A stretch of 64,000 bases of DNA, taken from Catenovulum agarivorans DS-2. GTDB taxonomy: Bacteria > Pseudomonadota > Gammaproteobacteria > Enterobacterales > Alteromonadaceae. Below, in pieces: positions 1 to 64,000 of the stretch. The position numbers and the translations under genes were made by a program. Where the stretch lies: contig NZ_ARZY01000021.1 of assembly GCF_000568405.1 (NCBI RefSeq), positions 1 through 64,000 of the forward strand, written 5' to 3'. The first letter of the stretch is position 1, and each line of letters starts with the position of its first letter. The notes beneath the pieces are model-generated. The model was given only the letters and a program-made list of their open reading frames with translations, was not told the DNA's origin and made no database searches.

Positions 1-61
1 AGAGTGTTTTCAGCTTAAGCTTCCAGTTAGAACTGCCTGAAAGCTAAATAAACACTATCTA
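1..61. other. Window edge, nothing recognised
   Basis: The first 61 bp, downstream of the leftward LysR stop, show no gene. They may hold its terminator or the end of a neighbouring gene outside the window. Confidence 0.5.
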
Positions 62-949
62 TTACAGCGTCAACCTCGGTTTTATAAAATCAATAAATGT
101 AGTCACTCTCTCTGTAACTGACGAGGACTTATAGTAAACAGCATTTACTAATTCACGATCAGTGCCAGTTAGTCTATAAGGTTCAAGCAATGAAATTAGC
201 CTGCCTGATTTAATATCTTTGCTAACCATAAAACCAGATAAACAAGTAATACCGTTGCCTGACAATGCGAGTTGCCTAATTGTTTCTCCATTGCTGGCCG
301 TCATTGTCGGAGTCACACTATCTAAACCTTTAATAGGCCATTTGTTGAGTGATTTTATATTTGAGAAACCAATTAACTTGTGATTTTTAAGTTCGCTGGG
401 CGTTTGAGCTAAACCATTCTGCGCAATATACTCTGGAGAGGCAACAATAAAGAGAGGGCTTCTGCCTAAAGCTCTCGCATGTAATGTAGAATCTTCCAGC
501 TTTCCTATTCTTATTGCAACATCAGTGCGCTTCTCAATTAAATCAACGATCCCCTCGTTAGAGTTCAATTCAATTTGTATTTCGGGGAAAGCTTTATTAA
601 ATGCGTTTATGTGAGGTGTCAATTGGTGAAATATAAATGGACTAGCTGCATCAACACGCAATTTACCTTGAGGCATTTTACCTTTAGCAATAATGTCCTC
701 CTCTGCTTTTTGTATGTGTTGCAAACCTATATTTACAGCATCAATAAACCTTTTTCCCTCATCTGTTAACATCACTCGCCTAGTTGTCCTAATCAGAATA
801 GCGGTATTAAGCGCTTTTTCAATCTTAGTAACTGAACGGGATACACGAGCCACCTGAATGTTAAGAGCATCTGCTGCGGCAGAAAAACCTCCAAACTCAA
901 TGACCGCCAATAATACCTCTAAATCATCAGACCTTGTTTTGATCGCCAT
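62..949 (-). CDS. LysR-family transcriptional regulator
   Basis: A 295-residue LysR-type regulator with the usual family length. Residues about 8-67 form the winged helix-turn-helix (FGGFSAAADALN followed by ARVSRSVTKIEKAL), and about 90-290 form the periplasmic-binding-protein-like effector domain. The subtype resembles the group often found beside efflux pumps and oxidoreductases (YafC/DsdC-like), but the effector cannot be read from sequence. It is transcribed away from the MFS exporter at 1096 with about 146 bp between starts, a common arrangement in which the LysR protein controls the divergent gene and itself. A short dyad lies in that gap. Family assignment is secure; target and ligand are inference. 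Confidence 0.93.
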   Translation of the reverse strand: MAIKTRSDDLEVLLAVIEFGGFSAAADALNIQVARVSRSVTKIEKALNTAILIRTTRRVMLTDEGKRFIDAVNIGLQHIQKAEEDIIAKGKMPQGKLRVDAASPFIFHQLTPHINAFNKAFPEIQIELNSNEGIVDLIEKRTDVAIRIGKLEDSTLHARALGRSPLFIVASPEYIAQNGLAQTPSELKNHKLIGFSNIKSLNKWPIKGLDSVTPTMTASNGETIRQLALSGNGITCLSGFMVSKDIKSGRLISLLEPYRLTGTDRELVNAVYYKSSSVTERVTTFIDFIKPRLTL

Positions 950-1095
950 ATTAACCCTATTTTTTACAAAAATTATTTGCCATAAGTGGCATTTATTACA
1001 AAATCCTATCAGTTAATAATTGCTTCAACAAATAACAAAGCGATTCGTTCATTCGTTGCTTTATATCTACTAAATAATTTAATTTGGAGACAATC
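950..1095. promoter_or_regulatory. Divergent promoter region with candidate LysR operator
   Basis: This AT-rich gap separates the LysR gene and the MFS gene and must hold both promoters. At 978-991 there is a short dyad, TGCCA-taag-TGGCA, close to the T-N11-A type of site used by LysR proteins. No promoter hexamers were assigned with confidence. The operator call is inference from position and symmetry. Confidence 0.4.
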
Positions 1096-2274
1096 ATGCC
1101 ACTTGCATTAATAGCGTTGGCGCTTAGCGCCTTTGCCATAGGAACGACAGAATTTGTTATTGTTGGTTTACTTCCAACAATGGCACAAGACCTTAATGTT
1201 TCAATACCCTCAGCAGGTTTATTGGTGAGCCTTTATGCTTTAGGAGTAGCCGTTGGTGCCCCAGTTTTAACAGCGTTAACCAGTAAATGGAATAGAAAAC
1301 ATGTTTTATTATCAGTTATGGGATTGTTTGTTATTGGAAACTTAGTTGCGTGGCAGGCACCAAGCTTTGAGGCATTAGTAATAGCTAGAATTTTAACTGG
1401 ATTAGCGCATGGCGTTTTCTTTTCTATTGGGTCAACCATTGCGACAGGTTTAGTGCCTAAAGAAAAAGGAGCAAGTGCTATAGCTATCATGTTTACTGGG
1501 TTGACAGTTGCGTTAGTTACTGGAGTTCCTCTAGGTACTTATATTGGTCAAGTTTTTGGCTGGGAGGCAACTTTTTTAACTGTATCTATTTTGGGGCTAC
1601 TAGCTATGATCGGCAGCGCCATTTTAGTACCTAATAATTTAAAACAAGTGAAGCCAACTAAAATTTCGTCACAACTAAAAGTATTAACGCACCCACGATT
1701 ACTATTAGTTTATGCAATTACTGCGATTGGTTACGGTGGAACTTTTGTAGCCTTTACATACCTAGCCCCAATTCTTAATGAAGTGAGTGGCTTTGATTCT
1801 AGCTCTGTTGCTCTGTTACTTTTAGTTTACGGTGTATCAGTTGCAATCGGGAACATCTGGGGCGGGAAAATGGCTGATAATTTTGGCCCAATTAAAGCGT
1901 TAACTATCATTTTTTCTGGCCTTGCTGGGATACTATTAATGTTGAACTTTACCGCGTACAACCCTATTGCAGCCGCGCTTACTATTTTGATTTGGGGTGC
2001 ATTTGCTTTTGGAAACGTACCGGGCCTACAAGTATATGTTGTAAAACTTGCAGAAAAATACACCCCTAATGCGGTTGATGTAGCATCCGGATTAAATATA
2101 GCGGCCTTTAATGTCGGAATTGCAATTGGAGCTTGGGGCGGTGGTAATATTGTTGCCGAACATGGCTTAATGAATACACCTTGGGTAGGGGCAATTGTTG
2201 TTTTAGGTGCTCTTGTTTTAACTCGATATAGCGGAATGCTTGATAAAAGAGGAGTACCTTTAAGTTTAAATTAA
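1096..2274 (+). CDS. MFS transporter, DHA1 family (YdhP/AraJ-like)
   Basis: A 12-helix major facilitator superfamily permease of about 392 residues, probably a proton-driven exporter in the inner membrane. The N-terminus (MPLALIALALSAFAIGTTEF) matches the AraJ/YdhP branch of drug and sugar exporters. The reading frame is open from a TTG at 1084, but the ATG at 1096 is preferred because GGAG at 1086-1089 lies 6 nt before it. The divergent LysR gene suggests substrate-inducible expression. Substrate is unknown: the branch includes exporters of arabinose, purines and small drugs. A 10-bp stem-loop follows the stop. Confidence 0.93.
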   Translation: MPLALIALALSAFAIGTTEFVIVGLLPTMAQDLNVSIPSAGLLVSLYALGVAVGAPVLTALTSKWNRKHVLLSVMGLFVIGNLVAWQAPSFEALVIARILTGLAHGVFFSIGSTIATGLVPKEKGASAIAIMFTGLTVALVTGVPLGTYIGQVFGWEATFLTVSILGLLAMIGSAILVPNNLKQVKPTKISSQLKVLTHPRLLLVYAITAIGYGGTFVAFTYLAPILNEVSGFDSSSVALLLLVYGVSVAIGNIWGGKMADNFGPIKALTIIFSGLAGILLMLNFTAYNPIAAALTILIWGAFAFGNVPGLQVYVVKLAEKYTPNAVDVASGLNIAAFNVGIAIGAWGGGNIVAEHGLMNTPWVGAIVVLGALVLTRYSGMLDKRGVPLSLN

Positions 2275-2324
2275 AGCTTAAGTCTATAAACTCTTTCCAC
2301 GCAGGTAAAAACAGAATTTAAGAG

Positions 2325-2350
2325 CAGGCTTATTGACTAAAATGAGCCTG
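2325..2350 (+). terminator. Stem-loop after the MFS gene
   Basis: A 10-bp stem (2325-2334 with 2341-2350, one G-T pair) with a 6-nt loop lies 50 bp beyond the MFS stop. The U-tract is poor (tgttactttc), so it may be a weak intrinsic terminator. From here to the insertion sequence at about 2503 nothing else coding was seen. Confidence 0.4.
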
Positions 2351-2486
2351 TGTTACTTTCTAAAGAGCTTAATTACAACTTAATTCAAAGTATAGATTAT
2401 TAAGGTTCAAAGACTATATCTGGCACGTTGTCAACAGTCGGGTTTGATTGAGTTCTGTTAATCGAATCTGACAGATAAAGTTAAGA

Positions 2487-2502
2487 CATATTCAAGTTAG
2501 TA
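2487..2502. repeat. Left target-site duplication of the insertion sequence
   Basis: CATATTCAAGTTAGTA occurs here and again at 4251-4266, immediately outside the two ends of the element. With the adjoining bases the identity is 18 bp (2486-2503 and 4250-4267). Long target duplications are known for IS1202-type elements. Confidence 0.8.
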
Positions 2503-4250
2503 TGTTAACACCAAGCGACTTTGTCGTATCTTAATTACCAAGCGATTCTGTCGTAATCGCTAATTACCAAGGAAATTTGTCGGTCACTTTTTTACGTGTC
2601 TGTTAGTGTTTTGTTTTTGGAATACTAGAAGGCATGTTGAGGATGATTGTGATGGATTCTAAAGCTCAACTCACCGTTGATATCATAGCTAAAGTGGTTG
2701 AAGGCAGGATAACAATTGCCAATGCTGCTAAGTTACTCAGTAAGTCTCGACGCACTATTGAACGCTACGTAAAGCAATATCAGCAAGTCGGTATTAAATT
2801 CGCTGTTCATGGTAACAGTGGTAAAGCCCCACCCAACAAAACGCCGGTATCAATAAAAAAAGCGGTTCAAAAATTGATTCAGGAAAAATATTACGATTTG
2901 AATCTGTTGCACTTGGCTGAACAATTAGCTACGAATGAGAACATTGTTATTAAGCGTGAAACCCTTCGCGGTTGGGCACATGATATTCATCACGTTAAAC
3001 GAGCCAAACGAAGACGTAGCAATGTTCGAAAGCGCAGAGAGCGCATGGAAGCACCGGGTCTAATGATGCAAATGGATGGCAGTCCACATCGTTGGTTTGG
3101 GGATAAAAAGCACTGTTTAATTGCCATGATTGATGATGCGACCAGTGAAGTTTATGCTGAGTTCTTCCCGTCAGAGACCACCGTTGGATGCCTGAAAGTC
3201 ATGAGAGAATGTATCGAAACGAAAGGTGTGTTTAAAACGCTTTATGTGGACAGAGCCGGTATCTTCGGCGGCCCTAAACGCTGCAACTTCTCACAGATGC
3301 AGAGGGCTTGTGAGGAGCTGGGCATTGAAATCATCTTTGCCAATTCACCACAAGGCAAAGGCCGTATTGAGCGAGCATTCGATACCTTCCAAGACCGTCT
3401 TGTTCCCGAGCTTCGGTTGAACAATATTAACGATATTGCTGCTGCCAATGCCTACCTTAAGCATGTATTCATTCCGCAGTTCTGGCAGTCGAAAGTTCAA
3501 GTGAAATCAAAGCAAGCACCTGAATTTACGCCTCTGTCGAAACACATCAACCTTGATGATATCTGCGTCATTAAAGACCATCGTAAAATACGTAACGACC
3601 ATACCTTCAGTTATGGCAACAAGTTCTACCTAATAGATTCACCGCTCAAGCACTCCATTGCCAATCAGAAAATCGAGATAAGGAACACGAGTAAAAAAGG
3701 TTTTACCGCTCACTTCGCTGGTCGCAAACTCAAGATCTCGGAAGTTAATGAACCAAGCAAACTGGCATCTGAAGACTTGGCAGTACAGAAGAAACTTGAA
3801 GTATTAGCGTTAATCGAAAAACTCGGAAGCGTCAGCGCTGCATCACGGCAAAGTGGCGTATCACGAGACACTATTCATCGGCACTTAAGACTGGTTAAGC
3901 AAGGTGGCCCTGAAGCATTAAAACGCCAAGAAACACCTAATCTACGGCACAAAAACTGCGTGGATAAGGCGATAGAAGACGCCGTTGTACAATTCTCAAT
4001 TGAACACCCTCACCTGGGTCAGCAGAAAGTCGCGATAAAGCTCAGTGAAGCCCTAGGTGTTGATATTAGCGCGGGCGGTGTGCGCAACATGTGGCTAAGA
4101 AACAATATGAATACCACCGCATTGCGAGTCGAAAAATCTAATGCTCTGGCTGAAACGGCACAAAAGGTAGCCAGTTTAGCAACTGGCTGATATGCTATTT
4201 ACGACAGAGTCGCTCGGCAATTAGACCGACATAATCCCTTGGTAATCACA
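2503..4250 (+). mobile_element. IS1202/ISNCY-like insertion sequence, apparently complete
   Basis: A unit of about 1.75 kb carrying one intact transposase gene. The outer about 57 bp of each end are imperfect inverted repeats: the left end begins TGTTAACACCAAGCGA and the right end, read inward on the minus strand, begins TGTGATTACCAAGGGA. Each end holds iterations of a motif of about 19 bp, ACCAAGcGAttcTGTCGta: three copies on the left (near 2510, 2537 and 2567) and two inverted copies on the right, as expected for transposase binding sites. A 16-bp direct repeat flanks the unit. Intact ends, duplication and open frame suggest recent insertion. The exact terminal base is ambiguous by one or two positions. 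Confidence 0.85.
2634..4190 (+). CDS. DDE transposase, ISNCY/IS1202 group
   Basis: A 518-residue transposase. An N-terminal helix-turn-helix region (about residues 18-55, ITIANAAKLLSKSRRTIERY) is followed by an rve/integrase-type catalytic core whose likely DDE residues are D148 (in QMDGS), D206 (in YVDRAG) and E246 (in GKGRIERAF). The C-terminus carries another helix-turn-helix near 390-425 (SAASRQSGVSRDTIHRHL). The size and the GKGRIER signature fit the IS1202/ISNCY group rather than IS481 or IS3. The ATG at 2652 has the best spaced ribosome-binding site (TGAGG at 2638-2642), so the real protein may be six residues shorter. No frameshift or stop was seen, so it is probably active. Confidence 0.9.
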   Translation: MLRMIVMDSKAQLTVDIIAKVVEGRITIANAAKLLSKSRRTIERYVKQYQQVGIKFAVHGNSGKAPPNKTPVSIKKAVQKLIQEKYYDLNLLHLAEQLATNENIVIKRETLRGWAHDIHHVKRAKRRRSNVRKRRERMEAPGLMMQMDGSPHRWFGDKKHCLIAMIDDATSEVYAEFFPSETTVGCLKVMRECIETKGVFKTLYVDRAGIFGGPKRCNFSQMQRACEELGIEIIFANSPQGKGRIERAFDTFQDRLVPELRLNNINDIAAANAYLKHVFIPQFWQSKVQVKSKQAPEFTPLSKHINLDDICVIKDHRKIRNDHTFSYGNKFYLIDSPLKHSIANQKIEIRNTSKKGFTAHFAGRKLKISEVNEPSKLASEDLAVQKKLEVLALIEKLGSVSAASRQSGVSRDTIHRHLRLVKQGGPEALKRQETPNLRHKNCVDKAIEDAVVQFSIEHPHLGQQKVAIKLSEALGVDISAGGVRNMWLRNNMNTTALRVEKSNALAETAQKVASLATG

Positions 4251-4266
4251 CATATTCAAGTTAGTA
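4251..4266. repeat. Right target-site duplication of the insertion sequence
   Basis: The second copy of CATATTCAAGTTAGTA, abutting the right inverted repeat; see the left copy at 2487-2502. It is identical to the left copy, consistent with a single insertion event. Confidence 0.8.
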
Positions 4267-4279
4267 TTTTAATACATTA

Positions 4280-4301
4280 CCGAGGGGGAACTGCCCCTCG
4301 G
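4280..4301. terminator. GC-rich hairpin downstream of the GH86 gene
   Basis: A perfect 8-bp stem (4280-4287 CCGAGGGG with 4294-4301 CCCCTCGG) and a 6-nt loop, 15 bp past the stop of the leftward GH86 gene. It lacks a clear U-run on either strand, so termination efficiency is uncertain. Confidence 0.5.
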
Positions 4302-4315
4302 CAAACATTGGCTGT

Positions 4316-6715
4316 TTAAAAGCTGCGAGTTAGTTGTTTACTGCTGTTAAATACTTGCAAACTGGCGCTAGCTACTCGGCCACCATCGTCCGCAAAAGTT
4401 AAGCTAATTTTGTTTGACGCTTGCAGCAATGCGTAATCAACGGGTATTTCTAATACACCAAAAAAGTTGTCACGACCTGTCATGGTTGAACCTTGTTGTT
4501 GGTTGTATCCTCTAAAGTCATTTGGTATTTCTACTTGGGTGCCGTTTACCTTAACGCTAGGCGTTAGCGATAAGCCATGGTCACGGCCAACGGCAATGCG
4601 CAATACCGCTTCACCATTTGTATCAATTGCGACATCATTGATCGTATATTCAATTTGAGTATCCGCTTCAATGGTTTTTAAATACTCTGTGGCGTAGTAT
4701 TTTTTCTCTTCAACTTCTTCTGAAATCTGTACGTCTTGTGTGTAGGCTATTTCAATAATCATGGTGGCTTCTTTACCTAGTGTCACAGATTCTGGCAAAG
4801 TTTGGCTATCAAGGGTTGTTAGGTTTGATTGCATTTCAGCACCGGCTAAGGTTTCTAAGTGTTTAATTTTTACACTTGCTACTTGGTTGCCGTTTAAGCC
4901 AAGTGTGTTTAATTTGATGTTTGCATCGTCGAACTCTAAGTTATTTAGGATGACGTATGCTTTTTTACCTTCTACGTATGCGTCTACTTGAATATCTAAA
5001 TCTGACGATTTGCTGTCTACTCGAGTGCCATTTACGTTTGACCACAATTGGTAGAATTTTACTAAATCAGAGTATACCCAGTCTGTTTGAGTTGGGTCGC
5101 CAGTTTTTTCAAATTCTTGAATCATTAAGCGTGGACCATAAGGGTAGTCAGTTCGTCCCCATTCAGCTTTTACGACAATAAATGGAATGGTTTTCGCGAT
5201 GACGTCAGGTCGCTCTAAAAACTGCATCAACAACGAGTTTACCGCACGAAGTTGATATGTATTACGCTCAGGGCTCCAGCCTGCTTTATTTAAACAGTGA
5301 ATAGCTGCACCGTATTCTGAAATTACATAAGGTTTCATGGTTCCAGTTGCTATGCGACTGTAGTGCTCCATCATATCCATCGTTGCTTCGGCGTTGGCAC
5401 CTTTACGGTAGCGCTCGCTGTTTCTAAAACATGGAAAGTCGTATAAATGAATTGAATAGAAATCCATGTTTGCACCAGCAATATCTATAAATTGCTTGTC
5501 GCGGTCGAACCATCTTTGGAAGTTATCTTTGTCAAAATCAGGAAATGCAACCGTATAACCGCCTACCAATATGTCACTATTTTCTGGCAATTTTTTAATT
5601 TCAGCAGCGACTGTGTTATGAAATTCAAATATGGTTGCAGGGTCAACTCGGTCTGAGCCACTTCTAACTGTTGTTAGGTCATAAAGTGGTTCGTTCATTA
5701 TTTCAAAATATTTTGGTTTTGGCTGACCTTGTGTATCGTTTTCTTGTTTAAAAAACTTAGCTAAGTAATGTGCTAAATAATGACCTGTTGCGGTACCCAA
5801 AGGCTCCGCTGATGTGTCGGTAGTTGAAAATGCCCAGTCGTTAGAGCCTATTGCATTAACTAGCGTGCCTTCTGGCCAATACGGGTGTTGTTGTGCGCCA
5901 ATTATCAGATCAAGCCCTCGGTCTTCTGCAGCGCGAGCATCTTGGTTAATCTTTTTGCTAAAATTTGAATAGCCCCATTTGGTATCACTGCCTCGTTTGG
6001 CCATGGATGCTTCATCAACGAAACCAGGCTTGCTTGTGTCTTCTTGTACATTGCGTAGGTGCCACTTATTGCCACCTGTTTCACGACCATAATAAACGTC
6101 GTAGTTATTGACAAAGTTGAGCATTAAGTCCGGATCTTTATTGGCAGCATTCGCGCTATGTCCGTCGTTTTCACCCCAATCAGGTTCGGTTTGTGTCGCA
6201 TGTATTGTGATGTATTTTTGTCTATCAAATGAATCAAAACCATTCAAACTGTGTTTTGTATCTAAGTTTATATCTACTTGAACGCCACCAAATTGCTCTG
6301 TGGTCACGTCAAATTTACTTGTAACCCCGCCAATCGTTACTGTGGCTGATGTTGTTTTGTTGTAGTGTTCGGCGCTGGTTAATCTTACTTTTATGCTTTG
6401 ATTGTTTTCAATTTCGCCTTGAGCTGATGTAAAAGCACCATTGTCAATTGCGTATTCACCACCGCTAATGCTAATTGGTGTTTTTGTATTAATGCCTGTA
6501 ATAGTAATTGACGCTGAAGTAATTTGTGTCGATAAAGCGACATTGTTTTGAGCCGAAAAGTTAAAAGTGTTTGGTGTTGTATCTGTTTGTTCAACCGGAG
6601 TTGTGGGCGAATCATTGCCATCATCCGATTCAGACGAGCCGCCACAGGCGGATAATGATAAAGCTAGTATAATCAAGCTGGCTAATTTCGTATGTTGAGT
6701 GCGAGTGGTATACAT
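4316..6715 (-). CDS. GH86 beta-agarase/porphyranase lipoprotein
   Basis: A 799-residue secreted glycoside hydrolase predicted to cleave internal beta-1,4 linkages of agarose or porphyran from red algae. A lipoprotein signal peptide ends in LSAC (Cys24), followed by a Ser/Asp/Thr-rich linker and a beta-sandwich module at about 48-140. The clan-A TIM barrel (about 145-560) carries the likely acid/base in EIMNEP (E342) and the likely nucleophile in ISEYGA (E467). A beta-sandwich C-terminal part (about 570-799) follows, as in other GH86 enzymes. Lipid anchoring suggests it works at the outer membrane. No other agar-use genes are adjacent. Family call is from motif recall; agarase versus porphyranase cannot be decided here. 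Confidence 0.82.
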   Translation of the reverse strand: MYTTRTQHTKLASLIILALSLSACGGSSESDDGNDSPTTPVEQTDTTPNTFNFSAQNNVALSTQITSASITITGINTKTPISISGGEYAIDNGAFTSAQGEIENNQSIKVRLTSAEHYNKTTSATVTIGGVTSKFDVTTEQFGGVQVDINLDTKHSLNGFDSFDRQKYITIHATQTEPDWGENDGHSANAANKDPDLMLNFVNNYDVYYGRETGGNKWHLRNVQEDTSKPGFVDEASMAKRGSDTKWGYSNFSKKINQDARAAEDRGLDLIIGAQQHPYWPEGTLVNAIGSNDWAFSTTDTSAEPLGTATGHYLAHYLAKFFKQENDTQGQPKPKYFEIMNEPLYDLTTVRSGSDRVDPATIFEFHNTVAAEIKKLPENSDILVGGYTVAFPDFDKDNFQRWFDRDKQFIDIAGANMDFYSIHLYDFPCFRNSERYRKGANAEATMDMMEHYSRIATGTMKPYVISEYGAAIHCLNKAGWSPERNTYQLRAVNSLLMQFLERPDVIAKTIPFIVVKAEWGRTDYPYGPRLMIQEFEKTGDPTQTDWVYSDLVKFYQLWSNVNGTRVDSKSSDLDIQVDAYVEGKKAYVILNNLEFDDANIKLNTLGLNGNQVASVKIKHLETLAGAEMQSNLTTLDSQTLPESVTLGKEATMIIEIAYTQDVQISEEVEEKKYYATEYLKTIEADTQIEYTINDVAIDTNGEAVLRIAVGRDHGLSLTPSVKVNGTQVEIPNDFRGYNQQQGSTMTGRDNFFGVLEIPVDYALLQASNKISLTFADDGGRVASASLQVFNSSKQLTRSF

Positions 6716-6844
6716 AAAAATTACCTAATGTTTTGTAAATGACTTGTGACTATGTTGCAGTATGTTAATTTAAATGTTGATTGTATACAATAGGTGCGAG
6801 TCGATATGTGGCAAATTGAGGTGATTTAATGATTCGATTTTATA

Positions 6845-7387
6845 TTAATTTTCTTCTTGCCAGTCGTCTGCGAGTTGGATGCATTCATCTGATTGTGCGT
6901 TTGTTTTAGTTTCTACGCTTTCAACACGTTCGCTGAGCATGATTACTTCATCGTTTAGGTAATTAATTCGATCAACTAGGCTGTCTATCAGTTTGTCTTT
7001 AATTTGTTCGCGCATCTTAAGTGGCAGTCTAGCCATAATTTGCTGGTCAACACGGATTAACATAGACTTTTCGATAGCTTGAACATAGGCCGTTCTTGGT
7101 TGGTTAGTGATAAAACCAACTTCACCAACCAGTCCGCCAGGTTCGATATTGGCAATCACAGCGTGGTTGGCATTTTTGGTCACTTGTAGCGTGCCACTTA
7201 GCAGAATATAAAAGCAGTGATCATGGTCGTTTTGCTTTATGACATAGTCTTCTTTTTCGGCGATATAAAATTGCAACTCATCGGTGATTAAACAGGCTCG
7301 TTCTTGTGGGGTTAAGTGTTTAAACAAGGGGATGCGCGCAAGGATCTCCATTTCTTTTAATGTGTTGATGGTTTCAATTTTTTGCAT
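6845..7387 (-). CDS. Cyclic-nucleotide-binding-domain protein without HTH
   Basis: A 180-residue protein consisting of one Crp-type cNMP-binding beta-roll (about residues 18-135; GGLVGEVGFITNQPRTAYV is the phosphate-binding cassette region, with GEVGF and the PRTA arginine in place) and a helical, possibly coiled-coil tail (about 135-170). There is no DNA-binding helix-turn-helix, so it is not a Crp-type regulator. Such stand-alone domains may sense cAMP or c-di-GMP and act by protein contact. It sits 36 bp from the pseudouridine synthase gene on the same strand. Domain call is firm; partner and ligand are unknown. Confidence 0.85.
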   Translation of the reverse strand: MQKIETINTLKEMEILARIPLFKHLTPQERACLITDELQFYIAEKEDYVIKQNDHDHCFYILLSGTLQVTKNANHAVIANIEPGGLVGEVGFITNQPRTAYVQAIEKSMLIRVDQQIMARLPLKMREQIKDKLIDSLVDRINYLNDEVIMLSERVESVETKTNAQSDECIQLADDWQEEN

Positions 7388-7423
7388 GGCTTTTGGGGTC
7401 TATAATTTTTAGGCGACTCTGTA

Positions 7424-8095
7424 CTAGAGTTTAGGCCAATTTAGTAACCAAGGTTGGTTTAATTGATTATCTTCGATAAATTGTGCTGAAATGTTTTGAA
7501 AATTAGTCTGTTTTGGTGGAAGGTAGTAGTTGAAATTTTGGCCCTGATAATTGAATTTCAAACAACTTGCGTGCAAGTGTAATTGCGTTGCCGCTGGGCC
7601 TTTATAGATATCGTCGCCAAGAATCGCAACCCCAATGGATTTTAGCGCCACACGTAGCTGATGAGTTTTGCCAGAGTAGGGGCGAAGTAAATAGAGGCGA
7701 TGACCATCACCTAAGCCATATGAGTAAAAAAATGTTTTAGCTGGGTTGTTTTTACTTTTATTCAGTTTCCAAGCGCGATTACGACTTTTTTCCATATCAC
7801 CAATAATGCGCCCTTGCTTCTGTTTGGGTTTATTCCCTGCAATGGCCCAATAATATTTTTCTATAGTATGGGTTAAAAACATTTGGTTAAAAGCGTGTTC
7901 GGCAGCTAGGTTTCTCGTGACCAAAATTAAACCAGAGGTTTGTTTGTCTAGTCTATGGGCGGGATATAAATTTTCGTTGGTTTGCGTTTTCAGTAGGCTA
8001 AAAAAACCAGCGTGGCCTTCATCGTCATGAAAATCTAATCCAGCTGGTTTTTCACAAATGTAGAAATCAGTATTCGTTGCAACTATGTTTATCAA
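7424..8095 (-). CDS. RluA-family pseudouridine synthase
   Basis: A 223-residue enzyme converting a specific uridine to pseudouridine in rRNA or tRNA. It contains the catalytic aspartate motif HRLDKQTSGL (about residues 47-56), and the RPYSGKTHQLRV region near 160 completes the active site. There is no N-terminal S4 domain, so it matches the short RluA-like subfamily rather than RluC/RluD. The frame begins at a TTG (8095) with AAAGG about 10 nt upstream; the nearby ATG at 8103 is out of frame. Which RNA is modified cannot be told from sequence. Confidence 0.9.
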   Translation of the reverse strand: MINIVATNTDFYICEKPAGLDFHDDEGHAGFFSLLKTQTNENLYPAHRLDKQTSGLILVTRNLAAEHAFNQMFLTHTIEKYYWAIAGNKPKQKQGRIIGDMEKSRNRAWKLNKSKNNPAKTFFYSYGLGDGHRLYLLRPYSGKTHQLRVALKSIGVAILGDDIYKGPAATQLHLHASCLKFNYQGQNFNYYLPPKQTNFQNISAQFIEDNQLNQPWLLNWPKL

Positions 8096-8112
8096 ATTTG
8101 CATAGCCTTTAG

Positions 8113-8568
8113 TTATTGCTGTTTGTCGGTGCCGCTTGAGGCGTTGTTAGGTTCAAACATGGCTTTTTCTTCAGCTTGCACTTGTTTGAGTTTTTTCAGT
8201 CCAATACCTAAATATTGTCCTTGCCAACGAGCATAATAACTACCTGCACAAAACCATGTGGTAACTAATAAAAATTCAATTATTGCCAAGAATCGTTCGG
8301 ATTCAGACGCCCAAACCAATGTTAAACTATGTAAAAAATAGAACATGGCAATAAAATTAGCCCAAGCATAGGTGTATGGTTTGCCAGTGATTAAGCCTTT
8401 AAAAGGTATTAACAAAGGGGTTAACCATAATATAACTAGGAAGGTGGCTGATAATCCTTCCATAGGTGGCGCCAACCATAAATGCCATACAGGCACTAAT
8501 ACAATTAATCCTAAATATCCAAATAGTGCTATGTGCTTAGCACGGATAATTTTTTGTTCTTGGGTCAT
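8113..8568 (-). CDS. DUF2069 inner-membrane protein
   Basis: A 151-residue membrane protein with four hydrophobic segments (about residues 13-32, 40-57, 67-86 and 91-110) and a charged cytoplasmic tail. It matches the DUF2069 family, which in many marine gammaproteobacteria follows wrbA as it does here. No function is established for the family. It is the last or next-to-last gene of the bepA-yfgD-wrbA group, 35 bp after wrbA. Confidence 0.85.
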   Translation of the reverse strand: MTQEQKIIRAKHIALFGYLGLIVLVPVWHLWLAPPMEGLSATFLVILWLTPLLIPFKGLITGKPYTYAWANFIAMFYFLHSLTLVWASESERFLAIIEFLLVTTWFCAGSYYARWQGQYLGIGLKKLKQVQAEEKAMFEPNNASSGTDKQQ

Positions 8569-8603
8569 ATCAGTACAACGCGTTAACTCAAAGGGCGTAT
8601 AGT

Positions 8604-9537
<934 letters not shown>

Positions 9538-9539
9538 AT

Positions 9540-11003
9540 TTAAAGCCTTTTGATATTCTCTTGTTCTTCACGCAATTGTTTTATTCTGGCAGAAATTCGC
9601 CGTTTTTCAGTTTCAGACTGCCGTTCAATATAGTTAAACGCTGTGTGCAATTCGTCTATTGCTTTAGGATAAGCTAAGACTAAAGCATATAGTTCTGCCT
9701 GAGCTTGATGATACATTGAACGATTACCAAGCTGTTTATACGCTTGAGCCATCAGTTGCCACGCCAGATAGTGCTCGGGGTGCAGAATAATAAAATCTTT
9801 CAATATTTCAACTGCTTTCTGAGCTTGATTAGCTGTCAACAGAGCGTTTGCATAATTAAGCAGCAAAACTTGGTTTTTAGGCATCAATGCCAGCTTGCCG
9901 CTCAACAATTCAAGTATAGACGCATATTGTTTTAAGCCCAGTGCAATGTCGGTTTTTAAGTCCAAATAAAACAAATTGTTTGCATCAAGCTGTAATAACT
10001 CATTTATTAAAGGCTCTGCTTGTGCGTATTTTTCTTCTTTCATGAGCGCTAAAGCTAAGCCGTATTTGAGTAGTGGGTTGTTAGCTTGGCCCATGCTGTT
10101 TAGTTGCGATTGAAAGTATTCAATATGATAGCTTGGTACTTGGGTGTAAAAAACTGATGTTCTTATTTGGGCTAAATTAAAATATAAACTTTCGTCGGCG
10201 CGTACAGGTGGCAAGCCATCTATGCGTGCGCGTATATCACTGACTCGACTATCAGGCAATGGATGCGAATAAAGCATAGCGGGCAATTTACTTGAGTAGC
10301 GGCTTTGCTCGGCTAAGCGAACAAAAAAATCGCGTGCCCCTCTTGGGTCGAATCCGGCGTCGATTAAAATGCGTAGACCAATACGGTCGGCTTCTTTTTC
10401 ATTTTGTCGGTTATAATTCAATGCCATTTGTTGGCTACCAGCTTGGGCGGTAGTAATGGCGGCTGCACCTGCGCTTGGGTCCGCCATCGCGATTAATATT
10501 GCACCTAATAATGAGGCAATGGTAAGCGGCGCATTGCGTTCGTTTTGTTCTATGGTTCTGGCGATATGCCGCTGAGTCACGTGAGCAATTTCATGGCCAA
10601 TTACAGACGCCAGTTCACTTTCGGTTTTTGCTTCTAACAAGGTTCGGGTATGTATAGCAACAACACCACCAAAAGTTGCAAAGGCATTAATTTGTGGATT
10701 TTTAATTAGATAAAAATCAAATGGATAACGAACATCGGGCGCTTTCGAGACCAATTTATTGCCCAAATCATTTAGGTATTGGTCTAATAAAGGATCGGAA
10801 ATCACCGGTGAGGTTGCTCGTAGTTGCCGCCGAATCACTTGGCCCAATACTTTTTCTTTTTCAATGGTTAAACTGCCAGCTGCAACTGTGCCTAACGTAG
10901 GTAATTTATGGTTATTCGCTATTGATGCATAACCTACAGGCGATGAAGTTGTAACAATACCGAGCGCAGCCGCAACTGTAATGCATTTCAGTTTATTGAA
11001 CAA
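9540..11003 (-). CDS. bepA: Periplasmic M48 metalloprotease/chaperone BepA
   Basis: A 487-residue protein, the same length as E. coli BepA (YfgC), which helps LptD and BAM substrates assemble and degrades stalled ones in the periplasm. A signal peptide occupies about residues 1-27. The M48 zinc site is HEIAH (137-141) with the glutamate ligand in NEKEAD (about 204). H247 in LYSHPLP matches the histidine that gates the E. coli active site. TPR repeats fill about 300-470. The start is a TTG at 11003 with AAGGA seven nt upstream. The stop lies 3 bp from the arsC start, so the genes are probably cotranscribed. Confidence 0.95.
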   Translation of the reverse strand: MFNKLKCITVAAALGIVTTSSPVGYASIANNHKLPTLGTVAAGSLTIEKEKVLGQVIRRQLRATSPVISDPLLDQYLNDLGNKLVSKAPDVRYPFDFYLIKNPQINAFATFGGVVAIHTRTLLEAKTESELASVIGHEIAHVTQRHIARTIEQNERNAPLTIASLLGAILIAMADPSAGAAAITTAQAGSQQMALNYNRQNEKEADRIGLRILIDAGFDPRGARDFFVRLAEQSRYSSKLPAMLYSHPLPDSRVSDIRARIDGLPPVRADESLYFNLAQIRTSVFYTQVPSYHIEYFQSQLNSMGQANNPLLKYGLALALMKEEKYAQAEPLINELLQLDANNLFYLDLKTDIALGLKQYASILELLSGKLALMPKNQVLLLNYANALLTANQAQKAVEILKDFIILHPEHYLAWQLMAQAYKQLGNRSMYHQAQAELYALVLAYPKAIDELHTAFNYIERQSETEKRRISARIKQLREEQENIKRL

Positions 11004-11033
11004 ACAACTATCCTTACTTAATTGGTACTTGTG

Positions 11034-11696
11034 TTACTTAGAGCCAAAATCTGACAAATCGTTTCCTTTAAGATCACCTAATAACAAATCATCATAGTCA
11101 TCTGATGCGATCGATTTTTCTTGTGCCTTAAAGTACTGTTCAATTGTTACGCCATCAACTTTTACTACATCTACATGTGATTTCATGTAACCTATCAATT
11201 TATCAACACATTGCATTGCATAAAAAATTAATGCTCGGTCAGCAATATCGCCGCGTTGAAAGTAATAATCGATAAATTTATGTAACGAGTTGACCCGACA
11301 CAGCACTTTCATTGTGCCTGGATCCCAAGTGATAAACTCCATTAATTTGTGACCACGAACATATTGATCGATTTCTTTGTTTTTGGCGTAAGGGAAGCAA
11401 TGCAGCTCAAACCCTCTGTCAGTAAACAATTGATAAATGGCCAATCGTGGTTTGCGCTCTACGTGAACTTGGTTATGGTCGTCAAAATAACCACCTAACA
11501 ATTGCAAATTCCAGTTATTCGGTTTGCATATTTTGTTTAGTGCATTATCAAATCCCATGGTTTGAATACTTTCTAGTTCACTCACCGATGACGCTATCAT
11601 ATGGTAAAAAGGCGGTAAATCACCCCAGTTCAGTTGGCGTTTAAACTTATTAATGTCTTTAAGAGTCGGATTTTCCGGTAAGCCAGAGTTATTCAT
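11034..11696 (-). CDS. Conserved-looking protein of unknown function
   Basis: A 220-residue soluble protein with no signal peptide and no motif I recognise. It is rich in aromatic and charged residues and ends in an acidic tail (DDYDDLLLGDLKG...). A central segment about residues 40-130 could be an alpha/beta fold. It lies just upstream of bepA on the same strand with 30 bp between, so it may be the first gene of that operon; AGAGAG precedes its ATG. Function not assigned. Confidence 0.7.
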   Translation of the reverse strand: MNNSGLPENPTLKDINKFKRQLNWGDLPPFYHMIASSVSELESIQTMGFDNALNKICKPNNWNLQLLGGYFDDHNQVHVERKPRLAIYQLFTDRGFELHCFPYAKNKEIDQYVRGHKLMEFITWDPGTMKVLCRVNSLHKFIDYYFQRGDIADRALIFYAMQCVDKLIGYMKSHVDVVKVDGVTIEQYFKAQEKSIASDDYDDLLLGDLKGNDLSDFGSK

Positions 11697-11831
11697 TGTA
11701 GAGCTCTCTAATCTTGCAAATATTTGTTAAACTTAAAGGCAAAGTAAATTTTATTATTTTTGCCTTGTCTTAGGCAGTTTTCATTCAGCTCAATTTATAA
11801 ACAAAGATCAACAAGCCCGAATAATTTTACT

Positions 11832-12056
11832 ATGTCTGAACCTATTGACTGCCGTAACATGTGTTGCCCAATGCCTTTGCTTACTTTAAAGCTTAGCCTA
11901 AAAAAAGCTCAAAAGGGTGAGCAAATTGAAGTTTTGTTACGTGATAAATCATCACTCAAAGATATCCCAGCTTGGTTAAAACTAAAAGCTTATCCGCATA
12001 AAATCTCACAACTTTCTGAAACTGACTATTTATTGCTCGTTACTAACTGCTATTGA
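11832..12056 (+). CDS. TusA/SirA-family sulfurtransferase-like protein
   Basis: A 74-residue protein of the TusA/SirA fold, with the family CPMP motif near the N-terminus (NMCCPMPLL, Cys12 being the usual sulfur carrier, preceded by a second Cys). The frame is open further upstream to a TTG at 11760, but the ATG at 11832 gives the normal family length and N-terminus (MSEPIDCRNM). TusA proteins relay sulfur for tRNA thiolation; small paralogues such as this often have unknown acceptors. No strong ribosome-binding site is visible. Confidence 0.85.
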   Translation: MSEPIDCRNMCCPMPLLTLKLSLKKAQKGEQIEVLLRDKSSLKDIPAWLKLKAYPHKISQLSETDYLLLVTNCY

Positions 12057-12183
12057 GCAATCGTATCATCTATCTGCAAACTTTTGGGGCCTGTATCTTC
12101 AACTAGCTTGGGTATATAATTAAAAAATACCCAATGATTGCCGATATATAGGTGATTGGGTTAAATAAGTAGGAGGGCATGAA

Positions 12184-12438
12184 ATGAACACAGATATGAT
12201 TATCCCGTTTATGCCGCGTATTGTTCAAAACAAGCTGCAACCTCCAAAGCTGAATGTAAAAAGAGTTAAAGCTTCAGTCAAACAACACGAAGATGCTCCG
12301 CAGGACAGGTATTTAAATAATAGACTCGCTCACCATGCTGCCGATACTCGGTATCATGCTCCTGACGAGCAACAGCAATCTGAGTCGGGCGTTTATGTGG
12401 ACGATAAGGGACAAAAGCATGTGGACATAGAAGTATAA
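12184..12438 (+). CDS. Small hydrophilic protein of unknown function
   Basis: An 84-residue protein with a near-perfect ribosome-binding site (AGGAGG at 12172-12177), which supports real translation. It is basic in the first half and rich in His, Gln and Asp in the second, with no membrane segment and probably largely disordered. No family recognised. It stands alone between the TusA-like gene and yoaA. An 8-bp hairpin (TTGGGTAT / ATACCCAA) lies about 70 bp upstream of it. Confidence 0.65.
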   Translation: MNTDMIIPFMPRIVQNKLQPPKLNVKRVKASVKQHEDAPQDRYLNNRLAHHAADTRYHAPDEQQQSESGVYVDDKGQKHVDIEV

Positions 12439-12544
12439 ACCGCAGCAACCGACTAAGTTTACCGTTAGAAAACTTTAAATACCCCTAAAAAACACGCATA
12501 ATCCCACCCCAATTTATATCTTCACAAATTATCAGAGTTAAGTT

Positions 12545-14455
12545 TTGAGTCAGGTTGATAAGGTTTTTTCAAAAGATGGTGCGTTAGCAAAAGCAATTGA
12601 TGGCTTTCAGCCGCGTGTACCTCAAGTAAAACTTGCGTTAGCTTTTGAAAAAGCGATTCAAGACAAAAGCTTATTAATTGCCGAGGCGGGGACTGGTACG
12701 GGCAAAACTTTCGCATATTTAATTCCTGCTTTGTTAAGTGACAAAAAAGTTATTATTTCTACCGGTACTAAAAACTTACAAGAGCAGTTGTTTCATCGTG
12801 ATTTGCCTTTAGTTAAGCGTGCATTAAAAAGCCGCAGTAAAACCGCGTTACTCAAGGGACGAGCTAACTATTTGTGTTTACTTAGACATAGTCAACATAA
12901 AGCGCACCCAATGCTTGAAGATAAAAAACTGCTTAAAGATTTAAAAAATATCGACAAGTGGTTGCTATCGACTGAATCGGGCGATATTGGTGAAGTAACA
13001 ACAATTACTGAAGATTCCAAAGCCATTCCGCTCGTTACCAGCACTATAGACAACTGTTTAGGTAAAGAATGTGAAAGCTACAATGATTGTTATTTAGTGC
13101 GTGCGCGTAAAAAGGCCGCCGAAGCCGATTTAGTGGTCATTAACCATCATTTATACTTTGCTGATATGGCGGTTAAAGATACTGGTTTTGGTGAAATTGT
13201 GCCAGATTCAGACGTAGTGGTATTTGATGAGGCGCATCAAATTCCTGATATTGCCTGTGAATATTTTGGCGATAGAATTTCTACCCGTATCTTAGTTGAG
13301 CTAGGCAAAGACATGGAGCTTGCTTATCGTACTGAGTTAAAAGATGCACAGCAATTAGGCAAGGCGGCCAAAAACCTAATGACCAACGCTCGACAATTCC
13401 GTTTATCTTTTCCTGAATTACCCGAAAAAGGTAATTGGCGAGACAAAGGCCAAACTGAACAATGTCAGCGTGAATTAGACGCTTTAGTTAAATCAATTGA
13501 TTTTGCCTACGAGGTATTAAAAGAGCAGATTGGCCGCTCAAAATCAGCTGACAATTGTTTTGAACGTATTTTTGAAGCTAAACAGAAAATAGCCAAACTG
13601 ACCACTTGGCAACAACCTGATGTTAGTTTGTGGTATGAAACAACCCCGCGGCATGCAAGTTTAAATTTAACGCCACTCTCAATTGCTGATAAATTTTCTA
13701 ATTTACGTCAAGAGAAAAAACAAGCCTGGTTAATGACTTCGGCAACCTTATCGGTAGACGACCGTTTTGATCACTTTACCGATTTACTGGGGTTGGAGGA
13801 GTATACTTCTATTCAATTAGATAGCCCATTTAACTATAAAAAGCAGTCGCTGTTATGTATTCCAAGGTATTTCCCTGAACCGAATGACAGAGCTGCATTA
13901 AATGCGCTAGTCGACCTGTCATTAAAAATAATAGATGCGGCACAAGGCAGTTGTTTTTTGCTGTTTACCAGTTATCGAATGATGAATTTGGTTGCAGATA
14001 GACTTAAAAGCAAAATCGATAATCCACTGTTTATTCAAGGTGAAGTACCGAAGCGCGAATTATTAAAACAATATTTAGCAGCTAATAAACCTGTGTTGTT
14101 GGCCACAGGCGCGTTTTGGGAAGGCGTCGACGTTCGCGGTGATGCATTAAAGTGTGTAGTGATTGATAAACTACCATTTGCAGCACCTGACGACCCATTG
14201 ATGCAAGCTCGTATAGAAAATTGCCGACGAAAAGGTGAAGATCCATTCAGTAAAATTCAAATTCCACAAGCTGTTATCACCCTAAAACAAGGGGCAGGGC
14301 GTTTAATTCGGGACGTAACTGATCACGGCGTATTAATAATTTGCGACCCAAGGTTAGTATCACGCCCATATGGTGAAACTTTTATTCAAAGTTTGCCTGA
14401 TATGCAGCGTAGTCGTTCACTAGACAAAGCCTGTGAGTTTTTAAAGCAGCGTTAA
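12545..14455 (+). CDS. yoaA: DinG-family DNA helicase YoaA
   Basis: A 636-residue superfamily-2 iron-sulfur helicase of the XPD/DinG type, which unwinds 5'-tailed DNA and in E. coli works with the polymerase chi subunit on damaged forks. Walker A is EAGTGTGKT (residues 47-55) and the Walker B box is DEAH (228-231). Four cysteines (C111, C171, C176, C182) are placed to bind the 4Fe-4S cluster. QGAGRLIR near the C-terminus is motif VI. The length equals E. coli YoaA. The start is a TTG at 12545. tsaB follows 35 bp downstream, as in many gammaproteobacteria. Confidence 0.94.
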   Translation: MSQVDKVFSKDGALAKAIDGFQPRVPQVKLALAFEKAIQDKSLLIAEAGTGTGKTFAYLIPALLSDKKVIISTGTKNLQEQLFHRDLPLVKRALKSRSKTALLKGRANYLCLLRHSQHKAHPMLEDKKLLKDLKNIDKWLLSTESGDIGEVTTITEDSKAIPLVTSTIDNCLGKECESYNDCYLVRARKKAAEADLVVINHHLYFADMAVKDTGFGEIVPDSDVVVFDEAHQIPDIACEYFGDRISTRILVELGKDMELAYRTELKDAQQLGKAAKNLMTNARQFRLSFPELPEKGNWRDKGQTEQCQRELDALVKSIDFAYEVLKEQIGRSKSADNCFERIFEAKQKIAKLTTWQQPDVSLWYETTPRHASLNLTPLSIADKFSNLRQEKKQAWLMTSATLSVDDRFDHFTDLLGLEEYTSIQLDSPFNYKKQSLLCIPRYFPEPNDRAALNALVDLSLKIIDAAQGSCFLLFTSYRMMNLVADRLKSKIDNPLFIQGEVPKRELLKQYLAANKPVLLATGAFWEGVDVRGDALKCVVIDKLPFAAPDDPLMQARIENCRRKGEDPFSKIQIPQAVITLKQGAGRLIRDVTDHGVLIICDPRLVSRPYGETFIQSLPDMQRSRSLDKACEFLKQR

Positions 14456-14490
14456 GTGAAATTGATATACAGATTTAAAGAGTGATAGAT

Positions 14491-15207
14491 ATGAAGTACA
14501 TTTTAGCCTTAGATACCTCAACTGAAGCTTGCTCTGCAGCTTTATTGTTGAATGACGGTGAGCAGTCAAAAGAGTTTGTTGAATTTGCTGTGTGTCCGCG
14601 AGAGCATAACAAACGAATATTGTCGATGACAGAGTCGGTATTAACCCAAGCTGGCATTCAACTAAGTGATGTTGACCTTATTGCTTATGGTAAAGGTCCT
14701 GGCAGTTTTACAGGTGTGCGCATTGCAACAGGTATAGTGCAAGGTTTAGCACTTGGTGCAGACAAACCCGCATATGGCGTTTCAACATTGGCTGCAATGG
14801 CACATTGTGTATACCGAACTCAATTAGCGCACTCTAAACCTGCATATGTGATTCCAGCTATTGATGCGCGTATGAACGAAATTTACCTTGCTGCATATAA
14901 AGTAACGGGCTTAGGTAAAGTTGAAAGCATTTTAAAAGAGCGTGTTTGTCCACCAGCCGGTGCTTTATTGGAGTTAGACAAACAACAAGCTTGGACTAGT
15001 GTTGGTACGGGGTGGCAAACCTATGAGCAAGAACTTACTGAGCAGTTGCCTACACAAATTTATAATCAACAACCTTTTCCAACCGCTTTAGATATAGCGC
15101 TAATTTCTGCGCAAAATGCCACAAAAGCTCAATTAGAAAAAGCAGCTGATATCTCACCTGTATATGTTAGAGATGAGGTTACTTGGCAAAAAATGCCAGG
15201 TAAATAA
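14491..15207 (+). CDS. tsaB: tRNA threonylcarbamoyladenosine synthesis protein TsaB
   Basis: A protein of about 238 residues of the ASKHA fold that acts with TsaD and TsaE to add threonylcarbamoyl to A37 of ANN-decoding tRNAs. Signature elements are ILALDTSTEACS at the N-terminus and GKGPGSFTGVRIA at about 68-80. The frame is open from a GTG at 14482, but the ATG at 14491 has AAAGAG suitably placed before it and gives the normal N-terminus. It probably shares a transcript with yoaA. A 13-bp perfect inverted repeat lies after its stop. Confidence 0.94.
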   Translation: MKYILALDTSTEACSAALLLNDGEQSKEFVEFAVCPREHNKRILSMTESVLTQAGIQLSDVDLIAYGKGPGSFTGVRIATGIVQGLALGADKPAYGVSTLAAMAHCVYRTQLAHSKPAYVIPAIDARMNEIYLAAYKVTGLGKVESILKERVCPPAGALLELDKQQAWTSVGTGWQTYEQELTEQLPTQIYNQQPFPTALDIALISAQNATKAQLEKAADISPVYVRDEVTWQKMPGK

Positions 15208-15230
15208 ACCTAACCTATAGAACATTTATT

Positions 15231-15265
15231 CATAACGCTTTGAGTTGTTAAATCAAAGCGTTATG
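15231..15265 (+). terminator. Perfect 13-bp stem-loop after tsaB
   Basis: CATAACGCTTTGA (15231-15243) pairs perfectly with 15253-15265 across a 9-nt loop, 24 bp after the tsaB stop. No U-run follows, so it may act as an attenuating or 3'-stabilising structure rather than a classic terminator. Confidence 0.55.
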
Positions 15266-15440
15266 TATATGTCACAAAAGCATCTTTGAATAATGTAACA
15301 CCTTGATCTGTATGTAAACTTGAATTGCTATGGTTAGCTCTTAGTATCTGTTTGAAAAATATACATGTGTATTTAACTTGTTACCCCTTACTAAACGCGC
15401 TATTACTTATAGTATTCACTAGGCTGAAGGATTATGGATT

Positions 15441-17495
15441 ATGGCTAGAATACTGTTGGTTGAAGATGAATTAATTGCACGGGAGTTAATCAAAGCAACT
15501 CTCAAGGCTGATTCTACAATTGATTTAGACACGTGTGATACCGTTAAAAAGGCGCAAGCACTTCTTTCAAACAATCAATATGATTTAGTGATACTAGATA
15601 TTAGTTTACCTGACGGTTCGGGTGTAACCATACTTGAATTAATTCGCAGTACTGAATCAGCAATCAGTTTGCCTGTTGTGATGGTCAGCGCGCATAGAAA
15701 TAACCGTAGAATTGTTTCGTGTTTGCGTTTAGGCGCAAATGATTACATCACTAAACCCATAGATGTACAGATTTTATTAGCACGAATTCAAAACTTATTA
15801 TTGATTAAAAGGTTAGATTCAGACAGACGCCAAGCAAACGAACGGTTTAGTTTAGCAGCAATGGGCGCCAATGATGGTTTGTGGGATTGGTTAATTAGTT
15901 CGGACGAGGCATTTTTTTCATCTAGGTGGAAAAAAATGCTTGGTTATGATGAACAGGATTTTCCGAATCAATTTAATGCGTTTGTCGAGCGCATTCATCC
16001 AAATGATACTTTTGAGTTTAATCGTAGTTTACGCCATCACTTAGAGGGAATATCAGAGCATTTTTGTCAAGAATGCCGTATTCAGCATGCGGATGGAACC
16101 TATAGATGGATGATGGTGCGCGGCGCAGCGATCCGGCATAAAAATGGTAAAGCCTATCGAATGGCTGGTTCAATGACAGATTTTACTAATCGGAAGATAA
16201 TTGATCCAATAGCAGATGTATTGAATCGCTCTGCGTTTATTGACCGAATGGAATTATTATTACAGGCAGTACAAGCGCAACAAATTACCAATTTTACCGT
16301 TATTTTAATTTCACTAAATCGGTATAAATTAATTCGAGATAGTTACGGACACCATTTTTGTGATCGGCTCATTTTTGAAGTTGCAAGCACTTTATCCGCA
16401 ATTGTACCGCCGCAAGAAAGCCTGGCTAGGGTTGATGACGAAAAGTTTGCTTTAACAGTACAAAATGCCAGCAGCGTCGAGTCGTGCGTTGACATTATTG
16501 AACAGAAAATTATTCCAGCGCTTAAAACGCCATTAATGATTGAACACAAAGAAATTCATCTAACTTTTTCAACTGCAATAGTGGCTCAAACAGCCAGTTA
16601 TATTAATGCGGCAGATATTTTGCGCGATGCTGATATTGCATTAAACGACGCTTGGTTATTACGCAATCAACAAATTGCCATTTTTCAACCCAAGTTACAA
16701 ACTAGCCTTAAAGACAAAGCTCAATTAGAAGAAGATTTACACAAGGCGTTAGAGTCAAATAGTTTTGATGTGTTTTATCAAGCGAAGGTGGATAGCAAGG
16801 GGCAAATTGTTGGTGCTGAGGCACTTGCGCGTTGGTTTCACCCTACAAGAGGTTTGATTTCACCAGCGGATTTTATCCCGATAGCAGAAGAAACGGGTTT
16901 AATTATTGAGCTTGGCAAAATCGTACTAACAAAAGTTTGCAAACAATTGCAGCTTTGGTTTGAAAAAGGCATCAAAATTCCAGTCGCAGTGAATTTATCC
17001 GCACGACAGTTAATTAATCAAAACTTGCAAGATGACATACTCAATTTGCTTCATCAGCACAGGTTACCAAACGAATTGCTTGAACTAGAAGTAACGGAAA
17101 CCCTGTTGCTGGAAAATTTAGATGCCGCCTTACCAATTTTAAATGCGTTTCATCGCAATGGCATCAAAGTATCGATTGACGATTTTGGAACAGGTTATTC
17201 ATCTTTGGCCTACCTAAAATCGCTTCCATTGAATACGTTAAAAATTGATAAGTCGTTTATCAAAGAATTACCAAATAACGAAAATGATAAAGCAATCGTT
17301 GAAGCAATTGCCTATATCGCTAAAGCCCTTGGCCTCTCTACTATAGCAGAAGGGGTTGAAACTAAGGCGCAACTAAACTTTTTGCAGAGCTTGAATGTAT
17401 GTTGTTTTCAAGGTTTTTATTTCTATAAGCCTTTGCCCGTAGAAGCATTTGAAGACGTGATGAACCAACAGATAACGCATGAATATATTGACTAA
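15441..17495 (+). CDS. Response regulator-PAS-GGDEF-EAL c-di-GMP protein
   Basis: A 684-residue cytoplasmic signalling protein. The receiver domain (1-120) keeps the phospho-acceptor D53 and the conserved K105. A PAS domain with its PAC motif spans about 135-250. The GGDEF-type domain (about 260-420) is degenerate: the signature position reads RVDDEKF, so cyclase activity is not expected. The EAL domain (about 430-675) keeps GAEALARW, NLSARQ, EVTETLLLEN, DDFGTGYSSL and KIDKSF, so it should hydrolyse c-di-GMP. Net output is therefore probably phosphodiesterase, tuned by phosphorylation and the PAS ligand. The cognate kinase is not adjacent. Confidence 0.92.
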   Translation: MARILLVEDELIARELIKATLKADSTIDLDTCDTVKKAQALLSNNQYDLVILDISLPDGSGVTILELIRSTESAISLPVVMVSAHRNNRRIVSCLRLGANDYITKPIDVQILLARIQNLLLIKRLDSDRRQANERFSLAAMGANDGLWDWLISSDEAFFSSRWKKMLGYDEQDFPNQFNAFVERIHPNDTFEFNRSLRHHLEGISEHFCQECRIQHADGTYRWMMVRGAAIRHKNGKAYRMAGSMTDFTNRKIIDPIADVLNRSAFIDRMELLLQAVQAQQITNFTVILISLNRYKLIRDSYGHHFCDRLIFEVASTLSAIVPPQESLARVDDEKFALTVQNASSVESCVDIIEQKIIPALKTPLMIEHKEIHLTFSTAIVAQTASYINAADILRDADIALNDAWLLRNQQIAIFQPKLQTSLKDKAQLEEDLHKALESNSFDVFYQAKVDSKGQIVGAEALARWFHPTRGLISPADFIPIAEETGLIIELGKIVLTKVCKQLQLWFEKGIKIPVAVNLSARQLINQNLQDDILNLLHQHRLPNELLELEVTETLLLENLDAALPILNAFHRNGIKVSIDDFGTGYSSLAYLKSLPLNTLKIDKSFIKELPNNENDKAIVEAIAYIAKALGLSTIAEGVETKAQLNFLQSLNVCCFQGFYFYKPLPVEAFEDVMNQQITHEYID

Positions 17496-17540
17496 GCTGT
17501 TATACTTAAACTAATCGAGTTGTTATGGTTGATTAGATTT

Positions 17541-18152
17541 ATGTTATTACTTAACAAAAGCTTAGCGAAAGTTGTCACGAGTATAAGCTTACTTGTAGGA
17601 CTAGCCGCTTGTAGTACGGTACCAGAAAATTTACGTGTTGCCGACAATGTACGCCTTGTTAATTACGACCAAGCTAATAAACAAGCTCAAGCTGTGGTTG
17701 GAGAGCAAGCGCGTTGGGGCGGCGTTATTGTAGCGGTTAAAAATTTACCTAAGCAAACCATGTTGGAACTGGTGCACTATGATGCCTATAGCAGTAGTAA
17801 GCCCAAAGTGACGGATAAATCTAAAGGACGTTTTCGCGTCTATGTTGAGCAGTTTTTAGAGCCCGGTATTTATAAATCGGGCCGTTTGGTTAGTGCGTTG
17901 GGGACTATATCTAAGCCTGAGCAAGGCAAAGTGGGTGATTACGAAATAAGCTATCCAGTGTTAAAACAAGCTCAGGTTTACATATGGCCTGAAGCTAAAG
18001 AAACTGATAATCGAGCAGACTTATGGCGCGATCCATTTTGGCCATATTCTAGTCGTTGGTATTGGCAGCGTTATCACTATTTGCACCCATATTATATCCC
18101 AGTTGATAAACGTAAACGTACAAGAACTAAAAAGTCGTCGACACGAGACTAA
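17541..18152 (+). CDS. slp: Slp-family outer-membrane lipoprotein
   Basis: A lipoprotein of about 203 residues. The signal peptide ends in a lipobox LAAC just before STVPENL, and the rest fits the Slp/YeaY family: RWGGVIVAVKN near the start, a DKSKGRFRVYVEQFLEPGIY-type middle, and an aromatic region near the C-terminus (PFWPYSSRWYW) with a very basic tail. Slp proteins are starvation- or stationary-phase-induced in E. coli; their role is poorly known. The frame is open from a TTG at 17520; the ATG at 17541 is preferred for a normal signal peptide. It lies 45 bp after the EAL gene and 6 bp before the hydrolase gene. Confidence 0.9.
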   Translation: MLLLNKSLAKVVTSISLLVGLAACSTVPENLRVADNVRLVNYDQANKQAQAVVGEQARWGGVIVAVKNLPKQTMLELVHYDAYSSSKPKVTDKSKGRFRVYVEQFLEPGIYKSGRLVSALGTISKPEQGKVGDYEISYPVLKQAQVYIWPEAKETDNRADLWRDPFWPYSSRWYWQRYHYLHPYYIPVDKRKRTRTKKSSTRD

Positions 18153-18158
18153 TCGCTA

Positions 18159-19064
18159 ATGCAAAGAAGCTTATTTCAAAGGTCTTGCACGCTTAATCAT
18201 GGCAAGTCTATGTGTTATCTAACTAACTTTAGCTGGGATGAATACCAGCAAAACGTGCCGACTTTATTATGTATACACGGTTGGTTAGATAATTCTGAAA
18301 GCTTTGTACCATTGGCAAAATATCTCGATGACTATCAATTAATCATAGTTGAACTGATGGGGCATGGGCATAGTGATCATCGTAGTCTCGATGCTCATTA
18401 CCATTTAATTGATTGGGTTTACGACCTCAAACTATTTTGCCAGCAGGTACAAATATCTGAGCTCTATTTGATTGGGCATTCGCTTGGAGGGGCAATTTCA
18501 GCGGTGCTAGCAGCTAGTGAACCCCAGCTCGTTAAAGCTTTAATATTATTAGAGTCGCCTGGTGCATTTACTCAGCCCGAACACGAGTTGGCCACAAATG
18601 TACACCTCGCTTTTGAAAGTCGGATAAAAATGGCTGACAAGCGCGTTAAATCGGCAACCAAGCGACCCAAAAATTTATTGCCAGCATTGGTACAAATGCG
18701 TGTTGAAAAAAATCACCTAGCAGCTGAGTATGCTGAGGCATTAATTAAACGCAACCTTTATATTGAAGCAAATTCGTTTAGTTGGAGAAGTGATGCAAGG
18801 TTACAGACTTTATCGCCGATACGTTTAACACCTGGCCAAGCTCAAGAAATTTTGGCAGCAATACAAAGTCCAGTGACCATTTGTTTAGCTGGCAATGGCT
18901 ATCAGGTGATAAAAAACACGATAGAAAAACATTTAGACTATTTTACTAAGTGCCAAGTTAAATATTTTGATGGCGCTCATCACTTCCATATGCCGCAAGC
19001 TCAACCATTGGCTCAATACATTCAACGGCAGGTGATAGAAATCTTGGAAACTAGGCAAATATAA
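18159..19064 (+). CDS. Alpha/beta-hydrolase (SERHL-like)
   Basis: A 301-residue alpha/beta-hydrolase. The oxyanion region is LLCIHGWLDN, the nucleophile elbow GHSLGG (about residues 106-111) supplies the serine, and the late histidine lies in DGAHHFHMP near 275. The sequence resembles the serine-hydrolase-like group of small esterases. The start lies 6 bp after slp, so the genes are probably cotranscribed. Substrate unknown. Confidence 0.88.
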   Translation: MQRSLFQRSCTLNHGKSMCYLTNFSWDEYQQNVPTLLCIHGWLDNSESFVPLAKYLDDYQLIIVELMGHGHSDHRSLDAHYHLIDWVYDLKLFCQQVQISELYLIGHSLGGAISAVLAASEPQLVKALILLESPGAFTQPEHELATNVHLAFESRIKMADKRVKSATKRPKNLLPALVQMRVEKNHLAAEYAEALIKRNLYIEANSFSWRSDARLQTLSPIRLTPGQAQEILAAIQSPVTICLAGNGYQVIKNTIEKHLDYFTKCQVKYFDGAHHFHMPQAQPLAQYIQRQVIEILETRQI

Positions 19065-19172
19065 AGACATCAATTGAATTAAGCTGTTCAAGCGATAATT
19101 AGCTGATGGCTATTTAGCGAATTATGTTAGAATCCTCCGCCGTTTTGTGGCATTAAATAAAGAGGAATAAGC

Positions 19173-22100
19173 ATGGCGGGTTGGCAGTTTTGGGTTGATA
19201 GAGGTGGCACTTTTACCGATATTGTTGCGGTTAAACCCGACGGTACACTCACTACCCATAAACTATTGTCTGAAAATCCAGAACGCTACCAGAATTCTGC
19301 AATTCAAGGTATTCGTGAGCTATTGCAATTAAGCTACGAACAAGCCATTCCTGTTGAGTTGATTGATAGTGTTAAAGTTGGTACAACGGTTGCTACCAAT
19401 GCGTTACTCGAACGTAAAGGCGAAAAAACAGCACTGGTGACAACTCAAGGTTTTAAAGACTGTTTAAAAATTGCCTATCAAAATAGACCGGATATTTTTG
19501 CCCAACAAATTAACTTACCAGATACTTTGTTCACTGAAGCGTTTGAAATTTCCGAGCGAATTTGTGCAAATGGACAGGTTGAACAACCACTAGACATTCA
19601 AGATGCACGTACACAATTACAACAAATTAAACAGCGTGGATATAATGCAATTGCTGTTGTACTTTTGCATAGTTGGATAAACCCTCAGCATGAACAAGCA
19701 CTAGAGTTAGTCGCAAAAGAGGTTGGATTCAGCCAAGTTTCATTGTCACATAAAGCAAGTCAAACGATTAAATTGATCCCGCGTGGTGACACTTGTGTTG
19801 CTGATGCTTATTTAACACCTGTTATGCAAAATTATGTTCGCCAAATTGCAGATGCATTGCATGGGGTAGACTTATATTTTATGCAATCAAACGGCGCATT
19901 AACCCAAGCGGACAGTTTCAAAGGCAAAGATGCAATTTTGTCTGGTCCAGCTGGTGGTATTGTAGGTGCGGTTAAAACAGCTAAGCATAGCCAACATAAC
20001 AAAATTATTGGCTTTGATATGGGGGGCACGTCTACTGACGTATCGCATTACGCAGACCAATACGAATTTAGTTATTGTACTGAAGTGGCAGGTGTGCGTT
20101 TAGCAACGCCTATGTTAAATATTCATACTGTCGCAGCGGGTGGAGGCTCTGTTTGTATTTATGCAGACGGACGTTTTCAAGTTGGCCCTGAATCTGCTGG
20201 CTCGAATCCTGGCCCAGCTTGTTATCGAAAAGGTGGCCCTTTGACGGTAACAGATTGTAATTTGGTCCTAGGAAAATTAAATGAACAGCTATTTCCAGCT
20301 GTATTTGGCCACAATGGTGATTTACCGCTAGATAAACAAGCGTCCATCAACAAACTTGAGCAGGTACAAAAAGCATTAAAACTAGATGACGTTGAACTAA
20401 CCATTGAACAAATCGCAAATGGTTTCATTGAAGTTGCGGTAGACAATATGGCGCATGCTGTCCGTCATATATCGACCAAACGTGGCTATGACCTAGCCGA
20501 TTATACTTTAAGTTGTTTTGGTGGAGCAGGTGGTCAGCACGCTTGTTTGATGGCTGAGGCGCTTGGCATGTCTAAAGTGATTATTCATCCCTATGCTGGT
20601 GTATTGTCTGCTTTTGGTATTGGTTTGTCCGATCAAGGTATGGGTGCTGAGTTTAGCTTCCAGCAAGTGCTGAGTTTTAACCAACTTCAACAGTTAAAAC
20701 AACAAATACAAACGAAACAACAGCAGTTTGTTGAACAATTGACTCAGCAAACAGGCGTAAAAACAACTGCAGCTATCGAAACCAAGGCAAAGTTATTAGT
20801 TAAATATCAAGGTGCAGAAGTGCGCTTTGAGGTTGATTATTCAGATGATTTAGACTCCATTATTCAAGACTTTGAAGCGCAGCATGTTAAACAATTTGGT
20901 TATATTCAACAATCGGACATTTTGATAGATGCATATGTAGTTGAGGTGCATTTAAATTCACAAGTCGACCTGACTGCTACTGACATTCGTGTCGAACCAC
21001 TGCTCGCGCAAGTTGAACTAACACACTCGAATCATTTTAGTGTTTATCAAAGAGAACAATTAACGGAGAATCAGGTCATTGTTGGCCCGGCGTTGGTGGT
21101 AGAAAAGACTGGATGCAATGTTGTTGAAGCTGGTTGGCAAGTCACCCAGCTAGCAGACAAAACTTTGTTATGTGAAAAAACACGTCATGACAACAAATTA
21201 CCAACGCCAGTTTGCCCGCAGCAACTCGATATCAGCCCTGTTAAGCTAGAAATCTACAACAATTTGTTTATGTCGTTTGCTGAACAAATGGGCGAAGTGT
21301 TAGCGCGAACAGCTCACTCTGTTAATATTCGAGAACGACTCGATTTTTCCTGTGCTATTTTTAACGAGTACGGAGAGCTAATTGCTAACGCACCTCATGT
21401 TCCGGTCCACCTTGGCTCAATGTCTCATAGTGTGTTGAGTGTAATCCAACAGCACAAAACGACGATGCAGGCGGGTGATAGCTATTTAATTAATTCACCA
21501 TTTCTTGGCGGTACGCATTTACCCGATCTAACCCTTGTGACGCCGATTTTTTATCAGTCGCAAACACCTGTTTTATATGTAGCATCCCGTGCGCATCATG
21601 CTGATGTAGGTGGCATCACTCCTGGGTCTATGCCAGCCGATAGTTGTGTAATTGAGCAAGAAGGTTTGTTATTTGAAGGGCTTAAAGTCGCAGAGCAAGA
21701 TAACTTGCAAGTTGAATTAATAACGCAGGCATTTAGTTGCAGTAAATATCCCGCGCGAAATGTTCAACAAAACATTGCGGATTTATCTGCGCAGCTTGCT
21801 GCAAACAAGGTGGGGCAACAGGCGCTTAATCAATTGTTAAAACAGTATGGCGTAGATAATTGCCGACGAATTCTTAACGCAATTTTAGACAATGGTGAGC
21901 TAGCGGTTAAAAATGCTCTTAAGAATCTTAATTCGGGCGCGGCTGAACTCACTATGGATTGTGGTGCCCGCATATGTGTGAACATCACTATTGAAGGGGA
22001 AACTGCGCTGATTGATTTTGCTGGTACCAGCGCGCAGCAGCCAACTAATTTTAATGCGCCGCGTTCGATTACCGATGCGGCAGTTATTTATGTATTCAGG

Positions 22101-22769
22101 TGTTTGGTTGAAAATTCAATTCCACTTAACGCAGGTTGCATGCGACCACTGTCGGTTAAGGTGCCTAAACAATCTATGTTGAACCCAGAATATCCTGCTG
22201 CTGTGGTAGCTGGCAATGTTGAGGTCTCTCAAGCAGTGGTATCAACGTTATTTTTGGCTTTAGGTAAACAAGCTTGTTCGCAAACAACGATGAATAATCT
22301 TTCATTTGGTAATGCTGAATATCAGTATTATGAAACTTTAGCGGGTGGAACTGGCGCAGGTATTACGCCAACCGGTTGCTGTTACGCTGGCCAACATGCT
22401 GTTCACAGCCATATGACTAATTCGCGGTTAACCGACCCCGAAATATTAGAGCAAAGGTACCCAGTTAAACTGAAAAAATTCTCCATTAGAGAAAACTCTG
22501 GTGGTCGGGGGCAATACCCGGGTGGTAATGGGCTCGTCCGTTCGATTGAGTTTTTACAACCCATGCAAATCAACATACTAGCAAATGCTAGAGTCAATGC
22601 ACCTAAGGGATTGTCTGGTGGTGGTAATGGCTTGTGTGGACGTAATTATCTGGTTAAATCTACTCAAACTAACCCAATTGAACTTGCCTATAATGCTAAT
22701 GTTGCGGTCTCTGCGGGCGATATTCTAACGATTGAAACGCCAGGCGGAGGCGGATTTGGCAAGCAATAG
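19173..22769 (+). CDS. ATP-dependent 5-oxoprolinase, fused HyuA-HyuB
   Basis: A 1198-residue enzyme that opens 5-oxoproline (pyroglutamate) to glutamate using ATP. The HyuA half (about 1-680) starts with DRGGTFTDIV (residues 9-18) and has the second ATP-binding signature FDMGGTSTDVSHY near 283. The HyuB half (about 690-1198) contains NPFLGGTHLPD-like and GGTGAG-type motifs, ending in ETPGGGGFG. Length and fusion match single-chain 5-oxoprolinases of eukaryotes and many gammaproteobacteria rather than the two-subunit hydantoinases. The separate PxpABC route is not present in the window. Ribosome-binding site AGAGGA lies before the ATG. Its 3' end overlaps trmN6. Confidence 0.93.
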   Translation: MAGWQFWVDRGGTFTDIVAVKPDGTLTTHKLLSENPERYQNSAIQGIRELLQLSYEQAIPVELIDSVKVGTTVATNALLERKGEKTALVTTQGFKDCLKIAYQNRPDIFAQQINLPDTLFTEAFEISERICANGQVEQPLDIQDARTQLQQIKQRGYNAIAVVLLHSWINPQHEQALELVAKEVGFSQVSLSHKASQTIKLIPRGDTCVADAYLTPVMQNYVRQIADALHGVDLYFMQSNGALTQADSFKGKDAILSGPAGGIVGAVKTAKHSQHNKIIGFDMGGTSTDVSHYADQYEFSYCTEVAGVRLATPMLNIHTVAAGGGSVCIYADGRFQVGPESAGSNPGPACYRKGGPLTVTDCNLVLGKLNEQLFPAVFGHNGDLPLDKQASINKLEQVQKALKLDDVELTIEQIANGFIEVAVDNMAHAVRHISTKRGYDLADYTLSCFGGAGGQHACLMAEALGMSKVIIHPYAGVLSAFGIGLSDQGMGAEFSFQQVLSFNQLQQLKQQIQTKQQQFVEQLTQQTGVKTTAAIETKAKLLVKYQGAEVRFEVDYSDDLDSIIQDFEAQHVKQFGYIQQSDILIDAYVVEVHLNSQVDLTATDIRVEPLLAQVELTHSNHFSVYQREQLTENQVIVGPALVVEKTGCNVVEAGWQVTQLADKTLLCEKTRHDNKLPTPVCPQQLDISPVKLEIYNNLFMSFAEQMGEVLARTAHSVNIRERLDFSCAIFNEYGELIANAPHVPVHLGSMSHSVLSVIQQHKTTMQAGDSYLINSPFLGGTHLPDLTLVTPIFYQSQTPVLYVASRAHHADVGGITPGSMPADSCVIEQEGLLFEGLKVAEQDNLQVELITQAFSCSKYPARNVQQNIADLSAQLAANKVGQQALNQLLKQYGVDNCRRILNAILDNGELAVKNALKNLNSGAAELTMDCGARICVNITIEGETALIDFAGTSAQQPTNFNAPRSITDAAVIYVFRCLVENSIPLNAGCMRPLSVKVPKQSMLNPEYPAAVVAGNVEVSQAVVSTLFLALGKQACSQTTMNNLSFGNAEYQYYETLAGGTGAGITPTGCCYAGQHAVHSHMTNSRLTDPEILEQRYPVKLKKFSIRENSGGRGQYPGGNGLVRSIEFLQPMQINILANARVNAPKGLSGGGNGLCGRNYLVKSTQTNPIELAYNANVAVSAGDILTIETPGGGGFGKQ

Positions 22770-23502
22770 TTTTAAATGTAAGCAATTTTCCGTGACCCAG
22801 CTCCATAGTGCGATGAAAGTGGGTACAGATAGTTTAATCTTGGGAAGCTGGGCAATTGCAAGTGTCAATAAAGAGAACACAAAACTGAATGTCTTAGATA
22901 TTGGCTGTGGAACAGGTTTATTAACTTTAATGCTGGCACAGAAATTAGCTGAGGTGAACGGTCAATTCACCGCGGTAGAATTGGATGCTGGCGCATGTGT
23001 CGATGCACAATACAATTTTTCTCAAAGCCCTTGGTCACAGTGTATTCAATTATTTAACTGCGATATTCAATCTTACCCAGATATAACACGATTTCAGCGT
23101 ATTATTTGTAATCCGCCATATTTTACTGCTGGGCAAACAATTGAACAGAGTAGAGCGGTGGCTCGGCTGCAAACCCATTTGAATTGGCACATATTGGCTG
23201 AGCAAATCAGCCTACGTTTAAGCTATGGTGGGTTTGCAGAACTGGTTTTTCCTTTTAGCGATTTAGTTGAAGTTAAACAAATATTTAGCCAAGTAAATTT
23301 ATTTAGTGTTGCTGAACTGCATATTTACCCTAAAGAATCAGATACAAGCGCGAAGCGGGTATGCGTTCGCTTTGAGAAAACAGCGCAAAATCGTACGAAA
23401 ATGACTATTCCTGAAGTAAACCAATTGGTTATTTACAACCAACAAAACCACTATACGACTGACTACAGAAATTTATGCCGCGACTATTATTTAAACTTTT
23501 AA
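22756..23502 (+). CDS. trmN6: tRNA1(Val) A37 N6-methyltransferase TrmN6 (YfiC)
   Basis: A Rossmann-fold N6-adenine methyltransferase of about 248 residues predicted to methylate A37 of tRNA(Val). The SAM motif is VLDIGCGTGLLTLML, and the catalytic N6-adenine motif is NPPYF (near residue 118). The N-terminal FKCKQFSV-x-MKVGTDSLILGSW block is typical of YfiC. The best start is the TTG at 22756: GGAGG at 22746-22750 lies five nt before it, inside the 5-oxoprolinase gene, and the genes overlap by 14 nt. An earlier in-frame TTG at 22732 has no such site. Confidence 0.92.
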   Translation: MASNSFKCKQFSVTQLHSAMKVGTDSLILGSWAIASVNKENTKLNVLDIGCGTGLLTLMLAQKLAEVNGQFTAVELDAGACVDAQYNFSQSPWSQCIQLFNCDIQSYPDITRFQRIICNPPYFTAGQTIEQSRAVARLQTHLNWHILAEQISLRLSYGGFAELVFPFSDLVEVKQIFSQVNLFSVAELHIYPKESDTSAKRVCVRFEKTAQNRTKMTIPEVNQLVIYNQQNHYTTDYRNLCRDYYLNF

Positions 23503-23509
23503 CTCACAA

Positions 23510-23551
23510 AACCTGAGCTTTGAATAAAAATTACTTTTTGCAGCTCAGGTT
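23510..23551. terminator. Bidirectional stem-loop between converging genes
   Basis: AACCTGAGCT (23510-23519) pairs with AGCTCAGGTT (23542-23551); A- and T-runs inside the loop can extend the pairing. It sits between the trmN6 stop and the stop of the leftward gene at 23550, so it probably serves both. Confidence 0.6.
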
Positions 23552-24554
23552 AATAATGAATTTCTGGATTTAAATGTCGCTTTAAAATGGTTGCCTTTTC
23601 TGGAGAGCAGTTGAGCTCGTCATAGTTATAAATAACCAAACCGTGTTTACTCAGAGCAAGGTTTTGTTTTAATTCGGCTTCAAATTGATTATTGCTTATT
23701 TGGTTTTTCGCTCGCCAATGAGAAACTTGCAAACCATAAAATATAGGTAAGTGAGTTTCATCACTAATGGTTTGCATGACTCGTGCTTTTTCTTGCATAT
23801 CCTGAGGCATTAAGTGGGTAAAAGCGACGGGACACATAGCATCAAACAAGAGTGCTAGTTCAGTTTTATTTTGTCCAGCTAACTGGGTGCTGGCATGATT
23901 AAGTACACCGTCAGGCCAAGGTAAGGTATTCAATACTAGCTTACTCTTTGGCGAAAGTTTGCGGATTAATTGGGTTAGGTGCTGCGCAATATCAAGGATT
24001 TTTTGACTGCGCCAGTTGGCGTAATCAGACGATAGTTCGCCCGCTTCAATTTGTGCTTGCGCTTGATTCGTGTAATGGTCGGAAATGCTGAAATTTTGTA
24101 GACAATTAGAGCAAAAACAGCCGTACTCTAAATCTTGTGCTTCTATTTGTTCAAAAGCTTTGCCTTGCCAACTAACAAATTGTCTTAAAAAATCTAAACT
24201 AACAATGGTTGGAGACATTTCTTCCAAATACTGTTCAATTTCGCTTTCCAGGTGATTTAGATAGACGCGATCGCTCGGACAAACAAAGTGACACCAATCT
24301 GTTTTAGCAGGGCGTTTTAAATTGGTAATGGCCTGACGGCTTGGCTCACCAATTAAATAGTCAGGATTATTTAATACTGAGATATTTAACCAAAGCGATA
24401 AATTGTACTTTTCTAATAAACTTGGTAATTCAGGTTCATTGTATAAATCTGGCGAGAGAATAAGCGTATTCGCTCCCCAGTAGTTAGCGTTTTGGCAGCA
24501 TTCTTCTATATCAAGGTTGGCATCAAGCGCATAAAGTGCGATAGGCTTGCTCAT
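23550..24554 (-). CDS. Uncharacterised TIM-barrel-like protein (possible glycosidase fold)
   Basis: A 334-residue cytoplasmic-looking protein with no signal peptide. Alternating beta-strand and helix patterns across the length, a strand ending in IVSLDFLRQF (about 120), a cysteine motif YGCFCSNCLQNF (about 155-166) and the strand KLVLNTLPWPDG resemble uncharacterised glycoside-hydrolase-like TIM barrels. The CxCxxC group could bind metal. No catalytic residues can be named with confidence. It is tandem with the small lipoprotein gene at 24688, both facing away from the two-component genes. Function is not assigned. Confidence 0.55.
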   Translation of the reverse strand: MSKPIALYALDANLDIEECCQNANYWGANTLILSPDLYNEPELPSLLEKYNLSLWLNISVLNNPDYLIGEPSRQAITNLKRPAKTDWCHFVCPSDRVYLNHLESEIEQYLEEMSPTIVSLDFLRQFVSWQGKAFEQIEAQDLEYGCFCSNCLQNFSISDHYTNQAQAQIEAGELSSDYANWRSQKILDIAQHLTQLIRKLSPKSKLVLNTLPWPDGVLNHASTQLAGQNKTELALLFDAMCPVAFTHLMPQDMQEKARVMQTISDETHLPIFYGLQVSHWRAKNQISNNQFEAELKQNLALSKHGLVIYNYDELNCSPEKATILKRHLNPEIHY

Positions 24555-24687
24555 AAATAGCTTCCTTTTTATTGTTTTTCTAACAAGATGATCGCAGGTG
24601 CTTAAGATTAACCAGATTTTAATCTAATTTAAAGGTTAAATGTTTACCTATGTAAATTATTTTTGCCATTGCTTGGCAGTAGGCACG

Positions 24688-25233
24688 TTAAGGAATGGGG
24701 TTGTCGGTTAGCTGTGCATACATAATTGCCGATGGCCTTAAAGAACTTTCAGTTACTTTTATCCCTATCGATAAATACTTGCCGTGTTTTGGGTTTGGGT
24801 ACTCGATAAACATATCACGGCTGTTATGTGAGTAGTGTAAATGTAGAATAGCACCGTCGGTAGGAATTCCGAAACTCGATTCGTCTTGAGATACATCATA
24901 TTCGCCAAAACCAAACTGGTTTTGCCAGTCGTTACTAGCAATTTTAAAGCGGCTACCTACATCATCAACTTGCGGTTTAGTGATATCAATATTCTTAAGC
25001 CAATAGGTGTTGGTTTGACTATCAAATGTCATTAATGTTTTTTTATTGTGTGTCCAACCTAAATAAGAATTGGGCAGGTATAAGTCATACCTCAGCTGGT
25101 AACCTTGCGATTGCTCAAAGTCACTTAAACTAAACACTTTTGGACGGTGTTTTTCTAATGTATAAAAACGATCACAGCCAACTAATAAAGTTATTAAGCT
25201 AATAAAAATAATGATTTTTTGGGTTTGACGCAT
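24688..25233 (-). CDS. Small lipoprotein, possible carbohydrate-binding fold
   Basis: A lipoprotein of about 181 residues; the signal peptide ends in LVGC followed by DRF. The middle segment, with FKIASNDWQNQFGFGEY preceded by YWLKNIDI, resembles the beta-sandwich X25/pullulanase-type modules that bind alpha-glucans. That similarity is a pattern impression, not a verified match. The frame opens at a TTG (25239); the ATG at 25233 is an equally good start. It is divergent from the response-regulator gene at 25455, sharing a 200-bp regulatory gap with a 13-bp inverted repeat. Confidence 0.6.
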   Translation of the reverse strand: MRQTQKIIIFISLITLLVGCDRFYTLEKHRPKVFSLSDFEQSQGYQLRYDLYLPNSYLGWTHNKKTLMTFDSQTNTYWLKNIDITKPQVDDVGSRFKIASNDWQNQFGFGEYDVSQDESSFGIPTDGAILHLHYSHNSRDMFIEYPNPKHGKYLSIGIKVTESSLRPSAIMYAQLTDNPIP

Positions 25234-25364
25234 AGCCAAGATAATTCCAGTGTTAATAGAAAATTTACAATTTTCAGTTATTCAGTGTGTAAATTAACCG
25301 CTGCTAATGCAAGAAAATTCCTTTGCATACGAATGCATATTGCAACATATTTTTCTAGGTATAT

Positions 25365-25400
25365 ATTAAAACAATTATTTAACAAATTAATTGTTTTAAT
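25365..25400. promoter_or_regulatory. Perfect 13-bp inverted repeat in the divergent gap
   Basis: ATTAAAACAATTA (25365-25377) and its exact inverse TAATTGTTTTAAT (25388-25400) are separated by 10 bp, so half-site centres are 23 bp apart. It lies 55 bp upstream of the response-regulator start. It could be an operator for that regulator or an RNA hairpin in its leader. Sequence symmetry is seen; the role is inference. Confidence 0.5.
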
Positions 25401-25454
25401 TTGTTCAATAGTATCTCGTTTGATTATTTATGTATTGCATTGGGGGATGGTTCC

Positions 25455-26141
25455 ATGGGTAATCGAGTTTTATTGATTGAGGATGATCAAAATTTAGCTG
25501 CTACTGTTATGCACTATTTGGAATTAAATCAGATAGATTGTGATCATTGTGGCAACGGTGTGCATGGGGTAAATTTGGTTAACGAAAATACCTATGATGT
25601 GGTTGTTACTGATGTAAATATGCCAATGATGTCTGGGTTGCAAATGTGCAATACACTTCGTGAAGATGGCAAAGAAGTGCCAATATTGATGGTGTCTGCA
25701 CTAGACGAAATTGATGATAAGTTAGCCGGGTTCGATAGTGGCGCGGATGATTATCTCGTTAAACCATTTGAACTCAGAGAGTTGCTTGCTCGTATTAAAG
25801 TGTTGTCGACACGCAAAAGTGGTATGGTTAAATGCTTAAAGATTGAAGACTTGGGCTTAACGCTTGATTTAAAGAATAAATCGGCTAAGCGTGATGGAGA
25901 GGTTTTAAAATTGACCCCTTCTGGTTGGTCTATTCTTGCAGCATTGGCGAAGGCTTATCCAAATGCAGTGAGTAAACAAGATTTGGAGTATGCAATTTGG
26001 GGCGAAGATGTCCCTGATAGCAGTGCGCTAAAAGTTCATATTCATAGGCTACGTCAAAGCTTAGATAAAGCTTACTCGGTGCCGCTATTACACATAGTGC
26101 ATGGATTTGGTTTTGAACTAAAGAAAAAATTGCATGACTAA
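25455..26141 (+). CDS. OmpR/PhoB-family response regulator
   Basis: A 228-residue response regulator. The receiver domain (1-118) has the acidic pair EDD, the phospho-acceptor aspartate in VVTDVNMP (about residue 54) and the conserved lysine in YLVKPFE. The winged-helix effector domain occupies about 130-225 (SALKVHIHRLRQSL is the recognition region). The frame extends upstream to 25401, but ATG 25455 with GGGGGA at 25442-25447 gives a normal N-terminus (MGNRVLLIEDD). Its stop touches the ATG of the kinase gene. Control of the adjacent TonB receptor is a reasonable guess. Confidence 0.93.
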   Translation: MGNRVLLIEDDQNLAATVMHYLELNQIDCDHCGNGVHGVNLVNENTYDVVVTDVNMPMMSGLQMCNTLREDGKEVPILMVSALDEIDDKLAGFDSGADDYLVKPFELRELLARIKVLSTRKSGMVKCLKIEDLGLTLDLKNKSAKRDGEVLKLTPSGWSILAALAKAYPNAVSKQDLEYAIWGEDVPDSSALKVHIHRLRQSLDKAYSVPLLHIVHGFGFELKKKLHD

Positions 26142-27497
26142 ATGATCAAAAATACCGCGTTACAAATTCGCAGTACATTAGTGGGAACCGCTTTTATAGC
26201 GGTTTTCGTGCTTATTTATGTCATCTATGTGGCGATCCAGTTTCATATAGAACACGCCACAAAACAAAGCCATTTTTTAGTTGATTACACTGAACGTGCT
26301 ATTACTCGGATTAAAACTAATCCTGACAAATATTTAACCGCACCACACTACCCAATTGGTAGTGATGAATTGCAATTAGTAACTTCATATACCAGCCTTA
26401 AAGCCAGCATTCCAAAGGTGGCAGAGCAATCGGAATTAACCACCAACAAAATTACGCTAGCCATTTCTAATTTTCGAGGCGTTTTCTCCGTTGCAGAGCT
26501 TATTCTCATTTATCCTATAGAGTTTCAACAACGCACTTTATATACCTATTATCGGGTCACACCGCAAAATCAATCTCTATTAGACGCAATGCTTGCCGGA
26601 CGTATGCAACCCGCAGTGTTTATTGCGGTTGTTATTATCGCGATAATCTTTATCGTACAACTCTATTATATCAATCATGTAAATTTAACTGTGCGTCAGT
26701 TGGCTAACTGGGCTGATAATTTGTCCGCGTCGAAAAAAGTTGACCCGCCACCTAAGCTAAAAGTTGATGGGTTAACTTCGCTTGCATACACAGTTAATAA
26801 CAGCATTAATAAATTTACTGAGCTATTAGAAAAAGAGCATTCGTTTGCCAGATTTACTAGCCACGAATTACGCACGCAAGTTGCAGTATTATCAACTAAT
26901 ATGGAAATACTTGAAGCTATGATGCGTGATTTGTCTCCAGATGAAAGGAGAGTTTTGCAGCGAATGGAAATCGCCGTTGCTGACATGAAGTATCAAATAG
27001 AGGCACTGCTTTGGATTAGTCGAGAGGGACAAAACAACACTGGGTTTAGCAGTTGTGAGCCGGCTAAAATGATCGAAAAGTCGATTGAAGACAATCAATC
27101 AATTATTGAAGGGAAGAATGTAAGACTGATTGTCAGTGGTGATGCGCTCTGCGTAAATACGCATCCGACCTTGTTACAAATTGTGTTAAATAATTTGGTT
27201 CGAAACGCATTTCAAAATACGCTTCAAGGGCTAGTTCATATCGCTGTGATGCGCAATGGTTTAACAATTTTGAATCAAAATACAGTTGAAAATAAACTAG
27301 TGCAACAACACAAAGAGCCAGGTTTTGGTATTGGTTTAGTTTTGATTGAAAAAATTGTTAACAAGATAAACCTTTCTTATGAAGTTGAAACTTTTGAAAA
27401 CGGCCGCTCAGTTAGCTTAACCTTCCCAGAAAAAGATATAGAAAACAATCACTCATCTACAAATGTAGTCAACATACCTAATCGAAAACACTCATAG
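26142..27497 (+). CDS. Membrane sensor histidine kinase with atypical ATP lid
   Basis: A 451-residue kinase starting directly after the response-regulator stop. Two membrane helices (about residues 14-34 and 157-177) bracket a periplasmic sensor of about 120 residues. The H-box is FTSHELRTQVAVLS (about 238-251), with His the phosphorylation site. The N-box is present as NNLVRNAF, and a GFGIGLVLIEKI G2 box is present near 390. The usual DxGxG (G1) is missing; the region reads NGLTILNQNTVEN. This may be a subfamily feature or reduced ATP binding. It forms a pair with the preceding regulator. Confidence 0.9.
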   Translation: MIKNTALQIRSTLVGTAFIAVFVLIYVIYVAIQFHIEHATKQSHFLVDYTERAITRIKTNPDKYLTAPHYPIGSDELQLVTSYTSLKASIPKVAEQSELTTNKITLAISNFRGVFSVAELILIYPIEFQQRTLYTYYRVTPQNQSLLDAMLAGRMQPAVFIAVVIIAIIFIVQLYYINHVNLTVRQLANWADNLSASKKVDPPPKLKVDGLTSLAYTVNNSINKFTELLEKEHSFARFTSHELRTQVAVLSTNMEILEAMMRDLSPDERRVLQRMEIAVADMKYQIEALLWISREGQNNTGFSSCEPAKMIEKSIEDNQSIIEGKNVRLIVSGDALCVNTHPTLLQIVLNNLVRNAFQNTLQGLVHIAVMRNGLTILNQNTVENKLVQQHKEPGFGIGLVLIEKIVNKINLSYEVETFENGRSVSLTFPEKDIENNHSSTNVVNIPNRKHS

Positions 27498-27524
27498 TTA
27501 CCCATTTAGTCGAATTAATACTAT

Positions 27525-27555
27525 TAAAACCACTTTGTCATACAATGTGGTTTTA
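27525..27555 (+). terminator. Terminator of the two-component operon
   Basis: A 13-bp stem with one T-T mismatch (27525-27537 with 27543-27555, TAAAACCAC...GTGGTTTTA) and a 5-nt loop, 28 bp after the kinase stop. It separates the two-component genes from the TonB receptor gene, which then needs its own promoter in 27556-27780. Confidence 0.65.
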
Positions 27556-27780
27556 TACATTCTTAAACGATTTACATGCCTTTTTATCAAACCTGACAGT
27601 TTTATTGTAAAACTATATTAAATAACAATACCAATAAAAAAATTAATAAATGTTTTACATTTATGTTGCTAAAATTATATTTGTATGCAAGTATTGTATT
27701 ACACCTGTGGTTTTTGGTGTTAAACAATAATCATACACATGGTCTAACCAACATAAGATATGTAACAAGGGGTTATACAA

Positions 27781-30700
27781 ATGCAATTTAAATTATCAAA
27801 AGTTGCTTGTTCGTTGATTTCAGCGGGTGCATTAAGCATGGTCGCAAATGCATACGCAGCAGAAGAAACGGAAGATACAGAGGTTATTCAGGTTCAAGGT
27901 ATTCGTGCTTCATTAACTAGCGCGCTTAATCAAAAACGCGATGCTAATAACTTAATTGAAGTTATTCAATCGGAAGACATTGGTAAATTGCCTGACCAAA
28001 ACTTAGCTGAAGTGTTAGAAAACGTAACAGGTATTCAAATTACCCGTACTGCAGGTGTAGGTACTGGCGTACAAATTCGTGGTAGTAATGCAAACATTGT
28101 TCAAGTCAATGGTATGCAAACTGTCGGTACTGGTGATGGCCGTACCGGTATGAAATTTGAAGATTTAGCTGCTGGCATTATTGCTGGTGTGGAAGTAATC
28201 AAAGCACCTACTGCGCAACAGATAGAAGGCTCTATTGGTGGTACTGTTAATTTAAAAACAATTCGACCGTTAGCTTTATCTGATACTTTAGCAACAGTAC
28301 GTGTTCAAGGTGAGGATAGCAGCCTTACAACTGATGGTATTATGCCTAGAATTTCTGGTGCATTCGGTGACAACTGGGAAAATAGTTCAGGTCGTTTCGG
28401 TTTTGTTGTAAGTGGTGCATTCTCTAAGCAAGAAGCTACTTCTTTCCGTCCTCGTGTAGACCGTGATGGTGGTTTGGTTGAAAACAAAAATGCTCAGGTC
28501 GCAAATGAATGGGACGATGATGATAATGCAATTGGTTGGGAAGATGCCTCAACAGTCCGTCCTGTTGCTCAAGATTTTGATTTTGTGGGCATTCAATTCC
28601 TAAACCAAGAAACTGAAAACTTCGAATATAACACTAAAAATCTTGCTAGTTCATTCGAGTATGCGCCAAACGATGATATGAGATTCTTCTTTGATGCAGT
28701 AGTTACCGATCAAGAAGTAAGACAAGAAAGTACTCGTGTTCAAGGTTCTGGCGTTAGTTCTGTATTAAATCAGAATTTACCAGAGCAATTTGAGACAGTT
28801 AATTTTGGCTCTTTAGGTGGCCAAGACCTAGGTAGCATTCAAGTCGCAACAAAAGGGACAATCCAACCGTTTTTATCAAAAGACGATGATGATCCAAACT
28901 TGCGTTTTAATAGTGACACTGGTGCTCGTGTAACCAAAACTAAATTATTTAGATTAGGTGGACAGTGGCAAGTTACTGATAACCTTAAAGTAAAAGCTGA
29001 GTTATCTAGTGCTAGCTCAGATACAGAAACACCAAAACTAGACACTCAGTTAAACTTTATCAACCCTAATCCTAATACACCGTTAGATGGGTTAGATGAC
29101 AACGGCGAGATTACCAGCAGTACCAGTAACGATAACGCTGTACCATTTGCGTACGACTTAAGAGGCGGTGCGCTTACTTTTGGTATTGATTTCGCTTCTC
29201 CATATGCACCAACTGTAGCTCAATTACTTGACCCTAATAACGTCGTACTTGATCAAGTTGATTTTAGTCATGGTAAGACAGAAAACAGCGATACCGCATT
29301 TAGAGTAGATGCAACTTACTACTTTGACGATGGTATTATATCTTCAATTGACGCAGGCTTTAGAATTAATCAAGCAAGCCATGAATCACTTTCTGTTTCT
29401 GATAGAGTGGGCGGCTTCAGTAAAATGATTGATAGCCCAAGCGGTAGTTTATTTAAAGATATTTTAGTTGAAGGACCTGATAACTTTGGTGATGCTGATG
29501 GCCGTGAGCTGGCTCTTAGAAACTATGTAATAGTTGATCCAGAGCTTGCATTTTCTAACCCAACAAAAGTAATGGATACTCTGTATGGTGCGTTGGAAAC
29601 CCACCGTGCAAATATGGAAAGCAAAGGCTTTACGTTTAGTAATGAAATTGATTATCTTAATACCGATCCACAATCTACCGCTGGTTTTAAAGTAGAAGAA
29701 GATACTACGGCTGTCTATGCACAAGCTAATTTTTCTTACGAAATGTTACGTGGTAACTTTGGTGTTCGATATATCGAGAGTGAAGTAAACTCTATTGGTA
29801 ATACGGAAATTAATGGCGAAGTTAAGCAAATTACTTATAGTGATGATTATAACTATACGCTACCTCGATTAAATCTAATTGCTGAAGTTACCGACGATTT
29901 AATTGTTCGTGCAGCATGGGGTAAAGACATTACACGTCCTGAATTCGGTAACATGAATACCTCAGTTACTTTTGGTACTAACGAAAATGCGTCTGTAGAA
30001 ATTGGTAATCCTGGCTTGCTTCCAATGGAAGTTACTAGCTATGACATTTCTGCTGAATGGTACTTTGCAGAAGCTGCTGTATTAAGTGTAGGGTACTTCG
30101 AAAAGGATATGTCAAACTTATTCGTGACAGGTACTGAAAGTGCAGCAACATTCCCAAGACCGGATGGTGGGAAATGGCGAGAAACCGATCCAAATTGTCC
30201 TGGTGGTGGTGTATACAACCCAGCAGTACAACCTGGAATCTTAGGTGATCCATCTAAAGAAGGTATGTGTGTTGATATTGAAACTTCTCTAAATGATCCA
30301 GCGACTGTAACTCAGTCAGGTATCGAGATGGCTTTCCAATATGATTTATCGCAATTCGAAGGTGAATTAGGTTGGGCCTCTGGTTTTGGTATTCAAGCTA
30401 ACTACACAATTCAAGAGTATAAAGGTGGTTCTGTAGAAAACGAATCTGCGACTCGAGGTACAGATATCTTTAACGCTATTCAAGGTGTGTATGACCAAAG
30501 ACAATTCACCAAAGTTAAAGCGGTACAAGGTTTGCTAGATTTCTCAGAAAATGCATATAACATTACTGCATATTATGAGAAACATGGTTTATCAGCTCGC
30601 GTTCGCTATACATGGCGTGAAGCATTTCGTACCGACGACACAGCAGCAGGCGCGTCGCGTAACTCAACTTTAGGTTTCCCTGTATACACACATGACCGCG

Positions 30701-30876
30701 GTCAGGTGAATGCAAGTGTATCTTACGATGTTAACGACAACTTAAACTTAGGTATAGAAGCGGTTAACTTAACTAAGTCTGAAATTCAGCAGTCTTGTGT
30801 AAACGAAGGTGCATTATTGTGTTTCCAAGGTTTAGCGGACCGTCGTATTACTGCGGGTGTTACTTATAAGTTTTAA
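27781..30876 (+). CDS. TonB-dependent receptor, Xanthomonas/Caulobacter type
   Basis: A 1031-residue outer-membrane receptor. The signal peptide ends near ANAYA (residue 26). The TonB-box region EVIQVQGIRASL (about 34-45) and the plug start SEDIGKLPDQNLAEVLENVTGI are typical of the TonB-Xanth-Caul family, many members of which import algal or plant oligosaccharides. The beta-barrel follows and ends in an aromatic C-terminal residue (RITAGVTYKF). The 283-bp upstream gap has AAGGGG before the ATG. Position next to a two-component system and carbohydrate-like proteins suggests sugar uptake, but the ligand is unknown. Confidence 0.92.
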   Translation: MQFKLSKVACSLISAGALSMVANAYAAEETEDTEVIQVQGIRASLTSALNQKRDANNLIEVIQSEDIGKLPDQNLAEVLENVTGIQITRTAGVGTGVQIRGSNANIVQVNGMQTVGTGDGRTGMKFEDLAAGIIAGVEVIKAPTAQQIEGSIGGTVNLKTIRPLALSDTLATVRVQGEDSSLTTDGIMPRISGAFGDNWENSSGRFGFVVSGAFSKQEATSFRPRVDRDGGLVENKNAQVANEWDDDDNAIGWEDASTVRPVAQDFDFVGIQFLNQETENFEYNTKNLASSFEYAPNDDMRFFFDAVVTDQEVRQESTRVQGSGVSSVLNQNLPEQFETVNFGSLGGQDLGSIQVATKGTIQPFLSKDDDDPNLRFNSDTGARVTKTKLFRLGGQWQVTDNLKVKAELSSASSDTETPKLDTQLNFINPNPNTPLDGLDDNGEITSSTSNDNAVPFAYDLRGGALTFGIDFASPYAPTVAQLLDPNNVVLDQVDFSHGKTENSDTAFRVDATYYFDDGIISSIDAGFRINQASHESLSVSDRVGGFSKMIDSPSGSLFKDILVEGPDNFGDADGRELALRNYVIVDPELAFSNPTKVMDTLYGALETHRANMESKGFTFSNEIDYLNTDPQSTAGFKVEEDTTAVYAQANFSYEMLRGNFGVRYIESEVNSIGNTEINGEVKQITYSDDYNYTLPRLNLIAEVTDDLIVRAAWGKDITRPEFGNMNTSVTFGTNENASVEIGNPGLLPMEVTSYDISAEWYFAEAAVLSVGYFEKDMSNLFVTGTESAATFPRPDGGKWRETDPNCPGGGVYNPAVQPGILGDPSKEGMCVDIETSLNDPATVTQSGIEMAFQYDLSQFEGELGWASGFGIQANYTIQEYKGGSVENESATRGTDIFNAIQGVYDQRQFTKVKAVQGLLDFSENAYNITAYYEKHGLSARVRYTWREAFRTDDTAAGASRNSTLGFPVYTHDRGQVNASVSYDVNDNLNLGIEAVNLTKSEIQQSCVNEGALLCFQGLADRRITAGVTYKF

Positions 30877-30907
30877 TCCCAGTTAAATCTTATTTGTTTG
30901 CTTATTA

Positions 30908-30938
30908 AAAGCGGGTTGTTTTGGCAATCCGCTTTTTT
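30908..30938 (+). terminator. Rho-independent terminator of the TonB receptor
   Basis: An 11-bp stem with one G-T pair (30908-30918 with 30925-30935), a 6-nt loop and a T-run (TTTTTT from 30933). A standard strong terminator 32 bp after the stop. Confidence 0.85.
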
Positions 30939-31007
30939 CGTTTAAACATAATGGACATAATATAATTATAAGCAATATGTTGGTTTACTTGTTACTTGTC
31001 ACAAATG

Positions 31008-31039
31008 AAAAAAGCCTCAGGTTTTCACCGGAGGCTTTT
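31008..31039 (-). terminator. Terminator of the his operon
   Basis: A 9-bp stem (31010-31018 with 31031-31039, AAAAGCCTC / GAGGCTTTT) followed on the minus strand by T6. It lies about 60 bp past the hisI stop and can work in both directions. Confidence 0.8.
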
Positions 31040-31099
31040 GTTTAAATAAAACTATTAATCTCTATTTATGTTTATTGAAGCAAACTAGTTAAATACTAA

Positions 31100-31713
31100 T
31101 TATTTATGACGCTCTTTTAGTTTATTAATAACGTCATTCATTTCTAAATCCATTGACTGTAATAACACAGTTAAGTGGTATAACAAATCAGCTGATTCGC
31201 AAATTAATTCTTCTTTATCACCAGCGGTTGCAGCCAACGCACATTCAACACCTTCTTCACCTACTTTTTGTGCAATGCGTTTTACGCCTTTTGCGTATAA
31301 GCGAGCTGTGTAGCTTGATTCTGGTTCTGCACCTTTGCGGCTCGCAATGACTTGTTCTAAATCAGATAAGAATGCAAGTTGTGGTTGACCTTCTTCATCC
31401 CAACAGGTTTCGTTACCTAAATGACAGGTTGGGCCATTTGGTTTAGCCAAGGCGATTAAGCTGTCGCTGTCACAATCAGTTGATAACTCAACTAGATCTA
31501 ATGTGTGGTTAGATGTTTCACCTTTAGTCCATAAACGTTGTTTACTACGACTGAAAAAGGTAACAAAGCCAGTTTCAAAGGTTTTTATTAATGCTGCTTG
31601 ATTTACAAAACCTTGCATTAATATTTTTCCTGAGTAGGCATTTTGTACAATTAACGGCAATAAACCGCTTTCTGCTTTATCCCAAGCAAGTTGGTCAATG
31701 GTTTCGGCCGTAA

Positions 31714-31720
<7 letters not shown>
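31100..31720 (-). CDS. hisI: Bifunctional PRA-CH/PRA-PH protein HisIE
   Basis: A 206-residue fusion catalysing steps 2 and 3 of histidine synthesis: PRPP-adduct pyrophosphohydrolysis and phosphoribosyl-AMP cyclohydrolysis. The HisI part (1-110) carries the metal site CDSDSL...CHLGNETCW. The HisE part (about 115-206) carries EGVECALA and ESADLLYHL with its acidic metal-binding residues. The start is a TTG at 31720, inside the hisF end, with GGAG at a suitable distance; the two genes overlap by 7 bp. It is the last gene of the operon. Confidence 0.96.
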
Positions 31721-33798
<2,078 letters not shown>

Positions 33799-33799
<1 letters not shown>

Positions 33800-34869
33800 T
33801 ACAATACACCTTTGCTACTTGGCAGCTCTGTGCCTTCAATACGAATGGCTTGACGAAGTGCACGTCCAAATACTTTAAATAAGCTTTCAACCTTATGATG
33901 ATCATTGTCGCCATCAGTTGAAAGGTGCAAGGTAATGCCCATGCTATCGGCTAATGAACGGAAGAAATGTGGAACCATTTCTGTACCTAATTCGCCAACT
34001 TTTGCGTGGGTGAATTCTGCATCAAATTTACAGAAAGGGCGGCCAGAAATATCTAACACACATTGAGCTAAACATTCATCCATTGGCAAACTAAAGCCAA
34101 AACGACCAATACCACGTTTTGTACCTAATGCTTCTTTTAGCGCCAAACCAAGTGCAAGCGCAGTGTCTTCAACAGAGTGATGGTCGTCTATATGTAAATC
34201 ACCATTCACAGCAATATTCATGTAAAAACCGCCATGTGTTGAGATTTGGTCCAACATGTGGTCAAAAAAACCAACACCAGTTTGAATGTCTGCTTTTTGC
34301 TGTTTGTCTAAATTCACACTAACTTTAATTTGCGTTTCACTGGTATTTCGTTCAATTGTTGCTGTACGGGCTTTTACCGTTAACGCTTCAACAATATGAT
34401 CCCAGTCGATACTAGGTTGGCCATATTGGAAGCCTCTAATACCCATGTTGGCCGCAAGCTGCATATCAGTTTCACGATCACCAATTACATAAGAGTCAGT
34501 AAAGTCTACTTTGCCTTGTTGTAAATACTCAGCAACTAAACCTAATTTAGGTTTACGGCAGCTGCAGTTGTCATCCGGAAAATGAGGACAAATTAAGATA
34601 TCGTCAAACTTGATGCCTTGTGAAGTAAACACCTGCATCATCTTTTCATGCGGTGCATCAAAATCTGCTTGCGGGAAGCTAGCGGTTCCTAAACCGTCTT
34701 GATTCGTTACCATGACTAATCGATAACCATGGGCTTGCAATGTTAATAAAGCAGGGACGACATTTTTTTCAAAAACAAGTTTTTCCAATGAGTCCAATTG
34801 ATAATCTACTGGTGGTTCAGTGACTAATGTACCGTCACGGTCGATAAATAAAATACGTTGTTTGCTCAT
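33799..34869 (-). CDS. hisB: Bifunctional histidinol-phosphatase/IGP dehydratase HisB
   Basis: A 356-residue fusion for steps 6 and 8. The HAD phosphatase part (about 1-165) starts FIDRDGTLV and has the zinc loop [15 protein letters not shown] (about 94-108). The dehydratase part (about 170-356) has the Mn-binding [12 protein letters not shown] and HHKVESLFK motifs. The fusion is of the enterobacterial kind, as is the gene order. Four bp separate it from hisC. Confidence 0.97.
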
Positions 34870-34872
34870 TGT

Positions 34873-35934
34873 TTAACCTTTAAATTCATCCATAACAGCT
34901 AATAGAGCGTCGGTTTCTTCTTTAGAACCCACTGAAATACGTAAGCTGTTATCTAATAAAACTTGACTAGAATAATCGCGAATTAAAATGCCTGCTTGCA
35001 CTAGAGTATCAAATAATGCTTTTTTCTGCTCGCTGCGGAACATAATAAAATTAGAATGGCTTTCAATTTGTTCGTACACATAATCATAACGCGCGAGCGC
35101 ATCGACTATACGTTGCTTTTGTTCTAGCACTTGTGCTTTTTGTTGTTGCATAAGAGCAAGACCAGATTCCGACAGCGCTTGTGTTGCAATTTGTGCAACA
35201 GGCCAGCTAACAGGATAGGGTGGAATTACTTTGCTCATAGCTTGTATGATATTTTCATTTGCTAAAGTGTACCCACAACGCAAACCTGCTAACCCAAATG
35301 CTTTAGACATGGTGCGCAAAACTGCTAAGTTGTCGTATTTTTCTATCCAGCTAGCAACAGAAGTATCCATTGCGTACTCAATGTAAGCTTCGTCTACTGC
35401 GACAATCGCTTGGTCTTTAAAGATTTCTAATACTTGCTCAATTTGTTGGTGCGAAACTAAAGTACCAGTTGGATTATTTGGCGAGCAAATAAATACCACT
35501 TTCACATTGTCTTTTGCCGCTTGAATGGCGTCAATATCTAACGAAAAGTCGGCTTTAGTCGGCACTTTTTTGCAGTCAATATTGCAGGTTTGTGCACTGA
35601 TTGCATACATGCCATAGGTTGGTGGGCAAATTAGAATCTGTTCGTCATCTTCGCAAAAAGTACGGATTAGCAATTCGATAGCTTCGTCTGCACCGCGGCC
35701 TGCCAATACTTGGCTTGGTTTTACCCCAGCATATGCAGCATAGCTTTGAATAAGCCCTTTAGGCTGAAAGTCTGGATATCTATTTAATACAGAACAGTCT
35801 AATTCGTACTCATTTGCGTACGGAGATTCGTTGGCATTTAACCATATATTACCACCAGTCATACTGCGGCGTGCTGACGCGTATGGCACTAGCTGTTGAA
35901 TATTTTCTCTTGTAAGTTTGTCCGCTAAGCTCAT
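34873..35934 (-). CDS. hisC: Histidinol-phosphate aminotransferase HisC
   Basis: A 353-residue fold-type I PLP enzyme for step 7. SPNNPTGTL (about 153-161) and the Schiff-base lysine in RTMSKAFGLAGLRCG (about 212) are present, together with the phosphate-binding arginine. Length is normal. It lies 40 bp downstream of hisD. Confidence 0.96.
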   Translation of the reverse strand: MSLADKLTRENIQQLVPYASARRSMTGGNIWLNANESPYANEYELDCSVLNRYPDFQPKGLIQSYAAYAGVKPSQVLAGRGADEAIELLIRTFCEDDEQILICPPTYGMYAISAQTCNIDCKKVPTKADFSLDIDAIQAAKDNVKVVFICSPNNPTGTLVSHQQIEQVLEIFKDQAIVAVDEAYIEYAMDTSVASWIEKYDNLAVLRTMSKAFGLAGLRCGYTLANENIIQAMSKVIPPYPVSWPVAQIATQALSESGLALMQQQKAQVLEQKQRIVDALARYDYVYEQIESHSNFIMFRSEQKKALFDTLVQAGILIRDYSSQVLLDNSLRISVGSKEETDALLAVMDEFKG

Positions 35935-35974
35935 TTATTTATTCACTTATCAATTAATTTTGTACTGTTGGCCG

Positions 35975-37276
35975 TTATTGTTTTAGTGCGTCAAGTCGAA
36001 CGGCTACCGCATTTTTATGCGCATCTAAGCTTTCTGCTTCGGCTAATGCCATAATGGCAGGGCCAATTGCTTGAATGCCTTGTGCGGTTAATTCTTGCAC
36101 AGTGTAGCGTTTACCAAAGTCTGCCAAACTTAAACTGCTGTAGGTTTTGGTATAACCATACGTTGGTAATACGTGATTTGTACCACTGGCGTAGTCGCCT
36201 GCTGATTCTGGTGAATATGCACCAAGGAATATTGACCCTGCGTTTTCTAATTTTGGCAAAATGCCACGTGGGTCTTTGGTTTGAACAATTAAATGCTCAG
36301 GTGCGTATTCATTACTTACTTGAATAGATTGCTCAAGCGAATCTGTCACTATAGTGCGGCTGTGTGATAACGCAGCTGCGGCAATATCTTCACGTGGCAA
36401 TACTGCAAGTTGTTTAAACACCGCTTTTTCACAAGCTTTTGCCATGTTTTCACAATTGGTCAATAAAATTACTTGTGAGTCTTTACCATGCTCAGCTTGA
36501 GACAACAAATCAGCTGCAACAAATTCTGGGTTGGCGCTACTATCTGCGATCACTAATACTTCGCTTGGGCCTGCGGGCATGTCAATTGCGGCACCTAAAT
36601 GGTCTTGGCTAACTTGCTGTTTCGCTTCAGTGACAAAACTATTGCCAGGGCCAAATATTTTATTCACTTTTTTGATGCTTTCAGTGCCGTAGGCGAGTGC
36701 AGCGATTGCTTGGGCGCCACCTGCTAAATATAACTCATCAACTCCACATATTTTTGCAGCGTAGCGTATTTCAGCTTTTACCGTACCGTCTTTTCCCGGA
36801 GGCGTAGCCAATACTAAACGCTTACAACCAGCTATACGAGCAGGTGTTGCCAACATTAAAACCGTTGAAGGCAAGGGCGCAGTGCCACCAGGAATATATA
36901 GCCCAACAGCTTCGATTGGTTGAGTATGCAATTCACATACAACGCCTGGGGTTGTTTCAACTGTGATAACTTCCGCTTTCTGCGCAACGTGAAACTTATG
37001 TATTTGCTGATGTGCCAGCTCAATCGCACTTTTGACTTCTGCGGATAGTTCGTTTTCAGATGCGTCGATATCGGCTTGTGATACGCGCAATGAATCTAGC
37101 TTTAAGCCGTCAAATTTTTCGGTTAAGTCAAATAAAGCTTTGTCACCATGTTCACGAACCTGAGCAATGATGTCTTGTACAAGCGTTTTTAGTTTTGCGC
37201 TGTCACCCAATGCAGGGCGAGCTAATACTTGTTGTTGCTCTTGTTGGCTTAATTCGTTCCAAACTAAGGTTTTCAT
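35975..37276 (-). CDS. hisD: Histidinol dehydrogenase HisD
   Basis: A 433-residue zinc enzyme that oxidises histidinol to histidine in the last two steps. [28 protein letters not shown] and [10 protein letters not shown] are typical, and the zinc-site QAEHGKDSQ and the late NHVLPTYG histidine are present. It follows hisG by 28 bp. Confidence 0.97.
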
Positions 37277-37304
37277 GCTTTAACTCCGAAAATATAGCCG
37301 AGTT

Positions 37305-38492
37305 TTATATGCGGCCATTTAATACTTGATTATATACTTCTTGCAATTCTGCTAACGAATTATCGACAAACCTAAATGCGTCATCGCGTTTGTAGCTGTC
37401 GGATGGCGTCCAATATCGAGTTTTTAAACTATATGGACGCAAACCGCGTAATGCATCTTGTTGACTACAAAAGATATCTAGAATGTCTGGTTTATTGATC
37501 CAATTATCACCAAGGTTTTCTTGCAGTGCGTGATACCAATAAGCAAATTGGACTAGTCGCTCCTGCTCAAAATAGCCGACTGGGGTTAACTCATCGAGTA
37601 ACTGAATTAAGCCTTCATCACTTTTCTTATTATATTTGTAGTAGTCAACAACATATAAACTTTCAGATAAGAATAGTGGTGCACCTAATAAAACTAGGTT
37701 TTTGCGGCGTAGCGTCGAACCCGTTTGCACTATTTCTAAACCGACATCACCAGTATTACTGTCGTTAACGGCATCTTCTACATCATGCACTGGCTCTATA
37801 TTCAGCTTTGGGTACGATTTATGTACTTTTTCAGCATACCGACCTTTTACAAACACACGGTTTTTGTGGTGTTCTAAGTGTTGTAAGTAGTCTTTTGGAT
37901 AACCAGTTCCGACATCGTCTTTTGGTCGTTGTTTAGCAATTAAGAAAAAGCCGACCATATCTTGCACGTCACGTGAAACAACATCGTTGTAGCGGGTTAA
38001 CATTGCAGAGCCGGCAATTCTAACCTTGTGCTCTTTTTTGAGGTTGTAATTGTACATCCCCCATTTGGTCGCTGATGCATTCAGTGAATTGTGCGTAACT
38101 GCGAGTAATTCATCTAAACCTGCCACGGCAATATCTGCTTCACCTAAACCAACCAAAGAAGAACAATTGTGTGGTTCGTCGCCTTCAACCCGTACCTTAA
38201 GGTCGTTTACTTGAATATCTGCACCTAAAAAGCCAACACGGTAAGGTCTTTCTTCACGCTTGCGGTCGATAAACAAGCCTAAATGATTGGCTATTTGTTG
38301 GCCTTGCAACTCATCTAAATAAGTTTTTGCTTGTGCGTAGTCAGGACTTTTACGCTTTTTGCCACCTTTAACTGCGCTAATTAATTCGTTTGGGGCGGTT
38401 AAACCTGTCGCTTGGTTGCCGATTTTTTTTATAAAATTTTCAAAAGTACGACCACTTCTTGGTATAGCCATAACAGCGTCGTAAATTGACAT
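37305..38492 (-). CDS. hisG: Highly divergent HisG-type ATP phosphoribosyltransferase
   Basis: A 395-residue protein in the hisG position. The short N-terminus aligns with HisG (IPRSGRTFENFIKKIG, residues 10-25, like the PKGRL region). A GEADIAVAGLDELL strand-helix (117-130) and the PRPP loop GLEIVQTGSTLRRKNL (251-266) are recognisable. Everything else is unusual: a basic insertion near 40-60, a long middle, and a C-terminal 100 residues (about 291-395) that does not look like the ACT-like regulatory domain of long HisG. HisG is normally about 210 (short, with HisZ) or 300 residues. The likely role is condensation of ATP with PRPP, step 1. Activity and feedback control by histidine are uncertain. 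Confidence 0.8.
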   Translation of the reverse strand: MSIYDAVMAIPRSGRTFENFIKKIGNQATGLTAPNELISAVKGGKKRKSPDYAQAKTYLDELQGQQIANHLGLFIDRKREERPYRVGFLGADIQVNDLKVRVEGDEPHNCSSLVGLGEADIAVAGLDELLAVTHNSLNASATKWGMYNYNLKKEHKVRIAGSAMLTRYNDVVSRDVQDMVGFFLIAKQRPKDDVGTGYPKDYLQHLEHHKNRVFVKGRYAEKVHKSYPKLNIEPVHDVEDAVNDSNTGDVGLEIVQTGSTLRRKNLVLLGAPLFLSESLYVVDYYKYNKKSDEGLIQLLDELTPVGYFEQERLVQFAYWYHALQENLGDNWINKPDILDIFCSQQDALRGLRPYSLKTRYWTPSDSYKRDDAFRFVDNSLAELQEVYNQVLNGRI

Positions 38493-38599
38493 CTGCGCGT
38501 ATCCTTTTGGGTAAATTTAATTAATGTGCTACTGCTTTATTGTATAGCGCTCAATTCGGGGCGGCTAATTATAAGGTATTTTTGCGGCCTTATAAAAGC

Positions 38600-38628
38600 A
38601 AAAACCCCCGAAAGACTCCTTTCGGGGG
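38600..38628 (-). terminator. his attenuator terminator
   Basis: On the minus strand CCCCCGAAAG, loop GAGT, CTTTCGGGGG form a perfect 10-bp stem followed by T5, 108 nt before the hisG start. It is too far upstream to end the preceding kinase gene alone and competes with an antiterminator pairing (38643-38650 with 38618-38625). Confidence 0.85.
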
Positions 38629-38682
38629 TAATATTTTCCAATCCGAAAGGCAAATCTTAGCCTTCGGGTACACCAAAGGCTA
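38605..38682 (-). promoter_or_regulatory. his leader attenuator, five alternating RNA segments
   Basis: Read on the minus strand, five short segments can pair in two exclusive ways. Segment 1 (38681-38673, AGCCTTTGG) pairs with 2 (38668-38659); 2 pairs with 3 (38651-38643, GCCTTTCGG); 3 pairs with 4 (8 bp, 38625-38618); 4 pairs with 5 to make the terminator. The leader-peptide stop codon overlaps segment 1. A ribosome finishing the leader would mask 1, allow 2:3 and so 4:5 (termination). A ribosome stalled at the first two His codons leaves 1:2 and 3:4 (antitermination). Pairings are seen; the mechanism is inference from the his/trp model. Confidence 0.75.
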
Positions 38683-38727
38683 ACTCAAATCATGAAGTCC
38701 ATGTAAACAATGGTTAAAAAATAACAT
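38680..38727 (-). CDS. hisL: his operon leader peptide, three His in 15 residues
   Basis: A 15-codon frame, MLFFNHCLHGLHDLS, with His codons (all CAT) at positions 6, 9 and 12. AAGG at 38733-38736 lies five nt before the ATG. The stop TAG overlaps the first segment of the attenuator. Its place between the kinase gene and hisG, the His content and the structure downstream make it a convincing his leader, although the His codons are spaced by two codons rather than in a run as in E. coli. Confidence 0.78.
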   Translation of the reverse strand: MLFFNHCLHGLHDLS

Positions 38728-38741
38728 ACTCGCCTTGGTGT

Positions 38742-38770
38742 ATATAAATCGATAATTGCGATTAAAGTAA
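38742..38770 (-). promoter_or_regulatory. Candidate his promoter
   Basis: On the minus strand TTACTT (38770-38765), a 17-bp spacer and TTATAT (38747-38742) resemble a sigma-70 promoter. Transcription would start near 38735, very close to the leader ribosome-binding site, so a start further upstream is also possible. Confidence 0.35.
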
Positions 38771-38795
38771 CTGATTCATTTATTTAAATCAAGCA

Positions 38796-40145
38796 TCAGC
38801 TAATATTATCTAATTCGATAGGTAACCTGATATAGGCTTCAAAACCGCTGTGTTTTTGTGAATTAATGACGATCTCGCCACCCAGCTTTTCCACCATGTT
38901 TTTGCAAATTGCCATACCAAGTCCTGTATTACCATTTTCTCTATTTGTGGTGTAGTAGGGGGTAAACAGTTTTTCTAGTTGCTCAGCCGTCACGCCAACT
39001 CCATTATCGGCGTATATTATCAGTACACTTGGATCGCCCGTGGTATAATCAAAAGTTGATATTTTAATGGTTCCCGTGTCTAGGTCTGTAAATGCGTGGG
39101 TTAAGCTGTTATTAATCAAATTAATCAGTATTTGGCTCAATGGACCCGGGTAAGAGTACATTTCGATTGTTTCAGACGTGTTGAGTTCGATTGTATGCGG
39201 TGAGTTTTTGAGTTTTGGGCGTAGTGTATTGAGCGTGTCGTTAATCAACACATTTAAGTTGAAATGACGCTGTTGTTCACTGGTTTGGTCTGCGGTTATT
39301 TGTTTAAAACTTTGAATTAAATCGGCCGCTCTTTCGATATTTTGCTGCATTAACTTTAATGTGTTGGATGTTTCATCTTGGTATTTTTCTAGGGCTTTTT
39401 TCGATAGTGTGTTTGATGAAATCTTATTATTAATGCTAAGCATGGCTTCTTGCATATGACTGGTCGCCGTTACACATATACCAATTGGTGTGTTTATTTC
39501 ATGGGCAAATTCAGGCACTCTTTCTGCTATGTCGACCATCTGTCTGTGTGCAAGCAACTCTTCTTGATAGGTTGCTACTTCGCTTAATGCGTCTTGGGTT
39601 AAATCTGAGGTTTGATCAAGTTCAGATTGTGTTTCTATTAGTTTAGATTGGCTTTGTGCTAGTTCGTTTTTAGTCGCGACTAGGTTTTCAATATTCTGTA
39701 GTAATCCGTACATATAAATGTCATTGCGGCTATTGTCTAAACATTGGCCTTTTAGCTGGACCCATCTAAATGAGCCTTTGCCTGTCATTAACCTGAATTC
39801 TGCTGTAAATGCTTGGTTGCGATTGTTTAAAAAGTCTTTGAATTTCTCTCTAACTTTTTCTATGTCGTCGCGATGAAGCCAAGTTTGTAGATGTTGAGGG
39901 TTATCCCAATCTAATAGGGTAATTTCAGTTAGTTCGAGTGTATTGGGGTGGTAATAATATAGGTATTGAGTTTTAAGATTTAGAATCCAAATCTGACCAT
40001 CATCTTGACTGAGTGTTTGTAATAGGCTTTGGGTAAGCTTTTCAAATTGCTTTAAAGGTTTAATCCGAACATGCCAAACTAACCAATTTGCTATAACAAA
40101 AAGGAACACAATCAACGCGACAACGAGCATGATTGACCAAGGCAT
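38796..40145 (-). CDS. PAS-containing sensor histidine kinase
   Basis: A 449-residue kinase with one N-terminal membrane helix (about 4-26), a PAS/PAC domain (about 48-155), a coiled coil (about 158-205), the H-box AHEINTPIGI (near 217) and a complete ATPase domain: N-box NLINNSLTHAF, G1 ADNGVGV, G2 TGLGMAI. The HEINTP form and coiled coil place it with kinases that detect cytoplasmic signals. No partner regulator is adjacent. It lies between cca and the his leader on the same strand but is probably not part of either operon. Confidence 0.9.
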   Translation of the reverse strand: MPWSIMLVVALIVFLFVIANWLVWHVRIKPLKQFEKLTQSLLQTLSQDDGQIWILNLKTQYLYYYHPNTLELTEITLLDWDNPQHLQTWLHRDDIEKVREKFKDFLNNRNQAFTAEFRLMTGKGSFRWVQLKGQCLDNSRNDIYMYGLLQNIENLVATKNELAQSQSKLIETQSELDQTSDLTQDALSEVATYQEELLAHRQMVDIAERVPEFAHEINTPIGICVTATSHMQEAMLSINNKISSNTLSKKALEKYQDETSNTLKLMQQNIERAADLIQSFKQITADQTSEQQRHFNLNVLINDTLNTLRPKLKNSPHTIELNTSETIEMYSYPGPLSQILINLINNSLTHAFTDLDTGTIKISTFDYTTGDPSVLIIYADNGVGVTAEQLEKLFTPYYTTNRENGNTGLGMAICKNMVEKLGGEIVINSQKHSGFEAYIRLPIELDNIS

Positions 40146-40230
40146 ATCAACTGTCTTATTTGGTTAACATAATGTTACAGTGTAGACAGTGTATATGCAT
40201 TTAGGCAAGTTTTGTCAGGTTGTTTTTATG

Positions 40231-41457
40231 CTAATTTGGAGCTGGGCTGAGTTGCTTAATTACCTTGATGCGCTCATCATAGATTTTTTGTTTTATTTGC
40301 AAGCCTTTATAGCCCTGTTGCAAGAATGGCTGCGCTTTTATCGACAAACACGCGTCAGCAATTTTTCTCACATGCTCAAATTGGGGATAATCTCTATTTT
40401 CAAAATCTTTTCTGCCTTTAAAGTCGGCTAAACAACAAAGTAAAAATTGTTTGAATCTTTCAGGCTTGCGCCACAAGTCGGTTTTATCAAACATTTTTAG
40501 ATAGGTTGTTGATTTTAACTCGTATGCCTTATGGATATGACAATGAAATTCACTGGTAATGCAGGCTAAATCTCTAAAGTGATTAGGGATACGCAATCTA
40601 CTACAAACATCTTTAACGAGTTGAACACCAGCTTTTTCATGGCCGTGGTGACGAGGCCACATTTCAGGTGGGGTTAACCCTTTACCCAAATCATGACATA
40701 AGGCTGCGAATCTAACTTCAGTTGATTCACTAAGCTTGCTTGCCTGTTCTACAACCATCATGCAATGAATACCCGTGTCGATTTCTGGATGCCATTTCTC
40801 AGGATTTGGGATCCCCCACAAACAATCTAACTCAGGCATAATTACTTTAAGTGCGCCAACTTGTTTGAGTATTTTGAAATAGATTTGCGGGGCACCAGTC
40901 ATCAGTGCTTTTTCAGTTTCAAGCCAAATTCGCTCGGGTTGCAAATGATTAAGCTCGCCGTGGTTAACCATTTGCTGCATTAATTCAATGGTTTCTGCTG
41001 CAATGGTGAAACCAAGAGAATGATACCTAGCGGCAAACCGTGCAACTCGCAGTACTCTTAATGGGTCTTCAACAAAAGCTGGTGACACATGGCGCAACAA
41101 TTTGGCTTGGATATCGGCCAGGCCATTGTGGGGGTCAATTAATTGGCCGTTATCATCTTCTGCTATTGCATTAATGGTTAAATCTCTGCGGATTAAATCT
41201 TGTTCCAAACTGACATCTGTGCCAAATTGGCATTCAAACCCAGTGTAACCGCCAGCAATTTTTCTTTCTGTTCTTGCCAATGCGTATTCTTGTTTGCTTT
41301 TAGGGTGCAAAAAAACCGGAAAATCTTTTCCAACTTGCTGGTAACCTAAATCAAGCATTTGTTTTGGGGTTGCGCCAACAACCACCCAGTCTTTATCTTT
41401 TACTTTTAAATTTAAAAGTTTATCTCTTACTGCGCCACCAACTAAATAGACTTGCAT
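40231..41457 (-). CDS. cca: Multifunctional CCA-adding enzyme
   Basis: A protein of about 408 residues that adds or repairs the CCA end of tRNAs. The class II nucleotidyltransferase head has YLVGGAVRD (residues 4-12) and KDKDWVVVG with the metal aspartates, RRDLTINAIA, and EDPLRVLRVARFAAR. The C-terminal HD domain contains ALCHDLGKG, found in gammaproteobacterial Cca with phosphatase and phosphodiesterase activity. The ATG at 41457 has AGAGG five nt upstream; a GTG two codons earlier is less likely. It is divergent from gspA. Confidence 0.95.
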   Translation of the reverse strand: MQVYLVGGAVRDKLLNLKVKDKDWVVVGATPKQMLDLGYQQVGKDFPVFLHPKSKQEYALARTERKIAGGYTGFECQFGTDVSLEQDLIRRDLTINAIAEDDNGQLIDPHNGLADIQAKLLRHVSPAFVEDPLRVLRVARFAARYHSLGFTIAAETIELMQQMVNHGELNHLQPERIWLETEKALMTGAPQIYFKILKQVGALKVIMPELDCLWGIPNPEKWHPEIDTGIHCMMVVEQASKLSESTEVRFAALCHDLGKGLTPPEMWPRHHGHEKAGVQLVKDVCSRLRIPNHFRDLACITSEFHCHIHKAYELKSTTYLKMFDKTDLWRKPERFKQFLLCCLADFKGRKDFENRDYPQFEHVRKIADACLSIKAQPFLQQGYKGLQIKQKIYDERIKVIKQLSPAPN

Positions 41458-41528
41458 TAACACCTCTTGGAATTTTCCCTTCGACCCACTACTATAACGC
41501 GTCTTGCATTTAAACAGTTTGGGGTATT

Positions 41529-43163
41529 ATGTATAAAGGATTTTTTGGTCTCAAGGAAATTCCATTTTCAATTGCGCCGAATCCAGAATATTTGTACATG
41601 AGCGAACGCCACAAAGAGGCTCTTGCTCACTTATTATTTGGATTAAATGAAACTGGCGGTTTTGTACTGCTGACTGGCGAAGTTGGAACTGGCAAAACGA
41701 CCGTTTCTCGCTGTCTTTTGTCACAAATTCCAGACAACACTCAAATTGCATTTATTTTAAACCCAACACTGACTGAATGGGAGTTGCTCGCAACTACATG
41801 TGATGAATTCAACATTCACTATAACCCTGATACAGCAACAATAAAAACGTTAACAGATGCGATTAAAAGTTTTTTGCAACAACAGCATGAATTAGATAAC
41901 AAATGTTTATTGATAATTGATGAAGCCCAACATTTAAAACCAGAAGTTTTAGAGCAGTTGCGCTTATTAACTAATTTGGAAACCAATACAAAAAAGCTCC
42001 TGCAAGTTATTTTAATTGGCCAACCCGAATTACAAACCCTGTTAAAGCGCCAAGAGTTACGTCAGTTAGCTCAACGAATTACCGCAAGATATCACTTATT
42101 GCCGCTGACTGAATCGCAAATTGCATTTTATATCAATCATCGTATGAAAGTAGCGGGCTGTGATAAGCCTATTTTTACCAAGGCAGCAGTCACCAGTATT
42201 TTTAAAATTAGCAAAGGCATACCGCGTATTATTAATTTATTGTGCGATCGAGCTTTGATGGGCGCATATGCAGCGAATAAATTGCAAGTAGATAAAGCAA
42301 TAGTATTGGCCGCTGCTAAAGAAGTTGGTGACTACGAAGTAGATGACTCGAATGCGTTTGTTGTGTGGGCAAAACGCAATTCTATTTATTTTGCTGTTGT
42401 TATTTTTGCGTTGATTGCCGCTGCTGCATATACCTACAATGTGCAAAGTTTTAAAGTGGGTACTACAGATGAACCTGAACTAGAGCCCCTAGTTATTTCC
42501 GAGAAACAGCAATATAGTCATATTGTTGAGCAAATTGCGCAAACGCAAGGTAGCTTAAATGCTCAGTTTTCTACTTTGGCCAAGCTATGGCAGTTGCCTG
42601 CAGACGGGCAAATGGCAATCGATAATACATCTTTTATACAAAAGCAGTGTTCAGAGTATCATAACTATCAATTGAGTTGTTCTAATTGGACAGGCCCCTT
42701 GGAGCAACTGCTGGCGTTAAATGTTCCTGCGGTGATCGAGTTGTATTTGCCCCAAGAAAATATTCGCTATGCTGTTTTAAAGGCTGTAGAAAGCGCTGAT
42801 ATGGGCTGGCAAAGCAGTTCGTTTATTTTACAGGTAGATAACGCTGAAATTAAAGTTGATTACGCGCAATTAAGCAGTATGTGGCGTGGCCAGGCACTGT
42901 ACATATGGCAGCCTCCATTTATCGACAGGGTCGCCAGCATTTCGGCTGATAGCCCACAAGCACACATTCAGTGGTTGGATAACCAGCTTAGTTTTATCCT
43001 TGGCAAACCAAGACGTTTGCTCGATTCTTTTGACGAAACTTTACTAAGCAAGTTGAATATTGTGCAAACCAACAATGGTTTAGCAACTAAGAGCTCAGCA
43101 GACTTGCCGATGCAAACATTCATTCAGCAAAATACCCTTAATCAAGTTGCTAAAGTTTATTAG
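41529..43163 (+). CDS. gspA: GspA/ExeA-type AAA ATPase of type II secretion
   Basis: A 544-residue inner-membrane ATPase. The AAA domain (about 1-265) has Walker A GEVGTGKT (50-57) and Walker B LLIIDEAQH (128-136). A membrane helix lies at about 285-303, and a periplasmic part of about 240 residues follows, as in ExeA, whose periplasmic part binds peptidoglycan. With GspB it helps assemble the secretin GspD through the cell wall. The other gsp genes are not in this window. It lies 71 bp from the divergent cca and 9 bp before gspB. A mannose-sensitive pilus MshM-type ATPase was considered, but the gspB neighbour decides. Confidence 0.9.
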   Translation: MYKGFFGLKEIPFSIAPNPEYLYMSERHKEALAHLLFGLNETGGFVLLTGEVGTGKTTVSRCLLSQIPDNTQIAFILNPTLTEWELLATTCDEFNIHYNPDTATIKTLTDAIKSFLQQQHELDNKCLLIIDEAQHLKPEVLEQLRLLTNLETNTKKLLQVILIGQPELQTLLKRQELRQLAQRITARYHLLPLTESQIAFYINHRMKVAGCDKPIFTKAAVTSIFKISKGIPRIINLLCDRALMGAYAANKLQVDKAIVLAAAKEVGDYEVDDSNAFVVWAKRNSIYFAVVIFALIAAAAYTYNVQSFKVGTTDEPELEPLVISEKQQYSHIVEQIAQTQGSLNAQFSTLAKLWQLPADGQMAIDNTSFIQKQCSEYHNYQLSCSNWTGPLEQLLALNVPAVIELYLPQENIRYAVLKAVESADMGWQSSSFILQVDNAEIKVDYAQLSSMWRGQALYIWQPPFIDRVASISADSPQAHIQWLDNQLSFILGKPRRLLDSFDETLLSKLNIVQTNNGLATKSSADLPMQTFIQQNTLNQVAKVY

Positions 43164-43172
43164 GAATATTTT

Positions 43173-43994
43173 ATGTCGATACTTTTAGAGGCACAAAAAC
43201 GACAACAGCAAGACCCAAATTATCTTGCTGAAAATCTTTACGCTGAATCTGCCTCAGGTGAATCAAGCAATCGATTAGTATTGCTATTGCTGGTTGCTAT
43301 TTTGGTTGCGATGATTTTTGGCGCGTTCTTACTGCTGTTTAATCAACCAGAAAGCTTACCCACAGTGACGCAAGTCAAACCTGAACAACCACGAATAGAG
43401 AGTCAGACGCAAACTGTCATTAATCATGTTCGCCAACCCGTTTTATTAGGCGATATTAATTTAACCACAACAACCAAAGATAAAGCTCAAGTTAAACCTG
43501 AAGCGACGCCGCCAGTAAATGCTCCGCAACAAAACCGAGCACAAGTTGAAGCTGAAATCGACACAGATGTCGTGCAGCCAGTAGCACAACAAGCGAACGA
43601 TACACAAACAATAGCGCCGATAAAAACAGAGCAGCTACAAGAGATGGATATTGATCCGAGTCTTTTGGCTAAGTTTAACGCAGCAATAGAGCAAACGATG
43701 GCTGGAAGCGCTGATTCAACTGCAAATACAGTGAGTCCAGCATTGTTTAAGGTAAAACCTTTAGTTGATTTCCCTGATGCTTTTCAAGCGCGTATTCCAG
43801 CATTAGATTTCCAAACGCACATATACTCATCTGAACCTGAGCAGCGTTGGGTTAAAGTCAATGGCAAAATTATTAGGGAGCAACAACAAATAGTTACAGG
43901 CGTAGTATTAGAAGAAATTAGTCAGCAACGCGTAATCATTAAAGCTCATGGTGAGCGGTTTAGCTTGCCAGCACTAACGAGCTGGCAATACTAA
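43173..43994 (+). CDS. gspB: GspB/ExeB type II secretion protein
   Basis: A 273-residue bitopic inner-membrane protein: short cytoplasmic part, membrane helix at about 34-57, a Pro/Gln/Thr-rich periplasmic linker (about 60-200) and a C-terminal GspB domain (about 205-273) ending ITAHGERFSLPAL-like. It pairs with GspA in secretin assembly. The gene starts 9 bp after gspA, so they are one operon. Confidence 0.88.
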   Translation: MSILLEAQKRQQQDPNYLAENLYAESASGESSNRLVLLLLVAILVAMIFGAFLLLFNQPESLPTVTQVKPEQPRIESQTQTVINHVRQPVLLGDINLTTTTKDKAQVKPEATPPVNAPQQNRAQVEAEIDTDVVQPVAQQANDTQTIAPIKTEQLQEMDIDPSLLAKFNAAIEQTMAGSADSTANTVSPALFKVKPLVDFPDAFQARIPALDFQTHIYSSEPEQRWVKVNGKIIREQQQIVTGVVLEEISQQRVIIKAHGERFSLPALTSWQY

Positions 43995-44026
43995 AATTGT
44001 ACACGAAAGTTCAACACGGCCTAGTT

Positions 44027-44896
44027 TTATTTAATCAGTTCAGAGCGAATTTGTTCCAACCTTGCTTGTACTTTTAACTGATTTTTGGGGCCCATGCGGA
44101 TAAGCAGTTTTTGAATGCCTGACAATGATTCTAATTCTGGATCTGCAAATTTATACATGGCTGAAGGAGCAACCAGTTTAATTTCTTTTTCGATTACAGG
44201 GGTTGCCAAAGCAACATCTATTGCATCAATTAGTTTATTGACGAAGCCTTGATCTGTGTAGCCAATTTCTTGGTAAGCTTCATCTAATAGAGGTTGGTAC
44301 TTATTCATCATATCCAGCAATGTGTCAGTGCTTATCATACTGAATAGCGAGACATAAGGGTCATAACGTTTAAAAGAACTTGCATCTAAAGTATAAGTAT
44401 TGTCTTCACCAGCAACGACTTTGATATTGTCCGACGGCGCTGAAACTGGCGCATGGCTTTGCATCAAATCACCGTTTGCTGCGTTGTCGACAAAAACAAC
44501 AAACTTTCTGATCAAATCTTGGTTTACAAACAAGTTAGAAGCCTGCGTACCTGAATATACTTGTGACAAATCTGTTTGGACCAAGTTATCACTCATATTC
44601 AAATCAGGTAGCTCTGGTTTGGGCGGCTTCGCGGGTTCAGGCTCTGGGATGTCTGCAGTATCTGGAGGAGATACTTCAGCTACAGGCTCGATTGGTGCGA
44701 CTGGTTTTGCTGGTTGAACAACCGGAGGCGGTGTGTAAGTTGGTTTTGGCGTTTCGACTACGACAGGTGCCGGCTGAGGTTTTTCTTGCTCGTCGCCAGA
44801 AAAAGCAAGGTATCCGACACCGACAGCTAATATTGCTATGCCGGCGCCTACAAGGACGAGCGGGGTTGATGAATTCTTATTGATAGCTTCAGACAT
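44027..44896 (-). CDS. DUF3014 membrane-anchored protein
   Basis: A 289-residue protein with an N-terminal membrane helix (about 13-32), a long Pro-, Glu- and Val-rich linker (about 36-98) and a helical C-terminal domain (about 105-289) that fits DUF3014. Probably anchored in the inner membrane with the body in the periplasm. The family has no known function. Convergent with gspB, 32 bp apart. Confidence 0.8.
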   Translation of the reverse strand: MSEAINKNSSTPLVLVGAGIAILAVGVGYLAFSGDEQEKPQPAPVVVETPKPTYTPPPVVQPAKPVAPIEPVAEVSPPDTADIPEPEPAKPPKPELPDLNMSDNLVQTDLSQVYSGTQASNLFVNQDLIRKFVVFVDNAANGDLMQSHAPVSAPSDNIKVVAGEDNTYTLDASSFKRYDPYVSLFSMISTDTLLDMMNKYQPLLDEAYQEIGYTDQGFVNKLIDAIDVALATPVIEKEIKLVAPSAMYKFADPELESLSGIQKLLIRMGPKNQLKVQARLEQIRSELIK

Positions 44897-44967
44897 GAAT
44901 GCCCCCTAAATAAAAAGAGTCTTAAAGATTAAGAACTTTACAGTGTAGTATAAGTTCCAATTTATTT

Positions 44968-45696
44968 TTACAGATATAATGGAGCCATTCGACGCCAATA
45001 ATATCCTCTGTGTGCCCGTTCTCCCCAAACATATAATTTATGCTCGATGTTTTGCTTGCGTAAAATATCACTCAGCGCGCGGTTATTATCATAAAAAGGG
45101 TCTTCTTCACCTATGACCAAGGTTATATCCATAGCTCTGAGTTGTTTGAGAATTTTTTTACATTGTAAGTTTGGTAAAAAGTGCGTCGGTGTATTGAAAT
45201 AAACGTCCTCGCTATAGTAACCATCAAATAAATCTTTAAAATATTCAACGTTTAAAGTTAAGTCGAACCTGCCACTAAATGCGACTAATTTATTAAATTT
45301 ATTTGGATGGCGAAACGCAATATTAGCCGCATGGAAAGCGCCTAAGCTGCAACCATGCGATACCACAACGGGGTTTTTATTCTTCTTTTTCATAAAGGGC
45401 AATACTTCTTTGAGTATGTACTGCTCATATGCTAGATACCTTTGAATGCGTCCAGATGGATGTGCCCAAAAGCAATAAAATGATTCGCCATCAATACCAT
45501 CTACACAATATAGCTGTAATTTTCCTTGTTCTATTTTATCTGCCAGCTGTTTGGGCATGCGAAGATCTTCGTACTCAAAGAAGCGTCCACCTCGAGTTGG
45601 AAAAACCAAGACTTTCTCACCAGAGTGACCAAATACGAGCAACTCCATATCTCGGTCCAAGTTTTTACTCCACCACTTGTGGTACTCTCGATTCAT
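44968..45696 (-). CDS. Putative esterase (EstD-like alpha/beta-hydrolase)
   Basis: A protein of about 242 residues. It fits the putative-esterase family: N-terminal REYHKWWSKNLDRDMELLVFG, the nucleophile elbow SHGCSLGAFHAAN (Ser in CSLG, about residue 118), and a late histidine in ERAHRGYYWRR near the C-terminus. The frame is open to a TTG at 45714; the ATG at 45696 follows AAAGGA closely and looks better. It is tandem with the esterase gene at 45715. Substrate unknown. Confidence 0.8.
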   Translation of the reverse strand: MNREYHKWWSKNLDRDMELLVFGHSGEKVLVFPTRGGRFFEYEDLRMPKQLADKIEQGKLQLYCVDGIDGESFYCFWAHPSGRIQRYLAYEQYILKEVLPFMKKKNKNPVVVSHGCSLGAFHAANIAFRHPNKFNKLVAFSGRFDLTLNVEYFKDLFDGYYSEDVYFNTPTHFLPNLQCKKILKQLRAMDITLVIGEEDPFYDNNRALSDILRKQNIEHKLYVWGERAHRGYYWRRMAPLYL

Positions 45697-45714
45697 CTTC
45701 CTTTGTCCTAACAA

Positions 45715-46665
45715 TTATAAGTCGGCGAAAAACTCACTTAGTTCGGTGAGTAATATTTGTGATTCTTGTTCCTGCTCTGGGTAGTCGTAATGCCCCGCAG
45801 TTAATACATTTAACTGCTTTTGATGATTCAACGCATTGTATATAGCAAATTGACCGGGTGGGGCGACCATAGGATCAAATTTTGCTGCCGCAATATGTAC
45901 CGGCACCTTGATATATCTAGCTGCTATTGCAGCATCGTAGTATGACAATGTGGTTAAAACCGCCTCAGGATGTTTTTTACAGTAGATTTGGACCGCAGCA
46001 CCACTACCTGTGGTTTTTAGCGCGAGTCTGAGCAAGTGGTTACCAAAACTTGGGACGTTAAAATGGGCTTTTTTGATTCGAGAATCCCAGGCGAGCGCCA
46101 TTGCGCCTATTCCACCAGAAAAACTAATGCCCAACAAACCCAAGTGGCCTGAAAGGTGAGGAAATAACCTTAGCAGGCAGCTGACAGATACCCAGACGTC
46201 TTCAACACAACCTCTAAAAATATAGTGTTTGGGTTTATCTATATCATGCAAAACGTGCCAGTGAGGCTGTGAAGATACCCCAGGGTGATGACTGAGGCTT
46301 AAGCCTCTATGACAAATAAATAATAATGCGCTGTCGTGGTTAAAAGGTAGGTGGAAATCCGGTTCGGTGCGGCCGCCATAGCCATGGCCAATAACAAAAC
46401 CACGTTTTATCTCTCCGGATGCTGGTAAACATAACCAACCTTTTACTTTAGCGTTGTCGGTCGAGCGAAAAGTTATATCGAATACACGCAAATTATCTCG
46501 CGTTATACCCGTGTCCGAAAGTTCAGGGTGTGGCGCAATACTGAGAGATTCACTTAACTTATGTCGCCAAAATGACTCGTAATCATCAGGTGCTTCAGGA
46601 GAACTGACCCTAAGTAATTGGTCTAAAGAATAACCATAAGTTGGGTCAAACTCGAATTGATGCAT
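45715..46665 (-). CDS. AXE1-type acetylxylan esterase/cephalosporin deacetylase-like hydrolase
   Basis: A 316-residue alpha/beta-hydrolase of the AXE1 type. An N-terminal helical segment (YESFWRHKLSESL) precedes the core; the nucleophile elbow is GISFSGGIG (about 181-189), the acid is expected in AAAKFDPMVAPP (about 265) and the catalytic histidine in AGHYDYPE (about 293). Family members remove acetyl groups from sugars. Nineteen bp lie between its stop and the chosen start of the esterase gene downstream, so the two are probably an operon. Confidence 0.8.
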   Translation of the reverse strand: MHQFEFDPTYGYSLDQLLRVSSPEAPDDYESFWRHKLSESLSIAPHPELSDTGITRDNLRVFDITFRSTDNAKVKGWLCLPASGEIKRGFVIGHGYGGRTEPDFHLPFNHDSALLFICHRGLSLSHHPGVSSQPHWHVLHDIDKPKHYIFRGCVEDVWVSVSCLLRLFPHLSGHLGLLGISFSGGIGAMALAWDSRIKKAHFNVPSFGNHLLRLALKTTGSGAAVQIYCKKHPEAVLTTLSYYDAAIAARYIKVPVHIAAAKFDPMVAPPGQFAIYNALNHQKQLNVLTAGHYDYPEQEQESQILLTELSEFFADL

Positions 46666-46898
46666 TAAAACTTTCCTAAATTTATAGGCTTACAGTTTCG
46701 GTAAGGTTTTAAACTACCATAGATAATCCAGATAAAAAATACTCAATAAGGTTAATATATCAACCGCTTTGCTTAAATTGCGCAGTTTTTATCCGCCTGA
46801 ACAAAAAGTTGTAAAAATAAGGTTGCTTAATTGCAAAATGTGACCAAAACTAGATGTATAAATATTTAATTTTCCTAAATACATAAGAAACAAACAGT

Positions 46899-47264
46899 AT
46901 GTCGATACCGGTTTTAATTTGTGATGACTCAAGTTTTGCTCGAAAACAGATGGCACGAGCTTTACCCGACGGATGGGATGTCGAAATTAGCTTTGCCTGT
47001 AATGGTGAAGAAGCCATCCAAGCTATTAAAGAGGGCAAAGGCGAGATTGTATTTTTAGATTTAACCATGCCTGTACTCGATGGATTTGGCACATTAGCCC
47101 AAATCAAACAACAAGATTTAAATGCGATGGTGATAGTTGTCTCTGGAGACATCCAGCCTGAAGCACATGCCGAAGTGATGGGATTGGGGGCTATGGAATT
47201 CATTAAAAAGCCAGCTTCTAAAGATAAAGTATTAGAAGTCTTAAAACGTTTTGGCGTTATTTAA
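46899..47264 (+). CDS. CheY-like single-domain response regulator
   Basis: A 121-residue receiver domain only. CDDSSFARKQMA supplies the acidic pair, VFLDLTMPVLDGFGT the phospho-acceptor aspartate (about residue 51) and EFIKKPASKD the conserved lysine. With no output domain it must act through partners. The next two genes, 23 bp and then 0 bp apart, are a CheC-like phosphatase and a diguanylate cyclase, so it probably forms a phosphorylation-controlled module with them. There is no obvious ribosome-binding site. Confidence 0.92.
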   Translation: MSIPVLICDDSSFARKQMARALPDGWDVEISFACNGEEAIQAIKEGKGEIVFLDLTMPVLDGFGTLAQIKQQDLNAMVIVVSGDIQPEAHAEVMGLGAMEFIKKPASKDKVLEVLKRFGVI

Positions 47265-47287
47265 CATAGAAAACAGAGAAAGTATTT

Positions 47288-47908
47288 GTGACTCAAACCC
47301 CGAAAGTATCAATAACAGAAGATCAGAGAGACTGCTATCAAGAGATTAGCAACGTTGCCATGGGGCAAGCGGCCGATCTTTTGGCTAGGTTGTTGGATGT
47401 AAAAGTTATACTGCCTATTCCTGTCGTAAATTTGATTGAAGTCAATGAACTAAGAATGGCGTTGAGCGGCATTGAAAACAGTGAAACTGTGTCTGGTGTG
47501 TGCCAAGGGTTTATCGGCAATGGCATATCAGGCGAAGCACTGCTGATTTTTAATGATACCAGCTTTAACGATATTTCTGACTTATTGAAATATGGCGGCG
47601 CTGCTGACAAGTCTTTGGAATTAGAGCTGTTAATGGACGTTGCCAATATTTTAATTGGAGCATGCTTAAGAGGAATTGGTGAACAATTGGATGTTGGTTT
47701 TAGCCAAGGGCACCCAGTTGTGTTGGGTCAACACGTCAATTTGAATGATTTAGTTGCAGCAAACAATTATCGGTGGACTAAAACGCTAGCCATCGAGATA
47801 AACTACAAAATTGAAGGTTATAATATTAATTGTGATTTGTTGCTGCTATTTGCAGAAGATGCAATTGAAGTTTTAAATAGAAAAGTTAACTACTTACTGG
47901 AAGATTAA
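47288..47908 (+). CDS. CheC/CheX-family phosphatase-like protein
   Basis: A 206-residue protein of the CheC type. The first active-site motif is CYQEISNVAMGQAAD (E and N in ExxN, near residues 18-21); the second is LLMDVANILIG, with Asp replacing the usual Glu. Proteins of this fold dephosphorylate CheY-P. Starts with GTG at 47288; the stop overlaps the ATG of the next gene (TAATG). Together with the receiver protein upstream and cyclase downstream it suggests a signalling unit outside classical chemotaxis. Confidence 0.82.
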   Translation: MTQTPKVSITEDQRDCYQEISNVAMGQAADLLARLLDVKVILPIPVVNLIEVNELRMALSGIENSETVSGVCQGFIGNGISGEALLIFNDTSFNDISDLLKYGGAADKSLELELLMDVANILIGACLRGIGEQLDVGFSQGHPVVLGQHVNLNDLVAANNYRWTKTLAIEINYKIEGYNINCDLLLLFAEDAIEVLNRKVNYLLED

Positions 47909-48873
47909 TGGCTGATAATTCGTCTGACAACTTTAAAGAATTTCATTCCTACATGGGGATGCTACAAAACTTGGACGTAGGTCTAGTGGTACTTGATAGA
48001 GAGTACCGCATTCAGTTATGGAACAACTTTATGGAAAGCCACAGTGGCTTACACCCATATGAAGTGAGAGAGAAGAACCTATTTGAAACCTTTCCTGAAA
48101 TCAACGAAGAGTGGTTTAGGCACAAAGCTGAATGTGTATTTCAGTTAAATACCCGAGCTTTTACAACTTGGGAACAACGACCGTACTTATTTAAGTTTAA
48201 AAATTACCGTCCGATTACTGGCTCTGCCGAATTTATGTATCAAAACATCACCATTATTCCACTTGATTCATCTGTTGGAGTTGTCGAACGTATCGGTATT
48301 ATTGTTTATGATGTGACTGATGTAGCCGTTAACAGAATTGAACTTAAAGCTGTTAACGATGAACTAAAACGTTTGTCGCGTACAGATAGGTTAACAGGGT
48401 TATATAACCGAGGGTACTGGCAAGAGTGTGCGGAAAGAGAGTTCAAACGCGCTCAAAGAAGTGGCAGTCCAATCTCTTTGTTAATGTTCGACATTGATCA
48501 CTTTAAACGGGTCAATGATGAGTTTGGTCACCCTGCAGGTGATGCGGCTATTAAAAATACAGCTGACCAGTTAGTGATGAATATGCGTGAAACCGATATC
48601 GCAGGTCGATATGGCGGTGAAGAATATACCATGCTGTTGGTTGATACCTCTGCCGAAAATGCAAAAGTATTTGCCGACAGGCTACGAGAGCACATTGCAA
48701 GCTCTACTGTGCATTATCAAGATGCAAGCTTCCAATATACCGTCAGTATGGGAATTGCAGAACTGAACGACGACATTAAAAATGTTGATGAATGGATTGA
48801 TGCTGCAGACCACGCGCTTTACGAATCTAAAGAAGGTGGCAGAAATACAGTAAGCATCTTTAAAAAATCTTAA
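47908..48873 (+). CDS. PAS-GGDEF diguanylate cyclase
   Basis: A 321-residue cyclase with an N-terminal PAS-like domain (about 18-140), a short coiled coil (about 140-158) and a GGDEF domain (about 160-318). The active-site signature reads GGEEY (236-240), with Tyr in place of Phe, and the allosteric inhibitory site RETD (227-230) is present. Metal-binding FDIDHFKRVND is intact. It should make c-di-GMP and be subject to product inhibition. Start overlaps the CheC-like gene's stop. Confidence 0.93.
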   Translation: MADNSSDNFKEFHSYMGMLQNLDVGLVVLDREYRIQLWNNFMESHSGLHPYEVREKNLFETFPEINEEWFRHKAECVFQLNTRAFTTWEQRPYLFKFKNYRPITGSAEFMYQNITIIPLDSSVGVVERIGIIVYDVTDVAVNRIELKAVNDELKRLSRTDRLTGLYNRGYWQECAEREFKRAQRSGSPISLLMFDIDHFKRVNDEFGHPAGDAAIKNTADQLVMNMRETDIAGRYGGEEYTMLLVDTSAENAKVFADRLREHIASSTVHYQDASFQYTVSMGIAELNDDIKNVDEWIDAADHALYESKEGGRNTVSIFKKS

Positions 48874-48909
48874 TTCCTGAATGTTAACTATTAATCTCTA
48901 GTTTCCTTC

Positions 48910-48950
48910 GGCCAATTGTTATAGCAACAATTGGCCTCATTAGTTGCTTT
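48910..48950 (+). terminator. Terminator of the signalling operon
   Basis: A perfect 11-bp stem (48910-48920 GGCCAATTGTT with 48926-48936) and 5-nt loop, followed by a T-run at about 48946. It lies 37 bp after the cyclase stop. Confidence 0.7.
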
Positions 48951-49079
48951 TTCTAACATTATCTCTGTTAACCGCCTATAAAGTATAAAAACATTTACTG
49001 ATCCCTTGATATTAGCCTTGCAAGTTCATATGTAAGTTGAGTTTAATAAACTCTAATTAAAAATGGAGAGCAAGCGCTT

Positions 49080-50006
49080 ATGATCCAAATAAAAAGTCTA
49101 ATAAAACGTTTTGGTGACTTTGTAGCTGTTGATGGCTTACAGCTGGAAGTCAAACCAGGGGACATAGTCGGATTTCTCGGTCCAAATGGCGCGGGTAAAT
49201 CAACTACGATGAAGATGATCACCGGTTTTTTGCCGCCTAGTAGTGGTGAAATCTTAATTGATGGGGAATCGCTGGCCAAAGCACCGATAAATATTAAAAA
49301 GAAAATTGGCTACCTGCCTGAAGGGGCACCAGCATATGCCGACATGACGGTGTTGCAATTTTTGCATTTTATTGCGCAAGTTAGGGGCTTTAAAGGCAAA
49401 GAAAAAAATCAACGTATCAAAGACGTTGTAGAAAAAGTAGAATTACAACAAGTTCTTAATCGACCTATTGAAAACTTATCTAAAGGTTTTAAACGCCGAG
49501 TTGGCTTAGCTCAAGCCATTATTCATGACCCACTTATTTTGATTTTAGACGAACCGACTGATGGCTTAGATCCCAATCAAAAACACCAAGTTCGCAAGTT
49601 AATTCAAAACTTATCTAAAGATAAGATTGTGATCATTTCAACTCACATTCTTGAGGAAGTGACAGCGGTTTGTAACCGAGCAGTTATTATTGCAAATGGG
49701 AAAAAAGTATTTGATGGCACACCAAAAGAATTGCAACAAAGCTCACAATTCCATAATGCGGTAACCATTGAGTTTGAAGGCGACAAACCTGATATTTCTC
49801 AGTTAAAACTGGCGCCAGGTGTTACTGAAATTATTGAACGCGATTCGCATACTGTATCTGTCATCGGCCACGAATCTTATGAGAGTTTATTCCCTCAAAT
49901 TATGGATTTAGTTCATCTTCAAGGCTGGCATATTAAAGCTATGTACAACGAAGTAGGTCAATTAGATGATGTGTTTAGAAGTCTAACTAAAGAGGAGGCA
50001 GCATAA
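49080..50006 (+). CDS. ABC transporter ATPase, GldA-like
   Basis: A 308-residue ABC ATPase: Walker A GPNGAGKST (residues 34-42), signature ENLSKGFKRRVGLAQ, Walker B LILILDEPTDGLDP and a switch histidine (STHILEE). It is the energy unit of a membrane complex with the next three genes. Such clusters (ATPase, ABC-2 permease, Gld-type and DUF4340 proteins) occur in bacteria that do not glide, and their cargo is unknown. Confidence 0.93.
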   Translation: MIQIKSLIKRFGDFVAVDGLQLEVKPGDIVGFLGPNGAGKSTTMKMITGFLPPSSGEILIDGESLAKAPINIKKKIGYLPEGAPAYADMTVLQFLHFIAQVRGFKGKEKNQRIKDVVEKVELQQVLNRPIENLSKGFKRRVGLAQAIIHDPLILILDEPTDGLDPNQKHQVRKLIQNLSKDKIVIISTHILEEVTAVCNRAVIIANGKKVFDGTPKELQQSSQFHNAVTIEFEGDKPDISQLKLAPGVTEIIERDSHTVSVIGHESYESLFPQIMDLVHLQGWHIKAMYNEVGQLDDVFRSLTKEEAA

Positions 50007-50008
50007 AC

Positions 50009-50737
50009 ATGGTTGGCGTTATTTTTAAACGTGAATTTTCGAGCTTTTTTGCAACGCCTGTTGCATACGTCTTTATATTCATGTTCTTGATGTTAAGTGG
50101 TGTTTTCACTTTCTTTTTTGGAAACTTTTATGAACGCGGCCAAGCAGACTTGCAACCTTTCTTTAATTTCTTACCTTGGTTGTACCTGTTTTTAGTACCT
50201 GCCATCGCAATGAAAAGTTGGGCTGAGGAGCGCAAATCAGGCTCTATTGAACTGCTTATGACATTACCGGTAACAACAGGTCAAGCTGTTATGGGTAAAT
50301 TTTTAGCGTCTTGGTTAGTATTGGGCTTAGCCTTACTGTTAACTTTTCCTCTTTGGATTACGGTGAATTATTTAGGTCAACCGGACAACGGCACTATTTT
50401 AGCCGCGTATTTAGGTGGCTGGTTGTTAGCGGGCGCATTCCTTGCTGTTGGCCATTGCATGTCCGCTTTAAGTAAAAACCAAATAATTGCATTTATATTA
50501 ACCGTGGTTGTTTGTTTTGCTTTTGTACTAAGCGGAACCTCTATTGTTTTAAATGCTTTAAAAGGTTTTGTTCCGACTTTGGTATTAGATATGGTCGCGT
50601 CGTTTAGCTTTATGTTGCATTTTGAAGCCATTAGTAAAGGCGTGCTAAGCCTAACGGACATAATCTATTTTATCTTGAGCATGTTTGCTTGGTTAGCAGC
50701 ATGTCTATTAATTGTTGAATACAAAAAAGCGGACTAA
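50009..50737 (+). CDS. ABC-2 permease, GldF-like
   Basis: A 242-residue membrane protein with six hydrophobic segments. An N-terminal KREFSSFFATPVAYVF signature and WAEERKSGSIELLMTLPV (about residues 72-89) are typical of the GldF/ABC-2 family. Encoded 2 bp after the ATPase gene; AGAGGAGG at 49991-49998 precedes its start. Confidence 0.92.
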   Translation: MVGVIFKREFSSFFATPVAYVFIFMFLMLSGVFTFFFGNFYERGQADLQPFFNFLPWLYLFLVPAIAMKSWAEERKSGSIELLMTLPVTTGQAVMGKFLASWLVLGLALLLTFPLWITVNYLGQPDNGTILAAYLGGWLLAGAFLAVGHCMSALSKNQIIAFILTVVVCFAFVLSGTSIVLNALKGFVPTLVLDMVASFSFMLHFEAISKGVLSLTDIIYFILSMFAWLAACLLIVEYKKAD

Positions 50738-50751
50738 AAGGATAAATAATA

Positions 50752-52596
50752 ATGAAAAAAATGAGTTTATCTGTCGGTTTAACCGCGATTTTAGTTTTAT
50801 TTGTTGCGGTTACTTTATTAAACAATTCCTATCTAAATCCATATCGTTTGGATTTAACTGAAAATAAAGTCTACAGCTTATCGCAAGGGTCTAAGAACAT
50901 CTTGGACAAAATTGATGAGCCTGTGCATTTGTACTTTTTCTTTTCGGACAAAACCTCAGAAGGGTTAACACAAATTCGCAGTTATGCTGAGCGGGTTAAA
51001 AACTTGCTTGAAGAATATGAGCTGTATAGTAAAGGAAAGTTAAAACTTCATATTATCGACCCAGAGCCTTTTTCAGAGGAGGAAGACAAAGCAGCTGAGT
51101 TTGGTTTAACTGCCGCACCAGTAGGTGGTTTGGGTGAGAACTTATATTTCGGCTTAGGTGGTCGCAATGCTTTAGATGCACAAGAAATTATAGCGTTTTT
51201 TGACCCGAACAAAGAGGAATTTCTTGAATACGACATCAGTAAACTATTGCAAAACCTTATCGAACCAAACTCAATAAAAGTTAGCATTATTACTGATTTG
51301 CCAATTGCTGGTGAACCGCAACAACCAATGAACCCAATGATGATGCAGCAACAAAGACCTCAGCCTTGGGTTTTCTTTGAGCAATTAAGACAAATGTACG
51401 AAGTTGAAATGGTCGCATCTGATGCAGAATCATTACCAGCGGATACTGATGTTTTGATGCTAATAAACCCAGCAGAATTATCCGATGAATTAGCATATTC
51501 AATCGACCAGTATATTATTAATGACGGCAGTGTATTAGCGTTTGTTGATCCACACGCAGAACAGCAAATGAATCCAATGATGGCAGCTAATTCAAGCAAT
51601 ATTGCTCTATCAGAGTTTTTGGCGGCCTGGGGACTGGAATTTGAGAGCGACAATATCGTGTTAGATTCTATGTCGGCACTTGAAATTAGAATGCCATCTG
51701 GTGGTGTGGGTAAACATTTAGCTTACTTGGGTTTACCAAACCAAATGATCAATAAATCAGATCCTGTTACTAGTCAGCTAGAAAGTATTAACGGCGCATC
51801 GTTTGGTGTATTGAGCGCTAAAGAAGATGCTAGCGCATCCATCGAAGTGTTACTTTCTTCAAGTGAGAACGCAGGGTTAACTTCTAGCGCGGTATACTCC
51901 ACATTATCTGATCCCAAAACGCTATTTAATCATTACCAAAGTACAGGCGAGCAATATCAACTAGCATTGCGTGTAACTGGTGAAGTTAACTCGCGCTTTA
52001 AAGATGACGAATCTAAACAACAAAATGGATACAAGTCTCGCAGTACTCAAGCAAACATCATTGTGATTGCGGATACAGACTTACTTGCAGACCGTTTTTG
52101 GGTGCAAAAAAGCAACTTTTTTGGACAAACTGTTGCCTCAGCATTTGCCAATAACGGCGACTTAGTTGCAAATGCGGTGGAAAACTTAGGTGGCAGTAAT
52201 GATTTAATCAGCATCCGTGCTAGAGGTAAATTTACTCGTCCATTTATTAAGGTTAAAGAAATTGAAGTCGCCGCTGAAGCTAAATTCCGTACTCAAGAGC
52301 AACAGTTGCAAGCACGTTTGCAAGAAACAGAATCACAACTGGCACAACTACAAAACCAGCAAGGTGAGGGCGGTGCACTGGTTATTACACCTGAGCAAGA
52401 AGCTGCAATTAATAACTTTATTCAAGAAAAGTTATCCATTCGTAAAGCGCTTCGTAATGTTCAGCACCAGTTAAACCAAGACATTGAGCGCTTGGGCACA
52501 CAATTGAAATTTGCCAATATTATTGTGGCTCCATTATTACTTACGTTCTTGTTATGGCTATTCAGCTTAGCATTTAAACGCAAAAAGTTAGCTTAA
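50752..52596 (+). CDS. GldG-type ABC-associated protein
   Basis: A 614-residue protein with a membrane helix at each end (about 5-25 and 588-608) and a large extracytoplasmic part containing the Gld-type domain: YRLDLTENKVYSLSQGSK near 32, and the FDPNKEEFLEYDISKLL region. Coiled-coil Gln/Glu-rich residues span about 510-545 (FRTQEQQLQARLQE...). A Met-rich Gln stretch (NPMMMQQQ) lies near 193. It probably forms the periplasmic scaffold of the ABC complex. Starts 15 bp after the permease gene. Confidence 0.88.
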   Translation: MKKMSLSVGLTAILVLFVAVTLLNNSYLNPYRLDLTENKVYSLSQGSKNILDKIDEPVHLYFFFSDKTSEGLTQIRSYAERVKNLLEEYELYSKGKLKLHIIDPEPFSEEEDKAAEFGLTAAPVGGLGENLYFGLGGRNALDAQEIIAFFDPNKEEFLEYDISKLLQNLIEPNSIKVSIITDLPIAGEPQQPMNPMMMQQQRPQPWVFFEQLRQMYEVEMVASDAESLPADTDVLMLINPAELSDELAYSIDQYIINDGSVLAFVDPHAEQQMNPMMAANSSNIALSEFLAAWGLEFESDNIVLDSMSALEIRMPSGGVGKHLAYLGLPNQMINKSDPVTSQLESINGASFGVLSAKEDASASIEVLLSSSENAGLTSSAVYSTLSDPKTLFNHYQSTGEQYQLALRVTGEVNSRFKDDESKQQNGYKSRSTQANIIVIADTDLLADRFWVQKSNFFGQTVASAFANNGDLVANAVENLGGSNDLISIRARGKFTRPFIKVKEIEVAAEAKFRTQEQQLQARLQETESQLAQLQNQQGEGGALVITPEQEAAINNFIQEKLSIRKALRNVQHQLNQDIERLGTQLKFANIIVAPLLLTFLLWLFSLAFKRKKLA

Positions 52597-52620
52597 TTGC
52601 TTCACCTTTGGAGGTAAATA

Positions 52621-53658
52621 ATGACAAATAAAACCATTACCTTGTTGTCACTAACCGCAGCCATTGCAATGGCTGCTGCTTTATTCGTATCGCAACAAGA
52701 ACAAGTAGAGCAAAATTCACAAGTCGAGCATTGGATTCAAAGTGTACTCGACAACAAAACTCAGTTGACAGGTGTAAAGATTTATTCACCTGAAAATAAG
52801 TTAGTTATTGATGCGCAACAGGCTAATGATACTTGGTTAATGGCCAATTCAGCCAACTACCAAATAGACACAAGTAAATTGTCTAAGTGGTACAACCAAG
52901 TTATTGGCGCGAAAAATATAGAACCTAAAACAGCCAAGCCAGAAAACTTTGAACTATTAGGTTTAGTTAACCCCAATTCGATAGATCAAAGTGAAACGGA
53001 AAATGCAAATGCTGGTCACTTAGTGATTTTAACGCTTGCTGGAAATGAGCATGAATTAGTGTTTGGAAACCCTGCTAGTAGTGGTCAATTTGCACGGTTA
53101 GCTTCAGAAAACCAGACATGGTTGTTGGATGATTATATCAGTATGCCAAATCAAGCCTCTGATTGGATCAATACAAAGTTATTTGACTTTAAGTTGGACG
53201 ATATCCAAAGTTTGCAGTCGTTTAGTGCTTCAGACCCAGAGTTAAATTGGACGATTGAAAGGACTGAGACCGAACAAGAGGGTCAACAAGAGGTTCAAGA
53301 ATATGTTTTATTGGACACACCTGAAGAGCGCGAGCTAACTTACGCAGGCGTGGCACGTTCTCATATTAGCTCAATCGCCAATTTAAACTTTGCTAAAGTA
53401 GAAAACTTTTCTGCTGAAATTTGGCAAGACAAAGAAAGTTTAAATAAGTTGACTGTTACCTTGGTTGACGATAAATCAATTGAGGTGTTTATTCATCAAG
53501 CAGGGGAACAAACCTTATTGATGGTCGACAATAAGCAACAAATGCAGCCTAAATGGCAATTTGCCCTCGAGACTTATCAAACATCTTTGGTTAACAAATC
53601 ACTTAGTTCTTTTTTAAAGCCGCTTGAAGACGACAACCAACAAAGCGAAAGCGAATAA
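52621..53658 (+). CDS. DUF4340 protein
   Basis: A 345-residue protein with one N-terminal membrane anchor (about 5-24) and a beta-rich periplasmic part that fits DUF4340. GGAGG lies seven bp before the ATG. It always accompanies GldA/F/G-like proteins in this type of cluster. Function unknown. It ends the operon at the terminator near 53669. Confidence 0.8.
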   Translation: MTNKTITLLSLTAAIAMAAALFVSQQEQVEQNSQVEHWIQSVLDNKTQLTGVKIYSPENKLVIDAQQANDTWLMANSANYQIDTSKLSKWYNQVIGAKNIEPKTAKPENFELLGLVNPNSIDQSETENANAGHLVILTLAGNEHELVFGNPASSGQFARLASENQTWLLDDYISMPNQASDWINTKLFDFKLDDIQSLQSFSASDPELNWTIERTETEQEGQQEVQEYVLLDTPEERELTYAGVARSHISSIANLNFAKVENFSAEIWQDKESLNKLTVTLVDDKSIEVFIHQAGEQTLLMVDNKQQMQPKWQFALETYQTSLVNKSLSSFLKPLEDDNQQSESE

Positions 53659-53668
53659 ACTTAAAACC

Positions 53669-53708
53669 AGCTATGCCGACCTCACTTTTGGTTGGCATAG
53701 CTTTATTT
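53669..53708 (+). terminator. Terminator after the Gld-like operon
   Basis: A 13-bp stem with one G-T pair (53669-53681 with 53690-53702), 8-nt loop, then TTATTT. It lies 10 bp after the DUF4340 stop. Confidence 0.8.
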
Positions 53709-53799
53709 AAAAACAAACCTTCAAAACCTCCTTTGATGTCACAAAATTGACCTAAACTTATGCTGCAATCTATGGTTAGGCAAGTCAAAAGGGAACAAT

Positions 53800-54825
53800 G
53801 TGAATTTGAAGTTTGTAGACAGTGCATTACCTGAATTACGACAACTTGAACACCTATTAGAACTCGCTTCTCCACTGATAAAAAGCCAAGTTTTAGCAAA
53901 CGTCAGTTATCAAGACCATTTGTTGCCGATCCATGCGATTAGTATGGGCAGTACCGATACCTCTAAACCTGTCATGACATTTGTCGGTGGTGTACATGGG
54001 TTAGAGCGCATTGGCAGCCAAGTATTATTAGCGTTTTTAGAAGGCATTATTGGTCGACTTGCATGGGATGTATCACTGCACCATTTATTAGAGCAAGTTA
54101 GATTAAACTTTATTCCGTTGTTAAACCCTGTCGGCATGGCTACGCACAGGCGTTCAAATGGCAACAGTGTCGATTTAATGCGTAACGCTCCGGTTAATAG
54201 CCAAGAAAAAACATCATTTTTAGTCGGCGGACATCGAATTAGCCCCCGAATTCCATGGTATAGGGGCAAAGCCGGTGAAACAATGCAGCCTGAAGCTCAA
54301 GCTTTGGTAAACTTTATTCAGCAACAAACCTTTAATTCTCCTTTTTCATTGGTGCTTGATTGCCACTCTGGATTCGGCTTACACGACCGAATTTGGTTTC
54401 CGTACGCACGTAGTCGCTTTCAACCTATTCAACATTTAGGTGAAGTTTTTCATTTGCGCGATTTATTATTTCAAGCTTACCCATACCATTCTTATAAGTT
54501 TGAGCCACAAGCCAAACATTATTTGTGTCATGGTGATTTGTGGGACTATTTATACGATTTGTCATTGGAAAAACCAACAACCTTTTTGCCACTAACACTT
54601 GAAATGGGCTCGTGGCGTTGGGTGCGCAAAAACCCAGCCCAGCTATTACGTGCGGTTGGCTTGTTTCATCCGATTAAACCGCACCGAGTGAAGCGAGTAT
54701 TGCGCTCGCACTTGGTGTTGATGGAGTTTTTAATTAGAGCAAGTGCTTCGTATCAGAATTGGTTGTACGATGGTAAAAGTCTCAATATGGATCAAAAGGC
54801 TACGATGCTATGGTACGACAATTAA
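53800..54825 (+). CDS. M14-family zinc carboxypeptidase-like protein
   Basis: A 341-residue protein without a signal peptide. M14 ligands are visible: HGLE (H66, E69), DCHSG (H189) and the catalytic glutamate in LTLEMGSW (E268); NPVG (109-112) and RSNGNSVDLMRN fit the same fold. It may trim peptides or deacylate small substrates in the cytoplasm, as succinylglutamate-desuccinylase relatives do. Start is GTG at 53800 with GGGA five nt before; an ATG two bases earlier is out of frame. Overlaps the next gene by 16 bp. Confidence 0.85.
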   Translation: MNLKFVDSALPELRQLEHLLELASPLIKSQVLANVSYQDHLLPIHAISMGSTDTSKPVMTFVGGVHGLERIGSQVLLAFLEGIIGRLAWDVSLHHLLEQVRLNFIPLLNPVGMATHRRSNGNSVDLMRNAPVNSQEKTSFLVGGHRISPRIPWYRGKAGETMQPEAQALVNFIQQQTFNSPFSLVLDCHSGFGLHDRIWFPYARSRFQPIQHLGEVFHLRDLLFQAYPYHSYKFEPQAKHYLCHGDLWDYLYDLSLEKPTTFLPLTLEMGSWRWVRKNPAQLLRAVGLFHPIKPHRVKRVLRSHLVLMEFLIRASASYQNWLYDGKSLNMDQKATMLWYDN

Positions 54826-55565
54826 ACGTATTGTTATTGCTGCGCGGGTTAATTAGAGAGCAGCGCCACTGGGGCGATTTTATCGCTAAACTGCAACATG
54901 CCTTTCCAGAACATCAAATTGTTTGTATTGATTTGCCGGGCAACGGGCAAAACAATACGTTGAAATCACTGACAACTATTGGAGCCAATGCAGAGTTTGT
55001 AAATGCTGAACTGAGCCGTTTGAACTTGTCAGACGCCAATATTCATGTCGTTGCAATAAGCTTGGGGGCAATGGTGGCAATTGAGTTGGCTTTACTCAGG
55101 CCTATTAGCTCAATGACATTAATAAACACAAGTGTATCTGGGTTAATTCCTTTTTATAAAAGACTGCGCAGCGACAACTACACCAATATTATAAAAGCTG
55201 TCATCAATGAACCTTGTGAACGTGAAAAGCTAATTTTAAAAATGACCAGTGAGCGTTTCAATGAGTCTGCAATTATTCAACAAAGGCAATATATTGCGCT
55301 TGATGCGCCCGTTAGTATTAAAAATTTTTTAATACAACTTAAAGCCGCAGCAAAGTTTAAACTACCTGATAAACCAAACTGCCCAATACAGCTGCTGGCT
55401 TCAAAAACAGATAAATTGGTTAGTTATCAATGTTCAACCGCACTTGCAGAAAAATGGCAAATACCAATTTATTTAAGCGGGTATGGCGGGCACGATTTAA
55501 CGCTAGATAACGCTGAATGGGTGGTGGAAAAACTAAAATGCCTTGTGTTTAACAAGGCATTTTAA
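54810..55565 (+). CDS. Alpha/beta-hydrolase
   Basis: A 251-residue hydrolase. LLLLRGLIREQRHWGDF takes the place of the usual HG oxyanion region, the nucleophile elbow is AISLGA (Ser at about 84) and GGHDLTLD supplies the histidine near 229. The acid is likely in SKTDKLVS. The gene overlaps the M14 gene and its last codons form a terminator stem. Substrate unknown. Confidence 0.83.
   Translation: MVRQLNVLLLLRGLIREQRHWGDFIAKLQHAFPEHQIVCIDLPGNGQNNTLKSLTTIGANAEFVNAELSRLNLSDANIHVVAISLGAMVAIELALLRPISSMTLINTSVSGLIPFYKRLRSDNYTNIIKAVINEPCEREKLILKMTSERFNESAIIQQRQYIALDAPVSIKNFLIQLKAAAKFKLPDKPNCPIQLLASKTDKLVSYQCSTALAEKWQIPIYLSGYGGHDLTLDNAEWVVEKLKCLVFNKAF
55535..55563. terminator. Terminator overlapping the hydrolase stop codon
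   Basis: AAAATGCCTTG (55535-55545) pairs with CAAGGCATTTT (55553-55563), loop 7 nt, with A- and T-runs at the base. The right arm lies in the last four codons and stop. It can serve the leftward lipoprotein gene ending at 55585 as well. Confidence 0.75.
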
Positions 55566-55584
55566 AGCTACTTTATTGAGGTGT

Positions 55585-56781
55585 TTAGTAGAAAAATTCC
55601 ACTCTTGCTGGCGGCAAAACTGTTGTGATGCGGTTTTCAAGTAAGCTATTATCATCTACTGAATAAACATCAACGCCTGGTGCTACAGCATGTTGCACAG
55701 AAATCCACATTCTATTTTCAGAGTCTAATGCAATATCTGCAACACCTTCTGCGTTTGTAACAGTCGCAGCAACATCACTGGAGGTAATGACCCCAGTTGA
55801 TGGGTTAAACTGATACACACCCGAAATATTGGTAGATGTATTTGTTGTAAAGAAATAGCCTTTTGTGTCGCTGATTATAATAGATTCATTTAGTGTACTT
55901 GAGGTGTTGCCAGTAATATCAGCAGCGGTTAAAACCACATCTAATGAATAGGTTGCCAAATCAATTTTTTCAATTTTACTGAGCAATATATTTTGTGACG
56001 CATCCGCTGGGTAGCTTTCTGCATGAGTTGTTACATACAAGTCATCGGCATAAATCTTCAAACTATCCTGAATCGGATTGGTGCCAGTTAGCGGAATGCC
56101 CTTAACTGTATCTGTTGTACTGGCATTCGTTTCAATTTCTACGCCTGTTTCTACATCAAATACCGCCACATAAGCCGTTTCAGGAGTCCACAAAGCATTT
56201 AGGCGCTGCATCGCAACAAATAACTTACCATCGTGAATTAAACCGTCTGCGGCCGTTGGCTCACCTTTGTTTGTGTTGTAAGCTGAAATGTCAATGCTAC
56301 CAGTAACGAAGTCGGATGCTTGAGTGGCACTTGGGTTGATAATCAATATTTCATCTAAGCCGTAACGAATTACAAATGCTTTTTGTTCATTTAAAAATAC
56401 GATGTCGTAAGGATTGCCAGACGCTTCTTCACCTGCTTGTTGAGTCGAGAACTTGTATGAAGAGCTTTGTAGAGCATCAGCGCTAAATTTTTCAATTGTA
56501 TCAATATTCCATCTACCAATGTGGTACAAGTCATCTTGATAAGTTCTAATTGTATAGTCAGTCGCTGAGTCTGTTACTGCAACACCTGTATTGGTTAGTT
56601 GATATGTGTCTTTATCTGCAATGACTACTTGTTGACCACTAACATAATCAGTTGCAACTGTATGGATAGCAACCCCTGATATTGCTGCTACCTCTTGTGG
56701 TTCGTTGTTATTGTCTGAAGAACATGCTGCCAATAACAGGGCAGATGAAATTAAGCTAACTTTAAAAAAAGCGGAAGTCAT
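55585..56781 (-). CDS. Beta-propeller lipoprotein of the B12-riboswitch operon (BtuG-like candidate)
   Basis: A 398-residue lipoprotein: lipobox LAAC (Cys20), Ser/Asp/Asn-rich tether, then repeated beta-strand blades about 40-50 residues apart (YDIVFLNEQKAFVIRYG, LKIYADDLYVTTHAE, SIIISDTKGYFFTTN, ADIALDSENRMWISVQH), as in YncE- or NHL-type propellers. Its ATG overlaps the stop of the BtuB-like receptor (TAATG), so it is translated with it and put under the same cobalamin riboswitch. In Bacteroides, BtuG is a surface propeller lipoprotein that binds B12 and hands it to BtuB; the same role here is inference, and homology to BtuG is not shown. Confidence 0.78.
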   Translation of the reverse strand: MTSAFFKVSLISSALLLAACSSDNNNEPQEVAAISGVAIHTVATDYVSGQQVVIADKDTYQLTNTGVAVTDSATDYTIRTYQDDLYHIGRWNIDTIEKFSADALQSSSYKFSTQQAGEEASGNPYDIVFLNEQKAFVIRYGLDEILIINPSATQASDFVTGSIDISAYNTNKGEPTAADGLIHDGKLFVAMQRLNALWTPETAYVAVFDVETGVEIETNASTTDTVKGIPLTGTNPIQDSLKIYADDLYVTTHAESYPADASQNILLSKIEKIDLATYSLDVVLTAADITGNTSSTLNESIIISDTKGYFFTTNTSTNISGVYQFNPSTGVITSSDVAATVTNAEGVADIALDSENRMWISVQHAVAPGVDVYSVDDNSLLENRITTVLPPARVEFFY

Positions 56782-58778
56782 TAGTTTATATCCTCAAAAG
56801 TAAAACTAAGTTTAAAAGATCGTCCAATCGCAGGGCGATTTGCTAAGTCTTGATAGGTCTTGTCAAATAAATTCAGCGCTTGAAAAGCGATTCGCCAATT
56901 GCCGAACTTATAGTTGGCATTAAAATCAACTAGCGTGCGTTCTGCCTTACCTTTTTCGGTAAGTATATTGGCGCGGGAAAAATACAGGTCTTGTTCGTGA
57001 GAGGCGCTTAAAGACAGGGTCGTTAATTGGTTAATTTTATAGTTCAATTCTGCCTGGTATTGTTGATGATAAATGCCGGGCAACATTTTATTATTGAATT
57101 GTGTTTTGTCTGATTGGGTATTTGAGTCAATTAGTGCCAAATTGAAAGCTAAATCTAGATTATTCGATAGGGAATAATGTGTTATTAATTCAACACCCAT
57201 AATAGTGGATTTGGCAATGTTTTCGTATGACCCAACACCACTTGTATTAAATATTGCAACAATCGCATTTTCTTGTTCGGTTAAATAAATACTGGGAGTA
57301 AATTGCCAATCTTTAGTAGCGTAATCATAACTTAGTGCCAGTGTTTGCGACTCCTCTGGCATTAAATCATCGTTACCTTTGAACATGCCTCTGTCACCAT
57401 AACGCTCGAACAAAGTGGGAATTCGAACGCCTTTAGCCGCGTTTAAACTAGCTTGCTGCGAAGAATTAATTTGATAACGCACACTAGAATCAAAGGTAAA
57501 ATAACTGTAGTTGCTATGCTTGTGAACGAATGGGTAACTCGTCAATTGGTTAATTTTATTGCGGCTAGAATCCCATAGCTGGTTTATTAATATGTGACCT
57601 GCCCATGCATCACTTTCAACTTCAAATCGACTTCCCAGATGATATTGGGTCTGCTCAGCAATAATGTCACAACCATTTGAACCTGAGCAGCCTTCGCCTT
57701 TTTTTCCTGATGTAGATTGTGATTGAAATTCGCTGTATGACGTTTTTGAATAGGGCGTAATTGATATTTCACCAATGTTTAATAATGTACTTAAATTTAT
57801 TGAGCCAGAATTTGTCTGGTAATCATGGCGCTCGTGAGTGCTGGTATCTGATTCAAATTTATTTAAGAAAATTTCATTTTTTGATTCTGCATTTAATTCG
57901 AAATATAAGCTCTCGAAATAACCATTTCCTAATAACCAGTCGTCAGATATATTCATACGTCTTGTATAAGTATCCAATGAAGCACGATTCTTATCACTAT
58001 TGTTGTTATAACGCGGCAAGTTTTTATTTTGTTCAATAAATTGTAGTGAAGCTTTAATTTTGTGATTACCCATAACAAAGCTGTCATTCAGATATGCGTT
58101 GATTTTTTGGTAATCATTATTGCGTAAGTTTTCAACTTGCGGATTATTTGGTGAATTTAACGGCGTATTCACCAAATAAGGGTAGTTATTACTTGTGGTT
58201 AAATACGATAAGTTTGCAGAAATTTGATGTGCATTTAAATGAGTACTCTTTAGTATTGAAAAGTCTGCCATATCGAAGCTACCAATAGACCCACTGAAAC
58301 GTGTTTGAGCCTTTTCTGGATCAAAGGTATTAATTTTAATCACACCACCAATTGGGGTTATGCCTGTACCGACAGCCTGACTTTTACTAATTTCAATACT
58401 TTGAATTTGATCAAGTGGTAATTGGTTTAAATCGAAACTGCCGAATTGTCCGGAGTTTATCAGTTGTCCATCTATATAAAATTGAACTTGTTTATCTGTG
58501 CTTCCACGAATAGAAATAGAAACTTGATTACCTAAACCACCTACTTGACGAATTTGAATACCCGCTTGCTTTTGTAAAATGTCAGATAAATTGGTATTTC
58601 TACCTAAAAAATCGTCTCGTTTGAGTAAAGTATAGTTGGTTGTAAAGCTAGTTTTTTCACCCACAATTTCGATAATATCTTTCGTTTTGTCATTGGCGAA
58701 TGTATGGGTATTTAGGGTTGTTACTATTCCAAAGATAAATAGACAGTATTTTGCTATTACCGCTAAATGGATGGACAT
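56781..58778 (-). CDS. btuB: BtuB-like TonB-dependent cobalamin receptor
   Basis: A 665-residue outer-membrane receptor. Signal peptide to about residue 28, TonB box DIIEIVG (about 34-40), plug with SDILQKQAGIQIRQVGG and VSISIRGS, barrel ending in FKLSFTFEDIN. The cobalamin riboswitch in its leader makes vitamin B12 or another corrinoid the likely ligand; sequence alone would allow other TonB substrates. Longer than E. coli BtuB (614). AGAGG nine nt before the start can be hidden by a leader hairpin. Confidence 0.92.
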   Translation of the reverse strand: MSIHLAVIAKYCLFIFGIVTTLNTHTFANDKTKDIIEIVGEKTSFTTNYTLLKRDDFLGRNTNLSDILQKQAGIQIRQVGGLGNQVSISIRGSTDKQVQFYIDGQLINSGQFGSFDLNQLPLDQIQSIEISKSQAVGTGITPIGGVIKINTFDPEKAQTRFSGSIGSFDMADFSILKSTHLNAHQISANLSYLTTSNNYPYLVNTPLNSPNNPQVENLRNNDYQKINAYLNDSFVMGNHKIKASLQFIEQNKNLPRYNNNSDKNRASLDTYTRRMNISDDWLLGNGYFESLYFELNAESKNEIFLNKFESDTSTHERHDYQTNSGSINLSTLLNIGEISITPYSKTSYSEFQSQSTSGKKGEGCSGSNGCDIIAEQTQYHLGSRFEVESDAWAGHILINQLWDSSRNKINQLTSYPFVHKHSNYSYFTFDSSVRYQINSSQQASLNAAKGVRIPTLFERYGDRGMFKGNDDLMPEESQTLALSYDYATKDWQFTPSIYLTEQENAIVAIFNTSGVGSYENIAKSTIMGVELITHYSLSNNLDLAFNLALIDSNTQSDKTQFNNKMLPGIYHQQYQAELNYKINQLTTLSLSASHEQDLYFSRANILTEKGKAERTLVDFNANYKFGNWRIAFQALNLFDKTYQDLANRPAIGRSFKLSFTFEDIN

Positions 58779-58786
58779 TAATAAAA

Positions 58787-58837
58787 ACCTCTAAATGCTT
58801 TGTTGTTATAAAAAATTATTGTTACTGAAGCAGAGGT
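58787..58837 (-). promoter_or_regulatory. Candidate Shine-Dalgarno-hiding hairpin of the riboswitch
   Basis: ACCTCTGCTT (58837-58828, minus strand) can pair with AAGC (58800-58797) and AGAGGT (58792-58787), the latter being the btuB ribosome-binding site. The helix has ten pairs with a 4-nt bulge and a 27-nt loop. This suggests control at translation. No U-run terminator is visible between aptamer and gene. Confidence 0.5.
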
Positions 58838-58838
58838 G

Positions 58839-58893
58839 AGGGCATTGCAGTATTCTCCATACTGCACAAATAGCAGAAATATTCCTTTGCCCT
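58839..58893 (-). other. Expression-platform hairpin between aptamer and btuB
   Basis: AGGGCA (58893-58888) pairs with TGCCCT (58844-58839), and inside it GCAGTAT (58865-58859) pairs perfectly with 58853-58847. It directly abuts the sequence that can hide the ribosome-binding site, so it may switch with that pairing. No T-run follows. Confidence 0.55.
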
Positions 58894-58928
58894 AGACAGC
58901 CCACCGCTCTCTGGTTAGATCAAAAATA

Positions 58929-59168
58929 GGCCGGTATCCGGGCTGACAATGTGATAAGCCAAAAGGCTATCAGTAATTAATCCCTTCCCATACTTATACC
59001 AAGTTACTTGAAGATAAATGCTTCAGTACCTGGTTATATCGTACAGTGGATTGATCAACTACACATTGCTCACCGTTGCGGGGGCAGCGTTGGACTCATC
59101 TATAAGATTCACCAAACTTCCCGTTTAACTTAAGGTTTTGATTATTAATCATTACCTTTGAGCACCTA
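58929..59168 (-). promoter_or_regulatory. Cobalamin (AdoCbl-type) riboswitch
   Basis: On the minus strand the leader of the BtuB-like gene contains all the landmarks of the B12 element in order: TAGGTGCTC at the start (about 59168), GGGAAGTTTGGTGAATC, CGCTGCCCCCGCAACGGTGAG, GGGAAGG, and the B12 box GTCAGCCCGGATACCGGCC near 58946-58928. Binding of adenosyl- or another cobalamin is expected to reduce expression of the receptor and the propeller lipoprotein. The subclass was not determined. Confidence 0.94.
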
Positions 59169-59378
59169 AATTTGTCGCGCACTCTAATCATTTTGTAGGC
59201 ATAGGTCAAATCTATTTAAATTTTTTCGCAATAGATGGTGCATATATATTCACATTTAATAGATATATACCCATTTATTTGGCATTTTTTTACCTGAAAA
59301 GTATTAAGTTATAAAATAGTGGTGTATCATAATCGCAACTTATTTTTTAATTTTTACATCAACTAGGAAGCGATCTAC
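59169..59378. promoter_or_regulatory. AT-rich divergent promoter region
   Basis: About 210 bp between the riboswitch start and the aminotransferase gene. It must hold the leftward btuB promoter and the rightward aminotransferase promoter. Runs of A and T give several possible -10 boxes; none was singled out. AGGAAG precedes the aminotransferase ATG by eight nt. Confidence 0.4.
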
Positions 59379-60575
59379 ATGTTTAAACATATGACTGCGT
59401 TACCACCAGATCCGCTATTGGGCATTGCTGCTGCGTTTAAAGCAGACTCTAACCCTAAAAAGGTAGATTTAGGTGTAGGTGTTTATAAAACTGAAGATGG
59501 TAAAACGCCAATTTTAACTTCGGTCCAAAAAGCGTTACAAATTTTATCTAATACCGAAGATTCAAAGTCTTATATTCAAGCTCGTGGTAATCAAGCTTTC
59601 TTAGATGGCATGGAAAAGCTTGTATTAGGTGCTGGCAATGCATTATTAGATTCTGGACGTGTTGAAAGTGTTCAATGCCCAGGTGGAACAGGTTCTTTGC
59701 GCATTGGCTTCGAATTAATCAAACGTGGTAATCCAAATGCAAAAGTTTGGGTGAGTGGTCCAACTTGGGCTAACCATGTTGCTGTAATTAAAGCAGCAGG
59801 CTTAGAAACAGCTGAATATCCTTATTACGACAAAGCAAATAACCAGCTTAAAGCGGATGAAATGTTAGAAGCTTTAGCGCAATTAGGCCCTAACGATGTG
59901 GTGTTATTACACGGTTGTTGTCATAACCCAACAGGTGAAGATTTAACACCTGAGTTATGGACGAAAATTTCTGATCTAGCGGTAGAAAAGGGGTTCTTAC
60001 CTTTCATCGACATTGCTTATCAAGGCTTTGGTGTTGATTTAGAAACTGACGTAGCTGGTGTACGTGAATTATTAAGCAAAGTACCTGAAGCTTTAATTGC
60101 AACATCATGCTCTAAAAACTTTGGTTTATACCGTGAGCGCACAGGTTTATTAACTAGTATTAGTGAAACTAGCGTTTTAGCAGGTGCTGCTTTATCTCAC
60201 ATGTTAAACATTGCGCGCGAAATATACTCAATGCCGCCGTCATACGGTGGTGCAACTGTCGGTATTCTATTAGCCGACGAAGCATTAACAGCTGAATGGA
60301 AAGCTGAATTAGCTGGCATGTGTGCTCGAATGATTGATTTGCGTGCATTATTGGTGAACAAAATTCACGAACGTGGCGTTGAAGAAGACTTTAGTTTTAT
60401 CAATCGTCAAAAAGGTATGTTTACATTCTTAGGTATTACGCCTGAGCAAGTTAAAGCCATTCGTGATGAATATGCTATTTATATGGCTGGTAGCAGCCGT
60501 ATCAATATTGCGGGTGTTTCATCAAGCAATGTTGACTATTTAGCGGACGCGTTAGCTGCGATTTTGAAAAAATAA
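59379..60575 (+). CDS. Aspartate/aromatic amino acid aminotransferase (AspC/TyrB)
   Basis: A 398-residue class I PLP aminotransferase exchanging amino groups between aspartate or aromatic amino acids and 2-oxoglutarate. N-terminal LPPDPLLGIAAAFKAD, the Asn and Asp contacts GCCHNPTG and FIDIAYQGFG, the Schiff-base lysine in SCSKNFGLYRERTG (about 247) and the substrate arginine in SSRINIAG near 374 are standard. AspC and TyrB cannot be told apart reliably by eye. Single-gene unit with its own terminator. Confidence 0.94.
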   Translation: MFKHMTALPPDPLLGIAAAFKADSNPKKVDLGVGVYKTEDGKTPILTSVQKALQILSNTEDSKSYIQARGNQAFLDGMEKLVLGAGNALLDSGRVESVQCPGGTGSLRIGFELIKRGNPNAKVWVSGPTWANHVAVIKAAGLETAEYPYYDKANNQLKADEMLEALAQLGPNDVVLLHGCCHNPTGEDLTPELWTKISDLAVEKGFLPFIDIAYQGFGVDLETDVAGVRELLSKVPEALIATSCSKNFGLYRERTGLLTSISETSVLAGAALSHMLNIAREIYSMPPSYGGATVGILLADEALTAEWKAELAGMCARMIDLRALLVNKIHERGVEEDFSFINRQKGMFTFLGITPEQVKAIRDEYAIYMAGSSRINIAGVSSSNVDYLADALAAILKK

Positions 60576-60617
60576 AATCTGTAAGCTGTTATGCTTAGTG
60601 ATTATTTTAAATAGACT

Positions 60618-60653
60618 AAAAAAACCAGATAGTGTTTATTATCTGGTTTTTTT
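60618..60653 (+). terminator. Strong terminator after the aminotransferase
   Basis: CCAGATA/TATCTGG flanked by A7 and T7 makes a 14-bp stem (60618-60631 with 60640-60653) with an 8-nt loop and a T-run. Confidence 0.9.
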
Positions 60654-60772
60654 GTATCAAAAATTCGTGCAAACTACTAAACCTAAACTTTGAATCACAA
60701 TAAGTTAGCGTTCTTGTGTTACCCAGAATTCAAGTTTGTTAGACGCAAAGACGTTAAATATAAGGAAAATAC

Positions 60773-61357
60773 GTGAACAAAAGCAAAATCATACTTTTAC
60801 TAACTGTGTTGTTGTATATCACCGGTTGCAGTACACGCGAAGCAGGCAAACAGTTTTCAGGTTCGACTGAGCAACGCTTAATTACTTACAGCATCAATAA
60901 AATTGCTGCTGATTTTGCTAACCAGCCTTTGCAGGCGATACAGGGCCAAACAATCCAAATAGAAAGTCATTTTGTCGTAAAAAATAATGTTGTTGATTAC
61001 GCAACCGCAAAAATAAAAAGCCAATTAACCGAAACCTTCGGGACACGTTTTGTTGAGGCAAGCGAGTTACCCCTTGCACCGGCACAATATACTTTAAAGC
61101 TGTTTTTCACATCATTAGGTACAGACCGTGACAGTGCTGGCTTCTCGTTCCCGATTATAAACTTGTCAGAGCCAGAGCGTAGTACCTCCATCAGTGTTTT
61201 AGCTGTTGATATGTATCATGGTATTTCCGAATGTAATTATGTATTAGTGGATACACGCAGCAATCAAATTGTTTCGAAAGGACAAGTTAGTGCTCGAGTA
61301 AAAACAGACAACTTTACAACCCCATTATTCAGTGTGCCAATTTCAGACATCGACTGA
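60773..61357 (+). CDS. Lipoprotein of unknown function
   Basis: A 194-residue lipoprotein; signal peptide ends in ITGC (Cys19). The mature part shows mixed alpha/beta pattern (TQYTLKLFFTSLGTDRDS and SNQIVSKGQVSARVKT) without a family I recognise. Starts with GTG at 60773; AAGGA lies six to ten nt before. Adjacent genes give no firm hint of role. Confidence 0.75.
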   Translation: MNKSKIILLLTVLLYITGCSTREAGKQFSGSTEQRLITYSINKIAADFANQPLQAIQGQTIQIESHFVVKNNVVDYATAKIKSQLTETFGTRFVEASELPLAPAQYTLKLFFTSLGTDRDSAGFSFPIINLSEPERSTSISVLAVDMYHGISECNYVLVDTRSNQIVSKGQVSARVKTDNFTTPLFSVPISDID

Positions 61358-61490
61358 TACTTTAGGTAAGTACCAATGTTTTATGAAGATTTAGTTAAAC
61401 TGACTAAGTTTCAACTGTCTGTAATATAAACGCATTTTTTGTCCTGCAGCATATGTGTTGATTTTTATAACACTTGCTACGGGAAAAACT

Positions 61491-63389
61491 ATGTATAACA
61501 AATCTAAACTTAGTAAAGCTGTTTTAGCAGCACTTTTCGCTACATCTTTTATAACGGGTTGCACTTTAGAGGCTGACACTGATTCAGACGAGGTTGTTGA
61601 AGGTCCACAAGGCCCGCAAGGCCCAAAAGGTGAACCTGGTGAAAATGGCCAAGATGGCGAAAACGGACAAGACGGTACAAATGGTGAAGACGGACTTCCT
61701 GGTGTTGGAAGCTCAACAATTGGTCTGACTCGTTTTGCTACCGTGCCTTTAGGGGCTGAAGTGACAGGTGCATATGTAACTGCCGAAGGTGATCTGTTTT
61801 TCAACGCCCAACATCCTGATGATACAAACACAACAGAAGACAAAAATGGTGATGTAATCAACAAAGGTACTGTTGGTGCTGTTTATGGTGTCAATATCCA
61901 TAAATTGCCTAAGTCTTTCCCATCGTTACCAGTTGCACAAACTCAAGAAGAAATGGAGAGCGTACGTGTAGCGGCTGGTGAATATCATGTACTGGGCCAA
62001 AATGGTGACACATTTGACGGTGACTTACCAAATGGCTTGGGTGTTATTATGGATATTCAAAATCAACAAGCAGTGGTTGAAACCGATATGCCTGATTTCA
62101 ACGGTTTTATTACCATTGATGAGGGTGAAGGTTATTTATACACAAACTGGGAATACATTCCTGGTGGTATGAGCCGCATGCACTTGAAGAAAAATGATCA
62201 ACATCAATGGGACATTTTAGATGTTGAAATGATCGATTTTTCTTCTGTGTATGGCACAGCTGCAAACTGTTTTGGTTCTGTGACCCCGTGGAATACACCT
62301 TTAACATCTGAAGAGTGGACCATAGATGATGATCGAAATCGCACTTCAGCTGGTTGGAATACTCGTACAGACGGTTTCCAACAATCAGGCTTAAATGCAT
62401 ATTTAAATGGCGACCAAGTGTTTCCAAACCCTTATCGTTACGGCTATATCATTGAAATTGAAGATGCGGCATCTGAAACACCAACACCGGTTAAACACTT
62501 CACCATTGGTCGTGTAGAGCATGAAAACTCGGTTGTTATGCCTGACGAAAAAACCGTATATACCACACAAGATGACACTGGCGGTTTATTGCTGAAGTTT
62601 GTCGCTGACCAAGCAGGCGATTTATCATCAGGTACATTATATGCGGCCAAATTAACGCAAGATCCTTCGACTGATCCACTTGTTACAGGTTTTGATGTTA
62701 GCTGGGTTGAATTAGCGCATGGCAATAACAGCCAGATCGAAGCTTGGGTTGCTGAATTTGATAATATTGCAGCAGAAACACCAGCTGCTGACGGTTCTTA
62801 CACTGAGCGTTATTTAACTGTGAAGGACGTTACAGCATGGGCCAACGGCGAAGTAACTTACCCAAGCTTAGCGGATGGCGGTAATGCCACAACCGCAGGT
62901 AAAAACATGGATGATAGAGCTGCATTTATCGAAACGCGTCAGGCTGCGAAAGCTAAAGGTGCAACTGCTGAGTTCAGAAAGTTAGAAGGTATTAACGTAA
63001 ACCACAATCGTGCAATAGAAGCGGTTGAAGGGACAGACATGGTTGCAGATGAAGTGGTTTCAACTGCATATGTATATTTTGCGATTTCAGATATTGATAG
63101 CACAATGACTGATGGACAAGGCGACATTCAATTAAACACCCGAGTAAAAGATTGTGGTGGTGTTTATCGCATGCCGTTGGAAGCAAATTATAATGTTTCT
63201 CGCATTGAACCAGTATTAATGGGTGCAACCATGACATCTGGGGTAAGTGGCGCACAGAAATGTAATGTCAATGAAATTGCTCAACCTGACAACGTTTTAG
63301 TGTTAGATGATGGTCGTATCATGATTGGTGAAGACGGCTCTCAAACCAATAACACTTTGTGGTTATATAACCCTAAAGCTGCTCAATAG
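61491..63389 (+). CDS. phoX: PhoX-like phosphatase lipoprotein with collagen-like stalk
   Basis: A protein of about 632 residues. The signal peptide ends in ITGC (Cys24), an acidic stretch follows, then 12 Gly-X-Y triplets (about 38-73: GPQ GPQ GPK GEP ... GVG). The body fits PhoX/DUF839: CFGSVTPWNTPLTSEE, GRVEHENSVVMPD, VYTTQDDTGG, GDLSSGTLYAAKL, FRKLEGIN and AQPDNVLVLDDGRIMIGEDG. PhoX enzymes hydrolyse phosphate esters with Ca and Fe, but most are Tat-exported; this one has a Sec lipoprotein signal. The frame is open from 61455; ATG 61491 with GGGA six nt upstream is preferred. Symbol by family only. Confidence 0.85.
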   Translation: MYNKSKLSKAVLAALFATSFITGCTLEADTDSDEVVEGPQGPQGPKGEPGENGQDGENGQDGTNGEDGLPGVGSSTIGLTRFATVPLGAEVTGAYVTAEGDLFFNAQHPDDTNTTEDKNGDVINKGTVGAVYGVNIHKLPKSFPSLPVAQTQEEMESVRVAAGEYHVLGQNGDTFDGDLPNGLGVIMDIQNQQAVVETDMPDFNGFITIDEGEGYLYTNWEYIPGGMSRMHLKKNDQHQWDILDVEMIDFSSVYGTAANCFGSVTPWNTPLTSEEWTIDDDRNRTSAGWNTRTDGFQQSGLNAYLNGDQVFPNPYRYGYIIEIEDAASETPTPVKHFTIGRVEHENSVVMPDEKTVYTTQDDTGGLLLKFVADQAGDLSSGTLYAAKLTQDPSTDPLVTGFDVSWVELAHGNNSQIEAWVAEFDNIAAETPAADGSYTERYLTVKDVTAWANGEVTYPSLADGGNATTAGKNMDDRAAFIETRQAAKAKGATAEFRKLEGINVNHNRAIEAVEGTDMVADEVVSTAYVYFAISDIDSTMTDGQGDIQLNTRVKDCGGVYRMPLEANYNVSRIEPVLMGATMTSGVSGAQKCNVNEIAQPDNVLVLDDGRIMIGEDGSQTNNTLWLYNPKAAQ

Positions 63390-63404
63390 TTTTATCATTT
63401 CAAA

Positions 63405-63438
63405 AAAAGCCTCAACTGAATATTCAGTTGGGGCTTTT
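63405..63438 (+). terminator. Terminator after the PhoX-like gene
   Basis: A roughly 11-bp stem (63409-63419 with 63424-63434, one G-T pair) flanked by A- and T-runs (TTTT at 63435-63438). Confidence 0.85.
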
Positions 63439-63469
63439 CTGCCTATTAGATATAAAGTAATTGAAGTAT

Positions 63470-64000
63470 ATGCTGCAAATAAAAAAAAACTATTCACTGG
63501 TTGTCATTCTTGCTGGACTTACCAGCGTTACAGCCTGTTCAGAAAAAACACAACAAACAAGTCAATTAAGCGATAGTTCTCAGTCCCAGATAACTGCACA
63601 AGCTTATCTTGATGCAAATGAAATATATAACCCTGAGTCTGTAATACCGCCACAATGTTATACAGATACACAAGGTAAAAATAACCCGTGTTATGTGTGT
63701 CATCAAAGCTATTCAGATGGTCGACCTAATGTAATGAACGATGGCGCATTGCAAGGCACTTATGCTTTTTCTGAGGTGGGTGAAAGCAATAGTTGGCAAA
63801 ATTTGTTTGTCGATAGACAAAAACAAATCAATCAGATTAAAGATGGTTTTATCGCTAATTATGTCAATCAAGATAATTACACGCCATTTATTGAAAGTCT
63901 CAAATCACAAAACTGGCAAGGCATAATACCCGAAATTAAAAATTTACCTGCTGCTGACAAAGCATTTGCAAAACACGGTATCGCCAAAGACGGCAGTCAC
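63470..64000 (+). CDS. Haem c-binding lipoprotein, 5' part (runs off the window)
   Basis: An open frame from ATG 63470 to the window end with no stop (177 codons seen). Signal peptide followed by a lipobox-like VTAC and SEKTQQ. A single haem c motif, CYVCH, lies near residues 74-78, preceded by a Cys at 62 and followed by an unrecognised domain (ALQGTYAFSEVGESNSWQN). Export plus CxxCH indicate a lipid-anchored c-type cytochrome on the periplasmic face. The gene follows the PhoX-like gene but is separated from it by a terminator. More haem sites may lie beyond the window. Confidence 0.75.
   Translation, partial: MLQIKKNYSLVVILAGLTSVTACSEKTQQTSQLSDSSQSQITAQAYLDANEIYNPESVIPPQCYTDTQGKNNPCYVCHQSYSDGRPNVMNDGALQGTYAFSEVGESNSWQNLFVDRQKQINQIKDGFIANYVNQDNYTPFIESLKSQNWQGIIPEIKNLPAADKAFAKHGIAKDGSH

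Follow-up and report, generated by a model that had tools for sequence, protein, structure and literature searches.

Does a vitamin B12 sensor RNA in a gammaproteobacterium control not only an outer membrane importer, but also a lipid-anchored propeller protein that captures B12 for it, as BtuG does for BtuB in Bacteroides? This question is raised by a locus in the 64-kb window that we analyzed, i.e. a stretch of 64,000 nucleotides from the marine bacterium Catenovulum agarivorans DS-2 (contig NZ_ARZY01000021.1, positions 1 to 64,000). The original prediction read the locus as a cobalamin riboswitch operon that pairs a BtuB-like receptor with a propeller-like lipoprotein, in an apparent BtuG-type system. 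Our data confirm the arrangement and support this interpretation, with qualifications: the lipoprotein belongs to a sequence family separate from BtuG, the pair is not peculiar to this genome, and B12 binding, surface exposure and complex formation are inferred.

All elements of the locus are on the minus strand:

58912..59184 (minus strand), cobalamin riboswitch aptamer (Rfam RF00174)
58779..58911 (minus strand), leader between the aptamer and the receptor start codon, presumed expression platform
56781..58778 (minus strand), TonB-dependent outer membrane receptor of 665 aa, probable B12 transporter
55585..56781 (minus strand), lipid-anchored lipoprotein of 398 aa with a predicted seven-bladed beta-propeller, BtuG-like candidate corrinoid-capture partner
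56722..56781 (minus strand), signal peptide and lipobox of the lipoprotein, residues 1-20 (..LLLAAC)
55591..56676 (minus strand), predicted propeller domain of the lipoprotein, residues 36-397, seven blades

The riboswitch matches RF00174 with 73.8 bits (gathering score 31.5, E 2.6e-16) over the full model (1-189), and is the only match at gathering score in the window. It begins 16 nt beyond the right edge (59168) of the originally predicted region. The leader (58760-58925) folds no better than shuffled sequences (z -0.17). The receptor and lipoprotein genes overlap by one base, as TAATG (..GAGGATATAAACTAATGACT..), and a GAGG inside the end of the receptor gene may serve as ribosome-binding site. 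The lipoprotein has the lipobox L-A-A-C with Cys20 and Ser at +2, and a lipobox pattern is found in 37 of 38 aligned members of the family.

The receptor has Pfam Plug (2.4e-15) and barrel (2.6e-24) domains, but its description as BtuB-like needs a qualifier. The B12 receptor model TIGR01779 is its best NCBIfam match, but the score of 105.7 bits is far below the cut-off of 599.7. In this bacterial family even the 135 best BtuB matches (343-460 bits) stay below the cut-off. Several other receptors of the genome score as well as or better than the window receptor on this model, with at least six other places in the genome scoring higher. By sequence, the best PDB match of the receptor is XusA, which also has a propeller lipoprotein partner, followed by E. 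coli BtuB. The AlphaFold model of the receptor (pLDDT 81.1) has PqqU as its top Foldseek match, with E. coli BtuB at ranks 2-5 and Bacteroides BtuB1-3 only at ranks 20-50, so that the receptor is structurally no closer to the Bacteroides proteins than to E. coli BtuB. The receptor presumably has the same task as the latter, which appears to act without a lipoprotein partner.

The lipoprotein reaches no Pfam or NCBIfam cut-off, and only a sub-threshold SGL match was found in it by Pfam at E <= 1. The propeller-like blades of the original prediction are borne out by structure prediction. The AlphaFold model (pLDDT 88.4, pTM 0.87) is a seven-bladed propeller, with the last blade formed by the C-terminal strand plus N-terminal strands. 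In a Foldseek search against 350,542 PDB chains, ranks 1-14 are all BtuG chains (E 8.8e-14 to 7.2e-12; TM by target 0.74-0.81 in 13 of 14, and 0.43 for the longer 8blw_B). These are followed mostly by XusB, a siderophore-capturing partner of a TonB receptor, and the first other propeller, NirF, appears at 6.3e-10. It should be noted that propellers are common (686 PDB matches at E <= 0.001), and that identity to BtuG is only 10-17%.

At the sequence level, the evidence for a link to BtuG is inconclusive. A phmmer search finds no BtuG. In a profile search of PDB sequences, 9 of 13 hits up to E 10 are BtuG sequences (E 0.13-0.32), sharing a blade motif (N/S)P-x9-KAY-x10-IVNP, but these are near-identical constructs and therefore not independent, and two non-BtuG proteins score better than any BtuG (E 0.0021 and 0.015). 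A profile-profile comparison matches residues 46-152 of the window protein to a 117-aa BtuG stretch with probability 73 (P 3e-5), or 51 with a narrower alignment. Pfam and NCBIfam scans of all 38 aligned members gave no family common to them among the 25 of 26 families inspected in each case, and DUF4374, the domain of XusB, was not among the Pfam families inspected.

If the lipoprotein serves B12 uptake, its homologues should lie beside receptor genes and under B12 control. We found 65 distinct loci in Alteromonadaceae, other Gammaproteobacteria and a few MAGs labelled Deltaproteobacteria, Desulfobacteraceae or Bdellovibrionales. A TonB receptor gene is adjacent in 64 of them, and a cobalamin-class riboswitch is present in 53. 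Of the other 12, seven share an operon with btuF, four are cut by contig ends, and one, a distant relative paired with a receptor, shows no B12 link. In the seven, longer stretches, ORF lists and Pfam searches showed btuF, and in several loci also btuC, btuD or an adenosyltransferase, in the same operon, while no riboswitch reached the gathering score there. A search with relaxed threshold in five riboswitch-less loci gave only hits of other families below their gathering scores (two others were searched at gathering score only). A chance neighbourhood is rejected by a sample of the class drawn without regard to neighbourhood, in which the receptor is adjacent in 20 of 20 loci and the riboswitch present in 17 of 20, with two of the three misses at contig ends. 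The lipoprotein is present in one copy in the genome, which together with the near-constant B12 linkage argues against a generic PQQ/YVTN propeller paralogue.

The genome of the window has two cobalamin riboswitches. The other one precedes BtuD/BtuC-like genes and cobT, cobS, cobU, a cobC-like gene and cobQ, with btuF beyond, but no receptor gene. Moreover, the lipoprotein and canonical BtuB rarely co-occur. Across 295 genomes of the bacterial family, 27 have the lipoprotein and 135 canonical BtuB, but only one has both, against 12.4 expected (Fisher one-sided p 6e-7). This statistic does not correct for shared ancestry, and 134 of the 295 genomes have neither protein. The one sampled congener without the lipoprotein has canonical BtuB. 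It is conceivable that the pair imports something other than corrinoid (cobalt, a siderophore or another ligand) and is merely repressed by B12, since XusB propellers capture siderophores (PMC13142918), the receptor's best matches are XusA by sequence and PqqU by fold, and the distant relative has no riboswitch. However, the absence of a receptor gene behind the other riboswitch, the alternation with canonical BtuB within genera and the operons shared with btuF in seven loci make this very unlikely.

Together, our data suggest a model for B12 uptake by this pair, in which we have fairly good confidence. When cobalamin is scarce, the riboswitch presumably lets the operon be expressed, as would be expected from the general behaviour of cobalamin riboswitches. 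The receptor would import corrinoid with energy from TonB. The lipoprotein, translated by coupling with the receptor, would be anchored in the outer membrane, and its propeller would work as a high-affinity corrinoid trap and lid, binding corrinoid in the central cavity of one face and passing it to the receptor. The BtuF-BtuCD-like system encoded under the other riboswitch would then finish import.

The lipoprotein could alternatively be an accessory or assembly partner of the receptor that does not itself bind corrinoid, for example a lid or stability factor, or one that binds a B12-carrying protein. In line with this idea, BtuL and BtuK2, two lipoproteins from B12 operons of B. thetaiotaomicron, did not bind cobalamin (PMC12751083), and a crude test for conservation concentrated on one propeller face was null (p 0.63). 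On the other hand, the nearest folds are corrinoid binders, and the conserved polar residues R90, R139, Y140, Q192 and R193 lie at the ends of the second strands of blades 1-3, among the blades (1 to 4) that hold the hydrogen-bonding residues in BtuG2 (PMC10404256). We therefore consider this alternative improbable.

A further possibility is that the lipoprotein faces the periplasm, sits on the inner leaflet of the outer membrane, takes corrinoid as it leaves the receptor's plug and passes it to BtuF, and thus acts as a periplasmic relay and not as a surface trap. Outer membrane lipoproteins of Gammaproteobacteria probably face the periplasm by default, and Ser at +2 would by the Lol rule predict only outer membrane sorting. 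Lipoprotein and TonB receptor also form two-part uptake systems in Proteobacteria in the case of the Slam-dependent surface lipoproteins TbpB, LbpB and HpuA (PMC7857515), which have another fold and transferrin, lactoferrin or heme carriers as ligands. We found no Slam above cut-off in the genome. The single sub-threshold match (20.8 against 22 bits) lies in an ORF that also matches the TonB receptor model. However, the closest solved folds are lids on the extracellular side (PMC10404256), and 21 of 38 members have a spacer of 70 or more residues between anchor and propeller, with Ig, cadherin or PKD matches in some, which seems more usual of surface display. The genome also already has a BtuF-type protein. 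On balance, the periplasmic relay appears unlikely, though less so than the other alternatives.

Lid-assisted B12 capture has been regarded as a Bacteroidetes trait. No BtuG homologues were detected by BlastP outside this phylum in 313 gut genomes (PMC6143338), and no proteobacterial counterpart was apparent in the titles and abstract beginnings that we surveyed. It appears somewhat more likely than not that the proteins described here are a second, undescribed lineage of surface corrinoid traps, spread through Gammaproteobacteria and alternating with single-component BtuB within genera, either as an ancient relative of BtuG and XusB shared across phyla or as an independent recruitment of the same fold for the same job, with an unknown, apparently Slam-independent route to the surface. 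A phylum sample of 398 genomes gave only the genome of the window and one marginal hit (E 6e-4) in the N-terminal part of the model. In the class, however, the lipoprotein was found in 22 of 369 sampled genomes in 12 families, the named ones mostly from genera known as marine, so that, if the model is correct, a good number of Gammaproteobacteria use a two-part receptor for a scarce vitamin, and related bacteria switch between this and plain BtuB.

The unit lies on the minus strand and is bounded on both sides by ORFs on the plus strand:

59184-58912, minus strand, cobalamin riboswitch
58778-56781, minus strand, TonB-dependent receptor, 665 aa
56781-55585, minus strand, lipoprotein, 398 aa
54810-55565, plus strand, convergent ORF
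59379-60575, plus strand, divergent ORF

The riboswitch matches RF00174 with 73.8 bits against a gathering score of 31.5 (E 2.6e-16). The stop codon of the receptor and the start codon of the lipoprotein overlap as TAATG. The leader between the aptamer and the start codon does not fold better than shuffled sequences (z -0.17), and we therefore do not claim a mode of control.

The receptor contains Plug and barrel domains. Its best NCBIfam model is the B12 receptor TIGR01779, but the score of 105.7 bits is far below the cut-off of 599.7. By sequence, the best PDB match is XusA (62.8 bits), followed by E. coli BtuB (45.9-47.2 bits) and BtuB1 of B. thetaiotaomicron (30.5 bits). The predicted structure (pLDDT 81.1) matches PqqU first and E. 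coli BtuB in ranks 2 to 5, whereas XusA is at rank 7 and Bacteroides BtuB1-3 appear at ranks 20, 24, 28 and 50 among the 50 best matches. Moreover, at least six other places in the genome score higher on TIGR01779 than the receptor in the window (69.1 bits for its best stretch in this search). The receptor sequence alone therefore does not single out B12; the riboswitch and the genome do.

The lipoprotein has a lipobox with Cys20 and a serine at +2. It does not reach the cut-off of any Pfam or NCBIfam family, and a phmmer search of the PDB finds no relative (one chance hit, E 0.37). AlphaFold, given 37 relatives, predicts a protein of seven blades, with the seventh formed from both ends of the chain (pLDDT 88.4, pTM 0.87). 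In a Foldseek comparison of this model with 350,542 PDB chains, the first 14 are all BtuG chains (BtuG1, BtuG2, BtuG3 and the B. uniformis protein of 3DSM; E 8.8e-14 to 7.2e-12, identity 10-17%). They are followed mostly by the siderophore-capturing XusB; the first other propeller, NirF, is found at 6.3e-10, and the Bacteroides B12 binder BtuK1 at 5.7e-9. A sequence profile of the family gives 13 weak PDB hits up to E 10, nine of which are BtuG sequences (E 0.13-0.32). However, these nine are near-identical constructs, and two other proteins score better (E 0.0021 and 0.015). A profile-profile comparison with a 117-aa BtuG stretch (two sequences) gives a probability of 73 and P 3e-5 over residues 46-152 (a probability of 51 with the narrower alignment), which is consistent with remote homology, but does not prove it.

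The lipoprotein was found in 65 distinct loci, here designated by L numbers. A receptor homologue is adjacent on the same strand in 64 of them; the exception, L089, begins near a contig end. In L053, L072 (the same contig) and L088, only part of the receptor gene is on the contig. As judged from mechanically assigned start codons, the gaps between the two genes are at most 129 nt, apart from L088, a locus of a Bdellovibrionales MAG in which the receptor follows the lipoprotein. A cobalamin-class riboswitch above the gathering score is present in 53 of 65 loci. In L088, it is of the AdoCbl class (RF01482) and stands before a 363-aa ORF (520-1611) that precedes the lipoprotein; the other 52 are on the strand of the receptor and within 300 nt before it or overlapping its mechanical start. 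In some relatives, a second cobalamin riboswitch lies near the operon, on the opposite strand a few kb beyond the lipoprotein gene (L034 499-684, L039 61-231, L040 66-241, L041 10388-10569) or, in L033 (4002-4179, 37 bits), on the same strand. The class sample, which was drawn without regard to neighbourhood, gave a receptor in 20 of 20 and a riboswitch in 17 of 20 cases.

Of the 12 loci without a riboswitch, L053, L089, L122 and L136 are cut by contig ends. L042, L044, L046, L060, L070 and L071 (Colwellia and its sampled relatives) and L086 (a proteobacterial MAG) have btuF in the same operon, and L042, L044, L046 and L086 also btuC and a corrinoid adenosyltransferase. These assignments rest on Pfam for ten proteins, from L101 (which extends L042), L060, L070, L071 and L086, and on reading by eye for L102 and L103, which extend L044 and L046. 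In the Colwellia-type loci L101, L102 and L103, the operon comprises an ABC ATPase, a FecCD permease, a corrinoid adenosyltransferase, btuF, receptor and lipoprotein, with no Rfam riboswitch at gathering score in 14-kb stretches. One locus, L140 (2281-5692 on contig C71 of genome G639), shows no B12 link: a distant relative of the lipoprotein (E 4.6e-10) stands behind a TonB receptor, with no cobalamin riboswitch at gathering score in the about 2.3 kb upstream that could be searched. It may be a sister system for another ligand.

The genome (143 contigs) has two cobalamin riboswitches. The other one precedes an ABC ATPase and a FecCD permease that we read as btuD and btuC, although they reach no NCBIfam cut-off, then cobT, cobS, cobU, a cobC-like phosphatase below its cut-off, and cobQ. 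The only PF01497 binding protein, read as btuF, is located just beyond. So, by elimination, the operon in the window is most likely the outer-membrane step of the B12 route. No canonical BtuB is found: the best TIGR01779 match in the genome is 136.5 bits, while relatives that have BtuB score 343 to 460. Across the 295 genomes of the family, canonical BtuB (TIGR01779, E <= 1e-100) occurs in 135, the lipoprotein in 27, and neither in 134. Both occur in a single genome, G280, where 12.4 would be expected (Fisher's one-sided p 6e-7); the lipoprotein operon of G280 is one of those without a detected riboswitch. The p value ignores shared ancestry, but the alternation also occurs inside five genera (lipoprotein/BtuB genomes: g1 7/1, g8 5/10, g26 4/2, g37 1/7, and g39 3/13 with G280 in both), and the one sampled congener without the lipoprotein, G138, has canonical BtuB.

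The lipoprotein is best read as a BtuG-like capture lid; corrinoid binding and a complex with the receptor are inferred. In BtuG2, the corrinoid sits in the central cavity, with hydrogen bonds from blades 1 to 4, and BtuG caps BtuB (PMC10404256). In the family described here, conserved polar residues (R90, R139, Y140, Q192, R193) stand at the ends of the second strands of blades 1 to 3. However, a crude test of whether conservation is concentrated on that face as a whole was null (p 0.63), so that the binding site remains a guess. The mature protein is acidic (51 D+E, 18 K+R), as is the corrinoid face of BtuG2, but acidity is probably common in marine proteins. Surface exposure is inferred from the spacer of at least 70 residues between anchor and propeller that 21 of 38 members carry, with Ig-, cadherin- or PKD-like matches in some. 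No Slam exceeds its cut-off in the genome. A periplasmic relay is the main alternative. An accessory role without corrinoid binding has precedent in BtuL and BtuK2 (PMC12751083).

BtuG has been reported only in Bacteroidetes, by BlastP in 313 gut genomes (PMC6143338). We saw no paper on a proteobacterial counterpart among the titles and abstract beginnings that full-text searches gave, although these were not exhaustive and covered few subscription journals and preprints. As far as computation can say, the protein works like BtuG. We do not, however, classify it as a BtuG, since sequence homology is inconclusive and binding has not been tested.

The family includes a 756-aa version of the lipoprotein with a long N-terminal part in a Desulfobacteraceae MAG (L091 4717-6987), and a version without a lipobox pattern in a Deltaproteobacteria MAG (L087 3449-4687). 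In the window itself, a further plus-strand gene (61455-63389) encodes a protein with a PhoX domain (Pfam PhoX 4e-36) and a collagen-like Gly-X-Y stretch near the N-terminus (Collagen 5e-6, just below its cut-off).
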